This document shows positions 1-64,000 of a stretch of DNA of 64,000 nucleotides, one piece after another. The translations under genes were made by a program, and so were the position numbers. The DNA comes from Candidatus Nitrosocosmicus oleophilus (GTDB taxonomy: Archaea > Thermoproteota > Nitrososphaeria > Nitrososphaerales > Nitrososphaeraceae). The notes under the pieces are model-generated. The model ran no database searches. It was not told the origin of the DNA and saw nothing but the letters and a program-made list of their open reading frames with translations. How positions within the stretch are numbered: position 1 is the first letter of the stretch; every line of letters begins with the position of its first letter. Location: contig NZ_CP012850.1 of NCBI RefSeq assembly GCF_000802205.1, positions 2,170,001 through 2,234,000 of the forward strand, written 5' to 3'.

Positions 1-283
1 GAGATAAGATAACGGTTTGACCAGGTTCAATCCTCAACAAATTCTCAGTCAAATTCTTGTTGTTATCATATACTACGTATATGTCATTTAATGCCAACTT
101 TCCAGTATTTTTTAAGACCACTCGGGAATTGACCAACAGAGACTCCGGGTCCTTTAACGCATCTACGTCTAGAGAATAATCTTTAAACGGTACAAAAATC
201 AAAACATTGTAAATAACGACTACTAAAACAACTACAATCAATGCAATCAGTATTAGTTCCACTTTTTTGATCTTCAATACCAT
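1..283 (-). CDS. Membrane-anchored protein, C-terminus cut by window edge
   Basis: The reading frame opens with ATG at 283 and runs off the left edge, so only the first 94 residues are visible. A short basic start (MVLKIKKVE) is followed by one strongly hydrophobic helix (about residues 10-32, rich in I, L and V). After that comes an extracytoplasmic stretch with a beta-rich look containing RVVLKNTGKLALNDIYVVYD, which resembles the start of a CARDB/DUF11-type or other immunoglobulin-like domain that discusses gain or loss of tone between strands (VLKNTG motif). It is therefore probably a surface-exposed, N-terminally anchored protein. The family cannot be named because the rest is missing. 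Confidence 0.6.
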   Translation of the reverse strand, partial: MVLKIKKVELILIALIVVVLVVVIYNVLIFVPFKDYSLDVDALKDPESLLVNSRVVLKNTGKLALNDIYVVYDNNKNLTENLLRIEPGQTVILS

Positions 284-790
284 AATTCTACTTGATATAT
301 TTTATAAAAAAGTATTCCTTTTTGATTATTTATTAGCCCTGTTAATAATAGATCAATTTTTTCTGAGTTAAATTAATCATAATTATGCAAATTTAATATA
401 ACATGGCGTGTTGATATTTATCACACTAGAAAATAGAAGTGGCGTTCAAATTATTTACGCATTTTAAATATGAAAGTCAAATCAGTTTTTTCAACCTGTT
501 TCATATCCTAATACACCCTGGGTAATAGACCTTATCTTAAAGCATGATGTAGGGTCCGAATATTTGCAAGATTCTATAGACAACCTCATAAATGATTTAC
601 GTGGGTGGTCCCATTGGGCTTGATGAGATCAAATTGGGAATTAGATTTGTATTCGGGACTTCTCACCTTCCAAAAGGGACCGGTTAAAGTCCAAGGAATT
701 TTACACAGGGCACTAGAGTGCAAAATTGATAACTTTAAATATGAATTACTTTTATTAGTAGTTACATCGACCAAACCGAAGGGGAACATG
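284..790. other. Intergenic stretch with a GC-richer islet
   Basis: No gene can be supported. The part from about 595 to 790 is visibly richer in G and C than the AT-rich surroundings and is open on both strands for about 67-71 codons, but neither translation resembles a family that I recognise and neither has a convincing start signal. It could be a gene remnant or an RNA. Confidence 0.4.
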
Positions 791-821
791 TTTAGCGCAT
801 TGATAAAAGCAATGCGCTAAA
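791..821 (-). terminator. Perfect 12-bp hairpin downstream of the PsbP-like gene
   Basis: TTTAGCGCATTG and its exact reverse complement CAATGCGCTAAA are separated by 7 bases (ATAAAAG). The hairpin sits 14 bases past the stop codon of the minus-strand gene ending at 836, so a transcription terminator or 3'-end stabiliser is the simplest reading. Archaeal terminators usually depend on a T-run rather than a hairpin, and there is no long T-run here, so a protein-binding palindrome is also possible. Confidence 0.5.
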
Positions 822-835
822 CAATTATTTGATTA

Positions 836-1441
836 TTATCCAGGTAAGAATTTAAATGACTTTATCATATCGTTTGCCGTATTTTCAAAGGTATTGTATT
901 TATCCAATGAAGCTTTGTATGTGATAATGTAAATATTCTCATAATTGGAAACTACAATTTGCATTGCCTTGCGATTTTGTAATTTACTGTCCGTTGCTGT
1001 AAAAACTACTTTCGCAGCCTTCTTTCCGTCCACTGTAAAAGTATCAGAAGTTTCCAATTTGAAATCTTTATGTTCTTTTTGAATTTGGGATATAATGCCT
1101 TTTGATGCAGAATCGGCAGATATGTTTTTTCCTGGAGTGGGAACTACTTTGACCACGATTCCAGCCGGACTACTTACCGAATCTTTGTCCTTAGGGGCAA
1201 TCAGTATTATTTCATTGTTTAGCTTTACAGATTTTTCCCAGTTATTAGGATAGTCAATTGCAAAATGAAACTTATTGTCTGTATGAGTTAACATTGGCTG
1301 ATTTTGAGTTTCGAAAAATAAACCAAAAATCAAAAGATCCTTACCAGATAACTGATTTAAATGAAACAAAAATACAAGTATAACCACAGAAATCAAGATA
1401 TTTCCGATGGATTTTTGTAAATATTTGTGGGACATCGTCAT
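836..1441 (-). CDS. PsbP-like surface protein with N-terminal membrane anchor
   Basis: The 201-residue product has a hydrophobic N-terminal helix (about residues 12-30) followed by an extracytoplasmic domain. That domain starts with FAIDYPNNWEKS and ends with a YENIYIITYKAS...F..TANDMIKSFKF segment. The FxIxYPxxW opening and the IITYxAxxxxYxxFxxxxxxMIxSF ending are hallmarks of the PsbP family, whose archaeal members are small secreted or tethered proteins of unknown role abundant in ammonia-oxidising archaea. It is the last gene of a minus-strand row (lrp, secE, small gene, alba, this gene) and is followed by a 12-bp hairpin. The fold assignment is fairly safe; no function beyond a surface or periplasm-like location can be inferred. 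Confidence 0.75.
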   Translation of the reverse strand: MTMSHKYLQKSIGNILISVVILVFLFHLNQLSGKDLLIFGLFFETQNQPMLTHTDNKFHFAIDYPNNWEKSVKLNNEIILIAPKDKDSVSSPAGIVVKVVPTPGKNISADSASKGIISQIQKEHKDFKLETSDTFTVDGKKAAKVVFTATDSKLQNRKAMQIVVSNYENIYIITYKASLDKYNTFENTANDMIKSFKFLPG

Positions 1442-1516
1442 ATTATCATACTTTTCAAGTAATTATTAAATATTCGAAAAATTATACGATTAGACTGTTG
1501 AAAAAGTAACAATAAT

Positions 1517-1825
1517 TTACTTTGATCTTGAAATTGATACCTCTATTGTAGAGACATTTCTAGGTTTATCATCTTCAGTGCCAGTAAGAACATCCGACCC
1601 TAACTTTACTTTTTCTACCCTATAACCTAGTGTATTCATTCTTTTCACTATTATTTGAGCCACATCTACTGCCCTTGTGATGCTTTTCCCTCTTGCTTTT
1701 ATGACGACAGTTGGCTCATTAGCTAGTTGGACTAGAGTTGCAGTAACATACGTCATTAGTGGTTTTTTCCCGATAAAAATTTCATTGCTTTTTCTATTTC
1801 CAGATTCGTATTTGCTATGAGACAT
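1517..1825 (-). CDS. albA: DNA/RNA-binding protein Alba
   Basis: This 102-residue protein carries the Alba core: IFIGKKPLMTYVTATLVQL, then VVIKARGKSITRAVDVAQIIVKR and a C-terminal VSTIEVSISR strand. In the family, a Lys in the GKKP segment and the basic residues of the ARGKSI loop contact nucleic acid; Alba dimers coat chromosomal DNA and also bind RNA. Length and domain boundaries fit the normal family (about 90-100 residues) with a short N-terminal extension. It lies 36 bases downstream of a 76-codon gene on the same strand, probably in one transcript. Assignment is secure from sequence; which paralogue it is cannot be told from one window. Confidence 0.93.
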   Translation of the reverse strand: MSHSKYESGNRKSNEIFIGKKPLMTYVTATLVQLANEPTVVIKARGKSITRAVDVAQIIVKRMNTLGYRVEKVKLGSDVLTGTEDDKPRNVSTIEVSISRSK

Positions 1826-1861
1826 TAAATATCATGCAAAATTCAATAATATAATAGTATA

Positions 1862-2092
1862 TCACTTATCTAGCTCTTCCAAAATTTCAATTATTTTATC
1901 AGGATTTAGCATTGCCTTTTCTACAGTGCTCTTGTCGGTAATTTCATAACAATTAATTAACTCATTTTCATCCTTGTAGAATAGGAAAATTGAATTATCA
2001 TAAATAATCGGGTATAGCTTTTCAATGATCATAATTTCAGGATTAATCTTTATCTTGTTTTCTACATCAATTTCTACGGGGTTTTTACTCAT
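1862..2092 (-). CDS. Small conserved-looking hypothetical protein (76 aa)
   Basis: A 76-residue acidic protein with the central segment YPIIYDNSIFLFYKDENELINCYEI and a C-terminal helix PDKIIEILEELDK. I do not recognise a family. The pattern of strands followed by an amphipathic helix suggests a small alpha/beta fold. It starts with ATG and sits between secE and alba on the same strand with gaps of 77 and 36 bases, so it is probably co-transcribed with them. In many archaea secE is followed by the transcription factor spt5/nusG; this product is far too short and different to be that protein. Confidence 0.6.
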   Translation of the reverse strand: MSKNPVEIDVENKIKINPEIMIIEKLYPIIYDNSIFLFYKDENELINCYEITDKSTVEKAMLNPDKIIEILEELDK

Positions 2093-2169
2093 CTTAGCTC
2101 ACAAAAACAAATCATAGCGACAAATCTATTATTCTAGCTTTCAATTGCATAAAATGTAAAAGATTCGTG

Positions 2170-2367
2170 CTACTTGTTTACAAATAGTAGCTCGCCGACT
2201 AACTTTATTATAAATCCAATCCCACCTACAGCTCCTATAGCCAATAGTACCAATCTTAGATGAGTGAAATAATCGTCCTTGCTTGTTTTTTTTGCTAATT
2301 TAAGAGTCTGAAAAATCTCTCCTATTCTTTTTTGGATTTTATCGAGTATTTTTTGGAACGAGAACAA
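2170..2367 (-). CDS. secE: Preprotein translocase subunit SecE (Sec61 gamma)
   Basis: A 65-residue protein with a cytoplasmic amphipathic helix (about residues 3-30, ending LKLAKKTSKDDY), a short linker and a single C-terminal transmembrane helix (LRLVLLAIGAVGGIGFIIKLV). This is the standard archaeal SecE/Sec61 gamma layout: the clamp helix packs on SecY and the TM helix braces the channel. The phrase LAKKTSKDDY matches the family's conserved KP(T/S)xxEF-like segment loosely. It is the second gene in a minus-strand row after the Lrp regulator (78-base gap). Size and topology make the call good though short proteins are easy to mis-assign. Confidence 0.8.
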   Translation of the reverse strand: MFSFQKILDKIQKRIGEIFQTLKLAKKTSKDDYFTHLRLVLLAIGAVGGIGFIIKLVGELLFVNK

Positions 2368-2445
2368 TTGATTTCTAAGATTCTAAATATTTCATTATAA
2401 TTTTAATATTTCTAATTTCAAAACCCGATTCATCATGACCACAAC

Positions 2446-2937
2446 TCATCCAAAATTTTGATTACTAGTTTGTATCGAATAAACTGGTTCCTTATCTGTT
2501 CTTTGCATCTCCACGAAGGTCTCTGTAGCTTGTATGCCTTCTATTTTCCCGATTCTCTCTATTACTACCTTGTGAAGTTCTTCTAGAGTTCTTGTATTTA
2601 CCGACAGTATTATGTCGAAACGACCAGTAACTTCTATGAGTGACCTTATTTCTGGGATTTTGATAAGTTCATTATGGATGGGTTCTTTTAATTTTGGATC
2701 ACGATTTATGCCGACTGTTGCCTTAATATTAATACCCAGCTGTGATTCATTTATGATAACAGTAAATTTTCTGATAAGTTCTCGTTTAGTAAGCCTTTTG
2801 ATTCTGCTGTACAAAACTGAGGAGTTAATGTTTAATTTCTTACTTAGCTGGGGGATTGAAATACTTGCATCTTTTGTCAATTCTGACAAAATTTTCATAT
2901 CTAAATCATCGAATCTTTGCAAGATTGACTCTATCAT
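2446..2937 (-). CDS. Lrp/AsnC-family transcriptional regulator
   Basis: 163 residues. The N-terminal winged helix (about residues 8-60) reads FDDLDMKILSELTKDA, then IPQLSKKLNINSSVLYSRIKRL, the typical Lrp helix-turn-helix. It is followed by the RAM ligand-binding/oligomerisation domain (about residues 72-150: GINIKATVGINRD, IRSLIEVTGRFDIILSVNTRTLEELH). Lrp proteins form dimers to octamers and sense amino acids or other small metabolites. The gene is divergent from the plus-strand gene at 3070, and the roughly 130-base shared spacer is AT-rich with TATA-like sequences. Its ligand and targets cannot be inferred. Confidence 0.9.
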   Translation of the reverse strand: MIESILQRFDDLDMKILSELTKDASISIPQLSKKLNINSSVLYSRIKRLTKRELIRKFTVIINESQLGINIKATVGINRDPKLKEPIHNELIKIPEIRSLIEVTGRFDIILSVNTRTLEELHKVVIERIGKIEGIQATETFVEMQRTDKEPVYSIQTSNQNFG

Positions 2938-3069
2938 ATAATTATTGGTTACATTAATAAATGTAATTAAATAATTTGCTTAAAATCATAAATATATTTA
3001 AAAAATCTAGTATCTTTTTTTATCAGATCATTAGTAAATATTATATTATTAGATCGATAACTTTTCAAC

Positions 3070-3573
3070 ATGTTTGGAAAGTCTAAGTTAAAGCCCGGTA
3101 ATTTTGTTTTTGTAGTAAGAAGAGATGAAAATTCAAATTATGTGATAATAGGCAAGATTATTTCTGATCATGATAAAGTAATAAGAATTAAGGGTACTTT
3201 CCTAAAACCAGTTGGCCTGCTTGAAAGAATTAGGTCGGGAAGGGCTCAAGGAAAACCAATTGAAGCAATAAACAATCCGGAGCCTAATAATTGCATTTTC
3301 TTTATTATTGATAGGCTGGATACTGGAGATTTCGAAGACATTATTGACCCGAAGATCGATAAGGTAATCCCAATAAATGAGAATAGATATTTTGTACTGG
3401 ATGGTTGGATTAAAGAAAGCTTGGCAGAATTGTTTAGTAATTACTTTAGTTCAGCATCAGAGGAAGAGAGGTCACAAGCAAGAACAATGTTGATAAAAAA
3501 AATGAATTCTTTGATGTCTCAGGAATTAAAGGAGCATGTTTATGCGGTTGCACGTAGTTCACGAATTTTATAA
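3070..3573 (+). CDS. Hypothetical protein upstream of L12 (167 aa)
   Basis: A 167-residue soluble protein starting with ATG. The first half is beta-rich ([32 protein letters not shown]) and ends with a conserved-looking charged segment; the second half is helical ([33 protein letters not shown]). I do not recognise the family. A TATA-like stretch around 3033-3042 lies about 28 bases before the ATG, consistent with a short leader. It is immediately followed by the L12 gene on the same strand, but L12 appears to have its own promoter overlapping this gene's stop codon. Confidence 0.65.
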
Positions 3574-3574
3574 A

Positions 3575-3585
3575 GTTTTATATTA
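3575..3585 (+). promoter_or_regulatory. TATA box of the L12 gene
   Basis: GTTTTATATTA is centred about 30 bases before the ATG at 3611. In archaea transcription starts about 24-28 bases past the TATA centre, so the L12 message would be leaderless or nearly so. The box overlaps the end of the preceding gene. Confidence 0.55.
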
Positions 3586-3610
3586 TGGACTCGTGAAATT
3601 TTCTTTTATC

Positions 3611-3922
3611 ATGGAATATGTATATGCTGCTTTATTATTACATAAATTAAAGCAAGATGTCAATGAAGATAATGTAAAAAATGTAATTAAATCAACAGGT
3701 GTAGAACCAGATGAAGTTAGAGTTAAATCATTGGTTGCTGCCTTAAGTGAAGTTAACATTGAGGATGCACTAAAGGCTGCTCCAATAGCTGCCGCTGCCC
3801 CAGCAAGCGCACAAGCTACTCCAGCTGCTTCAGGCTCAGGAGCCCCAGCAAAAGAGGAAGAAAAGAAGGACGAGAAGAAAGAAGAAGAAGCATTAGAAGG
3901 CTTATCTTCACTTTTCGGCTAA
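3611..3922 (+). CDS. rpl12: Large ribosomal subunit protein P1/L12
   Basis: 103 residues from ATG 3611. The N-terminal helical dimerisation domain ([40 protein letters not shown]) is followed by an Ala/Pro/Ser hinge (about residues 57-75), a run of Lys and Glu and the invariant acidic tail EGLSSLFG that recruits translation factors in archaea. The open frame extends 25 codons further upstream, but that extension is not homologous to L12 and the TATA box lies inside it, so the ATG at 3611 is the start. L12 is convergent with L10 at 4172 rather than following it in one operon. Confidence 0.95.
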
Positions 3923-4171
3923 CCTTTATTCTTTTCTCTATTTTAGTATTATTATTTTATCCTATCATTTTGTACATGTCTAATCTAGTATCCTAATCTC
4001 TAAGGCTTACAAGTGATAAATGAACCAAAAAGATAACTGATATCCTAGCCTTCGTATTTGTGATATCCTAAATGTAAAATCTAGGACCTAAAAAGAGACC
4101 AGATCTAGATTTAGAAAAATAAATAAACAGTTTTGAACTCTAGCAAGATTTGTAATATAAAAAAATATGGA

Positions 4172-5074
4172 TCAGTTAGTGGAAGAAAAGCCCTTGGAAT
4201 CTAACTGGCGAGCCAAACTTGAAGCAATTGCATTAGCTTTGAGCATTACCAGTTCAATCGTGTCAGGCGAAGTATACCCAGATTCTGAAGCTAGGGACAA
4301 TGCATGTTGTTTTGCCTTTGAGAGTATTAATGGCATTGATTCCTCTGTAAAGTATACTGCTTCTACTGATAGGGACAAAGCCTCCTGGAAGGATTTTACT
4401 AACTCTTGAACATAATCTGATACTACTATCTTTAGATCCTTTTCCTTAAACTCAAGCCCTTCAGAAATCGCAAAATTAACTGAAACTCCTGCTTCGATTG
4501 GTTTTACATCCAATTTACTTAACAAAGCTGCTAACTTTTGGGGGATAACATCACCGGCTCTAGCGACAACCGTGTCCTTAGAAACCCATATCGTGCCTTG
4601 ATCAATTTTGGTGGGGACATTAGATTCTTTGAATTCCGATAATACTGGACCTGGATTTATTCCTGTATTACCAGCAGGAATGACAAGTTCGTTGGGAGCA
4701 ATATCACCGCCTTTGGCTGCCATGAATATCTTGTTTTTATCAAATGTTAAATTCATTTTAAATGGGCTAAGGTTGGTAAACATCAATGCGCACTGGCCTT
4801 CTAACTCTTTATTGAGGAATTCCAATCCTTTAACATCCTTAAAAATCTCTTCAAAGGCCCTCTGAGCAACCTTGTTTTTTATGGTAATTATCTTTATCTC
4901 ACTTCTGAATTTTTTTCTAATTGCCATAAGCTGAGCAGATCTCACTTTTGTCATCCTCGAAAGTGCGATTACGTTATAAGATTTTGCTAAATCTTGCAAA
5001 GTTTGATATAAATTGACTTTCCTTTCTGGATATGATGTTCTTCCTAACTTATTGATGATGGCTGTTTGACTCAT
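4172..5074 (-). CDS. rpl10: Large ribosomal subunit protein P0/L10
   Basis: 300 residues, normal for archaeal L10. The N-terminal L10 domain (about residues 20-120) has YNVIALSRMTKVRSAQLMAIRKKF and the GQCALMFTNLSPF segment; the archaeal P0 insertion follows (PAGNTGINPGPVLSEFKESNVPTKI). The C-terminal region (about residues 240-300) is made of helices that bind L12 dimers. The eukaryote-like acidic LFG tail is absent at the very end, which here reads SSLARQLDSKGFSSTN. L1 lies 18 bases upstream on the same strand, so the two form an operon. L10 carries the stalk on 23S rRNA. Confidence 0.95.
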   Translation of the reverse strand: MSQTAIINKLGRTSYPERKVNLYQTLQDLAKSYNVIALSRMTKVRSAQLMAIRKKFRSEIKIITIKNKVAQRAFEEIFKDVKGLEFLNKELEGQCALMFTNLSPFKMNLTFDKNKIFMAAKGGDIAPNELVIPAGNTGINPGPVLSEFKESNVPTKIDQGTIWVSKDTVVARAGDVIPQKLAALLSKLDVKPIEAGVSVNFAISEGLEFKEKDLKIVVSDYVQELVKSFQEALSLSVEAVYFTEESMPLILSKAKQHALSLASESGYTSPDTIELVMLKANAIASSLARQLDSKGFSSTN

Positions 5075-5092
5075 TATGATAATCCCTGTCGT

Positions 5093-5746
5093 TTATTTTC
5101 CAAGGGTACTTGCTTTTAATGCTTTACCCATAGTAAATTTAATTATAGCGTTCCTAATGTTCTTGTCTCCTTGCGGTAGTTTCTTTTCAACTGAAGCAAT
5201 GACCGCACTAGCATTTGCTACAAGCTGCTCATCAGTCATTGATTCATCTCCTATTTTTGTTGACATGTTTAATTGATTTTTGGATCTTATCCTTGTCGAT
5301 GATCTCAACCTTGATGCTATGTTTTCAATAGGGGCACCATAGGGAACAGGGGTGGGCATTTTACCTTTTGGACCCAAAAATTGACCTAACGATCGACCAA
5401 CAGATGACATCAAAGTAGCATCTGCGAGGAAAAAGTCATAAGAGCGAACGATTTTTCTAGCTTCTCTCCGATTTGTCCCAATCCTATCTAAAGTATCAGG
5501 TTCCATCACCTGATCAACACCAGCTTTCTTTGCTCTTAACCCCATGTCTCCAGTAGCAAGCATACAAAGTGAAGATCCTTTCTTAGTTGGATTAGGCAAT
5601 ACTACTATTTCGTTGACACTAAATCCTTTTTTGACATCAATATCTTTTAATACTAAAGTTATTTCAGCCGATTGAGCAAAATTTCTTTTTGGAGTGGCCT
5701 CTCTTGCCTTTTTTACAAGCTCCTTTAATTGATCATTGTTAAACAT
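5093..5746 (-). CDS. rpl1: Large ribosomal subunit protein L1
   Basis: 217 residues when started at ATG 5746 (MFNNDQLKELVKKAREA). The L1 fold is clear: FAQSAEITLVLKDIDVKKG, the ATGDMGLRAKKAGVDQVM region, and the signature FLGPKGKMPTPVPYG with SLGQFLGPKGK. L1 forms the mobile stalk near the E site and in archaea can repress its own mRNA. The frame stays open for 10 codons upstream, but a TATA-like element (5775-5783) lies in that region and would place transcription start near 5753, so 5746 is the better start. L10 follows after 18 bases. L11, which often precedes L1, is not upstream. Confidence 0.95.
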   Translation of the reverse strand: MFNNDQLKELVKKAREATPKRNFAQSAEITLVLKDIDVKKGFSVNEIVVLPNPTKKGSSLCMLATGDMGLRAKKAGVDQVMEPDTLDRIGTNRREARKIVRSYDFFLADATLMSSVGRSLGQFLGPKGKMPTPVPYGAPIENIASRLRSSTRIRSKNQLNMSTKIGDESMTDEQLVANASAVIASVEKKLPQGDKNIRNAIIKFTMGKALKASTLGK

Positions 5747-5774
5747 GAATATATAATGTAGACGTGCAAAGGCC

Positions 5775-5783
5775 ATTTAAAAT
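5775..5783 (-). promoter_or_regulatory. TATA box of the L1-L10 operon
   Basis: Read on the minus strand the bases are ATTTTAAAT. About 26 bases downstream is position 5753, seven bases before the chosen L1 start codon, which gives a very short leader. Confidence 0.5.
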
Positions 5784-6324
5784 CGTTTTTACGACAATTG
5801 AAATGTAATGTTATTGTCACTCACCTACCTTTACTGTATACAGCCTTTTTTCAACCTTTTCAAGTTAACCTCCTTCCCCATAATTACTCTCAACGTCGCA
5901 TACACGACCAATCCTATGGGTTCGACAATACCATATTCTATCTACTAATGGAAATGGCAACCGACCAATCAACTCAAGGGATACTGACCACTCTGTTATT
6001 TACTCATGTAAATAGAAATATTGGTACGTTATTCCTTGCAATTAAATAACTACAACTTTTATGAGATAAGGGCCTTCCTATCTAATCTTTATGTTAGGCA
6101 TAAACAAATGAGAACAAGTTAAGTAACCATACCTGTAGTTTTTCATTCTATTTTTAATAATAGGATAAGGTTGAATGCCATCCTTCCCCGAACTCTAATT
6201 TTTTAGACCCAAAACATTCTTTATTTATAGATTAACACTCAACAAATATCAAACTATATTTTTTTGATTAAATATCACTCGTGCATCAGACAAGGAAGTT
6301 TTGATCTCCAAATAGCCTCGACCA
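5784..6324. other. Intergenic region between L1 and the YVTN gene
   Basis: About 540 bases with no gene that I can support. An open plus-strand frame from 5798 is without a start signal or recognisable sequence and looks accidental. Nothing structured stands out. Confidence 0.4.
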
Positions 6325-8001
6325 TTATAGGTTACTAATTTTATTTATGTAATTGATCAGTCTTTTATCAAGAAAATCAAATTGAAAATCGGTAAGCGAG
6401 CCCCGTCTGTATGTATTAAATATGTCTCTCCTAAGGTTTTCTAATTTGATAATGCTTTGGGTTTTGTCACCTACGTCAGCATCTTGTATGGCTTTATTAG
6501 TTATCTGAATTAATTTGTTAAACTTTCTTCTTTGTCCACCCTTAAAAAACCATCCAAGTAAGACAGAAGCCATGCCTGTTATGCCTCCTATTAGGAAGAT
6601 ATATTGTTCAGTCGAAAGTGTTGGTCTAAAATTTGCAACAATGTTGCCATATTCGCTTGAATTGAATTTTAACGGGTTTTCAGTGCTGAGTGTGAGTCCT
6701 GACCAAGAATCAAATGTGTATCCTCTTTCAGGCACTGCCGTGCAGGTTGCCTCATTGTCTGTTGTAATAATTGTAGAATTTTGATTCAAATTTTTTATAC
6801 CATTGCACTCTATGAACCCAGAATTTTCGGGATTAGTCTGAAATCCTATCCTTACTATCCTTTCATCTTCTTTTCCGTCAATTACTGAAAGGGTATTGGA
6901 AGCAGTGTTTGTGACGTAGACTAGGTTCGTTAGGGGGTCTATTGCCACGAAACTTGCAATCAATGGGAATTTTATGTTAGTGGGAATCGTAGAAGGATAT
7001 CCTTCTCTTTTGGTAATAGAGGAAGGGTTTACTGGGATGTCTTTTATTTTCTCTAGGGATGTTTCGTTTATTACGCTTACAGTATTGGATCCTATATTGC
7101 TTACATATACCTTGTTTGAAACCGGGTTTATTTTTACACCGACTGGAAACTGACCAGTCTCAATGGTCTTTATCACAGTACCATCAGTTCCATTTATCAC
7201 AGAAAGCGAGTTTGAAGCGTAATTTGTAACATAAACAAGGTTTCCTTTCTCATTAATGTCAATTCCTACCGGGGAATTACCTGCTGGGATGTTTTTAACA
7301 AAATTATACCTATCTTCATCCATTAACGTGATAGTCGAATTAGCAATATTTGAGACGTACAGTTTATCTGATATGGGTTCAATACCAATACCATACGGAG
7401 TACTTATCCCGCTTATTGTTCTGATGACCTTATTGGTTATTCCGTCAATGACAGAAATTGAGCTTGAATCAATATTTGTAACATATACCCAATTGCTTGA
7501 TTGATCCACAGCAACTTGGACTGGGGATTTGCCTACTGCAATATTGTCAATAACTGAATCTGTAGAACCATCGATCACCGTAACGTCGTCAGATCCTCTG
7601 TTTGTCACATAAATTCTATTATTAAATTGATTTGCGTCTATACTATATGGAAATATGCCCGTCTGTACAGTACTAATGAGTTTATCCGTTTTTGCGTCAA
7701 ATACCGAAACTGTATTGGAATACTGATTTGCTACATAGATTTTACTAGTAAATGGATTCAAGGTTATTCCTACTGGGTAGCTTCCTGTGCTGAATCCCGA
7801 AATGAAATTCTTGTCTACCCCTTGAGCTAATGCCATATTGTTTGCGAATATTTTGCCTTGGTCAATATTCATCCGTTCAGACAAAATCTGTCTGTCTACA
7901 GCAGAGGGAGGATCAAAGTAAATTTGTAGATTTACCAAGGTTAAAAAAATAAATGAGATGAAAATAAGCAAGCAAGAGTTCATGTATTGACTTTGACGCA
8001 A
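6325..8001 (-). CDS. YVTN beta-propeller surface protein with C-terminal membrane anchor
   Basis: 558 residues. An N-terminal hydrophobic segment (about residues 8-28) acts as signal peptide or anchor. Seven YVTN-type propeller blades follow (about residues 70-375), each with the pattern IYV(A/T)N..SNT(V)SVIDG; the YVTN repeat forms a beta-propeller seen in archaeal surface-layer proteins and YncE-like proteins. A domain with ERGYTFDSWSGL and ANFRP (about 415-450) matches the bacterial-repeat/InlB B-type module. A transmembrane helix (about 462-482, FLIGGITGMASVLLGWFF) is followed by a basic cytoplasmic tail of about 75 residues with helices. The protein is thus a cell-surface propeller with an intracellular tail. 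Ligand unknown. Confidence 0.85.
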   Translation of the reverse strand: MRQSQYMNSCLLIFISFIFLTLVNLQIYFDPPSAVDRQILSERMNIDQGKIFANNMALAQGVDKNFISGFSTGSYPVGITLNPFTSKIYVANQYSNTVSVFDAKTDKLISTVQTGIFPYSIDANQFNNRIYVTNRGSDDVTVIDGSTDSVIDNIAVGKSPVQVAVDQSSNWVYVTNIDSSSISVIDGITNKVIRTISGISTPYGIGIEPISDKLYVSNIANSTITLMDEDRYNFVKNIPAGNSPVGIDINEKGNLVYVTNYASNSLSVINGTDGTVIKTIETGQFPVGVKINPVSNKVYVSNIGSNTVSVINETSLEKIKDIPVNPSSITKREGYPSTIPTNIKFPLIASFVAIDPLTNLVYVTNTASNTLSVIDGKEDERIVRIGFQTNPENSGFIECNGIKNLNQNSTIITTDNEATCTAVPERGYTFDSWSGLTLSTENPLKFNSSEYGNIVANFRPTLSTEQYIFLIGGITGMASVLLGWFFKGGQRRKFNKLIQITNKAIQDADVGDKTQSIIKLENLRRDIFNTYRRGSLTDFQFDFLDKRLINYINKISNL

Positions 8002-8128
8002 TCAATTATAATTTTTTGTATCCTCTAATAATATCGAAAATAGGTGAATATGTAAAATGTTATTGATAAATCATACTTAACAATTATATCTTCATTATCC
8101 ATATTAAATTCAAAGGGATCCAAAAGGC

Positions 8129-8554
8129 GTGGTACAAGTAAGAACCAATAGTTTATCGTTAGCTGTACTATTATGTTTTTATGTCATTTTTGCTTTTTCA
8201 ATTAATCCTTTAATGGATAATTTCCTTGGGATGTCAATTGAGGTGACAGATCAAAACAATGAGGGTGTGTTCAGTTCTTTAAGCAGAAATTTTGAACAAA
8301 CAATCGAGGAAATAAACAGTGCTGATGAAAAGAGCTCCTCCTCCTCCGACTCCTCCTCTAATAGTGCTGATGAAAAGAGCTCCTCCTCCTCCTCATCATC
8401 ATCATCATCCGACTCCTCCTCTAATAGTGCTGATGAAAAGAGCACTGCTTCGAAAGCCCCAATTGCCGCATCCGAATCTTCTAATCTCGCTAGCAACAAT
8501 TCTACAAAAGTTAACGACTTTGTGAAAAAAAATCAAACTGATCCCAATAAGTAA
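8129..8554 (+). CDS. Secreted Ser-rich repeat protein
   Basis: 141 residues from a GTG start at 8129. A hydrophobic signal or anchor segment (about residues 9-32, LAVLLCFYVIFAFSI) precedes a low-complexity region in which the heptad NSADEKS occurs three times, separated by Ser/Asp runs of differing length. The tail is rich in S, N, A and K. No enzymatic domain is present; such Ser/Asp stretches are common in surface stalks and are potential O-glycosylation sites. A hairpin plus T-run follows the stop codon. The start codon choice is uncertain, since GTG is the only candidate preceding the hydrophobic helix. Confidence 0.65.
   Translation: MVQVRTNSLSLAVLLCFYVIFAFSINPLMDNFLGMSIEVTDQNNEGVFSSLSRNFEQTIEEINSADEKSSSSSDSSSNSADEKSSSSSSSSSSSDSSSNSADEKSTASKAPIAASESSNLASNNSTKVNDFVKKNQTDPNK
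8315..8443 (+). repeat. In-frame tandem repeat with TCC/TCA serine runs
   Basis: Three copies of a 21-base unit (AAYAGTGCTGATGAAAAGAGC) start at 8315, 8360 and 8423, separated by homopolymer-like serine codon runs (TCC, TCA). Spacing is 45 then 63 bases, all multiples of three, so length changes would keep the frame. Confidence 0.85.
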
Positions 8555-8565
8555 GATTGGCTGAC

Positions 8566-8594
8566 ATTCCCCACTCTAATATAGGGAATTTTTG
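8566..8594 (+). terminator. Hairpin plus T-run after the Ser-rich gene
   Basis: ATTCCC and GGGAAT form a 6-bp stem with a 12-base loop, directly followed by TTTTTG. It starts 12 bases past the stop codon of the Ser-rich gene. Confidence 0.55.
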
Positions 8595-8933
8595 TTCCAA
8601 AAAGTAATTCAAAGTAACCTTGTCTAATAAAATCCGAGTAACTAACTGAGATTTAGCTCATTCAATATCGAAATTTTAAGATACTCTATTGAAAAACAAA
8701 AACTCAGTTGTAACCAGTTAGTACGTTAACGAATTAGAAGGTTGTCTACTTGTTTTAGCCAATTAAAGGATAGTGAATTAATCTATATCTTGTTAATGGA
8801 GAAGGCGTGTTTGAATAACGTTATAAAAATTGGCAACATGTCTAATAATTATTTTATGTTGAGCAAACATGTATGGATTTCAAAAGGATACAAAAAAGGT
8901 TAGGTATATACCGATTTGTATGGTTGGACTGTC

Positions 8934-10112
8934 CTACGATACTATATCTGCTATTGCCTCACCACTCGAAGTGCTGTTTGTGGCATTGCTTATTACCCCT
9001 GTATCATCAATTGACTGCAGACCCTTTTCGGCGAGTACTTCATTCAACAATGTCGTATCATAGATGCCTGAAAGATTCGGTCGATCTTTACCTTTCTCTA
9101 TAAATCCTAGGTCATATGCGTCATTTGCACTCTTAAACAGTGTTAACTTCAATGGATCATATGTGAGTTCTAGATTACTAAAGGCCTTATCTAGGACATT
9201 TTCTGATATCTCTTGACCAGTTAGTTTCTTCAACTGAGTATTAAATTCCTTTGCTGCTGCTGCTGTATCGTTGTTTATCTTTAGTGTTTCATCTACGTGA
9301 GCTTCAAGTAATTTCTTTATGACATCGGGATTCTTTTCAAGGTAGTCGGTTCTGACTATTAAATTGGCTGTCACGAATTTACCGTCTGGCCATAAACTTT
9401 TTTCATCTACTAATACTTTACCACCTGCTTCTTGTACTAATCTTGTTGCCCAAGGTTCAGGTACCCATGCTCCGTCTATTTCTTTTTTCAGAAATGCTGT
9501 CAATATATCCGCATTTGCAATCGGTAACACCGTTACGTTTCCACCATTTTCAATAGTATTATAACCATTATCTATCAAGTATTTTCTCAAGGCCACATCT
9601 TGTGTGTTACCTAATTGAGGGGATGCAAATTTCTTTCTGCCTAGGTCATTGACTGTTTCTATTCCTGAATCATTTCTAACCACAAATGATGCGCCACCGC
9701 TAGATGCACCAGAAATTACCCTAAGATCTTTGCCGTCTGTAAGAAGATAACCATTAATTGCTGGATTGGGGCCAATGTATGTAGCATCAATTCTATCTGC
9801 TAATAACGATTCTATTGCAGATGGTCCAGCATTAAATTTAACTGTTTCAACAGTAACATTATCACCTAATACTTTCTGAAAATCTCCATCATTTAATCCA
9901 ATTACGGCTTGTGCATGAGTGATATTTGGAAAGTACCCAATTCTCAAAGTTTTCTTCTCATTACCTAATGATTGTGCGCTGGCAATCGATATGGGTGCTG
10001 ATATCAATGCAACTGTGGTAATAATCATTGTAAAGACTATGATAATTTGTCTTCCTCTATTATCAAGATTCTTTGGAATCTTGAAACCTACTTTTTCTGA
10101 CTTATTAATCAT
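8934..10112 (-). CDS. Sulfonate/nitrate/taurine-type ABC transporter substrate-binding protein (copy 1)
   Basis: 392 residues. N-terminal signal or anchor helix (about residues 24-46), then the NMT1/SsuA-type periplasmic-binding fold beginning KTLRIGYFPNITHAQAVIGL, followed by AGPSAIESLLADRIDATYIGPNPAINGY and VISGASSGGASFVVR, and the second lobe LKKEIDGAWVPEPWATRLV. These are the family's ligand-cleft segments. The family captures aliphatic sulfonates, taurine, nitrate, bicarbonate or thiamine precursors, and the substrate cannot be told from sequence alone. A ComA-like gene and sulfurtransferases nearby favour sulfonates. It shares an exactly identical 188-base internal block with the next gene, and its C-terminus has an extra Ser/Thr-rich tail. 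Without a lipobox it is probably tethered by its N-terminal helix. Confidence 0.88.
   Translation of the reverse strand: MINKSEKVGFKIPKNLDNRGRQIIIVFTMIITTVALISAPISIASAQSLGNEKKTLRIGYFPNITHAQAVIGLNDGDFQKVLGDNVTVETVKFNAGPSAIESLLADRIDATYIGPNPAINGYLLTDGKDLRVISGASSGGASFVVRNDSGIETVNDLGRKKFASPQLGNTQDVALRKYLIDNGYNTIENGGNVTVLPIANADILTAFLKKEIDGAWVPEPWATRLVQEAGGKVLVDEKSLWPDGKFVTANLIVRTDYLEKNPDVIKKLLEAHVDETLKINNDTAAAAKEFNTQLKKLTGQEISENVLDKAFSNLELTYDPLKLTLFKSANDAYDLGFIEKGKDRPNLSGIYDTTLLNEVLAEKGLQSIDDTGVISNATNSTSSGEAIADIVS
9532..9719 (-). repeat. 188-bp block identical to 11133-11320
   Basis: The two substrate-binding protein genes are base-for-base identical over this block, while sequence on both sides is clearly diverged, including at synonymous positions. 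This is the pattern of a gene conversion tract. Confidence 0.9.
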
Positions 10113-10558
10113 CAGTCGTATATCGTTTAACGTTACTTATTATTCATTTTCAATGTGCCATTTTTTTTAATATTGTGCAGTTTAAGCATATATTCTGCGC
10201 CGACCGAAAAGTTATAATATTATGTCATCTACACCTAAAGGCCTAATTGGTTAAACCACTATGTTGATTATTTGATATGTCGTCTAGTGCAGGCAAGTGA
10301 TATGATCCCTACTTCGTTCAAATTTGAAAGTATCGTGATCCAAAATCAAAAATCTAAGGAGTGCGATTTTGAATAGTGATGGTTAACTTGTTAGCCATGA
10401 TAGTATCAATGGCCACAAAATATATGTATTTGATTTTACGAAATTATCCTACCTGTTCCTATTTATCCCAATATATCGGATAGAACCTGCCTCCGTTTAT
10501 TAACAATATTATAATTTACTAATTAGTAGTAAATTAAATATCAAAATATTATTACTGC
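10113..10558. other. Spacer between the two binding-protein genes
   Basis: No gene. The spacer contains the upstream region of the gene at 10112, with AAGCATATATTCTGCGCCG at about 10186-10204, one of several GCGC/TGCG-containing motifs shared by upstream regions in this locus. Confidence 0.35.
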
Positions 10559-11716
10559 TTATGGAATGGGGCTAAGGCCTTTGCTCTTTAGTACTTCGTT
10601 TAAGAGCCCAAGATCATAAATACTTGATAGATCTATTTCACGCCCGCTTCCAAGATTAATGTATCCCAAGTCGTTAGCATCCTCAGCAATCTTGTTAAGC
10701 GAGGACGATAGGGGATCGTATGTAAATTCTATTCGTGATAATGCGTCTTTTATTTGGTTCTCTGGATAAGTTTTACCAGTAATTTTTTTTAGCCCTTCAT
10801 TGAATGCAACCGCTAATTCTTGAATATTTTTTTCATCCGTTTCAGAATTATTAGTATTTGATAACTTTTGATTTATCCATAGTGTTTCATTGACATGTGC
10901 TTCGAGTAGTTTCTTTATGATTTCTGGATTCTTTTCAAGGTAATCTGCTCTGGCTAAAATATTAGCTGTCACGAATTTACCTTCTGGTGGCCAGAGATCC
11001 CTTTCGTCGACCAAGATAAATCCATCTCCTTGCTCTTTTAGAATGGCGACCAAAGGTTCGGGAACCCATGCTCCATCAATCTCTTTATTTACAAACATAT
11101 TGATTAAATCTGCAGGTTTTGCTGCTACCACTGTTACGTTTCCACCATTTTCAATAGTATTATAACCATTATCTATCAAGTATTTTCTCAAGGCCACATC
11201 TTGTGTGTTACCTAATTGAGGGGATGCAAATTTCTTTCTGCCTAGGTCATTGACTGTTTCTATTCCTGAATCATTTCTAACCACAAATGATGCGCCACCG
11301 CTAGATGCACCAGAAATTACGCGTAAACCATCTCCTCCCGAAACAATGTAACCATTAATAGTAGGGTTAGGACCAACGTAAGCTACATCAATCTGACCTG
11401 CATATAGAGCTTCAATCGCAGAGGGACCAGAGGTAAAAACAATCCCTTTTAGAGAGATGTTACCTAAATTCTTGTCATTTTCTATTATTTGCCTAAAATC
11501 TCCGTTATTTAAGCCAATAATGGCTTGAGCATGATTTAGGTTTGGAAAATACCCAATTTTCAAGGCATCAGCCTTCGCGTTTACGGTTTGACTGCTGGAT
11601 CCAGTTGTACTGTTATCCTGACCAAGCAATAAAGACCAATAGAAGTTATAATTAGAAGATATAATAACTGCGATAATTATGGCAAATGAAATACCCAATT
11701 TTAATTTTGAATCCAT
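10559..11716 (-). CDS. Sulfonate/nitrate/taurine-type ABC transporter substrate-binding protein (copy 2)
   Basis: 385 residues, a paralogue of the preceding gene. An N-terminal membrane helix (about residues 5-24) is followed by a short Ser/Thr linker and the same SsuA/NMT1-type fold: ALKIGYFPNLNHAQAIIGL, SGPSAIEALYAGQIDVAYVGPNPTINGY, EIDGAWVPEPLVAILKEQ. Central residues SGASSGGASFVVRNDSG onwards are identical to copy 1 because the two genes share 188 identical bases. Differences cluster in the first lobe and the C-terminal third, so the two proteins may bind different ligands while sharing the permease. The gene is upstream of copy 1 and downstream of the permease on the same strand. Substrate is inferred only from context. 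Confidence 0.88.
   Translation of the reverse strand: MDSKLKLGISFAIIIAVIISSNYNFYWSLLLGQDNSTTGSSSQTVNAKADALKIGYFPNLNHAQAIIGLNNGDFRQIIENDKNLGNISLKGIVFTSGPSAIEALYAGQIDVAYVGPNPTINGYIVSGGDGLRVISGASSGGASFVVRNDSGIETVNDLGRKKFASPQLGNTQDVALRKYLIDNGYNTIENGGNVTVVAAKPADLINMFVNKEIDGAWVPEPLVAILKEQGDGFILVDERDLWPPEGKFVTANILARADYLEKNPEIIKKLLEAHVNETLWINQKLSNTNNSETDEKNIQELAVAFNEGLKKITGKTYPENQIKDALSRIEFTYDPLSSSLNKIAEDANDLGYINLGSGREIDLSSIYDLGLLNEVLKSKGLSPIP
11133..11320 (-). repeat. 188-bp block identical to 9532-9719
   Basis: Partner of the conversion tract in copy 1; flanks diverge at once on both sides (GTTACG shared at one edge, GAAATTAC at the other). Confidence 0.9.
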
Positions 11717-11929
11717 GTTATTTTTTTTGTAAATGGTATGTATTAATAATCAGAAATAGGCAAAAAATGTACAATACATGTGGTTTTTGCAATATATGTG
11801 TGATTCTGACTCACAGATGATTATTGTCAATATTCTAATGCCCCCTATATTAACTTGTCACGCTTCAATAGAATGATGTGTGATGTGTGATGTGTGTATT
11901 ACTAAAAATGTCGTTAACTCAATGTCAAG

Positions 11930-12868
11930 TCATTTATTCTCGATATCATGCTCCTGTCTTAATCCCCATTTCTCTCTTACCTTATCTTCTAGTTTTGCAA
12001 AGATTACTTTGTCAAATAGCATTCCTAATGCGAAAATAGTAATCATAGATGCTATTATGTTATCCATCAGCTGAAATTCTCTACCCACTAACAGTATATG
12101 TCCTATCCCTACCGCAGCAGCCATTAGTATTTCCGCTCCAATCAAAGCGTGCCAAGCAAATGACCACGCTTGTTTTATTCCTATTATTAATGCAGGTGTG
12201 GCTGCTGGTATCATTAAATATCTAAATAATGAGAAACCCTTGGCTCCCATATTTCTTGCAGCCTTTAGATATATGGGCGGTATGTTTCTTATTCCACTAT
12301 ATGCTGAGATCATTACTGAAAATACTGAACTCATTATAACTACAAATAATATTCCAATATCATTTAGACCGATAAGCAGGATAGCAAATGGCACCCAAGC
12401 AACACTAGGAAAAGACTGCAATCCTACCGCAAAGGAACTCATTGTTTTTCCAAAACCGCCAAATCTTACCATTGCAAGTCCCACACAAACTCCAATTCCT
12501 ATTGAAGCAGCAAAACCAATCAAAAGCCTGTAAAGGGTCATTCCGATGCTTACCCACAACGTGTTATCTAGAATTAGGTCATAAAACGATCCTACTACCA
12601 TGATAGGAGAAGGTAGTGAAACTTTTGGCCAAATACCACTTAAATATGCCAGTTGCCATAGGCCGATAAAAACTGCAATAAATAAAACAGTATTAGCTAA
12701 TTCATCCAACTTAATTTTCTTTTTAAAGGGATTCTTACTTTCATTAGGCCTTTTTTCTTCTAAAGATAAGATTTCTGATTCCTCGATGGATTGTGATTCA
12801 TCAATGTTAATCATTACATCTTCTTTATTTTTCCGTCTAGTTTTATCGTCTTCCGGCCCCTCGTACAA
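11930..12868 (-). CDS. ssuC: ABC transporter permease, SsuC/TauC type (copy A)
   Basis: 312 residues from a TTG at 12868; an ATG at 12814 gives 294 residues and may be the real start. The first roughly 60 residues are hydrophilic. Then come about six transmembrane helices of the binding-protein-dependent permease family (LFIAVFIGLWQLAYLSGIW, TLYRLLIGFAASIGIGVCVG and others). The EAA-type coupling loop is seen in YLKAARNMGAKGFSLFRYLMIPAATPALI, which contacts the ATPase. It pairs with the ATPase at 14754 and the binding proteins at 8934 and 10559. The last 766 bases of the gene are nearly identical to a second permease gene at 24996; only the N-terminal part and a 13-base patch differ. Confidence 0.9.
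   Translation of the reverse strand: MYEGPEDDKTRRKNKEDVMINIDESQSIEESEILSLEEKRPNESKNPFKKKIKLDELANTVLFIAVFIGLWQLAYLSGIWPKVSLPSPIMVVGSFYDLILDNTLWVSIGMTLYRLLIGFAASIGIGVCVGLAMVRFGGFGKTMSSFAVGLQSFPSVAWVPFAILLIGLNDIGILFVVIMSSVFSVMISAYSGIRNIPPIYLKAARNMGAKGFSLFRYLMIPAATPALIIGIKQAWSFAWHALIGAEILMAAAVGIGHILLVGREFQLMDNIIASMITIFALGMLFDKVIFAKLEDKVREKWGLRQEHDIENK
11932..12697 (-). repeat. 766-bp near-identical block, partner of 24998-25763
   Basis: With a constant offset of 13,066 bases and no indels, I find complete identity over the first 621 bases (11932-12552). A 13-base divergent patch (12553-12565) and one further substitution near 12664 are followed by loss of identity after 12697. Identity begins exactly at the stop-codon region and ends inside the coding sequence. 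Confidence 0.9.
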
Positions 12869-13230
12869 AGAAATCCTGTTTATTATTAGACCTCCCGTAT
12901 ATCAATTTTCTTTCTCAGGTTTTTTGAATTTTGTCCTTATCAACTATATCATAACATCTGTTTTGTCATGACCAGCTGCTATGTGGAATAAATGGTCACA
13001 GGTAAACAACATACGTACTTTTGGCTCTGACATAATATAATTAACCTTTTTGGCATTATGGTAATGTTGGATAATTAATTAAAAATATCTTGTCGTAGTA
13101 TTGGAAATTTTATTCAAATTTTGATAAAACTGAAAAATATAAGAGATAATCATAATTTTATGTAACCAAAACACCTTAGAAAGGATGGGTAATCATGAAA
13201 TTCTAGTCCGTATGAACTTGTCAGTATTTC
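12869..13230. other. Spacer upstream of permease A
   Basis: No gene. It contains AT-rich sequence that must hold the permease promoter (for example ATAATATAATTAA near 13030) and the 3' flank of the ComA-like gene. Confidence 0.35.
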
Positions 13231-14217
13231 TTAGATCCATTCGGCCTTAACTAAATTGTAGACTTTTTTTCTCGTGTCGTCCAAGCTATTCTTTTCTACT
13301 ATCAGCCCTTGCTCTTTGAGTTCTTCGACTGAAGCTTGAACAGTTCTTCGTGGTAGATTTGTAATATAGATGAGTTCGCTTTGATCAATGGGGTGTTTAC
13401 TCCTAATTATATAATGAATAAATTTTGTAGCCGGACTACCTTCAGGTCCTTTCTTGACTGGAGTAATACTAAAACTTGCCTTTGATAGGAAACCCCTCCT
13501 TTGGGATTCTATAGATAAAACATTATTGAGTTTAATCTCACCCATGCTGACTCGCTGTCCAAATTCTGCAACCAGTACTGCCTGCTGAATCTCTAAGGGA
13601 GCTTCAAAAATTATGCTGTTGGGAGAAATTTTTGAAGTAATAGCAGAAAGCAAATTCCATTTAATATCGCCCTTTTCATCATAGATGCCTACATTGTATC
13701 CCAAATTTGCCTCCAGAACTATTTTCTCTTGGCTTATTTCTAGAACTTCGTTCATCTTCTTTACGGTTTCATCAACTGAAAGTTGCCTTCTGGGATCTTT
13801 GTGTCCTATTTTCCATTGAGCCCTCATGTCATACGAATCAACTATTTTTAAAATCTTCTTTTTTTCCTCAAAGGTAAGATGAATGCTGTTTTCACTTATT
13901 TCAATAATATCAAACCCAATTGTTTTTGCACTGTCCATAAATTTATCAAACACTTGTTCACGAATGGCGTATTCAGTTAGAGTACTCCCAGTAGAGACTA
14001 GAACATTTGACTGATGGTAAAAATCGATTCTATTAATAAGACTCTGTTGTTTCAGAAGGAGAGGAAATGCCCCATATATCTTGACCATATCAATATAGGG
14101 AGAAATAGTTTCAAAATTCTCTTTATCAAGACCTTGAAATTTATCTATAATGTATGTAATACCATCATGGCGGGGCTTTTTATGATCTATTCTGTCCTCA
14201 ATGAGGGTTTCTAGCAT
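13231..14217 (-). CDS. Phosphosulfolactate synthase (ComA) homologue fused to a C-terminal winged-helix domain
   Basis: 328 residues in two parts. Residues about 15-250 align by eye with ComA, the TIM-barrel enzyme joining sulfite and phosphoenolpyruvate in coenzyme M synthesis: GITYIIDKFQGL, IDMVKIYGAFP, STGSTLTEYAI, GFDIIEISENSIHLTFEEKK, QWKIGHKD, VLEANLG and IFEAPLEIQQA all have counterparts. Residues about 265-328 form a winged helix (DQSELIYITNLPRRTVQASVEELKEQGLIVEK) of MarR/TrmB-like type. Archaeal ComA is normally about 250 residues without this domain. The ComA phenylalanine/tryptophan stretch after VKF is altered (VKIYGAFP). It may be a sulfolactate-related enzyme, or a regulator that uses the barrel as sensor. 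It lies between ATPase and permease genes of a sulfonate-type ABC system, which favours a regulatory role. Confidence 0.8.
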   Translation of the reverse strand: MLETLIEDRIDHKKPRHDGITYIIDKFQGLDKENFETISPYIDMVKIYGAFPLLLKQQSLINRIDFYHQSNVLVSTGSTLTEYAIREQVFDKFMDSAKTIGFDIIEISENSIHLTFEEKKKILKIVDSYDMRAQWKIGHKDPRRQLSVDETVKKMNEVLEISQEKIVLEANLGYNVGIYDEKGDIKWNLLSAITSKISPNSIIFEAPLEIQQAVLVAEFGQRVSMGEIKLNNVLSIESQRRGFLSKASFSITPVKKGPEGSPATKFIHYIIRSKHPIDQSELIYITNLPRRTVQASVEELKEQGLIVEKNSLDDTRKKVYNLVKAEWI

Positions 14218-14753
14218 GAATAGATGTATGCAGAATTTACATATAATTAAATTGATATATGCATTTTTGTAAGTACACAGTAGGCAAGGAGCACTAATTT
14301 TCGCATAAGACGTTAATTTGACGCATTATAAGTCTCATACCTTTTACGACTTTACTCTCCTAAATTTGTCCACTTTTATTCATGACAACCAAATCTACTG
14401 TATACGGTTTAGCGTAAAAAATGGTTTAAACCTGATGAAATATTTTGTTTCGAATTGCCAGGAAATGTTTACTGATATTTAGTAATCGCATAACTACTGT
14501 AACATTTATTTTTTCCAAACGTATTATCCGGAATTCTGATTGAACCCTTAATTGATAGTATGGCTTTTGAATAGTCTAATAATCATGCCATGAAAATGCA
14601 GACTTTGAGGATAACATTAGAGGCCGTTTTGATTTTAAAACAAAATAACCGGTGAAGAAATAATATCAAGACAAATGGATATTTCTAGTGCCTTTGAATA
14701 TCTTCTTGGTTTATCATCACCCTTTCCTGATCTTGAACTTGTGGAACACTTGA
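14218..14753. other. Spacer between ComA-like gene and ATPase
   Basis: No gene is seen over about 535 bases. The upstream region of the ComA-like gene contains TTCGCATAAGACG and TTGACGCATTATAAG (about 14298-14332), two CGCAT half-sites like those before other genes of the locus. Confidence 0.35.
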
Positions 14754-15626
14754 TTAATTTACAGTAGAAATAATTGTACGATTTAGCTCTTCACTAGCAA
14801 TTTCAGATTCTTTAACAGGATCATTCACAAATAAATCGTTTGATTCAGAAATTATTTCTCGGGTTATTGATTCAACTAGTGGATGGTCAATACTGCGTGG
14901 TCGCGGTATATTCACAATTATTTGTTTCTTAATATTCGCCAATTTAGGAGACATAACAATAACTCTGTCACCCAACGCCACTGCCTCATGAATGTTATGG
15001 GTAACAAACAAAATGGTTTTTTTGGTTTCTTGATGAATTCTCAACAAATGTGAATACAGCATTTTCCTAGTCTGAACATCTAAAGCGGCAAATGGCTCAT
15101 CCATTAACAAAATTTTAGGATCTAATGCCAATGCTCTGGCTATCGCAACTCTTTGCTTCATTCCTCCTGATAGCTGATGAATATAGGCGTGAGTAAAATT
15201 AGTCAATTGAACCATTTCGATTAATTTCATGACTTTTTCTTTTCTTTTTTCTTTTGGAATCCTTGCAATTTTTAAACCAAATTCAATGTTTTCACAAACT
15301 GTTAGCCAGGGAAACAATGCTCCTTCCTGAAAAACTATAACCCTATCCGTTCTTGGCGAGAGAGCAACAGGTTTATCATCAACGAGAATCTCTCCATCAC
15401 ATACCTCGTCTAAACCAGCAACCAAATTAAGTAACGTACTTTTTCCACATCCAGAAGGACCCACAATAGTAACGAACTCTCCATTTTTGATACTTAAATT
15501 AAGTTTGTTGATAACTGTATGTTTGGAATTAATCTTGTTCTTTTTATCAGTAAATCCTTTAGAAATGTTTTCAAGTTTTAGAATTAAACCATCAGTAGAT
15601 TGAATGGGACTTGCTAAGCTAGACAT
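14754..15626 (-). CDS. ssuB: ABC transporter ATPase, SsuB/TauB type
   Basis: 290 residues. All nucleotide-binding motifs are intact: Walker A GPSGCGKST (56-64), Q-loop VFQEGALFPW (98-106), signature LSGGMKQRV (152-160), Walker B LLMDEP (173-178) and the switch His in FVTHN (210). The FPWLTV segment after the Q-loop is typical of the nitrate/sulfonate/taurine subgroup. The protein powers import through the permease encoded nearby; the C-terminal about 40 residues are an acidic extension. A shrunken copy of this gene, lacking the signature and Walker B parts, is found next to the second permease at 25823. The gene has its own upstream region of more than 1 kb, so it may be transcribed separately from the permease. 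Confidence 0.92.
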   Translation of the reverse strand: MSSLASPIQSTDGLILKLENISKGFTDKKNKINSKHTVINKLNLSIKNGEFVTIVGPSGCGKSTLLNLVAGLDEVCDGEILVDDKPVALSPRTDRVIVFQEGALFPWLTVCENIEFGLKIARIPKEKRKEKVMKLIEMVQLTNFTHAYIHQLSGGMKQRVAIARALALDPKILLMDEPFAALDVQTRKMLYSHLLRIHQETKKTILFVTHNIHEAVALGDRVIVMSPKLANIKKQIIVNIPRPRSIDHPLVESITREIISESNDLFVNDPVKESEIASEELNRTIISTVN

Positions 15627-17223
15627 ATTTATTGTATAAATGAGAAATTATATAATTAAAGCCCTATACGCAACATTCGCCGATCTATGCCATACCTGCA
15701 CACTTCCTGAAATTTATGCGTCTTTTATGACTAATAATTTAGAACTTTTAAAGTCGTTATTTGGAAAATATATTGGTTTATTCCTACTTAAACGGAATTG
15801 ATCCTATATTAATCCCATATTTACTGCACAAAAAGGTATTAGTAGTAAGGGAATCTAGAATCTCTAATACTAAATTAATTTAGGCTAAGACTAAATTTAC
15901 CAGTTGCTATCTTTTCTTGTTAACGCGTAATTCCAAATTGCCTGGTAACTCCTAATAATTCAATAATAGTTTTGGAATTCACTACTCCAAATATATGATC
16001 TTTAATAGGACGATCCAAAACGTCAAGGACTCTAGTGTATTAGCGAATTTGTATAATGTAATTGGAAATAAGTAATCTTTAGATAAGTTCCTATGTGCAA
16101 GATCTGCATCCATTAGCTAAATTTGGCATATTATTATACCTATCTAAATGGTTCAATCGTATTATCTTTTATTGGGGATTGATACTTCATGTGGATTTAC
16201 TAATCGAAATTAAATAGTTTTTTGTATTTTTTTTATAAAGAGCGTTTAATAACTATGAAATACCCTATACTCATGATTGGCAGTCCCATCCAATCAAGTA
16301 GTTATGCCTTGCAGAAACACAAGAACGGTACGTATTCATTATAGTATGTGATTCAGGTAATAACTGAACCCATGCCATCACATGGTTAAGGTCAGCAACC
16401 TGAATCACAATCTCTGTTATATAAAAAGCAGAATACAAAACAAGTTTATGAGCACTATGATTTCATAAGGTTGACGTAAATATCTAGAAGAATAATAAAT
16501 GATGCATTCTCTATTTGGTTCATTAGAAAATATAGCGTTCAAACTGGAGAAATTTTAATCAAATTGGCCAAAAAATCTCAATATCTACTTTTGTATCCAA
16601 CATAACTGTACCTGTTTAATTTCTCTAACATTTAGCGAATCCAAGATTCAACTAAATAATTTGCATGCTAATTGCCGTTACTAGACTTCTTTATTCATTT
16701 TGGACGTGCTATTATCACAAGCATGGACCAAACTTTTAGTAAAATGCTACTGAGGAATTAAGTGTATTCCTTATCATTCTAAATAAGAGAAACACTTTAA
16801 ATTTCATTTATGCATTTGATCCAGTCTAATTATTATTTGCACTAGCTTTGATAGGAGTCTAAACTGTTTCAATCTTAATAGCCTTTCTTCTTGTACTTAA
16901 TTTCCTTAACAGGTGACTAAATATGCCTCATGAATCAAGGTAATATCTCATACAATAGACCAGTTTTCCTTCAGTTTCCCCAAACAACAAATCAAAAATG
17001 CGATGTAGACTACTTAATACATGTTCTGTACAGATTATTGTCCCATCCATTCTATAATGAAATGGCATCTTAAGCTTTTGTCCATGGCAAGAGCCTACCA
17101 AGCCAATAAGCAAATTGGTGCAAGCTAAAAAAAACAATATTGTTAAATTCAAAAAAAAATTTATTTAGCACCATAATAGAATTTACTAAGCATCTATTTG
17201 TGATCAATAGTGGTATTTCTTCT
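15627..17223. other. 1.6-kb gene-poor stretch
   Basis: No supported gene. A 74-codon minus-strand frame at 16928-17152 has no start signal and no resemblance to a known protein. Upstream of the ATPase, the sequences CTATACGCAACATTCGCC (about 15664) and AATTTATGCGTC (about 15712) contain TGCG-type half-sites. A 63-base imperfect hairpin at 16347-16409 is listed separately. Confidence 0.4.
16347..16409. repeat. Long imperfect hairpin with 12-bp outer stem
   Basis: TGTGATTCAGGT (16347-16358) and its exact complement ACCTGAATCACA (16398-16409) enclose a partly self-complementary middle that includes CCATG...CATGG. It could be a small structured RNA, a terminator or a miniature element. There is no gene within several hundred bases. 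Confidence 0.5.
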
Positions 17224-18156
17224 CTAATGGTTCTTATTTATTTTAATAGATTTTGCTGGTACCCCTGCAACAATATCTTCATCTACAATGTCATAGATAA
17301 CGGAACTGCCTGAACCCACAATAACTTGATCGCCTATTTTTATCTTGTTTTTTATAGTACTATTTAATCCTAACCAACAATTATTGCCAATGGTTGTACT
17401 ACCGCCTACTATAGTTCCAGCTCTTAGTTCAGTATCTTTTCCGATGGTAACATTATGGGCTATATGACATGATGTCTCAATTTTGGTTCCTTGTCCTATA
17501 ATCGTGTCAGAGAGTGATCCTCGTGCTATAGAACAATTTGCGAATATTTCTACATCGTTTTCAATCACCACTTTACCATGGTGGGGAAATTTTTCTAGTT
17601 CTAAAGTATTATTTGCTCTTTCAAATGCAAATCCATCAGAACCAATAGTAGTATTGTGTTGAATAGAACAGTTATCCCCTACCATACAATTTTGCAAATT
17701 CGCTTTTGATTCTATTATGGTATTATTACCAATAGTACAATTATCACCTATAACTACGTAATCGCCAATATGACAATCTCTTCCTATCTTAGCTGAATCG
17801 GCTATAACCGAATTTTTGGATATACCAACCTTAGGCAGAGCATAAGTAATGCGCTTTGCAAGTCTTGTATATTCAAGTCTAGGATTATCAACAAATTTCA
17901 ATAGTTGTCCTTCTTTTTGAAATTGGTATAGCAGACCCTCCATGCTTTTTTTACAAAGAATCACACCAGTATTTGATTGGGGAATAGAGAGCATACCTTT
18001 GTATTCCTCATATGAACAAAATGAATCCCGATTAGATTTTCCATAATAAAAGGAGGGAAATATTTTTATTGATTTAGAATTTTTTTCTAATTCCTGGCCT
18101 TGAAATGAATAACCTGGGTCGGAAAGGTGTTGAAATAATGATTCAACGGTTGGCAA
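17224..18156 (-). CDS. LpxD-like hexapeptide-repeat N-acyltransferase
   Basis: 310 residues. The first 110 residues resemble the LpxD uridine-binding domain (GVILCKKSMEGLL, LLKFVDNPRLEYTRLAKRI). They are followed by a left-handed beta-helix of imperfect hexapeptides (about residues 115-290: NSVIADSAKIGRDCHIGDYVVIGDNCTIG split over several turns) containing GSDGFAFE and IETSCHIAHNVTIG; the His in IAHNV is the family's catalytic base. In bacteria LpxD transfers a 3-hydroxyacyl chain to UDP-glucosamine during lipid A synthesis. Archaea make no lipid A, so here the substrate is probably another nucleotide-linked amino sugar, perhaps with an acetyl donor. Possible bacterial transfer. It ends 66 bases upstream of a zinc-protein gene on the same strand. 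Confidence 0.8.
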   Translation of the reverse strand: MPTVESLFQHLSDPGYSFQGQELEKNSKSIKIFPSFYYGKSNRDSFCSYEEYKGMLSIPQSNTGVILCKKSMEGLLYQFQKEGQLLKFVDNPRLEYTRLAKRITYALPKVGISKNSVIADSAKIGRDCHIGDYVVIGDNCTIGNNTIIESKANLQNCMVGDNCSIQHNTTIGSDGFAFERANNTLELEKFPHHGKVVIENDVEIFANCSIARGSLSDTIIGQGTKIETSCHIAHNVTIGKDTELRAGTIVGGSTTIGNNCWLGLNSTIKNKIKIGDQVIVGSGSSVIYDIVDEDIVAGVPAKSIKINKNH

Positions 18157-18222
18157 TTATGAAATTCAGCCTCATTTTCGTTCCCTCTATTTGAATCGAA
18201 CTAAACCTGGAACTTGAATAAA

Positions 18223-18444
18223 CTAAAAAGTAAATCTTATCCATCTAATTTCTTTTTGTTTGCAGAGAGGGCAGATCATTTTATGATTGTCTAAGTGGAT
18301 ACTTCCCGATGCTTCAGAGAATGATACTTTCCAAGAGCATTGGTTGCATCTTAGAGCATATTTGAAAGTCGAAATCTTCAAACGCATACCCAGGTCATCC
18401 TTTTCAATCCTTGAATCAATTGAATGATTTAGTTGCAAAGTCAT
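18223..18444 (-). CDS. Small zinc-ribbon-like protein (73 aa)
   Basis: 73 residues with two cysteine pairs, CNQC (about residue 33) and CPLC (about residue 58), separated by about 22 residues that include HLDNHK. This arrangement binds a single zinc ion in zinc-ribbon or C2H2-like folds of archaeal nucleic-acid-binding proteins. It begins with ATG and is oriented like the LpxD-like gene. Function unknown; a role as a small DNA-binding regulator is possible. Confidence 0.6.
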   Translation of the reverse strand: MTLQLNHSIDSRIEKDDLGMRLKISTFKYALRCNQCSWKVSFSEASGSIHLDNHKMICPLCKQKEIRWIRFTF

Positions 18445-18647
18445 AATTAGTTATTACAAAAATTGTAATAAAAGGAATGTTGTATATGATATATTGGAGT
18501 AGTATGCGCAAATAATTCACATTCTACTAGTTTTAGTTTAGCAAGGTCCTACCAAATTTACAATAAAAACAAGAATGGTTAACCGGTGCATCTGCTATTT
18601 TAGATCGATCCTTTCACAATTCCTACAAATGACTGAATGATTGTTGG

Positions 18648-18671
18648 TAATTAATTAATTAATTAATTAAT
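18648..18671. repeat. (TAAT)n microsatellite
   Basis: Six tandem copies of a TAAT/ATTA 4-base unit, located just downstream of the copper protein gene. Confidence 0.85.
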
Positions 18672-18735
18672 AAGAATAAGAAATCATAAAAATTTGAACG
18701 AGAAGTAGAACGAGAATGAGAATAAAAAGAGTTAC

Positions 18736-19086
18736 TTATCTCATCATGTTTCTACATTCTTGGGCACATTTCTTACACATTTCAGCACATTCTTTACATG
18801 CTTCCATTTTGTTACCCATTTTTTCACATTCCATTGCACATGCATCACATATTGTAGCACACATTTCACACATTTGCTTTGAGTATTCGCTACCTCGAGC
18901 CATCATCATTGCTGTCATTGTACACATCAGAGCACAGTCTCTGCACATCATCATACATCGACCCATCATTCCGGCCATTTCGGTGTTAGACATACATTCA
19001 GTACAACAGGCTTCGCACATCATTGCGCATTCATTGCAAGTATCAATACAAGTTTGGTTTTTTTGATTAATAAGAGAAGTGTTCAT
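18736..19086 (-). CDS. csp: Four-helix-bundle copper-storage-like protein (Csp/DUF326), copy A
   Basis: 116 residues with 21 cysteines and more than a dozen methionines. Cysteines occur as CxxxC and CxxCxxxC along four predicted helices (for example CNECAMMCEACCTEC and CDACAMEC), the pattern of DUF326/Csp proteins, where they line the interior of a four-helix bundle that holds many Cu(I) ions. No signal peptide is present, so it should be cytosolic, like Csp3. A TATA box (19108-19118) lies about 26 bases before the ATG, giving a leaderless message. The gene plus 61 bases of upstream DNA is repeated exactly at 27241. Copper matters to ammonia oxidisers because their monooxygenase and electron carriers are copper proteins. 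Confidence 0.9.
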   Translation of the reverse strand: MNTSLINQKNQTCIDTCNECAMMCEACCTECMSNTEMAGMMGRCMMMCRDCALMCTMTAMMMARGSEYSKQMCEMCATICDACAMECEKMGNKMEACKECAEMCKKCAQECRNMMR

Positions 19087-19107
19087 GCATTTAATATCTT
19101 AAAATTA

Positions 19108-19118
19108 TTATATAAATC
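19108..19118 (-). promoter_or_regulatory. TATA box of copper protein copy A
   Basis: GATTTATATAA on the minus strand, centred about 26 bases from the start codon; the copy B gene carries the same box at the same distance. Confidence 0.6.
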
Positions 19119-19198
19119 TTTCTAAAAAATACGTCATTTATGTAAAATATGTGCAAATATTGCGCATATATTGACAAAAAATGTAATATTTATAACAA

Positions 19199-19221
19199 AT
19201 ATACGCAGGATGTGCGTATAT
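19199..19221. promoter_or_regulatory. Operator-like palindrome upstream of copper protein copy A
   Basis: ATATACGCA and TGCGTATAT are perfect inverted arms with a 5-base spacer (GGATG). It lies 80 bases upstream of the TATA box and outside the duplicated block. Related sequences (TGCGCATATAT at 19173, GCGCATAT at 19261, TGCGCATATG at 19852) occur nearby. Confidence 0.5.
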
Positions 19222-19394
19222 CTATTATGTTACTTCAATAAATAGATTGTCAGATATTTAGCGCATATTCAAAATCATCAAAATAGAAGACATTCGTTGA
19301 ATCGGAGTTAAAAATGAAATCCTATTAATTGTAATGTGGTGTAAAAAAAAGAAAAGATGATTTTTTGTCCCGTTTTGGACCTCTAGTGGTATAT

Positions 19395-19667
19395 TTATTG
19401 CTGCCCTAAGGCGTTATTTCCATCGTTTAGATTTAGCAATAAACCTACATTATTCCCTGAGGCTAGATTGTCATTTCCAGAACTTACACTAGATCCTTGT
19501 TCCAATCCTTGAAGTTGTGATATCCCTTGTTCTGCTTCATTAGATTTTTTGTGTTTTCCACCTGCGAATGCTAAATTGTCCTGACTCGTTACTATTGATC
19601 CTATCAAGACGGTTGTGACAAGTATTGCAACTAACCACGTTTTCTTTATGTTGTTTGATTTAATCAT
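19395..19667 (-). CDS. Small secreted protein
   Basis: 90 residues from ATG 19667 (MIKSNNIKKTWLVAILVTTVL). It has a classical signal peptide: basic start, hydrophobic core to about residue 22, and a cleavage-like AFAGG. The mature part is Gln/Asn/Gly/Ser-rich with LQGLEQGSSVSSGNDNL. The frame is open further upstream to 19808, but that part does not look like a protein start and would bury the signal peptide. Short secreted proteins of this kind are numerous in this group of archaea; function is unknown. Confidence 0.65.
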   Translation of the reverse strand: MIKSNNIKKTWLVAILVTTVLIGSIVTSQDNLAFAGGKHKKSNEAEQGISQLQGLEQGSSVSSGNDNLASGNNVGLLLNLNDGNNALGQQ

Positions 19668-19915
19668 ATTGTAGAATTCATAGGTAAAATAAGGAATTTC
19701 AGTGTTGTGACATATGTTACTGCAATTCAAATCTAAATATATATTTGGTAACATATAACATGAAAGAAAAGGATTATGTATGAAAATATTACATAATAAC
19801 GGCGTCAATTACCCCAATTGTAGAGTTCCTACCGAAATTGTGTTTCAACTGCGCATATGATACACAAATTGTGTATTTAAGGTCATGTATATACAATGAT
19901 ACTGTATAATATGGT

Positions 19916-20415
19916 ATGTCTACTAGAGAATCTTTGGAATTTTGGCCTAAATCAGAATTAGTTAGTTCTCAATGGGTTAATGAACATTTACAAGACAGGA
20001 GCGTAAGACTTGTTGAAGTGATTTATGACGCAAAGAACAGTCGTCCGCACCCTGCAGTGCCAGGAGCATCTGTTTTAGACTGGAATGAGGATATTGATCA
20101 AGCTGAGGATGTGGATACCCACAAACAAAATGAAAAACATAATAAACTACTAAAAAAAATTGGTGTAAACGATGAAAATACTACAATAGTGCTATGCAGC
20201 GATTTTAATAATTGGTTTGCATCTATTACTTATTGGATTTTTAAGCATATTGGTCATGATAACGTAAGGTTACTAGAAGGCGGAAGGCAAGGGTGGTTGC
20301 TAACGAATTAAGCAAAATGACTGGTACCTTGAACGTCGACAAAATAGACTATCAAAAAAATATTGATGAAATTCACAGGTCAAAAACAATATCTCGTGAA
20401 CCTGGCCGCAATTAG
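19916..20415 (+). pseudogene. Truncated rhodanese (sulfurtransferase) gene
   Basis: The first 131 residues match the N-terminal, non-catalytic rhodanese domain (SQWVNEHLQDRSVRLVEVIYD, GASVLDWNEDI, CSDFNNWFASITYWIFKHIGHDNVRLLEGGRQGW), then a stop occurs at the end of that domain. Read in another frame, the sequence continues with a linker-like segment (ELSKMTGTLNVDKIDYQKN) up to 20415, pointing to a frameshift and then loss of the catalytic second domain. The equivalent of the active-site Cys loop (CRIGERS in the intact paralogue at 23487) is missing, so no sulfurtransferase activity is expected. A TATA-like TGTATTTAAGG precedes the ATG by about 40 bases. Confidence 0.75.
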
Positions 20416-22302
20416 TCTCATGGTCAATACCCATAAGCATTTCACAAATCTTGATCTGTTGCAGGTATTGATCAATCAGATGGTGTTTTAACGTTATCTT
20501 TGGATATTTTTCTCAGTAAATCAATACATATTTGAAACCTGAGCTGATCCTTTTCATGAAAATATTAATTGTCTAATACTAATAATTAGATAATTGCTTA
20601 AACCTTATTTTGGACCTTATTTTATTTATCAACTTACGATGAGAAGTAAAATCCCCTTTTTTGGATCATATTAACAACTTGAAGTAGCGAAACTTGTACA
20701 ATATGTTTTAGTCAATCTAATTGAACATTAGGGAGATTTTTTTCTAAATGACAATTGTCTCTGATTTTCGTTATTGAAATTGATAGCGATACTCAATCAA
20801 TGCATTTACGCAACATAAACTGAATGCAGAGATAATTTTACAGAGGAAATAGACATCAGAAGGCGTTTACCTAATACCTTACTTTTGTTTTGCATGATGG
20901 ATAAAACGACGTATGGGTGTGTCAGCGGTCAGAAGGATTAACATGGATACCATTATTATGCTGCAAAAATGTTTATGACATAGATGTACTCTACTTTTAT
21001 TTTTCTCCTCATTCCTAATGTAGACGATACTCAGACAAGAGTTTTTTTATAGGTTTATGTTTATTTAGATTGGTTTCTAAATATTGTGGATAGACAGAAC
21101 ATGATGCCGTCGCCCAGAGTGTTACTACCCACAATATTTCGTAAAAGGAACTAGATTGGAACTGCAATGTTTTGTTACATACAAATCTATATAGCAATTT
21201 CTAAAAGTGCAGATTTATAGTAAATAGATAAAAATATTCACATATCCTCAACTTATAGATACTAAATTTATCTAATTTAGAATACAGAATCCTATAAACA
21301 TTAACCTATAAATAATTATGAAACAAGAGTTAGGCTAGGATACTCTTTTCAATACTTTATGGTAAGAATCAGGGCAAATATAAATCCTTTTTATAGTTAC
21401 ATCGAAATCAAATCTCATGTAATACGATTTACCCAATCATTATTAGTGCCATAAGCAAAGATGATTGGTAATATTCTTCTTGTATCGAAAGAAAGTATTT
21501 ATAAATGGTTTTGAAATAAAGTGGGAAGAGATTTGTTTCAGTAGTGATTATAATGAGCCAAATCTCTCATGAGTAATCCCACAATATTTCCTTTGTTTTA
21601 AGGTGGGTGTCTATATGGTCATGAAATGTTGGTATGTGATATATAGCAGAATGGATATTTAGAATTTGTCAAATATGCAGTTTTTCTAAAAATGATAAGT
21701 AAATGGCGTCTAATTTTTGCAATTATCTACAGGCATAGTTGTTTATGTGTTTAATTCCAATTTTCAGTCATAAGAAGAGGATAAATGTATTCTTTTTCAC
21801 GTGATTTGGTGTTACCTGCTTCAAAAAGAGAAGGTTAATCTTATTCATATGATCACCTTTTTTCTATTTATATTGTCTCAAAAAAATAACATATTCGATT
21901 GAAACCAATGTTAGTCCTAGATGGATACTGTTTTCAACATTCTTTCTGAATTAAAACATAGTGAAGTCGGTAACTACAAGAGAAGTGGATGCCGTTCTCC
22001 TCAATTTGAATAAGTCAATGATATGAGTGTATTTGAGGAATAGAAAGAAGGTAAATCGGAATCAAAATAGACCGTGATGATTCTGCAATAATCAATAACT
22101 GCTGTCTGCCAACTATGAAGTTGGTAATTTTTAGTTTTGTCAAAAGCTAAAAAAACCTTTGATAATACTAGAACAAATCTTAAGCACATCTTGTAATTGT
22201 AATGTAAACCTGACAGAAAATGAGAACCCTTCATTGCTAACTTTAAAAGCATAGATCCTTTATTATGGAAGTATGCTTCAAAACTGGAACCTTTTATACA
22301 GC
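20416..22302. other. 1.9-kb gene-poor stretch
   Basis: No supported gene; short frames here lack start signals and do not resemble known proteins. It probably consists of decayed sequence. A short in-frame stretch at about 21960-22023 (MKSVTTREVDAVLLNLN-like) could be a gene fragment but is too short to assign. Confidence 0.4.
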
Positions 22303-23423
22303 CTATTTTGAAAAAACAATGTCTGCAGGTATAATAGAATCCGGAGATATCCATCTTCCTGGCATAATGATCACCGACGCACCTATCGAACAATTAGTTG
22401 AAACCACTGCTCCAAAGTGGTTCTTGCCCGTGTCTATAAGTTTGTCTTTTATCTTGTAGTGGATATTTTTTCTTGTAAGTAGTACATTTGCCGTACCTGA
22501 ATAGCCTCCAAACCAGACGTTCTTTCCTATGATGCTATCAAGGATCACGTTGTGATGGGATATTTTTGTATTTCATGCAAAATAGGATTTTCCTATTTCA
22601 CAATTAAAGCCTATATTGGTCTTATGGCCAAGCATGCTATTCCTTATTAGTGAACCCATCCCGATAAAACTGCCTTCGCCTATGTATACTGGACCTTTTA
22701 TTTTTGCAAAGTCATCGATAACTACATGGTCCTCAATTACACATGGTCCCTCAATAATAGCTGTTTTTGCAAACGTGGCCTTGTTTGATATGGTGGTGGC
22801 CTTTATTTCAAACTTTAGTAACTCCTGAGTAATATCTAGGAATTCCCATGGATGTTGAAACTTAAAGGATTCAAGCGTTGACTTGGTTGAATTACTTCCT
22901 ACTATTGTGTTGTAAGGGTTCATCGACATGAGTTCTTTATTATAAACCGGTGTTATCTGATAATATTGCGATTTTGAAAAATCAGGTTCTGTGCATCGAG
23001 ACTTGGTTGTACTAGTTGTGGCTATTTCTGATGAAGTAAAAGAACCAGCCGCAGACGATGAAAAAATTTCAAATTGGCTATGGGATGTCTATTGATCTTG
23101 TTTTTATTGATCATACTTCCAGTATTATCATCAATAGTGTCATTCAAATTCGAATCAGATTTGCTGTTCCCCTCGTCTACTTCGATAACAGGCAAATTTT
23201 TGAACTCAGTCTGTATTATTGATTTTAGAAAACTCATATTCTTTGGAATTACAACAGAATCTATGCCATAGAGTGAATTTATTATTGGCATGTTGCGAAG
23301 TATGATAGATTTTCCAAACAAGTGTAATGATCTGTTAGAGGGCATCTTGTTCATAATTTCGTCATCTTCATGATCAATAAATGAATAATTATTTGATTGG
23401 GTATTTGTAAAGATTATCTTCAT
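22303..23423 (-). pseudogene. Sugar-phosphate nucleotidyltransferase (GlmU-like) with a frameshift and an in-frame stop
   Basis: Three frame segments join into one protein of about 370 residues. The first (from 23423) has a short nucleotidyltransferase-like core (LFGKSIILRNMPIINSLYGIDSVVIPKNMSF). It breaks in a T-rich stretch near 23070-23090, after which another frame continues with SQYYQITPVYNKELMSMNPYN. The second segment includes HPWEFLDITQELLKF and a left-handed beta-helix (IIEGPCVIEDHVVIDDFAKI). A TGA at 22573-22575 interrupts it in frame, directly after CEIGKSYFA, and the next codons read NTKISHHNVILDSIIGKNV, the expected continuation. This layout is that of archaeal bifunctional sugar-1-phosphate nucleotidylyltransferase/acetyltransferases. 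Sequencing error is the alternative to decay. Confidence 0.75.
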
Positions 23424-23486
23424 TATGTTTACTCTCGATGAATATGACTAGTATATATTAAAAAAAAGAAAAATTTCTTTCCTTTG

Positions 23487-24377
23487 TTAAATCGAATCTT
23501 TCTCTATAGGATTTCCTATCAGGTTTCCCCATTCTGTCCAAGATCCGTCATAGTTTTTCACATCGGGGTAGCCTAACAAATACTTTAAGACAAACCATGT
23601 ATGCGAAGAACGTTCTCCAATTCTGCAGTATGTAATTACTTCGTTATCTGGATGGATACCTTTTGCTTCATACAGTTTAGACAATTCCTCAAATGTTTTG
23701 AATGTTCCATCGTCATTCAATACTTGTGCCCATGGAATGTTACTTGCTCCGGGGATGTGGCCAGCCCTTTGTGCATGTTCAGTGGGATACTCCGGCGGTG
23801 CCGTTATTCTTCCGTGGTATTCATCAGGACTCCTTACATCTACTAATCTAATTTGAAATCTTCTTCTGCTTACCAGAGAATCTTTTATGTCAGATAGAAA
23901 TATCCTTATACTGCTGTCTGGTGCAAAAGATTCACCAAGATTAAACATGCCTTTTGGATAATTAGGTATTTCTTTTGTAATTTCTTTATCCTCTTCTAAC
24001 CATTTTTTTCTTCCACCATTTAACAAGCGAACATCTTTATATCCATAGTATTTAAAAACCCAAAACGCAAATGCGGCAAACCAATTGTTAAAATCGCCAT
24101 ATAATACAAGAGTTTTTGAGTCATCATCTAATCCAAATCTTTGGAGTAAATTCTCATAGTTTTCTTTAGTCAAAATATCTCTCGACAAAGAATGGTTAAT
24201 GTCCTTTTTCCAATCCGCCAAAACTGCGCCGCGTATGTGTCCAAGAAGATAATTGGCTTTAGAGTCGTAGTCCACCTCAATGATTCTGACATTGGGGTCG
24301 CTTAGGTGCTTATCAAGCCATTGGGTTTCTACCAATACTTCAGGATGTTTGTATTCTATTTTTGTTGATTGAGCCAT
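23487..24377 (-). CDS. sseA: Two-domain rhodanese, thiosulfate sulfurtransferase
   Basis: 296 residues, full length. The N-terminal rhodanese domain (about residues 12-130) has YGDFNNWFAAFAFWVFKYYG and lacks a catalytic cysteine. The C-terminal domain (about 160-290) has LVDVRSPDEYHG, GHIPGASNIPWAQVL and the catalytic loop CRIGERS with Cys251, followed by YDGSWTEWGN. The CRxGxRS loop is the thiosulfate-type consensus. The enzyme moves sulfane sulfur from a donor such as thiosulfate to cyanide or cellular thiol acceptors. It is the only intact member among three copies in this window, with broken ones at 19916 and 34436. Upstream, TTTATGCGTAAATAG (about 24446) matches the recurring TGCG motif. 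Confidence 0.92.
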   Translation of the reverse strand: MAQSTKIEYKHPEVLVETQWLDKHLSDPNVRIIEVDYDSKANYLLGHIRGAVLADWKKDINHSLSRDILTKENYENLLQRFGLDDDSKTLVLYGDFNNWFAAFAFWVFKYYGYKDVRLLNGGRKKWLEEDKEITKEIPNYPKGMFNLGESFAPDSSIRIFLSDIKDSLVSRRRFQIRLVDVRSPDEYHGRITAPPEYPTEHAQRAGHIPGASNIPWAQVLNDDGTFKTFEELSKLYEAKGIHPDNEVITYCRIGERSSHTWFVLKYLLGYPDVKNYDGSWTEWGNLIGNPIEKDSI

Positions 24378-24995
24378 ACTTATGTTGGATTACGCTCTGC
24401 TTATTTTTGAACCGGTCCACGTAATTTTGGATTAAAATATGCAATTTATGCGTAAATAGTAGTTACATTGTTGGTCTTAAAATAATGGCTGTTTCAATTA
24501 CGAATGATATTACATATTCATACAAACACCATCAAATAAGATCTTTCAATATTTTTTATTCCATTCTAAACTTGAACAAACTATTAAAGTTAAAAGGTTG
24601 ATATCACAAAGAACGAATTTTTTTAGTGGTTTTTAATTTTTAATAATGTATACTTTGATATGACTATGAAGATATCTCGCGTAAATAGAAAATTTTTCGT
24701 GTATAAAAACAATATTATTACTTTTTGGTCGTAGAATAGGTAGCGCAGTGCTACGACTGTGTAAGAATACTTGTTCATGCAAATTACAGATTAGGGCGAT
24801 TAGGTAAGTTGATTTTCTTCTTCCAAACGTCCTAGTCTGTAATTATGAAAAATTAATGTTAAATTTGATTCCATTTGTCTTACATAAGACAAACGATCAT
24901 AAACTCATTCTCTATAACAAAATCGTTTAGTTAATGCAGGGCATTAATAACCCTCTGCAATTCATAAAAAAGAACATTATGTAATGGATATTGCT
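24378..24995. other. Spacer between rhodanese and permease B
   Basis: No gene. It contains two TGCG/CGCG motifs (TTTATGCGTAAATAG near 24446, CTCGCGTAAATAG near 24675) that share GCGTAAATAG. Confidence 0.4.
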
Positions 24996-25820
24996 TTATT
25001 TATTCTCGATATCATGCTCCTGTCTTAATCCCCATTTCTCTCTTACCTTATCTTCTAGTTTTGCAAAGATTACTTTGTCAAATAGCATTCCTAATGCGAA
25101 AATAGTAATCATAGATGCTATTATGTTATCCATCAGCTGAAATTCTCTACCCACTAACAGTATATGTCCTATCCCTACCGCAGCAGCCATTAGTATTTCC
25201 GCTCCAATCAAAGCGTGCCAAGCAAATGACCACGCTTGTTTTATTCCTATTATTAATGCAGGTGTGGCTGCTGGTATCATTAAATATCTAAATAATGAGA
25301 AACCCTTGGCTCCCATATTTCTTGCAGCCTTTAGATATATGGGCGGTATGTTTCTTATTCCACTATATGCTGAGATCATTACTGAAAATACTGAACTCAT
25401 TATAACTACAAATAATATTCCAATATCATTTAGACCGATAAGCAGGATAGCAAATGGCACCCAAGCAACACTAGGAAAAGACTGCAATCCTACCGCAAAG
25501 GAACTCATTGTTTTTCCAAAACCGCCAAATCTTACCATTGCAAGTCCCACACAAACTCCAATTCCTATTGAAGCAGCAAAACCAATCAAAAGCCTGTAAA
25601 GGGTCATTCCGATGCTTATAGTCAAAGTGCTATCTAGAATTAGGTCATAAAACGATCCTACTACCATGATAGGAGAAGGTAGTGAAACTTTTGGCCAAAT
25701 ACCACTTAAATATGCCAGTTGCCATAGGCCAATAAAAACTGCAATAAATAAAACAGTATTAGCGAAAACTTCCAGATCTACTTTAGTCTTTAAGGGAGAT
25801 TTTTTTTGTAGCTCTAACAT
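24996..25820 (-). CDS. ssuC: ABC transporter permease, SsuC/TauC type (copy B)
   Basis: 274 residues, intact, with the same transmembrane core and coupling loop (AARNMGAKGFSLFRYLMIP) as copy A. The N-terminal cytoplasmic part is shorter (MLELQKKSPLKTKVDLEVFANTV) and unrelated at base level. Protein differences from copy A in the shared region are confined to one patch (DSTLTISIG versus DNTLWVSIG). The stop codon differs (TAA here, TGA in copy A). The ATPase gene next to it (25823) is gutted, so this permease must use the ATPase at 14754 or be redundant. Its open frame, despite decayed neighbours, suggests recent gene conversion from copy A or selection. Confidence 0.88.
   Translation of the reverse strand: MLELQKKSPLKTKVDLEVFANTVLFIAVFIGLWQLAYLSGIWPKVSLPSPIMVVGSFYDLILDSTLTISIGMTLYRLLIGFAASIGIGVCVGLAMVRFGGFGKTMSSFAVGLQSFPSVAWVPFAILLIGLNDIGILFVVIMSSVFSVMISAYSGIRNIPPIYLKAARNMGAKGFSLFRYLMIPAATPALIIGIKQAWSFAWHALIGAEILMAAAVGIGHILLVGREFQLMDNIIASMITIFALGMLFDKVIFAKLEDKVREKWGLRQEHDIENK
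24998..25763 (-). repeat. 766-bp near-identical block, partner of 11932-12697
   Basis: See the partner block: 621 identical bases, a 13-base divergent patch (25619-25631), one more substitution, then identity to 25763. There are no indels. Confidence 0.9.
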
Positions 25821-25822
25821 GA

Positions 25823-26194
25823 TTAATTCGGGCTTAAAAGCGAAATAATTTGTTCATCATCTGCAAGTTTTAGACCTAATTCACAATGGTTAATAAAGAA
25901 CCATTCAGATTCCAATAGTGTTTCTCTTGAAATTGATTCGACTAAGAGATGATCGATTTTGCGCTGAGAAGGGACACTTAGGTCAGGTTCTATATTTAGT
26001 AATGCACTTTTTTCATATCCAAAAGGATCTCCAATAGCAACAAATCCTCCTTTTTTTACCTTTGAACTTAATTTGTCAATGACAGCAAGTCTAGTGGTAT
26101 CATTATTATTGGGAACAAATAATTCCTTTGACATATTTTGAAGATCTAAAAAAGGATTGTTAATAGATTGTAGATGATTCACTAAGTTCGACAT
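25823..26194 (-). pseudogene. Gutted ABC ATPase remnant
   Basis: A 123-codon frame that still opens like the intact ATPase (LQSINNPFLDLQNMSKE, VIDKLSSKVKKGGFVAIGDPFGYEKSALLN). The Walker A is damaged: GDPFGYEKSAL replaces GPSGCGKSTL. Sequence then jumps to the equivalent of the C-terminus (RKIDHLLVESISRETLLESE, compare RSIDHPLVESITREIISES in the intact protein). About 170 residues with Q-loop, signature, Walker B and switch are missing, apparently by one internal in-frame deletion. It cannot hydrolyse ATP. It lies 2 bases upstream of permease B, preserving the original gene order ATPase-permease. Confidence 0.85.
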
Positions 26195-27240
26195 TTAATT
26201 TATAACAAAGTGTTATAATATAATTGAAATCTTATGTGCAGTATTAGCAGTTTAATGCAAGATCTACCAGTATCGACTGCATACCTCGTCTATAACTTCG
26301 AAAAAGGTAATTAAAACCTTATATCCTCTACAGGGAAAAATAAATATTCTTCACTCTGAAAAATCAAAAATCTTTTGACCCGTCATCATACTGAAAATGG
26401 ACATTGCGGAAAAATATTTTAACTCACTGATTTAGTAACTACATTTCTGACTCTCTTGTATTGGTTAACTCTGATTAGATTATGGCAATTGAATAAAGAA
26501 ATATCCTTTGCTGGTTAAAGCTAGCCAAATTAAAAAGGATAATAAATAAGATAAATTATGAGTGTCTTTTATTTGAAAAAGTTTGATCCTCAACAGGGTT
26601 TTGAAGTAACTATCATTCATTATACAGTATAAGAGATAACTGTACCAAATCAGTATTGAATAACTAACACAACAATTCATGCTATTTATGCATCCTTATG
26701 ACCAAAATGTCACAGATCCTAGAATAAATATACAATTTCCATGCTTTATTTCATATGAAAAAGGCATCAAAATCTCAAATGATAGAAGCCGTATATTCCC
26801 ATTACACGAATCCTGGTAACCTAGGTAATGAAAAAACTGAGAAAGAATTTGAAAAAATGGAGATAGCAGCAGCTTTGGCTCATATTTACGGATATGGTTA
26901 GTACTGAGATGAATTACTGATCCAGCCACTAAAGTCTCAATATTTACTCCGTACCTAAAATTGTGGATCTTTATTCAAACTGAATTATCTTATACTACAC
27001 GTAACAAAGGTACCAATTTTTAAAAGGAGGAATTAACATGCCTCCAAAAGTCTGCATGAATCAACATTCGGGTGTTAAAATTGCACTCATTTTAAGGTTA
27101 TATTAAGATCTACAGATTAAGTGATTTAATTTATTGAAACAATAATATTGGATTCTTAGAGAATCAGTCCATCAAAAAAGAACTAATCCAAAGTATTTGA
27201 TTGGATAACACAAAAAAGGTTCAGATGTTTTATGAAAAAA
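26195..27240. other. 1-kb gene-poor stretch
   Basis: No supported gene apart from a 22-codon frame at 27038 that has a strong ribosome-binding site. Two longer frames (26480-26680 and 26696-26929, minus strand) are rich in Tyr, Leu and Ser and look accidental. Confidence 0.4.
27038..27106 (+). CDS. 22-codon frame with a strong Shine-Dalgarno sequence
   Basis: AAAGGAGG (27023-27030) lies 7 bases before ATG, far better than the signal before most genes here. The frame reads MPPKVCMNQHSGVKIALILRL and stops at TAA. It may be the intact 5' end of a gene lost by deletion, or a small leader peptide. No family can be named. Confidence 0.3.
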   Translation: MPPKVCMNQHSGVKIALILRLY

Positions 27241-27591
27241 TTATCTCATCATGTTTCTACATTCTTGGGCACATTTCTTACACATTTCAGCACATTCTTT
27301 ACATGCTTCCATTTTGTTACCCATTTTTTCACATTCCATTGCACATGCATCACATATTGTAGCACACATTTCACACATTTGCTTTGAGTATTCGCTACCT
27401 CGAGCCATCATCATTGCTGTCATTGTACACATCAGAGCACAGTCTCTGCACATCATCATACATCGACCCATCATTCCGGCCATTTCGGTGTTAGACATAC
27501 ATTCAGTACAACAGGCTTCGCACATCATTGCGCATTCATTGCAAGTATCAATACAAGTTTGGTTTTTTTGATTAATAAGAGAAGTGTTCAT
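27241..27591 (-). CDS. csp: Four-helix-bundle copper-storage-like protein (Csp/DUF326), copy B
   Basis: Identical in every base and residue to copy A (21 Cys, no signal peptide), including the TATA box and 61 bases of upstream DNA. Further upstream the sequences differ: here GATATGCGAGAATAGCGTATAAATGAC replaces the region with the perfect palindrome found before copy A, though TGCG/GCGTATA half-sites remain. Two identical genes would double the dose of the copper-binding protein, or respond to different regulators because the distal upstream DNA differs. The orientation is the same as copy A, and the distance between copies is 8,505 bases. Confidence 0.9.
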   Translation of the reverse strand: MNTSLINQKNQTCIDTCNECAMMCEACCTECMSNTEMAGMMGRCMMMCRDCALMCTMTAMMMARGSEYSKQMCEMCATICDACAMECEKMGNKMEACKECAEMCKKCAQECRNMMR

Positions 27592-27652
27592 GCATTTAAT
27601 ATCTTAAAATTATTATATAAATCTTTCTAAAAAATACGTCATTTATGTAAAA
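27241..27652 (-). repeat. 412-bp block identical to 18736-19147
   Basis: Exact partner of the copy A block. Boundaries are abrupt on both sides; no inverted repeats or target duplication were found at the edges, so this is not an insertion sequence. Confidence 0.92.
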
Positions 27653-28058
27653 GATATGCGAGAATAGCGTATAAATGACAAAAAAATAAAATATTTATAA
27701 AAAATGTATGTGATTTAAACGCATAGCGATATACATATTAGGCAGATTTTGTCTGTCTATCGATTCATTAATCTTGGACTTTATAATATACCGGCTATCC
27801 CAAGAAAATATCAACTTAATACTGTTTGGATCATTGTCTGATTTTTTAGGGATAATTTGTCTAGACAGATCATACTTTCTAACCAATATAATAAAGGGTA
27901 ACGACTCATCTTTTAAAAGTTCAAATTCAAAAATGTAAAGTTATATTCTAGGGAGCTAATATCTAACAAAAAAAATTAAATGAACTATGGACTATTTATC
28001 TTTCTGTCCCATTAATTTTATGAAAATATGAGTATGAGAAACTCAAAGACCAAAACTA
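27592..28058. other. Spacer between copper protein B and carbonic anhydrase
   Basis: No supported gene. A 63-codon minus-strand frame (27695-27886) looks accidental. TATGCGAGAATAGCGTATAAATG near 27655 and ACGCATAGCGATATAC near 27719 contain paired TGCG/CGCA half-sites. Confidence 0.35.
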
Positions 28059-28553
28059 TTAAGTTATTTCCTTTATTCGGCCAGTTTTTACATCATACAC
28101 GAACCCATTTACAGAAACAGTGTCAGCGAGGAATGGAGTTTTACGAATTTTTTCGACCTATCTTTTTACATTTTCCTCTAAATTGTCAAAAGTATGAAAT
28201 ACTATGCCTGAAGCGTTTGATTTGTATTTCTCTGAGATTTTCTTTTGCAGGTCTTCGTCACTAAAGGTCAACATACCACAGTCTGTGTGGTTTATTACAA
28301 TGAATTCTTCTGTCCCGAGTAATTCATGGGATATGATCAAAGAGCGTATAGCATCATCTGTAGCAATTCCGCCGGCATTCCTAATGATATGAGCTTCGCC
28401 GATCCCCAATCCTAATAATTCATTTACATTCAATCGTGCGTCCATACAAGACAGGACGGCAATTTTTTTTGATGGAGGTATGGACAAATCTCCATCCTTG
28501 AAACTTTCAGCATATTTCTTATTCTGAGATTTTATCGACTCCAATTGTGTCAT
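28059..28553 (-). pseudogene. Beta-carbonic anhydrase interrupted by an in-frame TAG
   Basis: From ATG 28553 the frame encodes a beta-class carbonic anhydrase (CO2 hydration to bicarbonate) with the zinc ligands Cys in LSCMDARLN, Asp in the same motif, and His and Cys in NHTDCGML; the IIRNAGG segment is also typical. At 28158-28160 a TAG ends the frame after NLEENVKR. The same frame then continues cleanly with VEKIRKTPFLADTVSVNGFV and YDVKTGRIKEIT to a TAA at 28059, which is the expected C-terminus, so a sense codon has mutated to amber. The 131-residue truncated product keeps the zinc site but loses the last helices. An insertion sequence sits 12 bases upstream of the start codon. Confidence 0.85.
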
Positions 28554-28564
28554 ATAATAAAGCA

Positions 28565-29579
28565 ATTACCAAATGCTTTGTCGCCTAACTCAACATATTT
28601 AGCTGGAATGAACAGATTGATTATTTGTGATAGACTGGCCCTCTTACAATCGCTCATTAGTTCAACGCGGTGAGATCCTCTTCTCGTATGATTTCCTTGA
28701 TGGTTGGGGTTCAGAGATAGAGAATATGAATATAAACAAAAAGGGTAAACCATTTGTATTTCCAGATTCTTTCATCTTGGCCATTGGTTACATTCGCTAT
28801 TTATTTCACCTACCATACAGACAAACCCAAGGTATAATTAAGGCCACAGGAAAAAGGTTACCTGCTAATCCACCAAGTTATGGTCACATCTGTAAACGAA
28901 TCAACAAGCTAAACATCGATATTAAAAGAGACAAGATGGATGACGATGATGACCTAATAATATCAATAGACAGTACAGGTATCAAGATTACTAACAGAGG
29001 TCAGTGGATGGATGAGAAATGGAATACACAAAATAGAAAAGGATATCTCAAGATCCACGTTGCTGTAGACATAAAGACCAGGAAAATCATTGCTTTGGAA
29101 GTGACAGATGAGAAGGTACATGATGGGAAAATGCTAAAGAAACTAGTCAATCATGTTTTGGATTCGAGAGAACCAAACACTGTAAAGATAAAATCGGTAC
29201 TAGCTGATGGAGCCTATGATTCAAATCCAAACTTTGTGTATCTTGAGGACAAAAAGATCAATCCAGGTATAAAGGTAAGAAGGAACTCTATTGTTTCTCC
29301 TAAAAACAATAGGTTAAGGAACAACGAAGTAAAGTTACAAGCAAAGGATCTGTTGAAATGGAAGACAAAAAGAAAATACGGACAGAGATGGATATCTGAA
29401 ACTGTGTTCTCAGCTATAAAGAGAATGTTTGGTGAATACACATCAGCAAACAGGTTTCAAAACATGGTAAAGGAGATCATGATAAAAGTATCATTGTATA
29501 ACATTTTTAGAAGAATATAACATGATGATCATGATGATAACCGGAGAATAAGGAATTATGCAACAAAGCAATTACCAAA
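28565..29579 (+). mobile_element. IS903-type (IS5 family) insertion sequence with 9-bp target duplication
   Basis: The element spans 28574-29570 (997 bp). Its ends are imperfect inverted repeats: TGCTTTGTCGCCTAACTC at the left and, read inward, TGCTTTGTTGCATAATTC at the right. ATTACCAAA is repeated directly outside both ends (28565-28573 and 29571-29579), a 9-bp target duplication as made by IS903-group elements. The bases AAAGCA also precede the left duplication, so identity across the junctions is 15 bases, which makes the exact end ambiguous by a few bases. It carries one transposase gene. A truncated relative lies at 45683-46077. Confidence 0.88.
28627..29520 (+). CDS. tnp: IS5-family (IS903 group) DDE transposase
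   Basis: 297 residues from GTG 28627. The N-terminal part has IDWPSYNRSLVQRGEILF and FPDSFILAIGYIRYLFHLPYRQTQG, typical of IS903-like transposases. The DDE triad is visible as IISIDSTGIK (D), SVLADGAYDS (D) and SETVFSAIKRMFGEY (E, followed by a Y-(2)-R-like helix). The protein performs cut-and-paste transposition using the inverted repeats at both ends of the element. All catalytic residues are present and the frame is undamaged, so the element could be active. A partial homologue (45683) keeps only the second D and E region. Confidence 0.92.
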   Translation: MIDWPSYNRSLVQRGEILFSYDFLDGWGSEIENMNINKKGKPFVFPDSFILAIGYIRYLFHLPYRQTQGIIKATGKRLPANPPSYGHICKRINKLNIDIKRDKMDDDDDLIISIDSTGIKITNRGQWMDEKWNTQNRKGYLKIHVAVDIKTRKIIALEVTDEKVHDGKMLKKLVNHVLDSREPNTVKIKSVLADGAYDSNPNFVYLEDKKINPGIKVRRNSIVSPKNNRLRNNEVKLQAKDLLKWKTKRKYGQRWISETVFSAIKRMFGEYTSANRFQNMVKEIMIKVSLYNIFRRI

Positions 29580-30131
29580 CATAAAATTACCTTCCGAAAT
29601 AGGTCATTTAGGTCTTTTTTATGTGATAATTTCATCTTGGTCTTTAAATTAGCGTATGTCATGCTTGTTTCATGCAGGGTCTCCTTTAGCAAATCATGTT
29701 TCCTACGGCCAAAAAATTTGGGGTCATGATGTTATGGTTATACGAGATGGTAGGCAAGCCAAACGCTTGATATACCAAATCACACTTTAGCTCACAATCA
29801 AGGCTGAGTAGGAAAATGGATTGGAAGTCTAGGAAACAATGGGTAAATAAATCCACATTTTCTCAATGAATAACCGAATTTTGCGTTATTTATGTATTAC
29901 AATCAAATCATGAAACTGATTTGCTATTCTCAGACCTTAACTAATCTTCTCATCATACCAGAATCGTACCAATGCTTGGAAATTCTCAATTCTTCGCAAA
30001 CTAATCGTATTTTAAAATTACTTCAAGTAGGTCCTGTTCCTGTCAAGGACAGACAATATTTATTTCCAAATCGTGATTTCAAATTGTATGATTAGTTATT
30101 ATCTGACTCCATTTAAGACCCTATATAGAAA
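29580..30131. other. Gene-poor stretch right of the insertion sequence
   Basis: No supported gene. The bases right of the element (29580 onward) are the original upstream region of the carbonic anhydrase gene, now about 1 kb away from it. Confidence 0.4.
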
Positions 30132-30386
30132 TTATGGTGTTTGAAGGCTTAGCGTAATTTGTAATTGAGAAATCTCTTTGTCTATGATTTGTGTGTCTTC
30201 GTTGGATCTTATGTATTTTGAAAGATTCCTGCAAGATTGGATTTGAGCTCGATAGATTTCTGTCTTTTCCAAATAAAGGCTATTAAGAGGTTCTATGAAT
30301 GAATATAGGATTTCTCTCCTTTTGGAATTACCGCCAATTTTTGCATCTAATTGAAATAAGGTTTCTACTTCTGTTTCCTTCATCAT
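30132..30386 (-). CDS. Small hypothetical coiled-coil-like protein (84 aa)
   Basis: 84 residues, charged and predicted helical (EVETLFQLDAKIGGNSKRRE, LYLEKTEIYRAQIQSCRNLSKY, IIDKEISQLQITLSLQ). No family is recognised. An ATG start is present, but no neighbour on the same strand helps to assign it. Confidence 0.4.
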   Translation of the reverse strand: MMKETEVETLFQLDAKIGGNSKRREILYSFIEPLNSLYLEKTEIYRAQIQSCRNLSKYIRSNEDTQIIDKEISQLQITLSLQTP

Positions 30387-31081
30387 TCTTACCTTCTATG
30401 TCTATTGTATTTTATCGATTTGTGAACTGGTTTGTCAGCTTTACTTTCTAAACAGGGAGTCATTGAAACGTAAAAAAGACTGTTTTTTTTCTTGGCTAAC
30501 ATTATTTTAGGCATGTATATGAATATAAGAAACGTATACATAAAAAGGATTTTAAATATGCAAAAAAAGACAAAACCAAACAGACTACAATCTTGATTTG
30601 CATTAATTTCTCTTTTCTGCTTAATTTCACATAAATCTAAATTCAAAAATAATAGATAAGTATAAACAAAATTCGTTCCAATCATGTTACTTTTTCCTAA
30701 TTAGTATGGACGTAATTACAATACCAAATTCTAATCAGGTTAAAACGCTATGACAGTTATTTAAAAAAAGGAAGCTCACTTCATCTATGATATATCAACG
30801 AAGTAAATTGGTAATGAAAAAGAAACTATGGAAATAAAAATATTAAAAATCATCAAAAGTACTGTATCTATTCTCTGTTCTATATTACTCAATATTTATT
30901 ATGTTATCTTCTATATCAGACTATTTCAGAGACATTTATATTTCAAATAAATTAACAACAAATAATACTCGTTATTGATGCTATGAATTAGCGACGTACA
31001 TAATTTGCATATAACAACAGAATTTTTCATATATCAGAATGATATTAAGTATCAGTAGTATTATTAATCTAGTGATAATTA
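30387..31081. other. Gene-poor AT-rich stretch
   Basis: No supported gene. A 98-codon minus-strand frame (30389-30685) is rich in Phe, Leu and Lys from poly-T tracts and looks accidental. Confidence 0.35.
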
Positions 31082-31729
31082 ATGTCATTCGGAATTTTCA
31101 AAGAAATTGAAAGACTAGTCGAATATATTCCAATCGAGACGGATATGGATGGGATTGGCAAATTATCAAGTGATATAGATATTGATTCTCCATTTTATTT
31201 TGAAGATCTTGACAGAATAGCGGTAAGACTAGGAGTCTTGGAAATTGGAAAAAACACCATAAGTCTACGAGACATTATCAGGCTATTAAACAAGTTTTTG
31301 AAAGATGCAAGAGTTGAGGAGTTTGTTGAAAGTCCAAGAAAATATAAAATATTGTTGACTAGTGGTTCTGGTTTGCCGCTAAAAAATTTATTGTTTGAAT
31401 TTAGTCTCTCAGCTTTAGCTGGGGATAAGTTAGATGCAAAAATATATTTAACTCACACATATCATATTTTGGGACTCAGAAGAAGCTTTGTTCTACTCCT
31501 CTCGATAATTGTAAATGAAATTGAGAACATAAAATATGATACTGACGTAAGAGTATTATTCACACTTTTAGCGCTGATGTCGGAACCGAATAATGTTGAT
31601 ATTCATTTTAGTATAGATGAAGATGGGTTTAGCAAAAGATATAGCGAATACTTACAGGAACTCCAAAAATTAACATTACCTACAAAAGGTAAAGATCCAA
31701 TTAATCTTCATTCCATAAAATCATATTAG
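31082..31729 (+). CDS. Hypothetical protein (215 aa)
   Basis: 215 residues from ATG, acidic to neutral, soluble and mostly helical (FKEIERLVEYIPIETDMDG, LRDIIRLLNKFLKDARVEEF, LKNLLFEFSLSALAGD). No family is recognised. An upstream AT-rich stretch with ATATTATATT-like elements around 31040-31060 could be a promoter. The length and good codon usage support a real gene, but no function can be suggested. Confidence 0.6.
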   Translation: MSFGIFKEIERLVEYIPIETDMDGIGKLSSDIDIDSPFYFEDLDRIAVRLGVLEIGKNTISLRDIIRLLNKFLKDARVEEFVESPRKYKILLTSGSGLPLKNLLFEFSLSALAGDKLDAKIYLTHTYHILGLRRSFVLLLSIIVNEIENIKYDTDVRVLFTLLALMSEPNNVDIHFSIDEDGFSKRYSEYLQELQKLTLPTKGKDPINLHSIKSY

Positions 31730-31938
31730 AACGATAATAATTTTTTGATCTCATATTAATATTTTTTATCTCATTTTATTCCAGTTAAATTAGTCTAAAT
31801 TGTAATCATAAATTATATAATAAACGAAATAGGTTCAGATCTTACGGGGTTATATAATGAATGTGAAAATTTCACACCATTCTAAATTATTTTGCATATT
31901 TAACATTAGTAATATACAGGTTAAATCAATTAATCATA

Positions 31939-32163
31939 ATGGAAAATAAAGAAATTTCATATAAAAAATATTTAGGACTGGCAGCTGTTATTTTTGCAGT
32001 AGTACTAGTAACTAGTAACTTCGGTGTTGCTTTCTCACAAAACAATACCGATGAGTTCGTAAATCTAAATTTGACGGGTGGTGACGTCCTCACAAGCCCT
32101 AATTCAACTGAGACAGATGCTAGCTCTAACGGGACCGGTTCTAATTCAACATATGCCCCATAA
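31939..32163 (+). CDS. Small secreted protein (74 aa)
   Basis: ATG start. A signal peptide occupies residues about 1-33 (KKYLGLAAVIFAVVLVTSNFG, cleavage near AFSQ). The mature part is about 40 residues, rich in Asn, Thr and Ser with NLTGG and NGTGSNST sequons that could be N-glycosylated. It resembles the many short secreted proteins of this group. Function unknown. Confidence 0.65.
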   Translation: MENKEISYKKYLGLAAVIFAVVLVTSNFGVAFSQNNTDEFVNLNLTGGDVLTSPNSTETDASSNGTGSNSTYAP

Positions 32164-33600
32164 TAGACAATTGTTCTAAACAATCACCTTTTTTTTAATA
32201 CTAATAATTTTTGCGTTACTAATCCCTGTACTTCCTGAGAAAGCGGTAACAAATAATACTGACTATTATGATCACAATACATAAAACCTGCAATCTATGA
32301 AGTTCGATTTATTTGCTAAATATGAGATCAATTTACCCATAAACCGATAAACCTACACATATCACAAGTATATTATTACCAAATTACTATTATTACTTTA
32401 TCGCATTCTAGCAGATGCGGTACAAGAACTTAAATCATGCATATTGCAGGCAAGGTAGGCGCAAAAAATGATGAAAAATAAAAATCTCTCATGGTAGTAA
32501 CATCGTAGTCAAGTGCTGTAAGCTTGCCTCTACTTTCCTGCAATATTTTATTCTTTAAAAGTTGTTAACATTATTTAGTATGGATAGTTAAACAATTGAA
32601 ATCCTAAGGAGTGATTAAATATGACACTTGGATTTTTCTCAAAAATAGATTGTAGTAATATGGTGCACTTAAACAAAACAGTACAATTAGCCGTCTATCT
32701 CATAACTGTATTTATTACTTCTACGACAAAAGATAATAAATATACACTTTTGATTCGAAAGCAATCTAGAAAGATATCGTACACAAGACAATAAACTTGA
32801 AATGGTTTATTTCATTCGGGTTGTATGACTTTAGTGAATCTAGATTGGATCCATCAAAGTCAGATTCAGAGCATGGTCATGCGTTAACTAAGTTTTTTTA
32901 CCGGTTAACCCCTAAAATTGAACCTGACTATGTGAGAACTCTTGTTTATTCCCAGGGTTTATGTTAACCATTTAGAAACTGACCAAGTAGTTGCTTCAAC
33001 ATAGCCATTTTCAAAAAGACTATTCAATAGGCATAATCAAAAGTTGGTTAGTGTCGTATGAAATAGTAAAGGCGTCAATTGGAAGTTCACGTTGGGAACT
33101 TTCTCATGCTTTTGTATCTTTCTTATGGTAGCAGCTGTTTTATCAATCAAAAACTTGGTTAGGAGAACCCTCGCTTCAGTCATTTGATTTGAATATGTGA
33201 GCAACACGAATTAATTTTTCTTTTATAGACACTTATTACACGATTGTAGCCTCTACCATTTCATTACAGTATCAGGCTTTTGAGACCTGATAATTTTCGC
33301 CTATTTCTAAGAGTCTGAGTCTGAGTGCAAGTATAGTAAGCACATTTGTTATTTATTTCAGATCTAAATTATCATTTTGTATTCTCAGGATTGAAACTAA
33401 CAAATGATTTGCTCTCGTAGTTACTCAACGTATAACTTGTCTACCTGCTACTCATATCCCTCATTCATAAAAACCTGTAAGATACTAGCACTGTTTAGGA
33501 AATGAGTTACCGGTTTTTGAAATATGAAACTGACTCTTAATAACCACATTGACGGATTTCTGTACTAGGCATTTAAAGTATGTTGCACTTATATCATTAC
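32164..33600. other. 1.4-kb gene-poor stretch
   Basis: No supported gene. The longest noteworthy frame is a 48-codon minus-strand one at 33037-33183 (listed separately as a possible remnant). The rest is AT-rich without clear structure. Confidence 0.35.
33037..33183 (-). pseudogene. Possible fragment of a lost gene
   Basis: Forty-eight codons beginning ATG: MTEARVLLTKFLIDKTAATI followed by a basic stretch and KVPNVNFQLTPLLFHTTLTNF. The EARVLLTKFLI helix followed by a strand pair is reminiscent of the last part of cytochrome P450 proteins, but the heme Cys loop is not found upstream. Weak. Confidence 0.2.
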
Positions 33601-33771
33601 ATGACATCTGACGAATTTGAAAATAAAAAAAGAGACACTAAGAATGCTCTAGATGAAGCAGGAGATAAACTAGAAGCAGGTGCAAAAGCAGTAGCAAATA
33701 AGCTCGGTGATACTGACAAAGACATCGGAACAGAGTATAAAAAAGAAAAGTTAAAAGAAGATTTGAAATAA
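33601..33771 (+). CDS. Small hydrophilic LEA/CsbD-like stress protein
   Basis: 56 residues from ATG 33601 (MTSDEFENKKRDTKNALDEA), extremely rich in K, D, E and A, with AGDKLEAGAKAVANKLGD. This amphipathic helical composition is typical of late-embryogenesis-abundant or CsbD-like desiccation proteins. An upstream ATG at 33580 would add seven residues of no family likeness. Low complexity makes the family uncertain. Confidence 0.5.
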   Translation: MTSDEFENKKRDTKNALDEAGDKLEAGAKAVANKLGDTDKDIGTEYKKEKLKEDLK

Positions 33772-33913
33772 GAAATTTATTTCAAATTTATAGTTTATAG
33801 TCTTTATCAATCAGAGATAAGCCACTCATTAGAGTCATTTTTGATAGTTATACGATTAATTACTAGAATATTTCCATATTAATTGTCAAAAATAAAAAAT
33901 TACAAAAATAGTA

Positions 33914-34228
33914 TTAGTTAATGTTGTTTAATATATATTCCATTAATCTGTTACTAGACGCCGAATAGTAATCAAGGTTTTCACTCATGCACTCGGGACA
34001 TTTATAGGAAAGAATCAGTCTACTATGGCTAATCACACCAATTGAAGAATGATAATAGCAAGTTTTGCAGCGAATAATTTGTGTCTGTCCTTGTCCATTT
34101 ATGATCTTTTCATATGGTGACTGATTGTTGGACTGTGTTCTTCGTTCACCTCTTACAACTTTTTTTTGTATTTTTTGTATCCTCTTATTCCTGTCTGACT
34201 TTGTGAGTACGGATTTTGTCAAATACAT
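33914..34228 (-). CDS. Zinc-ribbon protein (104 aa)
   Basis: 104 residues. Basic N-terminal half (SDRNKRIQKIQKKVVRGERR), then two cysteine pairs CKTC and CPEC about 22 residues apart, typical for a zinc ribbon, and a short helical tail. It probably binds nucleic acid. It is divergent from the rhodanese pseudogene at 34436. Confidence 0.55.
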   Translation of the reverse strand: MYLTKSVLTKSDRNKRIQKIQKKVVRGERRTQSNNQSPYEKIINGQGQTQIIRCKTCYYHSSIGVISHSRLILSYKCPECMSENLDYYSASSNRLMEYILNNIN

Positions 34229-34435
34229 AGGTAATATAACAGATAATTATGATTTAATTAGATCTCTACGAGCAATGAAAAACACATATGTGAAAATTAT
34301 GCCATAAAATATTCTATTTACTTCTAGGCGAGTATTCTTCAAAGAAGAAGATAAAAACCGATGCATAATTCTCACATATCTGCAACAAAATACTCCAACC
34401 AAAGCAAAGATATCATATGAACACTCAATTTAGAT

Positions 34436-35361
34436 ATGACACAAACAACTAAAATGGAATATTCCCATCCGGAAGTACTGGTTGACACACAATGGGTTGA
34501 GGAACATTTAAACGATCCTAATATAAGAATAGTAGAAGTCGACTATGATTCTCTTACTAATTACCATCTAGGTCATATTCCAGGAGCAATTCTACTTGAA
34601 TGGAAAAAAGACATTAACCATCCACTCTCAAGGGACATTCTCACTGCAGAAAGTTACAAAAATATCATTCGTAAGCTTTGCCTTGACGATGATAAATCCA
34701 CCGCGATTATCTTGTACGGAGACTTCAACAATTGGTTCGCAACATTCGCTTTCTGGGTCTTTAAGTATTATGGATATGAAAACTTAAAACTGTTAAATGG
34801 TGGAAGAAAAAAATGGCTTGATGAAGACAGACCTATTTCAAAGAAAACAGTCGCTTTTTCTAAGGGTAAGTTCGACCTCTCTGAATCTTTCAAGCCTATT
34901 TCAAAAATCAGGGTTTATGTTTCAGACATCAGATTCTCTGGTAAGCAGAAGGAGGTTTCAGATTAGAATAGTAGATGTGAGGAGTCCACAGGAATATACT
35001 GATGAGATAACTTCACCTCCCGAATACCCTACTGAACATGCGCAAAGGCCAGGTCATATCCCTGGAGCTCAGAATATAACCTTGGGCACAGGTTCTAAAC
35101 GAGGATGGCACATTCAAATCTGCTAAGGAGTTATCCGATATTTATCGTTCAAGGGATATTTTGCCATCTAATGAGGTGATTACTTATTGCAGAATCGGAG
35201 AGCGATCATCTCATTCATGGTCTGTTTTAAAATATCTTCTAGGGTATCCGGACGTTAAGAATTACGATGGCTCATGGACATAGTGGGGAAATCTAATTGG
35301 AAATCCAATCGAAAAGGAAATATTATTGGAAGCAAAAACACCAATATCACAAACAAGATGA
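34436..35361 (+). pseudogene. Rhodanese (SseA-type) gene with frameshift(s) and nonsense codon
   Basis: Homologous over its whole length to the intact rhodanese at 23487. The N-terminal domain is open to about 34940 (HPEVLVDTQWVEEHLNDPNI, YGDFNNWFATFAFWVFKYYG). The frame then shifts near SDI-RFSGKQKEV: the continuation SLVSRRRFQIRIVDVRSPQEY and GHIPGAQNI appears in a second frame, and a second shift near 35090-35110 returns to a frame with [17 protein letters not shown] and the catalytic loop YCRIGERSS. Finally SWT is followed by TAG where the intact gene has a Glu codon (SWTEWGN). With two frameshifts and a stop, no full protein can be made. Confidence 0.85.
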
Positions 35362-35961
35362 AGCAAATAACAAAAAGAACCTTGCTGGATACCAAAGAAT
35401 ATTTTTTTTGATTTGTCATGAAATCCAACTTTATATTTATTTAAAACGATGCAACATTATGTTACTAATAAAGGTATTACTGTGACATCGTATTGACTAA
35501 ACCAATTTGGTCTAACCCGTTTATAGCACTCTACGTTTTTCGAATTGGTGAGAAATTCGCAACAATTAATATCATTTTCTTGTTTGATTCAGCTCAGTAC
35601 CACGTATACAGGGGCTTACTAACTAAGTTGTTATGAATTGGTATCTTGAATGAAATTGGCAGAGTTATTCAAAACATAATATGTTTTCAAATTGAGAAAA
35701 TTATACTTCAAATGATATATGAGAAAATTAAACCAAAGGAACTTTGGGTAAGAATGATCCGAGTCATAGATTCTATATTCATCGGTATGTTATACACTTG
35801 GGTTGATGGAAAAACTCATTTTCAAATAATGTTTCTGCTCTCAACATAACCGATGAATTCATCCGTTCTAAGATATTACTAATGACGCTAGTCAATACCG
35901 ACGTAAGTAGATTTATTAATTTCGCCAAGGTTCTAGTCCCTAAATTAGTAGGTTAACAGGA
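35362..35961. other. Gene-poor spacer
   Basis: No supported gene; frames at 35297 and 35646 lack start signals and family likeness. Confidence 0.35.
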
Positions 35962-36438
35962 TTGCGAATAGGAAAATTATATAATAAATACAAGGATTAT
36001 GTCTTATTTAACAAAAACATACTAATTTCAGGGATTTTTGCATTCTTTGCGGGGGCTATCTTTACACAATTTTTTTCTGAATTCAGTTCTGATAGTCTTT
36101 CAAACTCAATTGTTACTCTAATATTGGAGTATTGTGTTTACATTCCGATTTTTTCATATTTATTCTATTTGGACAATAAGTCTCGCTATGTTGACAAAGA
36201 GACTGGTAAAAAAAATTACAATGAAATTAGGACAGATATCAAGAAGCTAATTGCAGCTTTTGCGATTTCTGAAACTATATATTCAGTTTCGAAAGTAGTG
36301 CTGCATTATCAATTATTGAGCCTCGGATTTATTGAACCTTATCAGACTTCGATGATAGCTTCCATTATTGCCTGGATCATTTTCCTCTTGGTCATTAATC
36401 TTAGTATAAAAGCAGTACACCTCTTTAAATCAAAATAG
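35962..36438 (+). CDS. Four-helix integral membrane protein (158 aa)
   Basis: 158 residues with TTG as the probable start (35962). Four hydrophobic helices are visible: ILISGIFAFFAGAIFTQFF, IVTLILEYCVYIPIFSYLF, KLIAAFAISETIYSVSKVV and IASIIAWIIFLLVINLSIK. A charged loop lies between helices 2 and 3 (DNKSRYVDKETGKKNYNE). No family is recognised. A 10-bp hairpin follows the stop codon. Confidence 0.6.
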   Translation: MRIGKLYNKYKDYVLFNKNILISGIFAFFAGAIFTQFFSEFSSDSLSNSIVTLILEYCVYIPIFSYLFYLDNKSRYVDKETGKKNYNEIRTDIKKLIAAFAISETIYSVSKVVLHYQLLSLGFIEPYQTSMIASIIAWIIFLLVINLSIKAVHLFKSK

Positions 36439-36460
36439 ATCATTGAAATTAGAACAATAC

Positions 36461-36490
36461 TCTAATTTAGGAGAACTTGTCTAAATTAGA
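36461..36490 (+). terminator. Perfect 10-bp hairpin after the membrane protein gene
   Basis: TCTAATTTAG and CTAAATTAGA are exact inverted arms with a 10-base loop (GAGAACTTGT); outside them ACAATA and TATTGT can extend the stem after a bulge. It lies between the stop at 36438 and the next gene at 36548. Confidence 0.5.
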
Positions 36491-36547
36491 CGAATTATTG
36501 TCAAACCTCCCTGTTATTAATATTACCCATCGATATTAAATAAAGGC

Positions 36548-37258
36548 ATGAGAATTGGTGCGGGGATTGTATTTTTTGATGACGCTAAAGGCTTGCAAAG
36601 ATGCCTACACTCAATTGCATCCAACGTTGATTTAGTCATAACAATTGATGGAAAGTTTAAAGAATTTGAAGAAGACTATGACATTAGCATTGATGGTTCT
36701 AGAGAGGTTGTAGAGTCATTTCCTAATGCTATGTATTATTGTTATCCTAATATTACAGAGATAGAAAAAAGAAACAAGTATCTAGAGATCGCTGCTAAAC
36801 TGGGAATTGATTTTTTGATTGTAATAGATTCAGATGAGTATGCTGTAATCGATAAAGAGGAACTGAGGAGAAATTTACATTTCATAAAAGCAGGGAAAGA
36901 ACTATCGGAAGCTTGCAACGAATTTATTCCTGAAGTCTATGGGATAAAGATGTATGATGAGCAATATGAAAAACAGAACTTGATTATAGAAAGATATAAC
37001 GAAAGGTTGCTTTACAAACCAGGATATCTTCGATATTCTGCAATTCACAGTAATTTAATAGATATCAATAACAGGAATAGGAATTTTACTACGTCAAAAT
37101 ACACTGGAGAAATCGATGGTATCACACTATATAATGATGATCGTCTTAGAAGTTCAAGTTATATTAACAAAAGTTTAAAGTATCAAACCTATCTGTTTGA
37201 TTCTGAGAGACTAGAACGAAAAAGAATAGTGGGATATGAGACATTAAGATATAAATAA
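36548..37258 (+). CDS. Glycosyltransferase-like protein (GT2/GT-A fold)
   Basis: 236 residues from ATG. The N-terminal strand-helix pattern IGAGIVFFDDAKGLQRCLHSI, the VDLVITIDGKF strand and IDFLIVIDSDEYAV with a D-x-D motif (DSDE, about residue 97) fit a GT-A glycosyltransferase such as those that use nucleotide sugars with a divalent metal. The C-terminal half (RYNERLLYKPGYLRY onward) has aromatic residues like acceptor-binding loops. There is no transmembrane segment. The sugar and acceptor are unknown. It is short for a GT2 enzyme, so only the catalytic domain is present. Confidence 0.6.
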   Translation: MRIGAGIVFFDDAKGLQRCLHSIASNVDLVITIDGKFKEFEEDYDISIDGSREVVESFPNAMYYCYPNITEIEKRNKYLEIAAKLGIDFLIVIDSDEYAVIDKEELRRNLHFIKAGKELSEACNEFIPEVYGIKMYDEQYEKQNLIIERYNERLLYKPGYLRYSAIHSNLIDINNRNRNFTTSKYTGEIDGITLYNDDRLRSSSYINKSLKYQTYLFDSERLERKRIVGYETLRYK

Positions 37259-37299
37259 AACCCTGGCTTTTCCCTAAAAATTATTTTGGGAGAAAACCT

Positions 37300-38274
37300 C
37301 TACCTTGAATCCAAATTTAACAATTCTTTGTGAATTTGTTGTGCTCTTGCAGCACTCTTTTCCTTGTCTTTTATTTCAAGCATCAAGTCGTAACTAAAAT
37401 CTATTGTAGAATATAAAAAATTCTTGAACTTGGTTTCATCCAGAGTACTGGCGTGTTTTCCTTTCCTAGAATTTGGTTCCTGATTACTATAGTCCATCAT
37501 TATTATACCATCTTTGTTTTTGTTCCAAGTCTTTCCCGCAGACGTTATGGCATTTTGAACTGATTGACCATCATTGAAACATTCGTGGTGAAATACATCC
37601 AGCAACACAGGGACATTTGTTTTGTCATATATTTTTAGACAATCATTTAAGCTAAAACGAAAATCATCATTTTCTATGACCAGTCTTGACTTTACAGCAT
37701 CAGTCAAGAGTGTATTGTAGTTTTTGATGAACCTATCCGAAGAGGCTATTTTGTCATTATAAGTCCCTCCAACGTGGATCTGAATTTTTGCAGTATTGTC
37801 TAGATTCATTGTGTTGAGAAAGGCAATTTGGTAATTGATTTCTCTTAATCCGGCTTTTACAACTTCCTTATTAGGTGAATTCAATATGACAAATTGGTCT
37901 GGGTGCATCGATATTCTAATTTTATTTTCTTTAACAATTTGACCTATACTAATCAAATCTTTCTCGAAATAATTTTCCCAATCAAATTTGCATATTGGAT
38001 GTGAAGCAAATGGTATTATGTCAGAACTGATTCTAAAAAACAGGAAGTTATGGTGAATATTATATCTCAGGATTTCTCTCAATACATCCAGATTATAACT
38101 AACCGCCTTGACTAAGTTTTCTTCAGAATAAGATGATAATCTAAAGGTGGATATGGTTTTTTTTCCTAATGATTGGTTAATGCATGGATATCCTATTTTC
38201 ATATCCTCAGACTTTATCTTCGAAATAATGTTGGAGATTTGTTCTGACAACGAATGATTCGCCCTTTGTATCAA
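37300..38274 (-). CDS. uvsE: UV damage endonuclease UvsE (UVDE)
   Basis: 324 residues. The core starts at MKIGYPCINQSLG (an internal ATG at 38202 is an alternative start). UVDE motifs follow: FFRISSDIIPFASHP, RISMHPDQFVILNSP, IQIHVGGTYNDK, LVIENDD, PVLLDVFHHE and MDYSNQ; these supply the His, Glu and Asp ligands of the three-metal TIM-barrel centre. UvsE nicks 5' to cyclobutane dimers and 6-4 photoproducts and starts alternative excision repair. The gene follows a 105-residue gene with only one base between stop and start, so the two are translated together. Confidence 0.92.
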   Translation of the reverse strand: MIQRANHSLSEQISNIISKIKSEDMKIGYPCINQSLGKKTISTFRLSSYSEENLVKAVSYNLDVLREILRYNIHHNFLFFRISSDIIPFASHPICKFDWENYFEKDLISIGQIVKENKIRISMHPDQFVILNSPNKEVVKAGLREINYQIAFLNTMNLDNTAKIQIHVGGTYNDKIASSDRFIKNYNTLLTDAVKSRLVIENDDFRFSLNDCLKIYDKTNVPVLLDVFHHECFNDGQSVQNAITSAGKTWNKNKDGIIMMDYSNQEPNSRKGKHASTLDETKFKNFLYSTIDFSYDLMLEIKDKEKSAARAQQIHKELLNLDSR

Positions 38275-38275
38275 C

Positions 38276-38593
38276 TTAGAAAATCATTTTGGCTATTATT
38301 ACCAGGGACCTTTTGATATTTGATGTTTTGTTTTTCGGGTCAGTTATAGGGTATAGTCTCAGGGTTATTTTGTCTGACTTTTTTATCAACTGAATAAAGT
38401 AATTTTGGGAAAATCCCGATTCGATTGTAATTGTGTTTATGAGTATAGTATCTTTGGAAGTATTTTGAAATGATTCCTTAAAATTATAAATGCATCCACC
38501 ATCGAAGTTGCTTCTAATAATACGACCCTTAAAGTTTGTATGAATTAGGTCAAAGTTGACTCGACTACTTATAATAATGTGAGGCATATCCAA
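38276..38593 (-). CDS. Hypothetical protein coupled to uvsE (105 aa)
   Basis: 105 residues, beta-rich and basic (HIIISSRVNFDLIHTNFKGR, KDTILINTITIESGFSQNYF, KITLRLYPITDPKN). No family is recognised. Its stop is one base from the uvsE start codon, so it is probably part of the same transcript and may act in the same DNA-damage response. Confidence 0.5.
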   Translation of the reverse strand: MDMPHIIISSRVNFDLIHTNFKGRIIRSNFDGGCIYNFKESFQNTSKDTILINTITIESGFSQNYFIQLIKKSDKITLRLYPITDPKNKTSNIKRSLVIIAKMIF

Positions 38594-38782
38594 GAATGTG
38601 CTATTTTATTGTTGACCTTTGAACAACACTAAAATTGGACAAACAAAAATCTTGTTGACATTTTTCTCAAAACTTTATACTTTGTCGTAAAACGGGAAAA
38701 AAGATGATTTAATGCCACTAATACCACTGAGAATAAATCTAATCCTAATGAAAACATGATGCAATGAAGATATATTTTCTAG

Positions 38783-39352
38783 TCAATAGTTCATTCTCAC
38801 AGCTGAGGAGGTTTTGAGTTCCATTAGTCTACCCGAAATGTATCCCAAAAGTACGCCGTAAATTATATGAAAAGCTAGGGAACCCATTATGATTACCGGG
38901 TAAAGGCCTTCAAAGTTTGTAACTAGAGAATATACATACTGATTAGGTGTCATAGAATTTCTAAACGAAACGATCATCGGCTGGATAATAAATGTCGCTA
39001 CTGGTACAAATAACAATGTCCATAATATTACTCCTACAATAATGCCAGTTACCATCCCATGCTTTGCATTATAAGGAGAGATACGTCGCCAAAATATAGA
39101 CACTTGACCAAATATGTTACCAGCAATGGTACCTGTTAATATATGTAAAGTAAAACCAATCAAAGCAGCCGTAGCCGGATCATAGAAACCCAATGAAACT
39201 CCTATCATTCCAAAAAATGAGCCAGGTGGGGTTTGAGAGATAACATCTATTGAAACCAACAATCCTGATATTCCCCACGATGCAATGAAACCTGCTAGGG
39301 AACAGTAAAGTATAAATAATTTTGGAGATTCCTCAATTTTGGATTTTAGCAT
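38783..39352 (-). CDS. Integral membrane protein (189 aa)
   Basis: 189 residues with about four transmembrane helices (LFILYCSLAGFIASWGISG, ATAALIGFTLHILTGTIAG, GMVTGIIVGVILWTLLFVP, YPVIIMGSLAFHIIYGVLLG). Gly-rich helices with His residues inside the membrane (FTLHILTG, LAFHIIYG) are notable and could ligate heme or metal. I do not recognise a family, though similar Gly/His-rich helices occur in uncharacterised proteins of this archaeal group. It starts with ATG and stands alone on the strand. Confidence 0.65.
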   Translation of the reverse strand: MLKSKIEESPKLFILYCSLAGFIASWGISGLLVSIDVISQTPPGSFFGMIGVSLGFYDPATAALIGFTLHILTGTIAGNIFGQVSIFWRRISPYNAKHGMVTGIIVGVILWTLLFVPVATFIIQPMIVSFRNSMTPNQYVYSLVTNFEGLYPVIIMGSLAFHIIYGVLLGYISGRLMELKTSSAVRMNY

Positions 39353-39514
39353 AGCCTGATATGGTTAATCTATTATTTAAGAAATAGCAAAAACGATACC
39401 ATAATGCCTAACTCTTTCAAATAATTTTATTATCTCATGAGTTTCTAAGGAAAGGTTCTCATATCGACCATTACATGTGAAAGTCTTTTTTTATTTTTGA
39501 AAAATTACTTGAAT

Positions 39515-40975
39515 TTATCGACTCTCCAGGATTCCACGCTCCGTTTTAGTATTGATCTGGCGCCCCAAAAGTAGTCTAACCGCATCTTCTAAACAGGGAC
39601 TCATGAAGGGATAACCAGCCGACAATAGCTTTTGAGGTTTAACAACTCCATTGGATTCACTAATCGTGTCGGCGAAGTCTCCAAGTGCTAGTTCCATGAA
39701 TCTGGGCCCAAATCTCAAAAAAATCTGATTTTCTTGTATTTTTGAAATTATTTTAAAAAAATCTGAGGATTTTGCAGGGTTGGGAGACACCATGTTAATG
39801 GGACCACGCATGGTAGTGTTATCAATTGCATACATGATTCCTCCTATGACATCTTCAATAGAAACCCAATTAAAAATGTTACTTCCGTTACCAAACGTAA
39901 TACCAGTTTTTAAGCAGGAAGCAAGATCAAGTATTTTCAAGATTCCACCTTTTGGAGACAATATGAGACCAAACCGTGCATTTACTACTCTGATACCTAT
40001 AGATTCTACAGATTTGGCACGGTCTTCCCAGTCGACACACAGGTTTGCTAGGAACCCGTGTCCTGGCATGGATTCCTCCGTGACAACTTCTTCACCTCGA
40101 CTTCCATAATATCCAATTGCCGAAGCACACAACAGCGTTGAAGGGGGTTTTTTAAGGTTCTTAATACCATCGCAGAGTAGTTCGGTCGTCTTGACACGGC
40201 TATCGTGTATTCGTTTTTTCTTTTTCTTTGACCATCTACCTCCTATACTTTCTCCAGATAAATGGATTATAGTGTCAAATCCTTCTAGGTCATTATGGGC
40301 CACTATTCCAGTTTCAGGATCCCAAACCCTGAAATTTGAACTGTTACCATTATCGGAGTATTTAGAAGAAGGTCTTATTAATCTTGAAATTTTGTGTTCT
40401 CCGGCAGCCTCCAGCAAAGGGATTAGGGCAGACCCAATCAAACCGGTAGATCCGGTAATTAAGATTCTTTTTCCCTTATTCTCTTTTAGCAGCTCCCATA
40501 ATTTCATATCATTTTGAAGTATTCGGTGACGGTAACTGAACATTTCTTTTAGGGTTTTATTGAGTTGTTTCCTTAAAATATTGAATCTATTAAATCCGTA
40601 AGGTAGGGAATACTCTATTTTGTCCTCCAACATACATCCGCCTAATGCATTAGGAGTAAATGAGTGGGTATGTCTCCAAGATTTTAGAGGTCCTCTAATC
40701 ATTTCATCTTGAAATACTTGATCTTGAACATATCCAAAGTGCTTTGCGATCCATCTTAATTTAAAAGGCCCACATTGGAGCTCTAGGATGCAAGTTTCCC
40801 CAATTCCAAGTCCATTGTTCCGTTTAATGATTTTTAGCAAGCCCCATGGGGGAATCAGTCTATCTATGGCTTTATTTCTAGCATGGTAGTTGAAAACATC
40901 ATGTACCGGGAAAGGAATTTCAACCCGTTTAATAAAAATTGAGGTATTGCTTGAGTTATCCGCTAAATGTTTCAA
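39515..40975 (-). CDS. SRPBCC-epimerase fusion (TIGR01777 family)
   Basis: 486 residues. The N-terminal region (about 1-160) is a START-like SRPBCC ligand-binding domain (FIKRVEIPFPVHDVFNYHARN, PWGLLKII, GPFKLRWIAKHFG). The middle (about 168-400) is an NAD-dependent epimerase with the nucleotide motif RILITGSTGLIGSALIPLL and catalytic SAIGYYG. The end (about 430-478) is the DUF1731 domain (RFGPRFMELALGDFADTI). This fusion is common in TIGR01777 proteins, whose substrate is unsettled (cell-division inhibitor SulA in old annotations). It is long for the family because of the SRPBCC domain. Confidence 0.88.
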   Translation of the reverse strand: MKHLADNSSNTSIFIKRVEIPFPVHDVFNYHARNKAIDRLIPPWGLLKIIKRNNGLGIGETCILELQCGPFKLRWIAKHFGYVQDQVFQDEMIRGPLKSWRHTHSFTPNALGGCMLEDKIEYSLPYGFNRFNILRKQLNKTLKEMFSYRHRILQNDMKLWELLKENKGKRILITGSTGLIGSALIPLLEAAGEHKISRLIRPSSKYSDNGNSSNFRVWDPETGIVAHNDLEGFDTIIHLSGESIGGRWSKKKKKRIHDSRVKTTELLCDGIKNLKKPPSTLLCASAIGYYGSRGEEVVTEESMPGHGFLANLCVDWEDRAKSVESIGIRVVNARFGLILSPKGGILKILDLASCLKTGITFGNGSNIFNWVSIEDVIGGIMYAIDNTTMRGPINMVSPNPAKSSDFFKIISKIQENQIFLRFGPRFMELALGDFADTISESNGVVKPQKLLSAGYPFMSPCLEDAVRLLLGRQINTKTERGILESR

Positions 40976-41436
40976 TAAGACAATATAATATGATACCCAC
41001 GTTAATCTATTTTTTTGTGACGAAATTCTGTTGTTAGCAGCAGAGAATTGTACATTTTTAAAATTATTTACATGTATTAGCCAAACTGAGTCTTTACCCT
41101 TGAGCTGTTTTTTTTTTGCAAAAATTGATAATATTTCTGATTTAATACTCCACCGGCAATAATGACCTTCTCAAAGAGAAGTAGGAAACCATTGCGTATT
41201 TTGAGGCGATTTTGAGGTATCATGAAACACAAAGACTAAGGGAGGATATGGTACCGTCAATTCAGGTTGAGTTGGTTAAATAACTAATTATTAGAAACAA
41301 AGAAAGAAGTTGAATTGGTTAATGAACCGACCAGTACTTTGGTTTTTATGTCACCATTACCGACCCACAATCCAGATCTAAAATATTATTTCTAGAGGAA
41401 AAGCTGCATCATCACAAATTATTTTGAGATTGAACC
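40976..41436. other. Spacer between divergent genes
   Basis: No gene. This region must hold promoters for the minus-strand epimerase and the plus-strand MFS gene. Confidence 0.35.
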
Positions 41437-42828
41437 GTGCATGGTGTTCTAAGTAAGTTCCATCCTTTTTTAAAGTTAAATCCATCGACTTATTATTGGA
41501 TTTTATCTTTGGAGACGAAACAGATCACATTATTCCCATTACTTTTTTCCAATTTCGTAGGAACATTGGGATTTAGTATCGTATTACCCTTCCTCGTATT
41601 TCTTGTAGTGGATTTCGGTGGCAATTCTATAATTTATGGGATTCTCTCATCTGTATATCCTGCTTTTCAATTGATTGGAGCTCCCATACTTGGGAGATGG
41701 TCCGACTCTTTTGGTCGAAAGAAAGTTCTTCTAATCAGCACAGCTGGTACGTTGATAGGTTGGATCATATTCCTCTTGGCTTTATTCGTCCCAAAAATTG
41801 CTCTTATCGATATTAATACTGCGTTTATTGGAGCTTTTACGCTTTCTTTGCCCTTGGTTGTGTTATTTATAGCTCGTGCGATAGACGGAATAACTGGGGG
41901 AAATGTCTCTGTTGCCAATGCCTATATTGCAGACTTGTCGGACGAAAAGACTAGAAGCAAGAATTTTGGAAAAATGGCCATTTCTTCTAATTTGGGATTC
42001 ATAGTAGGGCCCGCTCTCGCAGGCATTCTGGGAGGAACCATTTATGGGAATACTTTACCAGTAATCGTTGCCATTTTTGTTTCATTTGTTGCATTTATTG
42101 CAATCTGGGTATTTTTGAAGGAATCAAAAATTGGTACAAGAGTAATTCAACCGATTCAAAAAAATAGTGTTCAAAGGGCGTATTCTTATGAATGCAAAGA
42201 TTGCTTTAAGCCTCCAAATCCTGACAAGCTCAAGTTTAAGGACATTTTCAAATTAAAGAATATACCAATTTTAATGATATTGAACTTTTTCATTTTTTTA
42301 GGATTTAATATTTTTTATACATCATTTCCAATTCACGCAGTATCGAGTCTAAAATGGACGATAACAGAAATGGGTATCTTTTACGCTGTCTTGAGTGGCT
42401 TAATGATACTTGTACAGGGTCCAATCCTGCGAAAGGCGTCTCAAATACTTTCGGAGGGTAATTTGATAATCATAGGGAGCCTTATTTTGGGAGTAAATTT
42501 TGTATTATTTTATTCGAACAACATCATATTGATTTATATTGCTGCGATCCTTTTTGCAGTGGGCAATGGATTGATGTGGCCGTCATTCATGTCCATACTT
42601 TCAAAGTTTGCCGGGAAGTTACACCAAGGCGCTGTTCAAGGAGTGGCAAGCAGTATCGGGAGTTTGGCCAGTATTATTGGATTAATTATTGGTGGATTCT
42701 TGTATAATTCTATAGGGTCACCTACTTTTTTGATCGCTGCATCCATCATCTTTGTCGTATTTGCATTGTCCTTTAAAATATTAAAGATTCAAAGAACCTT
42801 CGAACCCAATCAAGATCATGATCTATAG
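41437..42828 (+). CDS. Major facilitator superfamily exporter (TetA/TCR1-like)
   Basis: 463 residues from GTG 41437; the first 25 residues are weakly supported and a TTG near 41508 is the alternative start. Twelve predicted helices. The MFS signature in loop 2-3 reads GRWSDSFGRKKVLL, a drug:H+ antiporter type A motif. The central cytoplasmic loop carries a CxxC (YECKDCFKPPNPDKL), unusual in TetA-type transporters and possibly metal- or redox-sensing. Substrate unknown. It is the first gene of a plus-strand group but the next gene starts 500 bases later. Confidence 0.85.
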   Translation: MHGVLSKFHPFLKLNPSTYYWILSLETKQITLFPLLFSNFVGTLGFSIVLPFLVFLVVDFGGNSIIYGILSSVYPAFQLIGAPILGRWSDSFGRKKVLLISTAGTLIGWIIFLLALFVPKIALIDINTAFIGAFTLSLPLVVLFIARAIDGITGGNVSVANAYIADLSDEKTRSKNFGKMAISSNLGFIVGPALAGILGGTIYGNTLPVIVAIFVSFVAFIAIWVFLKESKIGTRVIQPIQKNSVQRAYSYECKDCFKPPNPDKLKFKDIFKLKNIPILMILNFFIFLGFNIFYTSFPIHAVSSLKWTITEMGIFYAVLSGLMILVQGPILRKASQILSEGNLIIIGSLILGVNFVLFYSNNIILIYIAAILFAVGNGLMWPSFMSILSKFAGKLHQGAVQGVASSIGSLASIIGLIIGGFLYNSIGSPTFLIAASIIFVVFALSFKILKIQRTFEPNQDHDL

Positions 42829-43339
42829 ATATTTGATGGCTAAGACTTGGGAGACAATAATCTAGAATTTTTAAACCATTTCTGTTGCGTTCTTATCATT
42901 TTAGATGAAGGTATAATTGAGATATTGTCTACTGGTTAATAGTTTCCGAAGTATTTTTCAACTCATTAGGAAACTGATTTCGACAAAGTTTTGAACTTAA
43001 ATGGCACTTTTGTAGACAAAGAATGTAAAATTGGGTTAGGGAGATATATTATTGGTACTTGGATTGTAATAATATTGATTTAAGAATCTTCTTTAGCGTT
43101 ATCAATATACAATTTCATTTAATTAGAACCTGAGATATAGGAAGTTATGAAAATTATTACCTATCGATTATCGGAGGTTTCCTGCTACAGACTTACTATT
43201 AGCATGGGAAGTATGAATCACGGTCAACTAATCAATGATTATGGGGATTCAGATGTAAGGGGAGCTTATAATATGATACCAACATTAAGCCAAGTAGAAT
43301 ATTTGAGTAATCCTTTGAATTTTGGAGAATGAGATTAAA
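42829..43339. other. Spacer after the MFS gene
   Basis: No supported gene. A 61-codon frame at 43147-43332 reads like accidental sequence and overlaps the upstream signals of the next gene. Confidence 0.35.
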
Positions 43340-44248
43340 ATGAAGAATGATGAGATGTGGCCAAAACTCCCTGTTGCTAGTTGGAAGGGAACTTATGAAA
43401 CATTGCATATGTTAACTCAAATCGTAGGCAAGATTCGACTCGCAACAACCCCAATGGAAAATCATTGGTGGAATTCTACTCTATACGTAACACCGGCTGG
43501 GTTAACAACCTCAGTTATGTACTACAATGACGTTCCTTTTAAGATAGAATTTGATTTGAACAAACATTTCTTAATTATTGAAAAAGCTTTTGGCTACGAA
43601 AAGAAAATCCCACTAGAATCACGTCCCATTGCAGATTATTATAAGGATTTGATGTCAACACTTGAATCACTTGGGATATCCCTACAGATCTGGAGTACAC
43701 CAGTTGAGGTTGAAAATGGAATTCCATTTGAGAAAGATTATACCCACTCAACATACGACGGTGATTCGGCCAACAAGTTTTGGCGGATACTTACACAGTC
43801 CTCTCGAGTATTCACTGAATTTCGATCAAGTTTTATAGGCAAAGTCAGTCCAGTTCATTTTTTTTGGGGGGCTTTTGATTTGGCTGTAACCCGTTTTTCA
43901 GGACGAAAAGCCCCAGATCATCCGGGAGTCCCGAATTGTCCGCAGCATGTTATGGTTGAAGCTTATTCTCATGAAGTTAGCAGTTGTGGATTGTGGTTCG
44001 GAGGCGGACCATTTGAAAATCCTGTGTATTATTCGTACTCATATCCTGAACCTCAGGGATTCAAGGATGCTCAGGTCAAACCTGCAGGAGCCTATTACGA
44101 AAACAGTATGGGTGAATTTATTTTGCCATATGAGAATGTGCGGACAAACGAGTCACCTGATCAATCATTACTTAGTTTCCTTCAAAGTACTTATGAAGCT
44201 GCGGCCGTGTCGGCAAAGTGGGAACGGGACATATTGGAACGAACATGA
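43340..44248 (+). CDS. DUF5996 family protein
   Basis: 302 residues from ATG 43340, preceded by GGAG at 43324. An upstream TTG at 43322 in frame is less likely. Landmarks: WPKLPVASWKGTYETLHMLTQIVGKIRLA, NHWWNSTLYVTPAGLTTS, HFFWGAFDLAVTRFSGR, APDHPGVPNC, EVSSCGLWFGGG and YYENSMGEFILPYE. These identify the DUF5996 family, widespread in bacteria and of unknown function. His and Trp residues in the repeated segments may form a binding site. The family is mostly bacterial, which makes transfer from bacteria plausible. Stand-alone gene. Confidence 0.85.
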   Translation: MKNDEMWPKLPVASWKGTYETLHMLTQIVGKIRLATTPMENHWWNSTLYVTPAGLTTSVMYYNDVPFKIEFDLNKHFLIIEKAFGYEKKIPLESRPIADYYKDLMSTLESLGISLQIWSTPVEVENGIPFEKDYTHSTYDGDSANKFWRILTQSSRVFTEFRSSFIGKVSPVHFFWGAFDLAVTRFSGRKAPDHPGVPNCPQHVMVEAYSHEVSSCGLWFGGGPFENPVYYSYSYPEPQGFKDAQVKPAGAYYENSMGEFILPYENVRTNESPDQSLLSFLQSTYEAAAVSAKWERDILERT

Positions 44249-45189
44249 AAGTCATATTTTAAAGCATAGGCCGAATTGACAGAATATCAAATTTGGGGAG
44301 GGTTATGCCCAATTGCAAACTTTTTGAAACAATCAATAGCAATTTTTTGCATAAGTTCACTGCCACAGACACGCTCTTTGAATCACATATATCCATAAAC
44401 AAGTACTCATCCATCCTAGAATCTAGATTAATACTTGCTAAAAAAGCTTGAATTGTAATATTGATTGAGAATTAGAACGACTGTTTTCTAAAATCTTGCC
44501 AATTCTTGATATCTCCTTGAGAAGCAGCGGATCTAGGCCGCGTAGTCATATTATGCTGATTCTTAATTCCTGAGGTTTGATTTTTATTTCATATTTGGAT
44601 TGAAGAATATCCAATCCGACTAATGACATATGAATAATCGTGTTTACTTTATAATTAAACCGTATTTATCCAATCATCCTAGTTTGGCGTTAATAATCTA
44701 ATTGTCTTTACATTTTGGCAATGAAAACAACAATTCCCTGATTATGATAAGCCTTTTTTCATACGATCTTCTTGATAGTTGGATGAGGTTCTGAGCTGCT
44801 TTGGTGCTCGATTGTCTTATTTCCTAAAAAATTCAGCTAACTTTTCATACCATATGAAATGGTAAAAGTATAACGAATCATTCCACCTTCATAATATTTT
44901 TTTTCCTAGAGTTAGATTCTAATAAATATTTTCTATGATGGAGATGTTGGCGTGAATAAGGTTTTTTTAATGATAACTACTAGTGGGTGTTCTACATACT
45001 GCTGTCCTTTAGACATGATATAAGGGTACTGCACGGAAATCTATCACTCAGTTATAACATAGTGTGATACTCTAACGAATTTTGAGTCTCAAAGTACCGA
45101 TTATTCATTGTCTCATGATGTATTTCTTAAATCACATACAAATTCTTGTTATCCTTCGTTGTTTAAACGCAATAGTCATGTTAAGTTAG
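44249..45189. other. 0.9-kb gene-poor stretch
   Basis: No gene can be supported. No notable repeats or hairpins. Confidence 0.35.
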
Positions 45190-45423
45190 CTAACATACAT
45201 ATTCGATGGCGATCGATTCATCACAGTTTGATAAATTTAATCTCTTTATCAATAATTCAAAGTTGTAATCATTATCTATTTGCATTTTGTCCCAAACTGC
45301 AACATACTGATCACTAAAATCTCTTTTCAATTCTTCATAATTAGAATGAAACCACTCAAAATTATCCTTCAACTTTACATATTTTTCAAAATCTCGATCG
45401 GATTCTGACATGTTTATGCTCAC
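45190..45423 (-). CDS. DUF5678-like small protein (77 aa)
   Basis: 77 residues from GTG 45423 (an ATG at 45411 is the alternative). The pattern FEWFHSNYEELKRDFSDQYV, AVWDKMQIDNDYNFELLIKRL fits the DUF5678 family of short proteins that carry a W-x(2)-NYEEL...YVAV...D..F..L core. Function unknown. It directly follows the 57-codon gene at 45425, one base between stop and start, so they form a two-gene operon. Confidence 0.6.
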   Translation of the reverse strand: MSINMSESDRDFEKYVKLKDNFEWFHSNYEELKRDFSDQYVAVWDKMQIDNDYNFELLIKRLNLSNCDESIAIEYVC

Positions 45424-45424
45424 A

Positions 45425-45598
45425 TCACATACCTGATTTCCTTGTAGTATTTTGTTCTGTAAAAGAGTACTCTTTATAGATATTTGATGAAGAAATCTGA
45501 GAGGATCTCAAATCTAGTCGTACCCATTCTATCTCAGAACTCTTAAATTCATTTATCACATCCGTTCCAGTATTTTTAAGAATTTTTTCTACTTGCAT
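45425..45598 (-). CDS. Small hypothetical protein (57 aa)
   Basis: 57 residues from ATG 45598 (MQVEKILKNTGTDVINEFKS). The frame is open further upstream (to 45682), but that extra 28-residue part is Cys/Tyr-rich and lacks protein-like character. No family is recognised; it is translationally close to the DUF5678-like gene. Confidence 0.45.
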   Translation of the reverse strand: MQVEKILKNTGTDVINEFKSSEIEWVRLDLRSSQISSSNIYKEYSFTEQNTTRKSGM

Positions 45599-45682
45599 TA
45601 GTATATGACAACAATAAAAAAGATAAACTTGTCTGCAATTTTTCTTTACAATTGATATGTAAATGAGATATTTATTTATCAC

Positions 45683-46077
45683 ATGTTAAATAATAGTTCA
45701 AAATTTGTTTTGACTGATGGAGCCTATGATTCAAATACTAACTTTATATATCTCCGAGAGAGCACGATCACTCCCACAATAGAGGAAAGACGGAACCTCA
45801 TCATTTCCACCAAAGAATGTCGGGTTAAGGAACAAGGAAGATTTGTTGCATTCAACGGATTCTCTCAGGTGAAAAAGGTAAGAAAGTACGGAGGTAGATG
45901 GATGGCTAAGACTGTGCTCTCATCTATCAAGAGAATGTTTGGCGAGTACATATCTGCCACACGAATTCATAATGTGGTAAAAGAGATGATGAAGGTATCC
46001 TTTTACAACCTGTTTAAAAGAAGTTAATACGATGTTTATTGCTATAATCGGAGAATAAGGAATTATGCACCAGAGCA
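45683..46077 (+). mobile_element. Truncated IS903-type element
   Basis: A transposase C-terminal fragment (VLTDGAYDSNTNFIYL, TVLSSIKRMFGEYISA) about 46% similar to the intact transposase at 28627, lacking the first D and the N-terminal part. The right end is kept: GGAGAATAAGGAATTATGCA precedes the position equivalent to the right inverted repeat (46060-46077, GAATTATGCACCAGAGCA). No left inverted repeat was found. This is a remnant of a different copy of the same family. Confidence 0.8.
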
Positions 46078-46325
46078 TCTTACAGCATTTATTATTTGGA
46101 TTGTTCCTAAAATAAAATCGAGTCAGGATTAATGGAAGGTTGATTGATATGTAGGTTAATTGATGAGTAAAAACGTAAAGTGTAGTGTAATATTCAATAT
46201 AAGACGCCAAGAACATCTTAGACTACCAACCAACAACCATAGAGTGATCAATCCAGTGATAGGAAGGAAAGGTCTATGAGTCTGTGCTTGTCAGGCTAAG
46301 AAGTTCATTATATGAGTAAGACGGG

Positions 46326-46541
46326 TCAGCGGGTCGATCTAGTCCGCTTATAATTTTCATAAGATTGATTTAGTTCGTAAGCAGCTGACACTATACGATT
46401 CGATATATTTGTCAGAACTTGTGGATCAAACTTTGAGGTATCCCGTTCTATCTCCTGCGAATATGTCTTGAGTTCTTGTAATTTTTCTTCCAACATGATA
46501 ATGCCTATGCCCAACCTTCTGAAATCATCTTCTGAACTCAT
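46326..46541 (-). CDS. Small hypothetical coiled-coil protein (71 aa)
   Basis: 71 residues, helical and charged (FRRLGIGIIMLEEKLQELKTYSQEIERD, SNRIVSAAYELNQSYENYK). No family is recognised. Starts with ATG; stands alone. Confidence 0.45.
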   Translation of the reverse strand: MSSEDDFRRLGIGIIMLEEKLQELKTYSQEIERDTSKFDPQVLTNISNRIVSAAYELNQSYENYKRTRSTR

Positions 46542-46718
46542 ATAGAGTTCTATATTATAGAAGTATTAAAACTCGCCGTCCTTAAAGACTAACAAGATCT
46601 AGACCCCTAACTTGGTGTTAATGACGAGTCTGAGTTTGGTTTTGATCCTGGTTTCCTACTACTATTTTTCTTACGCCTTTTTATTAGTAGAATCCATTTA
46701 TAAGGGATAATATTATCA

Positions 46719-46737
46719 CGGGCCCGAAGGGCTTCGA
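46719..46737. other. attachment-site-like repeat (distal copy)
   Basis: CGGGCCCGAAGGGCTTCGA, an exact direct repeat of the 3' end of the tRNA-Arg gene at 49331-49349. It is not part of a tRNA here, because no matching acceptor or D arm precedes it on the minus strand. It marks the far end of an integrated element. Confidence 0.75.
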
Positions 46738-46929
46738 ATCCATGAGGTATATGGGAACTGTTAATTAAATAAATTTTTTTAGACATCAAGTCCTATTGGA
46801 GTCATTTCAAAAGAGAGCGTAGTTGGAGTAACGATTCTAGTATGTATTCATTAGATAAAGTAAATATTCCTAAAGTAGTCCGAGAAAAAATAAATTTGAA
46901 AATAGAGAGTAATGGAGGCGAATCATTGA

Positions 46930-47121
46930 TTGATAGGACAAGATCGAGAAATAGAAATAAAGCGTAAAATAATTAATACATTGAAAACATTTAGGTCGAT
47001 TGGAATTTTAGGTGACTCGGATGTAAAGATAAACGGCTTAGACGAAGAAAACGATTACCTTAAGATAACAGGTGAATATCAATATAAGAATTTATTCGAT
47101 AAATTTTCGCTTGAAGATTGA
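46930..47121 (+). CDS. Small hypothetical protein (63 aa)
   Basis: 63 residues starting at TTG 46930, with GGAGG at 46914-46918. Sequence such as REIEIKRKIINTLKTFRSIG and DVKINGLDEENDYLKITGEYQ reads as protein-like, but no family is recognised. Inside the integrated element. An overlapping 41-codon frame (46843-46968, MYSLDKVNIPKVVREKINLK) could be a companion gene. Confidence 0.4.
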   Translation: MIGQDREIEIKRKIINTLKTFRSIGILGDSDVKINGLDEENDYLKITGEYQYKNLFDKFSLED

Positions 47122-47393
47122 ACCTTTGACATTAGTTTAAGCGAATCTACTATACATCCTACAAATGCAAATATCACCCCAATCAAGAAAGCATTTAAAA
47201 TGAGTTAAATATTGACAATGGACGGCGTATTTGATTACAAAGTAATCCTTGTTGCTAGAGGCTATATTTTTGCCAAACTTAATAAAAAGTATACTCCTCA
47301 AATCACTTGCATCTGAGTGATTGTTTGAAATATTTGTATTTGTAGGGCTTGAGGTGTCTGGACTTGGTCTTAATTTATCTATGACTATAGGGC

Positions 47394-47513
47394 TTAACGT
47401 CTTTCCATACGTTGATATTGCTTTTTTTGCATATGATGTCCTACAACAACGGCTCCAGCGACTGAAGTTCCTCCTGCGATCATTCCACCAACGACAAGTC
47501 TTCTTCCTACCAT
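47394..47513 (-). CDS. Tiny glycine-zipper membrane protein (39 aa)
   Basis: 39 residues, MVGRRLVVGGMIAGGTSVAG then AVVVGHHMQKKQYQRMERR. A single Gly/Ala-rich hydrophobic helix with G-x3-G spacing is followed by a basic tail with HH, suggesting a small oligomerising membrane protein. The start is ATG. Not assigned to a family. Confidence 0.4.
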   Translation of the reverse strand: MVGRRLVVGGMIAGGTSVAGAVVVGHHMQKKQYQRMERR

Positions 47514-47809
47514 AATTTGAATATACCGTGGATTATTATTTAAATTTTACCTAGCTATGGGTATGAAGTGTGTACGCATCTTTGTCTGTCGCTAAAGAAA
47601 TACTTACTACTGAATGCGATACCTCACAAAATACCACAAACATGTTCTTATCGGGCAGTTGAATTTGCTGACAAGAGAGAGTAGTTGTACTTAGTTGCTT
47701 TAATCATCGATTATAATCGACCGAATTTCTGTAGAACAACCATATTATATAATTGCATCAATTCTATCTTCACCGATAAGTTAAACTAAAACTTCCCACA
47801 AATATTCAT

Positions 47810-48247
47810 ATGTCTTCTACAGAACACAAACGGATTGTTCACGAATTCATTGATGAAACATACAACAAAGGGAATCTAAAAAATACAGATAGATACGTAA
47901 CTTCTGATTTCATATACCATGCTCGTGGTGTGAGCATCGAAGGGATCGAAGCCTATAATGAATGGGTTTCCTCAGATCGTAGCATATTTCCCAATATTCA
48001 TGTTACAATCGTAGATAGCATAGAAGAGTCAGAGTCCGGTAGAGTTGCTTCAGCTTTTATCGTAGAAGGTACTCAAGGAAAGGAAATTCCTGGCATCCCA
48101 ACTACCAATAAGGATTTTGAAACAGTAGGAATGAACATGTTCCATTTTCAAGATAACAAGATAAAAGAGGGATGGGTTGTAGTTGATGCGCTTACTGCGG
48201 CAATACAGCTTGGTGCGATCAACTTATCAACTTCTGAGGCCGACTAG
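47810..48247 (+). CDS. SnoaL-like ester cyclase (NTF2-like fold)
   Basis: 145 residues. Landmarks: VHEFIDETYNKGNLKNTDRYV, FIYHARGVSIEGIEAYNEWVSSDR, FPNIHVTIVDSIEE, VEGTQGKEIPGIPTTNKDFE, GMNMFHFQDNKIKEGWVVVD. This is the SnoaL/polyketide-cyclase-like NTF2 fold used by stress and secondary metabolism proteins; the active His/Asp pair of true cyclases is only partly present (YHARG, FHF). It probably binds a small hydrophobic molecule. It lies within the decayed integrative element as one of its few intact cargo genes. Confidence 0.85.
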   Translation: MSSTEHKRIVHEFIDETYNKGNLKNTDRYVTSDFIYHARGVSIEGIEAYNEWVSSDRSIFPNIHVTIVDSIEESESGRVASAFIVEGTQGKEIPGIPTTNKDFETVGMNMFHFQDNKIKEGWVVVDALTAAIQLGAINLSTSEAD

Positions 48248-48488
48248 AAATTTATTTGTCTATCCAAAATGCTATATTTTATGAATTGGCAAAGGTCTAA
48301 ATGAAGTAGTATCTGCTCTGAACGAGATTAGCACCCACACTGCATCATAGATAATTTTTGGTTTTGAATTTATCAATAAATTGTTATATTTGCCATACTT
48401 ACCATATTGAATGACCAAACCGTATAATATCCCAAATTAAAACTCAGATGCAAAAAACATTATAGGGTCCATTATCGAATCAGGTTTA

Positions 48489-48761
48489 GTGTTACTATTC
48501 TATAGTGCTGGTAATTATGTCAAACATAAAGAAATGTTTTGCAGTGCTTCAGAGAAATTTAATGAAAATTCATTTGCACTAGTTCAGTGTGGATATTTAT
48601 TAGTAAATAAAAAGATTGTCAGAAAAGAACCAAAACAAGAATTAGACATAGTAGAAGCGAACAAGCATTTTGGAGATGTAATTAACCTAATTGATAAAAA
48701 AGACCATTTTATCCTCTTCGTAAATTGGCGTAAAGTCACCCCATTTGAGGTAATTCCATGA
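48489..48761 (+). CDS. Hypothetical frame overlapping the integrase remnant
   Basis: 90 codons from GTG 48489. The first two thirds (YVKHKEMFCSASEKFNENSF, ALVQCGYLLVNKK) look protein-like; the last third is antisense to the integrase remnant. If it is a gene, it was truncated or extended by the rearrangement that cut the integrase. Low confidence. Confidence 0.25.
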   Translation: MLLFYSAGNYVKHKEMFCSASEKFNENSFALVQCGYLLVNKKIVRKEPKQELDIVEANKHFGDVINLIDKKDHFILFVNWRKVTPFEVIP

Positions 48762-49329
48762 GCTCACTCTTATTCCAGAAGAAATCATTACCAAAACGAT
48801 TGATTTGACCCTACGGTCAGGGTATTGAATTAACTTTTTAATTTCTTCTATGGTTGGTGGTCGATCGTTGGAATATCTAACTCCTTTCTTTATACCCTTT
48901 GATATTATTTTTCAATTAACAGTAATTCTATTCATTTCACAAAATCTTTTAATAGGTTCAAAATATTTCCTTATAGTTTCTGTAGATATCTCTCCTCGTT
49001 CTACCATTTTATTCTGTACCGTAAAGAATCTGAATAATTCATTCCCAAGCCAAGAGATATCATCTCCTTTTTCTATTATCATTTTATGGAATGCGGCAAT
49101 TTTCTTCTATGGACTTGGATCTTATATTTAAGAAATCAAGAACCACTTGTAATCTTTTCGGATGATGACGCTTTGATTCATTGGAACTTAATACAAACAT
49201 AAATTTTTCATGAGAAGTGAAACTGAGAGGACCCTTCTGAATTTCCGAATCTTCAGAGGAGTCGTAAATTGAATTCATGAATGTTACATATAGTATTGAT
49301 TTGGGCCATAAAAAAGAAAGAGATATCAA
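48687..49329 (-). pseudogene. int: Tyrosine recombinase (integrase) remnant next to tRNA-Arg
   Basis: On the minus strand from ATG 49329 (or 49278) three frame pieces read as an archaeal integrase. The first gives SSNESKRHHPKRLQVVLDFL; a frameshift near 49085-49090 leads to GDDISWLGNELFRFFTVQNK and KYFEPIKRFCEMNRITVN; a TGA (normally Trp) interrupts, then KKGVRYSNDRPPTIEEIKKL, IQYPDRRVKSIVLVMISSGI, RVSSWNYLKWGDF, which includes the first catalytic Arg (SGIR) of the tyrosine recombinase fold. The C-terminal part with the remaining Arg/His and the nucleophilic Tyr is missing beyond 48687. It lies directly beside the tRNA-Arg 3' end, the usual position of archaeal integrase genes. Confidence 0.82.
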
Positions 49330-49330
49330 A

Positions 49331-49349
49331 CGGGCCCGAAGGGCTTCGA
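49331..49349. other. attachment-site-like repeat (tRNA copy)
   Basis: CGGGCCCGAAGGGCTTCGA, identical to 46719-46737. It covers the acceptor 3' strand and part of the T arm of tRNA-Arg, the usual crossover region for archaeal integrases. Confidence 0.75.
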
Positions 49350-49425
49350 TCCCTCGACTTCCGGCTTTCTTCTTAATTATCTTAGATAGAAGGCAGGCGC
49401 TCTATCCATGCTGAGCTACGGACCC
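49331..49425 (-). tRNA. tRNA-Arg (anticodon TCT) with a 20-nt intron
   Basis: The acceptor stem GGGTCCG pairs with CGGGCCC; the discriminator is G. D-arm GCTC/GAGC, T-stem GAGGG/CCCTT. The anticodon loop is CTTCTA + A with anticodon TCT, interrupted between positions 37 and 38 by a 20-base intron (49367-49386) at the canonical site; without it the RNA is 75 nt. Anticodon stem CCTGC/GCCGG has one T-C mismatch, and the T-loop is ATCGAAG instead of the usual TTCGAAT, so integrity is a little doubtful. A TATA box lies about 30 bases upstream. Confidence 0.8.
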
Positions 49426-49450
49426 TCAAAAAATGGTGATTGGTATTTCC

Positions 49451-49460
49451 ATATAAAATT
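49451..49460 (-). promoter_or_regulatory. TATA box of tRNA-Arg
   Basis: AATTTTATAT on the minus strand, about 30 bases from the tRNA 5' end. Confidence 0.5.
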
Positions 49461-50148
49461 GTTGGGCTTTAAATTGACTTTGTCCGCCTGAGGGACATGG
49501 GTTTTTTGCTGTAATGAATTTCAATCAAGTTCATCCCATCCTTACTTGCTTAACGGTCGTAAGAGACTGTGATCCTCGTAAAATCATGGTGTTTCCTTGG
49601 ATACCTTAACTTATTAATTATTTTAACACTTCATCTGAGAGCTACCCTCATTATTTCTTGTCCTACTGTGTTCTGGTGATTAAGGGCATCGGGCTAAGAA
49701 TTTTCATTTTAATAAATATTGACCTATTATAGTATTTTCTATAATTTTCATAATATATTGAGGAAAAGGTACAAGTTATGGACAATCACAGTTCCTTTCT
49801 AAGAATATCTATGCGCAGGCGAGTAGTCTAAGAATACAAGAGTTAATTAGATGCTAGGAGTTTTCTTGCTCTCTGCATATGGTATATATGGTTCACAGAT
49901 ACGAATGTTATATAAGCAGATTCGTATATAGTCAGATATATATTGGATAATTATGACAATAGTTGTATACCCCAGTATACTTTTTATGTCTCTGTGTCTC
50001 ATTTTATTAACCAGCGAGGTTAACTGAAACTATTAAAACGTCAGTACCTGGTTTGCAAATATGACTTTTCAAAAAAGGCCAAAGTGGCATAAGGCTAGTT
50101 TTGACATCGTCGTGTCTAATTAATCATTATGTCTATATGAAAACCCGT
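49461..50148. other. Intergenic region upstream of the PHA locus
   Basis: No gene. TGTCCGCCTGAGGGACA at about 49480 forms a short stem followed by a T-run, of unclear use. Confidence 0.35.
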
Positions 50149-50149
50149 T

Positions 50150-50235
50150 TATATATAAAAATAGAATGACCAGGCGTCAGATGGGCTCGGCACTAAAACA
50201 AGTGAGCCTCCGGTTTCATCTCATTCAATCGGCTA
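50150..50235 (+). ncRNA. Candidate small RNA or structured leader upstream of phaE
   Basis: A clear TATA box TTTATATATAA (50150-50160) is followed, about 25 bases further at the expected start of transcription, by a GC-rich islet in AT-rich DNA. The islet forms a hairpin: AGATG + GGCTC (50179-50188) with GAGCC (50204-50208) and CATCT (50217-50221). It could be a separate small RNA or a 250-base leader of the phaE-phaC mRNA. Confidence 0.45.
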
Positions 50236-50436
50236 GTATGTTCATAGAAAATATATTGGCATAACCCTTATCAGACAATGAAACCATTGAGTTTCATCAC
50301 GCATCTTAGTTCCTTTCGTCAATTGTGATTATGATAAAGTTAATATCCGCAATAGACATACAAATTCATATCAACTGCAAAACAACTCTTAATAAATACG
50401 GAAAATATGTTAACAAAAATGGGGTGAATAGAATCA

Positions 50437-51018
50437 TTGCAAAGTGACCAAAAGGACCAAAATAATGAGAATATTGATTCGGCTAAGCTACCCTTTGTTA
50501 ATGAAAAATTCGTTGATTTATTTGAGAATTTCTTTAAGCAGCTTACGGAATTGAATAAAATTTCTACAGTTGGTCCTTTTATTTCGTTGATTAATGATCC
50601 TCAAATTAATATGAATAACATGAGGGAATACGGAAATGTCCTGATTAACTATCAAAGATATCTCAATAAATATCTGACCCAAATGATTAATTCATATTAT
50701 CAAGCTTTAGACAAAGTTTCTGCTGGGATACAAGGTAAAGATGCCCATGAAGCCCGCATGTTAATTATTAATTCATTTGAAGATGTTTTCTCCGCTATGT
50801 TTGAATCCAAGGATTTTTCTGTTAACTATAACAATTTAATTAATATATATATCGATTTAAACAAGAGCTATCAAAAATTTTTTGATGCGTCAGTTCCATT
50901 TATGGGAAGACAGTCATTGAGCAAAGAAGAAAAAGATTTATTATTCAAAGACCTATATGAAATAAAGAAGATTACTTTAGAAATCAAAAACTGGATGAAA
51001 GAGAGAAAAAATGAATAA
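50437..51018 (+). CDS. phaE: PHA synthase subunit PhaE (class III)
   Basis: 193 residues starting with TTG 50437, with GGGGTGA (50421-50427) placed as ribosome-binding site. All-helical protein: NEKFVDLFENFFKQLTELNK, YQRYLNKYLTQMINSYYQAL, NYNNLINIYIDLNKSYQKFF, VPFMGRQSLSKEEKDLLFKDLYE. This is the PhaE family, the non-catalytic partner of PhaC in archaeal and class III PHA synthases. It is shorter than many bacterial PhaE proteins, as is usual in archaea. phaC overlaps it by 8 bases, so expression is coupled. The TTG start is unusual but no ATG is available near the domain start. Confidence 0.85.
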   Translation: MQSDQKDQNNENIDSAKLPFVNEKFVDLFENFFKQLTELNKISTVGPFISLINDPQINMNNMREYGNVLINYQRYLNKYLTQMINSYYQALDKVSAGIQGKDAHEARMLIINSFEDVFSAMFESKDFSVNYNNLINIYIDLNKSYQKFFDASVPFMGRQSLSKEEKDLLFKDLYEIKKITLEIKNWMKERKNE

Positions 51019-52084
51019 AACAATTCTGGACCACTATTTGAATGAGTATGTTAATTTTGTAAACGAACCAGAAAATTTTAGAAAATTAACCGAGATGAAA
51101 AAATTATTATCAAATATTGAAAAAATTGAAACAGGACAGACCGAGTATGAGGTCATAAAGGAGACAGGTCTTTTTCGATTATTACATTATAAACCAACTA
51201 AAGAACGTGTTTACAAACACCCGTTGCTTATAGTATATGCTCTAATCAACAAGTCATACATTCTAGATTTGCAACCAAACAAGAGTTGGATAAAAAATAT
51301 TCTAGATCAAGGCATTAACGTTTATCTTCTTGACTGGAAGTCACCTGGCAAATTTGACAAATTTACAACTCTTGATGATTACGTTAATCTTTTCATTTAT
51401 GATTGCGTGGAGATAATCAAAAGCATCGAAAATATAGACAAGGTATCGCTTCAGGGCTATTGTATGGGTGCTACAATGTCGCTAATCTATACGTCACTAT
51501 ACCAGAAAAATGTAAAGAATTTGATAACTGTAGCCCCGGTTGTTGATACCGAAAAAGACAAGACTGTCATAAAGAATATGTCTCAGAATATGGATATTGA
51601 CAAAGTTTTATCCCATTATGAAAACTTTCCTTATGAGTTATTATATAGCCTTTACGCATCTTTAAAACCATTTAAACAGGGGGTTAACAAGTACTTGAAT
51701 TTGTTTGATAATCTTAAAGACGAAAGTTTTGTTCAAAATTTCTTGAGGGTTGAAAAATGGTTGTATGATACCCCACCTATTGCAGGAGAGACATTTAGGC
51801 AGTGGATTAAAGATATTTATCAAAAGAACCTTTTTTCAAAAAATAAACTGGTTGTGGGTGAACATCGGATAAATCTAGCTAATATCAGAGTTCCTCTTTT
51901 AAATGTAGTAGCCGATCAAGACCATCTTGTTTCCCCGGAATGTAGTGTCTCTCTGAATAATCTTGTTTCAAGCACAGATAAGAATTTGATGAGATTTTCG
52001 ACAGGCCACGTAGGATTGATAGCTAGTGGGTATTCTCAAAACGTGGTGTTGCCCAAGTTGGGCAATTGGATAAAAATTCATTGA
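51011..52084 (+). CDS. phaC: Class III polyhydroxyalkanoate synthase PhaC
   Basis: 357 residues. An alpha/beta-hydrolase fold with the PHA synthase lipase-box GYCMG (nucleophile Cys151) in place of Ser, Asp304 in ADQDHLV and His333 in FSTGHVGL, the catalytic triad that polymerises (R)-3-hydroxyacyl-CoA. Also conserved: LLHYKPTKERVY, NVYLLDWKSPG and WLYDTPPIAGETFRQW. Class III synthases need PhaE, encoded by the overlapping upstream gene. The product is carbon-storage granules (PHB/PHBV). No 3-ketothiolase or reductase gene is in this window. Confidence 0.95.
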   Translation: MNKTILDHYLNEYVNFVNEPENFRKLTEMKKLLSNIEKIETGQTEYEVIKETGLFRLLHYKPTKERVYKHPLLIVYALINKSYILDLQPNKSWIKNILDQGINVYLLDWKSPGKFDKFTTLDDYVNLFIYDCVEIIKSIENIDKVSLQGYCMGATMSLIYTSLYQKNVKNLITVAPVVDTEKDKTVIKNMSQNMDIDKVLSHYENFPYELLYSLYASLKPFKQGVNKYLNLFDNLKDESFVQNFLRVEKWLYDTPPIAGETFRQWIKDIYQKNLFSKNKLVVGEHRINLANIRVPLLNVVADQDHLVSPECSVSLNNLVSSTDKNLMRFSTGHVGLIASGYSQNVVLPKLGNWIKIH

Positions 52085-52091
52085 ATCCGTT

Positions 52092-52400
52092 TTAGCTCTT
52101 TTGTGAATTCTTTTGTTTGCGAGCCAGAGGTATGATAATTACTTGCACGAGATCACCTTCTTCAATGCCTAAGGCTTGTCGCTCTGCTTCTGGAATTGAT
52201 ATTCTGCCACCACTCTGGACGTTTGTCTTAAACATGGCATTATAATTAGTAAAGCCTTGAAGCGAAGAGAACATGTTTTGGAAAGCGTTATATTGAAAAT
52301 TTGAAAACTGTCTTACTAGGTCTTGTTGAAATTCTGCAGTTTTTTCAATAGTCTTTTTTAAGTCAGTAGGCTTATCGCCATTTTCATTTTCATTACTCAT
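52092..52400 (-). CDS. Phasin-like protein with C-terminal AbrB (SpoVT) domain
   Basis: 102 residues. The N-terminal half is helical and amphipathic (LKKTIEKTAEFQQDLVRQFSNFQYNAFQNMF), like a phasin that coats PHA granules. The C-terminal half (about residues 58-95) is an AbrB/SpoVT swapped-hairpin domain: KTNVQSGGRISIPEAERQAL, GIEEGDLVQVIII. The domain usually binds DNA. A combination of both suggests a granule-associated regulator sensing PHA, like PhaR in bacteria although unrelated to it. It converges with phaC, 8 bases from its stop. Confidence 0.75.
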   Translation of the reverse strand: MSNENENGDKPTDLKKTIEKTAEFQQDLVRQFSNFQYNAFQNMFSSLQGFTNYNAMFKTNVQSGGRISIPEAERQALGIEEGDLVQVIIIPLARKQKNSQKS

Positions 52401-52456
52401 AGAAATTTAGATATCTTATCAATATTTTAATGTTGTAAAGGTTTTATAAAAAAAGT

Positions 52457-53284
52457 TCAAGAGTCTATAAATTTTTCAATTATTTCATAAAATTCAAATG
52501 GCTTTTCTACATACGGCGTGTGACCGCATTCCTCCATTATCAATGTTTTCCCATTCGGCATTTGCTTAAAATATTCTATATTTTCTACTGGTATGGTAGT
52601 ATCATTTCTTCCCCAGATGACCAACGTGGGGATATCTATTTCCGCCAATCTTTTTCGTAAAGATTGATCTTTGCGCATTGCTAGCAAAGTGGAAATGAGT
52701 GAATATTTGGCGTTGGGAAGTCTCATTCTATTTACATAATCTTTAACTGTTGCTAAATCGACGACATATTCTTTGTTATTAGCCATCATCTCAAACGCCC
52801 TGTGGACATTCTCAGTCGTTGGATATAAACCCGAAAAAATATACTGACTAAGAACATATGTTGGCTTTTCCAATGTCCCGGCAGGAGATACAAGTATGAT
52901 TTTTTCAAAGAAATCTTTATGAGTTAAACTGTACTCGAGAGCTAACTGCCCCCCAAATGACGAGCCGATTATTATGGGTTTATGAATTTGCATTTCCTTA
53001 AAGAATTCCTCTAGGGATCTAATAAAAAATTCAACTGTATATTCTATTAAGGGTTTTTCACTATATCCAAATCCTATAAGATCAGGAATTACTACATTGT
53101 ATTTTGTAAGTAAAGGCCACAATTCAGACCATCTTTCTGCAGAGGCGCCTAACCCATGCAACAATACAATAGTTTTCTTTGATTCTGGACGATCAAACTT
53201 AATATATCTTATATTGTAACCTAGGATTTTAATAAAATCCATAGTTTGATTACTTTTTTTGTGTTGATTGAATACCAGGCTCAA
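52457..53284 (-). CDS. Alpha/beta hydrolase near the PHA genes
   Basis: 275 residues. Oxyanion HGLG at 43-46, nucleophile Ser109 in GSSFGG, Asp in GRNDTTIP and His in CGHTPYVEKP complete the triad. A cap region lies between about 130 and 200. The sequence is of the general esterase/lipase type related to MhpC-like hydrolases. Its place beside phaEC hints at PHA metabolism (for example oligomer hydrolysis), but a depolymerase-specific motif is not seen. An internal ATG at 53242 is an alternative start. It is co-directional with the phasin-like gene. Confidence 0.82.
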   Translation of the reverse strand: MSLVFNQHKKSNQTMDFIKILGYNIRYIKFDRPESKKTIVLLHGLGASAERWSELWPLLTKYNVVIPDLIGFGYSEKPLIEYTVEFFIRSLEEFFKEMQIHKPIIIGSSFGGQLALEYSLTHKDFFEKIILVSPAGTLEKPTYVLSQYIFSGLYPTTENVHRAFEMMANNKEYVVDLATVKDYVNRMRLPNAKYSLISTLLAMRKDQSLRKRLAEIDIPTLVIWGRNDTTIPVENIEYFKQMPNGKTLIMEECGHTPYVEKPFEFYEIIEKFIDS

Positions 53285-53636
53285 TTGTTGAATAATGTTG
53301 TATATTTGTTATGTTTAATATACATAATTTTTAATAGAAATATTATTTTTTATAAGGAAAATACAGGATAAGACTCCATCAAATCATTTTCTGTATAATT
53401 TTAGAAATTCATACTAATAGCTATTCTTTACGCATGAAATAGAAATGTAGTTCATATTTTTGTGCTTTTGGTTCACGCTACATTACTGTAGTAGTGATGA
53501 TGATGATGATGCAGTGCAATCAAGAAGAAGATAAAACATGTATTTGCATACATACTCAGATACTCAGATACCTTCCTACTTACTAGTTAGCTATCTATAT
53601 ACACTTACACATATATCCACATACTTACTTGTCGGT
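53285..53636. other. Spacer between the hydrolase gene and 23S rRNA
   Basis: No gene. It includes a (TGA)n microsatellite at 53495-53512 and several ACATA/ACTTA-rich repeats. Confidence 0.4.
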
Positions 53637-53654
53637 TGTAATTTTTTAATTACA
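53637..53654 (-). terminator. Short hairpin at the 23S 3' end
   Basis: TGTAATT and AATTACA with a TTTT loop immediately flank the 3' end of 23S rRNA. It may take part in rRNA 3' processing or termination. Confidence 0.4.
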
Positions 53655-56605
<2,951 letters not shown>

Positions 56606-57446
56606 GTCCAGTAGTTATAAATAAATAAATAAATTTACTTACTTACTTTCTATTTTTTATTTTTTGTTGGAGTTTCTTTCTTTCTTTGTCCTTTGGATCT
56701 AGTTATTAGATTAGTTATCTAGTCTAGTCTTTTAGTTAGTTAGTTAGTTAGTTCCACTTGTGGTAGAAAAGTCTAATTTGATTTGATTTGATTTGATTTG
56801 GTCGGTATTTGGTATTTCGTATGTATGTTTATATATTAATCTCTGTTTGCACTACAACCAGTTACACATAATATTTTACTACAATTCACTATTCCATTAT
56901 TACGCGAATAGTTATTGTTGTTATTTCTTCAACTATATGTAATCGATAATTTGACGGAGTTTTCCTTTACATGATGATCATTGTAAACAACGTTTACTAC
57001 ATCAACTTCATTCTTTATCTTCTACTCCTCATTTTTTTATGAGACAAAGAATTGCATCCGATACTACATATGCTGATTTTGTTTGGAATGATCAGATAGA
57101 TGATTTTAGATTGTTTTTATGGTATGTATTATAATATTTACACAGACTACGCCAATAGAACTGTCCAGCAACTATGAATATTTTTTATACTAAATACAAC
57201 ATACTAGTCAGTTTTTCGAACCGTATGAATGAAAAATGAAGGAATTGATTGATCAGATTGATTTGATTGCACTCCCTCTCTTTTTTATCTTACATCATTC
57301 ATGTATTAAGATGAAGATGATGATTATGATAATATGATAGATTTAGGGATTTTATTTTATTAGTATAATTTTATTGTAAAGTCTCGCAGATTAGAAAGAG
57401 CACTAGGCCCCTTCTAACCCACTACCACTACTACAATATAATAACT
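56606..57446 (-). other. 16S-23S internal transcribed spacer, microsatellite-rich, without tRNA
   Basis: About 840 bases. It contains runs of AAAT, TTAC, TTTC, TTAG and GATTT units (for example four or more copies of AAAT at 56615, GTTA at 56734, TTTGA at 56777). No tRNA-Ala gene is present, unlike most Euryarchaeota. Apart from a hairpin near 57391 nothing else is apparent. Confidence 0.8.
57391..57417 (-). other. Hairpin downstream of the 16S 3' end
   Basis: TTAGAA and TTCTAA with inner GGGC/GCTC pairing form a roughly 11-bp stem 30 bases past the mature 16S end, a candidate RNA processing signal. Confidence 0.4.
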
Positions 57447-58915
<1,469 letters not shown>

Positions 58916-58918
58916 TCA

Positions 58919-58960
58919 AATAAAGTAAATAATGGCTGTAGAATTATTATTTACTTTATT
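58919..58960 (-). promoter_or_regulatory. 15-bp perfect hairpin at the 16S 5' end
   Basis: AATAAAGTAAATAAT and its exact complement ATTATTTACTTTATT, loop 12 bases. It ends 4 bases before the mature 16S. In the precursor RNA it would be a 5' leader stem, probably used in processing. Confidence 0.6.
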
Positions 58961-60035
58961 ATAAATCGTCGGTTGAACTTTTATCGTCCATTTCATTTCT
59001 TTTTTTCCTAACTTTTCCTTTCCTTTCCTTTCTCCTCCTCTATTCTTGTTCTTCTATCTTATTAGGATAGGAGAAATAGCAAAGAAAAGTTAAGTTAAAA
59101 AATTGAAAGGACGTTTATTGAGTTTCTTTCTTTATTGTATATCAATTTGATTTGATTACAATAAAGAGAAAGAGTACGATCGAAAAACTAGATTTGTATG
59201 TTGTTTTTTAGTACAAATAAATAAATCACACATTAGCTAGATTTGTTCTATAGGATCATCTTTAATGCAATTATAATAGCATTATAGTGATCTATACTTC
59301 GATATCATCTATCTGATCATTCCCATGTCAGATTCAATCTATCAGGTCAGCACTGATTTTTTTGATCGAATCTCCAATACGTTGTGATGAATCTATTTAC
59401 ATGTATTTTAATGTTCGATCCATATAGGCTCGATCTCATACCGAAATACTCATGATTCTATGATTATTGTAAAGAGCGCACCTGGAGGTCTGTAAATCAC
59501 ATTGTGGCATTAGCCAACTTCATTACCGACGCCGCCTTTTGTCTTGGATGCGTTCACAAGTGTTTAGTTAAATGATAATATTAACTTTAGGGTTACAAAA
59601 AATATCAAAAATATTTCCACCATACAGTTCAATCCTAATCCCAATCCCTATGAAATTACATAAAAAACGATTGGCCTAACAACTGCACACCATCTACATA
59701 TATCAGGGACGATTATAATTAAAAACCAAAGTGTACGGTTTAACGTAGTCTTCATTTAGTATAACTTGTAAAAAACACGAATCAGATTTAACAGTGGAAC
59801 CTCACTGTTATTGAAAATGTATATGTGAGTAAGGTAATCGCCTAAAGATCTGGATTCGTCATAGACGTCTGATTTATCCTCTCGAAATGTTTGAGAATAT
59901 CTTATTAATCGGGACTAATTCTTAATTACATCAATCAGAGTATGATAACCCTTTACATATTACTGTAACATACCAGACTTGCTAAATCTATACCAAACTA
60001 ATTAATTTTTAAAAGGAAGAATAAAATAAACAATA
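58961..60035. other. Intergenic region upstream of rRNA operon and polB
   Basis: No gene. It must contain the rRNA promoter on the minus strand. The polypyrimidine tract near 58990-59055 and a GC-richer islet at about 59465-59560 (GAGCGCACCTGGAGGTCTG, CCGACGCCGCCTTTTGTC) stand out; the latter could be an RNA. Confidence 0.4.
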
Positions 60036-62756
60036 GTGCAGCAAGTAAATTTGACATCAGAGAAGAAAGATGAATATTATTTAAAAAAACTACCTGAGGA
60101 TATACCGTCCTTGCTACTTTCATCTTTTTATGTCGGGGAAAAAAAATCTGTTTTCCTCAAGTTTTATAATCCTTCTGACTCACAAATTTATTTTTGGAGC
60201 GAGTATTTTATAGGAAATTCTACTTCAAAAAAACATCAACCATATTGTTTTGTCAAAAAAAAATTTGAAGGTGAAGCAAAGAGTGCAGTGGAACAGGATC
60301 CAACTAAATTCCAAATTCAACAAGTGAAAAAAGTGGATGATATTGTAGATGAAGAAATAGAGATACTCAAAATATTGGCACCTGACCCATTGTCAATTGG
60401 GGGTACGGATACTAGTTTTAGGGAGAAAGTTACTTCTTGGGAAGCAGACATAAAGTATCATGAGAGCTATCTCTATGATTTAGGTCTAATTCCAGGGGCT
60501 TTTTATAAAAGAATAGGCAACAACCTGATATTTCATGAATTCCCAATACCAAAAAAGGTAAATCAATATTTAGAGAACCTGTTTACCTCTAACAAATTCC
60601 AGAATAATTTCAATAGCAATGAGTATGACAAGTTTTTGCTGAAATGGTCTCGATTGTTGAATCAGCCTATACCTGACATAAAGAGAATTGCTATAGACAT
60701 AGAAGTTGATTCTGAAGAGGGAAGAATGCCCACTGCACGAGACCATGATCGATTAATAACGGCTATTGGCCTATCATCATCTGATGGGTTTAAGAAAGTT
60801 TATGTTCTCAAAAGAGATGAGAACATAGATTCCAAAACATTAGACCCAAGTATAGTGCTTTGTAATTCAGAAAAGGAGATGCTATTGTTAGCTTTCGATG
60901 TGTTGGGGAAGTATCCAGTCGTGCTAACATACAACGGTGATGATTTCGACTTGCCTTATTTATATGCAAGATCTCAGGATCCCGCGATTGATCCTGTAGA
61001 AGGAAAATCAATAGATAAAGATCAGGTACCCATACTTGTAAAAAGAGAGTCATTCATAAAAAGAGGAATACAGGCAGACCCAGTCACCATTAAATCAGGA
61101 ATTCATATCGATCTATTTAGGACATTTCAGAATAAATCCGTGCAAAACTATGCTTTTAGCCATAAATACTCTGAATTCACTTTGAGAGCCATATGTGAGG
61201 CACTATTGGAGGACACAAAAATTGAATTTGAGGGAAGCATTAGCGATCTTTCTTTAGAAAAACTAGCAGAATATTGTCTTAAAGATGCTGATCTAACTTA
61301 CAGGTTGAGCTCGTTTAACGACAGCTTGCTCATGAAACTAATAATAATAATTTCGAGAATCTCGAGAATGTCTATTGAGGATATTACAAGATTCGGAGTC
61401 AATCAATGGATTCGTTCCTTGATGTTTTTTGAGCATCGACAACAGAATATTCTTATACCTAGAAGAGATGAGTTACTTCAAAAAGGATCTTCATCAACTA
61501 CTGCAATAATTAAAGAGAAAAAATATCGGGGTGGATTGGTCGTTGAACCTGAACTTGGAATCCACTTTAATGTAGTTGTGGTAGATTTTGCAAGTTTGTA
61601 TCCTAGCATAATCAAGGTACACAATTTGTCATATGAAACCGTGAATTGTCCTCACAAGGAGTGCAAAGATAATCAGTTAAATCATATCGAAGGAACTACC
61701 CATTGGATTTGTAGAAAAAAAAGGGGTATGACTTCAATATTAATTGGAACGTTACGAGATTTACGTGTAAATTATTATAAGCATTTGTCTAAAGACCCTA
61801 GCCTAGGCAAAGATGACAAACAGCTTTATGGCGTTGTAAGTCAGGCAATTAAGGTAATTTTGAATGCCACATATGGAGTAATGGGAGCCGAGATATTTCC
61901 ACTCTACTGCCTGCCTGTCGCAGAGGCTACTGCCGCCATCGGTAGAACAACGACGACCAGAACGATCAACAAATGCGATGAAAATCAAATCAAGGTAATA
62001 TATGGGGATACCGACTCGCTATTTCTGAAAAATCCAAGTCCTGATAGCTTGAATACTATATCTAATTGGGCTAAATCAGAACTAGGGGTTGATTTAGAAA
62101 TTGATAAGCGCTATAGGTATGTAGTTTTTAGTGATCTAAAGAAAAATTATTTGGGCGTACTTGAAGATGGTACTGTCGATGTCAAGGGGCTAACTGGAAA
62201 AAAGTCTCATACTCCTCCGTTTATTAGAAACGCATTTTACGAGATATTAAATGTGCTAAAAGATATTTTCACAGAGAAAGATTTTGCTAATGCTAAAACA
62301 AGAATAAAAAAAATAGTGCATTCCCTTGCAGAAGACCTTGAGAAGAAAAACATTCCTTTACCAGATTTAAGTTTTAATGTGATGATAAATAAGTCTCCAG
62401 AAAAATACGGGATCAAATTTCAAGGAAATAAAAACCACCGCGCCATTTCTTTAGATGGTAAAGATAAAAGTATGGAAAACATAAAGGGAATCCCTCAGCA
62501 TATAAAGGCAGCAAAACAACTTGTAGAACTAGGACGACAACTCAAAGCTGGAGACATCATTTCTTACGTTAAAACAAGAACTATTGAAGGAGTAAAACCA
62601 GTTGAATTGGCCAACAAAATGGACATAGATACTGAGAAATATCTTGATACGATGGAGTCTACCTTTGATCAAATCTTGTCATCACTAAACTTGAATTTTA
62701 AATCTATAATTGGAAAACCCAGGCAATCCAACCTTGATGAACTGTTTTGGACTTAA
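60036..62756 (+). CDS. polB: Family B DNA polymerase
   Basis: 906 residues from GTG 60036, with AAGGAAG about 17 bases upstream. Exonuclease motifs: Exo I AIDIEVDS (about 218), Exo II TYNGDDFDLPYLYARS, Exo III YCLKDADLTYRL. Polymerase motifs: A DFASLYPSII (about 516), B NATYGVMGAEIFP (about 610), C YGDTDSLF (about 657), all with catalytic residues. This is a replicative/repair DNA polymerase with proofreading. In ammonia-oxidising archaea PolB works alongside PolD. Length is typical. It is followed 40 bases on by an agmatinase-family gene on the same strand. Confidence 0.96.
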   Translation: MQQVNLTSEKKDEYYLKKLPEDIPSLLLSSFYVGEKKSVFLKFYNPSDSQIYFWSEYFIGNSTSKKHQPYCFVKKKFEGEAKSAVEQDPTKFQIQQVKKVDDIVDEEIEILKILAPDPLSIGGTDTSFREKVTSWEADIKYHESYLYDLGLIPGAFYKRIGNNLIFHEFPIPKKVNQYLENLFTSNKFQNNFNSNEYDKFLLKWSRLLNQPIPDIKRIAIDIEVDSEEGRMPTARDHDRLITAIGLSSSDGFKKVYVLKRDENIDSKTLDPSIVLCNSEKEMLLLAFDVLGKYPVVLTYNGDDFDLPYLYARSQDPAIDPVEGKSIDKDQVPILVKRESFIKRGIQADPVTIKSGIHIDLFRTFQNKSVQNYAFSHKYSEFTLRAICEALLEDTKIEFEGSISDLSLEKLAEYCLKDADLTYRLSSFNDSLLMKLIIIISRISRMSIEDITRFGVNQWIRSLMFFEHRQQNILIPRRDELLQKGSSSTTAIIKEKKYRGGLVVEPELGIHFNVVVVDFASLYPSIIKVHNLSYETVNCPHKECKDNQLNHIEGTTHWICRKKRGMTSILIGTLRDLRVNYYKHLSKDPSLGKDDKQLYGVVSQAIKVILNATYGVMGAEIFPLYCLPVAEATAAIGRTTTTRTINKCDENQIKVIYGDTDSLFLKNPSPDSLNTISNWAKSELGVDLEIDKRYRYVVFSDLKKNYLGVLEDGTVDVKGLTGKKSHTPPFIRNAFYEILNVLKDIFTEKDFANAKTRIKKIVHSLAEDLEKKNIPLPDLSFNVMINKSPEKYGIKFQGNKNHRAISLDGKDKSMENIKGIPQHIKAAKQLVELGRQLKAGDIISYVKTRTIEGVKPVELANKMDIDTEKYLDTMESTFDQILSSLNLNFKSIIGKPRQSNLDELFWT

Positions 62757-62796
62757 ATATCCTTCAAAATAATTCTTTGATTATAATAGAATAAAC

Positions 62797-63771
62797 ATGG
62801 ATAAAATCTCTTATTTGGAAAGCTTATTTACACCTCCAGAGAACACAGCCGCAGGACATACTTTTTGTGATATTCCTATTCCTATTACTTTTGAAAACTC
62901 AAAAATATGTATCGTTGGAATCCCTACAGACATTACAACCACATTTGGAAAAACTACCTCTTTTGGGCCCGAAGCAATTCGAATCGCTTCAGCAAAACAA
63001 ATCGAAACACTTGTTTTTGAAGAGAATATTGAGATTTATGAAAAGGCATTGATTTATGATATTGGGGATGTTAATTTTGTGAAACCTAGAGAGGATAAGA
63101 TAATCGATATTTATGAAATTGACAAATTTTGGATAGACTTTGACAACAAGTTGTCGTCAGTGTTGAGAACATTAGTAGATTCAAACAAAATACCTGTTAT
63201 CCTAGGAGGCGAACACACGATTACATATTCCATTTATAAGGAGCTTTCTAAAAATCATCCTTTACTGATCCATTTTGACGCTCATCGTGATATGAAATCG
63301 ATCTACCAGGGTATGTCAATGTGTCATACAACTCCATTTTATCATCTGATTAGGGAAGGTTATCTTAGAGGGAATGATTTGATCCAAATTGGTATAAGGC
63401 AAGGAGATAGGGAAGAGAATAAATTCGCATTCGACAACGGTGTTACTACTTTTGACGCATGGAATTGCCACAGTTCCCTAGAGAAGGTTTCACAGTGGTT
63501 AAAATCGCATACTTATAATCGGGATATTTATATTTCATTTGATATCGATGTTTATGATATATCCTATTTACCTTGCACAGGCACACCAGAACCATTTGGA
63601 TTAAATCCGTTCCAAATATTAGACATTGTCAACAGTATAAGCGATACAGCAAGATTGGTTGGGCTGGATTTTGTTGAAACAGGATTAAAAAACAATGATT
63701 ATAGAGAAGGAGCTTTGGCTACCCAAACTCTACTTAGGATTTTGTCTAGACCATACATGGCCAATCAATAA
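62797..63771 (+). CDS. speB: Agmatinase/arginase-family ureohydrolase
   Basis: 324 residues. The dimanganese motifs are GGEHT (His140), DAHRD (161-165) and SFDIDVYD (Asp249, Asp251). The second half (LPCTGTPEPFGL) is typical of agmatinase-type members. The enzyme hydrolyses agmatine (or a related guanidino compound) to putrescine and urea; urea could feed ammonia oxidation or other nitrogen use. It follows polB by 40 bases, possibly a common transcript. Exact substrate cannot be told from sequence. Confidence 0.88.
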   Translation: MDKISYLESLFTPPENTAAGHTFCDIPIPITFENSKICIVGIPTDITTTFGKTTSFGPEAIRIASAKQIETLVFEENIEIYEKALIYDIGDVNFVKPREDKIIDIYEIDKFWIDFDNKLSSVLRTLVDSNKIPVILGGEHTITYSIYKELSKNHPLLIHFDAHRDMKSIYQGMSMCHTTPFYHLIREGYLRGNDLIQIGIRQGDREENKFAFDNGVTTFDAWNCHSSLEKVSQWLKSHTYNRDIYISFDIDVYDISYLPCTGTPEPFGLNPFQILDIVNSISDTARLVGLDFVETGLKNNDYREGALATQTLLRILSRPYMANQ

Positions 63772-63799
63772 ATACTCTCTTTTTGTTTAAACCAACACC

Positions 63800-64000
63800 C
63801 TAAGAAGCAATTCTTGGTCTCTTTGAGAGGTACTCAGGTAAATTGATAGGAAGGTTAGGCTTGCCCTTCATGGGTTCTTTGATTAAATTTATCAATTCAT
63901 CTATGCTTGTAGGATAGCTTGATTTTTTTAACCTATCTCGAACTGAAATAGAATTAGTGGCAACTTCCTTCTCGCCGATTATTAGTGTATAATGAATCCA
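63800..64000 (-). CDS. thrS: Threonyl-tRNA synthetase, C-terminal end only
   Basis: The last 66 codons of a minus-strand gene extending past the window. They read HYTLIIGEKEVATNSISVRD followed by SIDELINLIKEP and end LPEYLSKRPRIAS. This is the C-terminal anticodon-binding domain of class II threonyl-tRNA synthetase (I-GxKEV-x-x-x-x-VR). The catalytic part is outside the window. Confidence 0.8.
   Translation of the reverse strand, partial: WIHYTLIIGEKEVATNSISVRDRLKKSSYPTSIDELINLIKEPMKGKPNLPINLPEYLSKRPRIAS

Follow-up and report, generated by a model that had tools for sequence, protein, structure and literature searches.

The window analysed here, a 64,000-nucleotide stretch of the complete 3.43-Mb genome of Candidatus Nitrosocosmicus oleophilus, encodes a protein that combines a barrel of the phosphosulfolactate synthase (ComA) family with a C-terminal winged helix. 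We consider it probable that this protein is a one-component regulator, in which a repurposed ComA barrel acts as the sensor and the winged helix binds a palindrome to control a regulon of a sulfur type. No description of a ComA-winged helix fusion was found in the literature searched, and the main text of a paper on archaeal fusion families mentions neither ComA nor HTH. The gene occupies the coordinates that an earlier, sequence-only reading of the window had given it; its strand is the minus strand, on which it runs from 14217 to 13231:

13231-14217, minus strand: ComA-winged-helix protein (P0001), an open reading frame of 328 aa
13486-14184, minus strand: ComA-type TIM barrel, residues 12-244 (Pfam, 1qwg match and predicted structure)
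13252-13440, minus strand: predicted MarR-like winged helix, residues about 260-322, with the recognition helix LPRRTVQ (predicted structure and conservation)

Residues 12-244 match the Pfam ComA family (PF02679; 5e-62, 209.9 bits, above the cut-off of 25.2) and the M. jannaschii ComA structure 1qwg (3.6e-31). An AlphaFold2 model of the protein, obtained from a 60-sequence alignment (mean pLDDT 88), contains a barrel superposable on 1qwg (TM 0.88 by target, E 3e-20), a flexible linker (residues 245-256) that is ill-defined and of low confidence, and a tail with a helix-helix-helix-strand-strand topology. Folded alone, the tail matches many MarR regulators (e.g., 2nnn and ST1710, 3gfi; TMq about 0.7), with an rmsd of 1.2-1.8 Å for its best structure matches. 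Structure prediction of both domains thus bears out the claim that about 65 extra residues form a winged helix: as modelled, the C-terminal tail is a winged-helix DNA-binding fold. Since 13 of its positions are invariant across 44 homologues from two phyla, it is not a chance open frame. The tail falls outside the MarR family proper, as its match to Pfam MarR_2 (residues 267-316; 1.5e-4, 22.3 bits) lies under the curated cut-off of 27 and, at ~65 aa, it lacks the MarR dimer helices. The likeness to MarR regulators lies in the winged-helix fold and in a palindromic site of about 20 bp, whereas in the fused protein the ComA barrel would serve as both the sensor and the probable dimer module.

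A survey of 400 genomes of the class showed full-length fused copies to be common in the family to which the window belongs and less so in a second one (genus code g20); the deeper Nitrososphaeria families f4, f7 and f12 have them as well. When one genome per species was scanned, proteins of this architecture also turned up in about two dozen genomes of Thermoplasmata. The family of fused proteins spans ammonia-oxidising archaea of soil, deep relatives of these, and the Thermoplasmata. A second full-length copy, a paralogue (63%), is encoded elsewhere in the window genome. In a quick tree of the barrels the fused proteins cluster together with moderate support (SH-aLRT 93), long branches being present. 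The winged-helix tail was absent from the plain ComA proteins in which it was sought, namely those of M. jannaschii (1qwg, 251 aa), bacteria and halophiles (e.g., Methylocystis, 271 aa; Natrinema, 276 aa; Nocardioides, 261 aa), and the 303-aa ComA of Xanthobacter has a tail of a different kind. An ordinary ComA plus tail is thereby rejected, and with it the possibility, raised by the sequence-only reading, that ordinary ComA proteins share the extension. We also rejected an HSA32-like ComA homologue: these proteins (about 280 aa), which belong to the same Pfam family and also occur in the deep Nitrososphaeria, lack the winged helix, have other motifs and form a separate branch of the tree. A virus or plasmid origin was similarly discarded, as viral contigs contain no relative and plasmids carry only plain ComA proteins.

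Were the protein an ordinary phosphosulfolactate synthase whose C-terminal extension is of no consequence, its Pfam ComA match, well above the cut-off, would be expected. The tail, however, is strongly conserved across the family, and in a second, very divergent fused copy (L042:10166-11155 and L076:2752-3744) the winged helix retains 59% identity to that of the window protein whereas the barrel retains 35%. Together with the loss of motifs and the absence of ComB detailed below, this makes such a synthase a scarcely credible account of the protein.

Two further arrangements of related winged helices were observed. One, at L211:460-714, is an 84-aa winged helix from this lineage that stands on its own, with no enzyme domain attached. 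The other is an NAD kinase (L003:1492-2496, minus strand), whose C-terminal winged helix is related to that of the fused protein (36% identity in the window genome). The NAD kinase-winged helix fusion is also present in L092, L209, L212 and L213, occurs in Nitrosopumilaceae and other Nitrososphaeria, and may be another combination of enzyme and wing that is common among ammonia-oxidising archaea.

The barrel had been described as following ComA motif by motif. This holds for the fold and for most of the signature positions, but not for two of the motifs of the solved enzymes. The M. jannaschii and B. subtilis ComA structures (1qwg, 1u83) have in common the GWGT, GGTL, EVG and RESG motifs; in the window protein, E133 and R170 of M. 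jannaschii ComA correspond to K136 and N171, altering the EVGK and RESG motifs. Across the fused proteins of ammonia oxidisers (n=63, a set that leaves out one very divergent pair), the E-to-K replacement is present in 62/63 and the R-to-N replacement, accompanied by a one-residue gap, in 63/63. In the Thermoplasmata set of 24 proteins, the E is kept in 23 and the R in 22, along with the EVGKK and RESG motifs, and several deep Nitrososphaeria fused proteins retain the full ComA motifs. The pocket residues D25, K46, E82, E106, E169, E205, Q212 and R240 are strictly kept. The conservation pattern points to a catalytic role for E133 and R170. Because their replacements are fixed, not drifting, and much of the remaining pocket is invariant, a re-specialised ligand site would fit better than decay.

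The strict retention of most of the pocket is also what would be expected of a trigger enzyme, whose barrel still makes phosphosulfolactate (or catalyses a related sulfite/PEP reaction) and whose winged helix couples this activity to transcription. Such a bifunctional state is plausible in the deep Nitrososphaeria and Thermoplasmata, which combine the full ComA motifs with the winged helix. Against it in the ammonia-oxidiser clade stand the fixed replacements with their one-residue gap, a score of 171 bits with the NCBIfam ComA equivalog model TIGR03849, which does not reach the cut-off of 280, and the absence of ComB. A search of the complete window genome for the phosphosulfolactate phosphatase ComB (PF04029) gave no match, the same search being positive in 7 of 14 control genomes. 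The window genome therefore has no standard coenzyme M route, in line with the earlier expectation that classical coenzyme M use would not be found. On balance, we judge the trigger enzyme to be an unlikely description of the window protein. Under the one-component regulator that we favour, the barrel would have lost its phosphosulfolactate synthase function in ammonia-oxidising archaea and would act as a ligand sensor instead. The substrates of ComA are sulfite and PEP, and hence sulfite, PEP or related sulfonates are the first candidate ligands; the barrel may thus recognise sulfite, a small sulfur oxyanion, a sulfonate or PEP.

The fused gene sits between the ATPase and permease genes of an SsuABC-type transporter, followed by two adjacent binding proteins, which are the only members of their family in the window genome:

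8934-10112, minus strand: substrate-binding protein 2 (NCBIfam SsuA_fam, 199.7 against a cut-off of 163.5, passed)
10559-11716, minus strand: substrate-binding protein 1 (SsuA-like, NMT1_2; profile match)
11930-12868, minus strand: ABC transporter permease (SsuC-like; profile match)
14754-15626, minus strand: ABC transporter ATPase (SsuB/TauB/SaoA-like; profile match and neighbour conservation)

The three kinds of transporter gene adjoin the fused gene in many further genomes too, in varying order and either co-directional or divergent, a frequent divergent layout having the permease, ATPase and binding protein on one strand and the fused gene on the opposite one. This linkage extends to members from f7 and f12, some of which have intact ComA motifs. 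That the association recurs although the gene order changes speaks for a functional link between the fused gene and the transporter. The Thermoplasmata fused copies are not beside an SsuABC-type transporter. At the level of its family, the transporter has sulfonate as a candidate substrate. A TauD-type desulfonation partner was absent from the four genomes searched; luciferase-type oxygenases are present, but are too common to be assigned this role. The window also contains, at 24996-27591, second copies of the permease (near-identical) and of the Csp-like gene (identical), together with a truncated ATPase, representing a partial duplication of the transporter/Csp block.

Expectation-maximisation on 58 upstream regions yielded a 21-bp palindrome, TATATGCArAwTyTGCATATA, with a log-likelihood of 474 as against 43-49 for shuffled upstream regions, and a matrix built on Nitrososphaera-type loci recovers it in held-out Nitrosocosmicus-type loci. 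It lies upstream of 30/37 transporter-linked fused copies versus 0/9 unlinked ones (Fisher p 1e-5); linked copies with no site before the gene include L057, as well as L063-L065, where the gene is operon-internal. With a score of at least 12, the palindrome is found upstream of the ATPase in 13/28 cases, the substrate-binding protein in 18/41, Csp in 4/5 and the zinc-ribbon gene in 4/8, against a background of 1.4% of 582 other ORFs, with the matrix trained on the fused gene's own promoters and the genomes being related, such that these tests are not fully independent. None of the 36 permease upstream regions has the palindrome, and alignment of the upstream regions alone gave no operator for the unlinked paralogues. 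The window has the following predicted sites and targets:

10151-10191, minus strand: predicted extended operator with 2 mismatches, comprising the palindrome and a half-site; the palindrome has its centre 70 nt upstream of the binding-protein-2 start
14225-14245, unstranded: predicted palindromic operator TATATGTAAATTCTGCATACA, its centre 18 nt upstream of the regulator start codon (motif search)
15684-15704, unstranded: predicted weaker palindrome (score 13), centred 68 nt before the ATPase start (motif search)
16092-16112, unstranded: predicted strong palindrome (score 22.5), within a long stretch between genes
18223-18444, minus strand: zinc-ribbon-like protein of 73 aa, predicted target
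18503-18523, unstranded: predicted palindrome with its centre 69 nt upstream of the zinc-ribbon-like gene
18736-19086, minus strand: Cys-rich Csp1-like four-helix-bundle protein (DUF326), predicted target
19127-19167, minus strand: predicted extended operator, exact match, whose palindrome has its centre 72 nt upstream of the Csp-like start
19179-19220, minus strand: predicted second palindrome before the Csp-like gene, palindrome part exact
23487-24377, minus strand: two-domain rhodanese (sulfurtransferase), predicted target
24436-24456, unstranded: predicted palindrome with its centre 69 nt upstream of the rhodanese gene
27632-27672, minus strand: predicted extended operator (2 mismatches) upstream of the Csp-like gene at 27241-27591, which is an identical second copy

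The regions upstream of 10112, 11716, 12868 and 15626 had been named in advance as candidate binding regions; the first and last carry predicted sites, while 11716 and 12868 have no clear site. The proposal of a one-component sensor controlling the transporter is supported both by the linkage kept in rearranged gene orders and by a palindrome common to the regulator, ATPase and binding-protein genes. As side observations, the palindrome at 16092-16112 lies in 1.3 kb of sequence with no clear gene and is conserved in the relative L039; 19916-20311 holds a truncated rhodanese gene that looks like a decayed duplicate; and the divergent fused copy in L042 has a target-type site at -71.

A simple 17-bp pattern is weakly enriched in the window (5 versus 1.07 expected, with one mismatch), and the matrix and whole-genome searches were needed to go beyond it. 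Sites across the genome were searched for with patterns instead of the matrix, and weak matches are unreliable since the reversed-pattern control was unmatched in composition. Across the 3.43-Mb genome there are two exact matches to the palindrome, both upstream of the Csp-like gene starting at 19086, and 12 sites with at most two mismatches, 6 of them within about 10 kb here. The extended pattern (palindrome plus half-site) has seven matches in this genome, six of which fall inside a 17.5-kb part of the window, two of these six belonging to the duplicated Csp copies and hence not being independent. With 0 or 1 mismatch, six extended matches were obtained from five of twelve genomes with the fused protein and none among twelve genomes without it; three-mismatch matches occur in both kinds of genome and are not trustworthy. 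Some sites are on contigs other than the one with the fused gene, upstream of a further ATPase copy (L226) and close to SufU-like genes.

The palindrome might instead serve an unrelated transcription factor encoded elsewhere, with the fused protein merely travelling with the transporter genes. To this reading we give little credence: the palindrome occurs at the fused gene itself and is missing before the unlinked paralogues, no other DNA-binding gene was found to be conserved among the neighbours, and every extended site with no more than one mismatch came from a genome that encodes the fused protein. We infer instead that the fused protein is the cognate regulator, whose MarR-like winged helix would bind the palindrome as a dimer.

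The sites differ in position between the two kinds of promoter, those of the targets being mostly at -68 to -82 from the start codon and those of the fused gene itself mostly at -15 to -25. In 16/22 target promoters the half-site GCRYATTT is present at a fixed offset, followed by an A+T-rich TATA-like stretch. In the archaeal regulators TrmBL1 and Tgr, motifs above the BRE/TATA lead to activation, and those below it or in the start region to repression (PMC4158304). Applied to the layout seen here, this position rule predicts activation of the targets and autorepression. By this analogy, the own-promoter site, covering the TATA/start region, suggests self-repression, and the target site about 70 nt upstream, with the palindrome and then the half-site 20 bp further down just above the TATA-like box, suggests activation. 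These TrmB-type dual regulators further resemble the fused protein in having one wing plus a sensor domain and in controlling ABC transporters, but the sensor domain and the domain order are different and there is no sequence membership.

The regulon is likely to be wider than the neighbouring transporter, adding the Csp-like copper-storage, zinc-ribbon and rhodanese genes to the SsuABC-type transporter as putative targets. A copper-storage protein was gained in Nitrososphaerales (PMC7554672). The combination of sulfonate-type uptake, a rhodanese and a Csp-like protein (with SufU-like proteins in some genomes) suggests that the regulon would control the supply of sulfur, possibly linked to copper/Fe-S. 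A regulator responding to a non-sulfur signal, with the barrel sensing PEP or another carboxylate or the regulon answering copper or Fe-S stress, is a less probable but real contender. The best sites of the window genome precede Csp-like copper-storage genes, SufU-like genes carry sites in some genomes, several Thermoplasmata copies are near carbohydrate genes and not SsuABC, and PEP is the other ComA substrate. Weighing against it, the SsuABC-type transporter genes are the most widely linked ones, and the predicted targets include a rhodanese.

As Pfam places the protein in the ComA family, automatic annotation would imply a coenzyme M pathway, which is probably missing in ammonia oxidisers. 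A regulator built in this way has an analogy in the ROK repressors (NagC, Mlc), which combine a metabolic enzyme fold with a winged helix; these are bacterial, of a different enzyme family and with the domain order reversed. We tentatively propose an enzyme-to-switch series, for which the case is close to balanced: the intact-motif forms of Thermoplasmata and deep Nitrososphaeria may be bifunctional, and in ammonia oxidisers the changed pocket may have become a dedicated sensor of a sulfur metabolite, acting on a sulfur/copper regulon via a new 21-bp operator. The survival of versions both with and without the catalytic motifs makes the family a clear case for studying enzyme-to-sensor evolution. 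If the protein is indeed a regulator, it would give soil ammonia-oxidising archaea a transcription factor that can be tested together with its operator and its list of targets, and would link the SsuABC-type transporter, sulfurtransferase and copper storage in these organisms.
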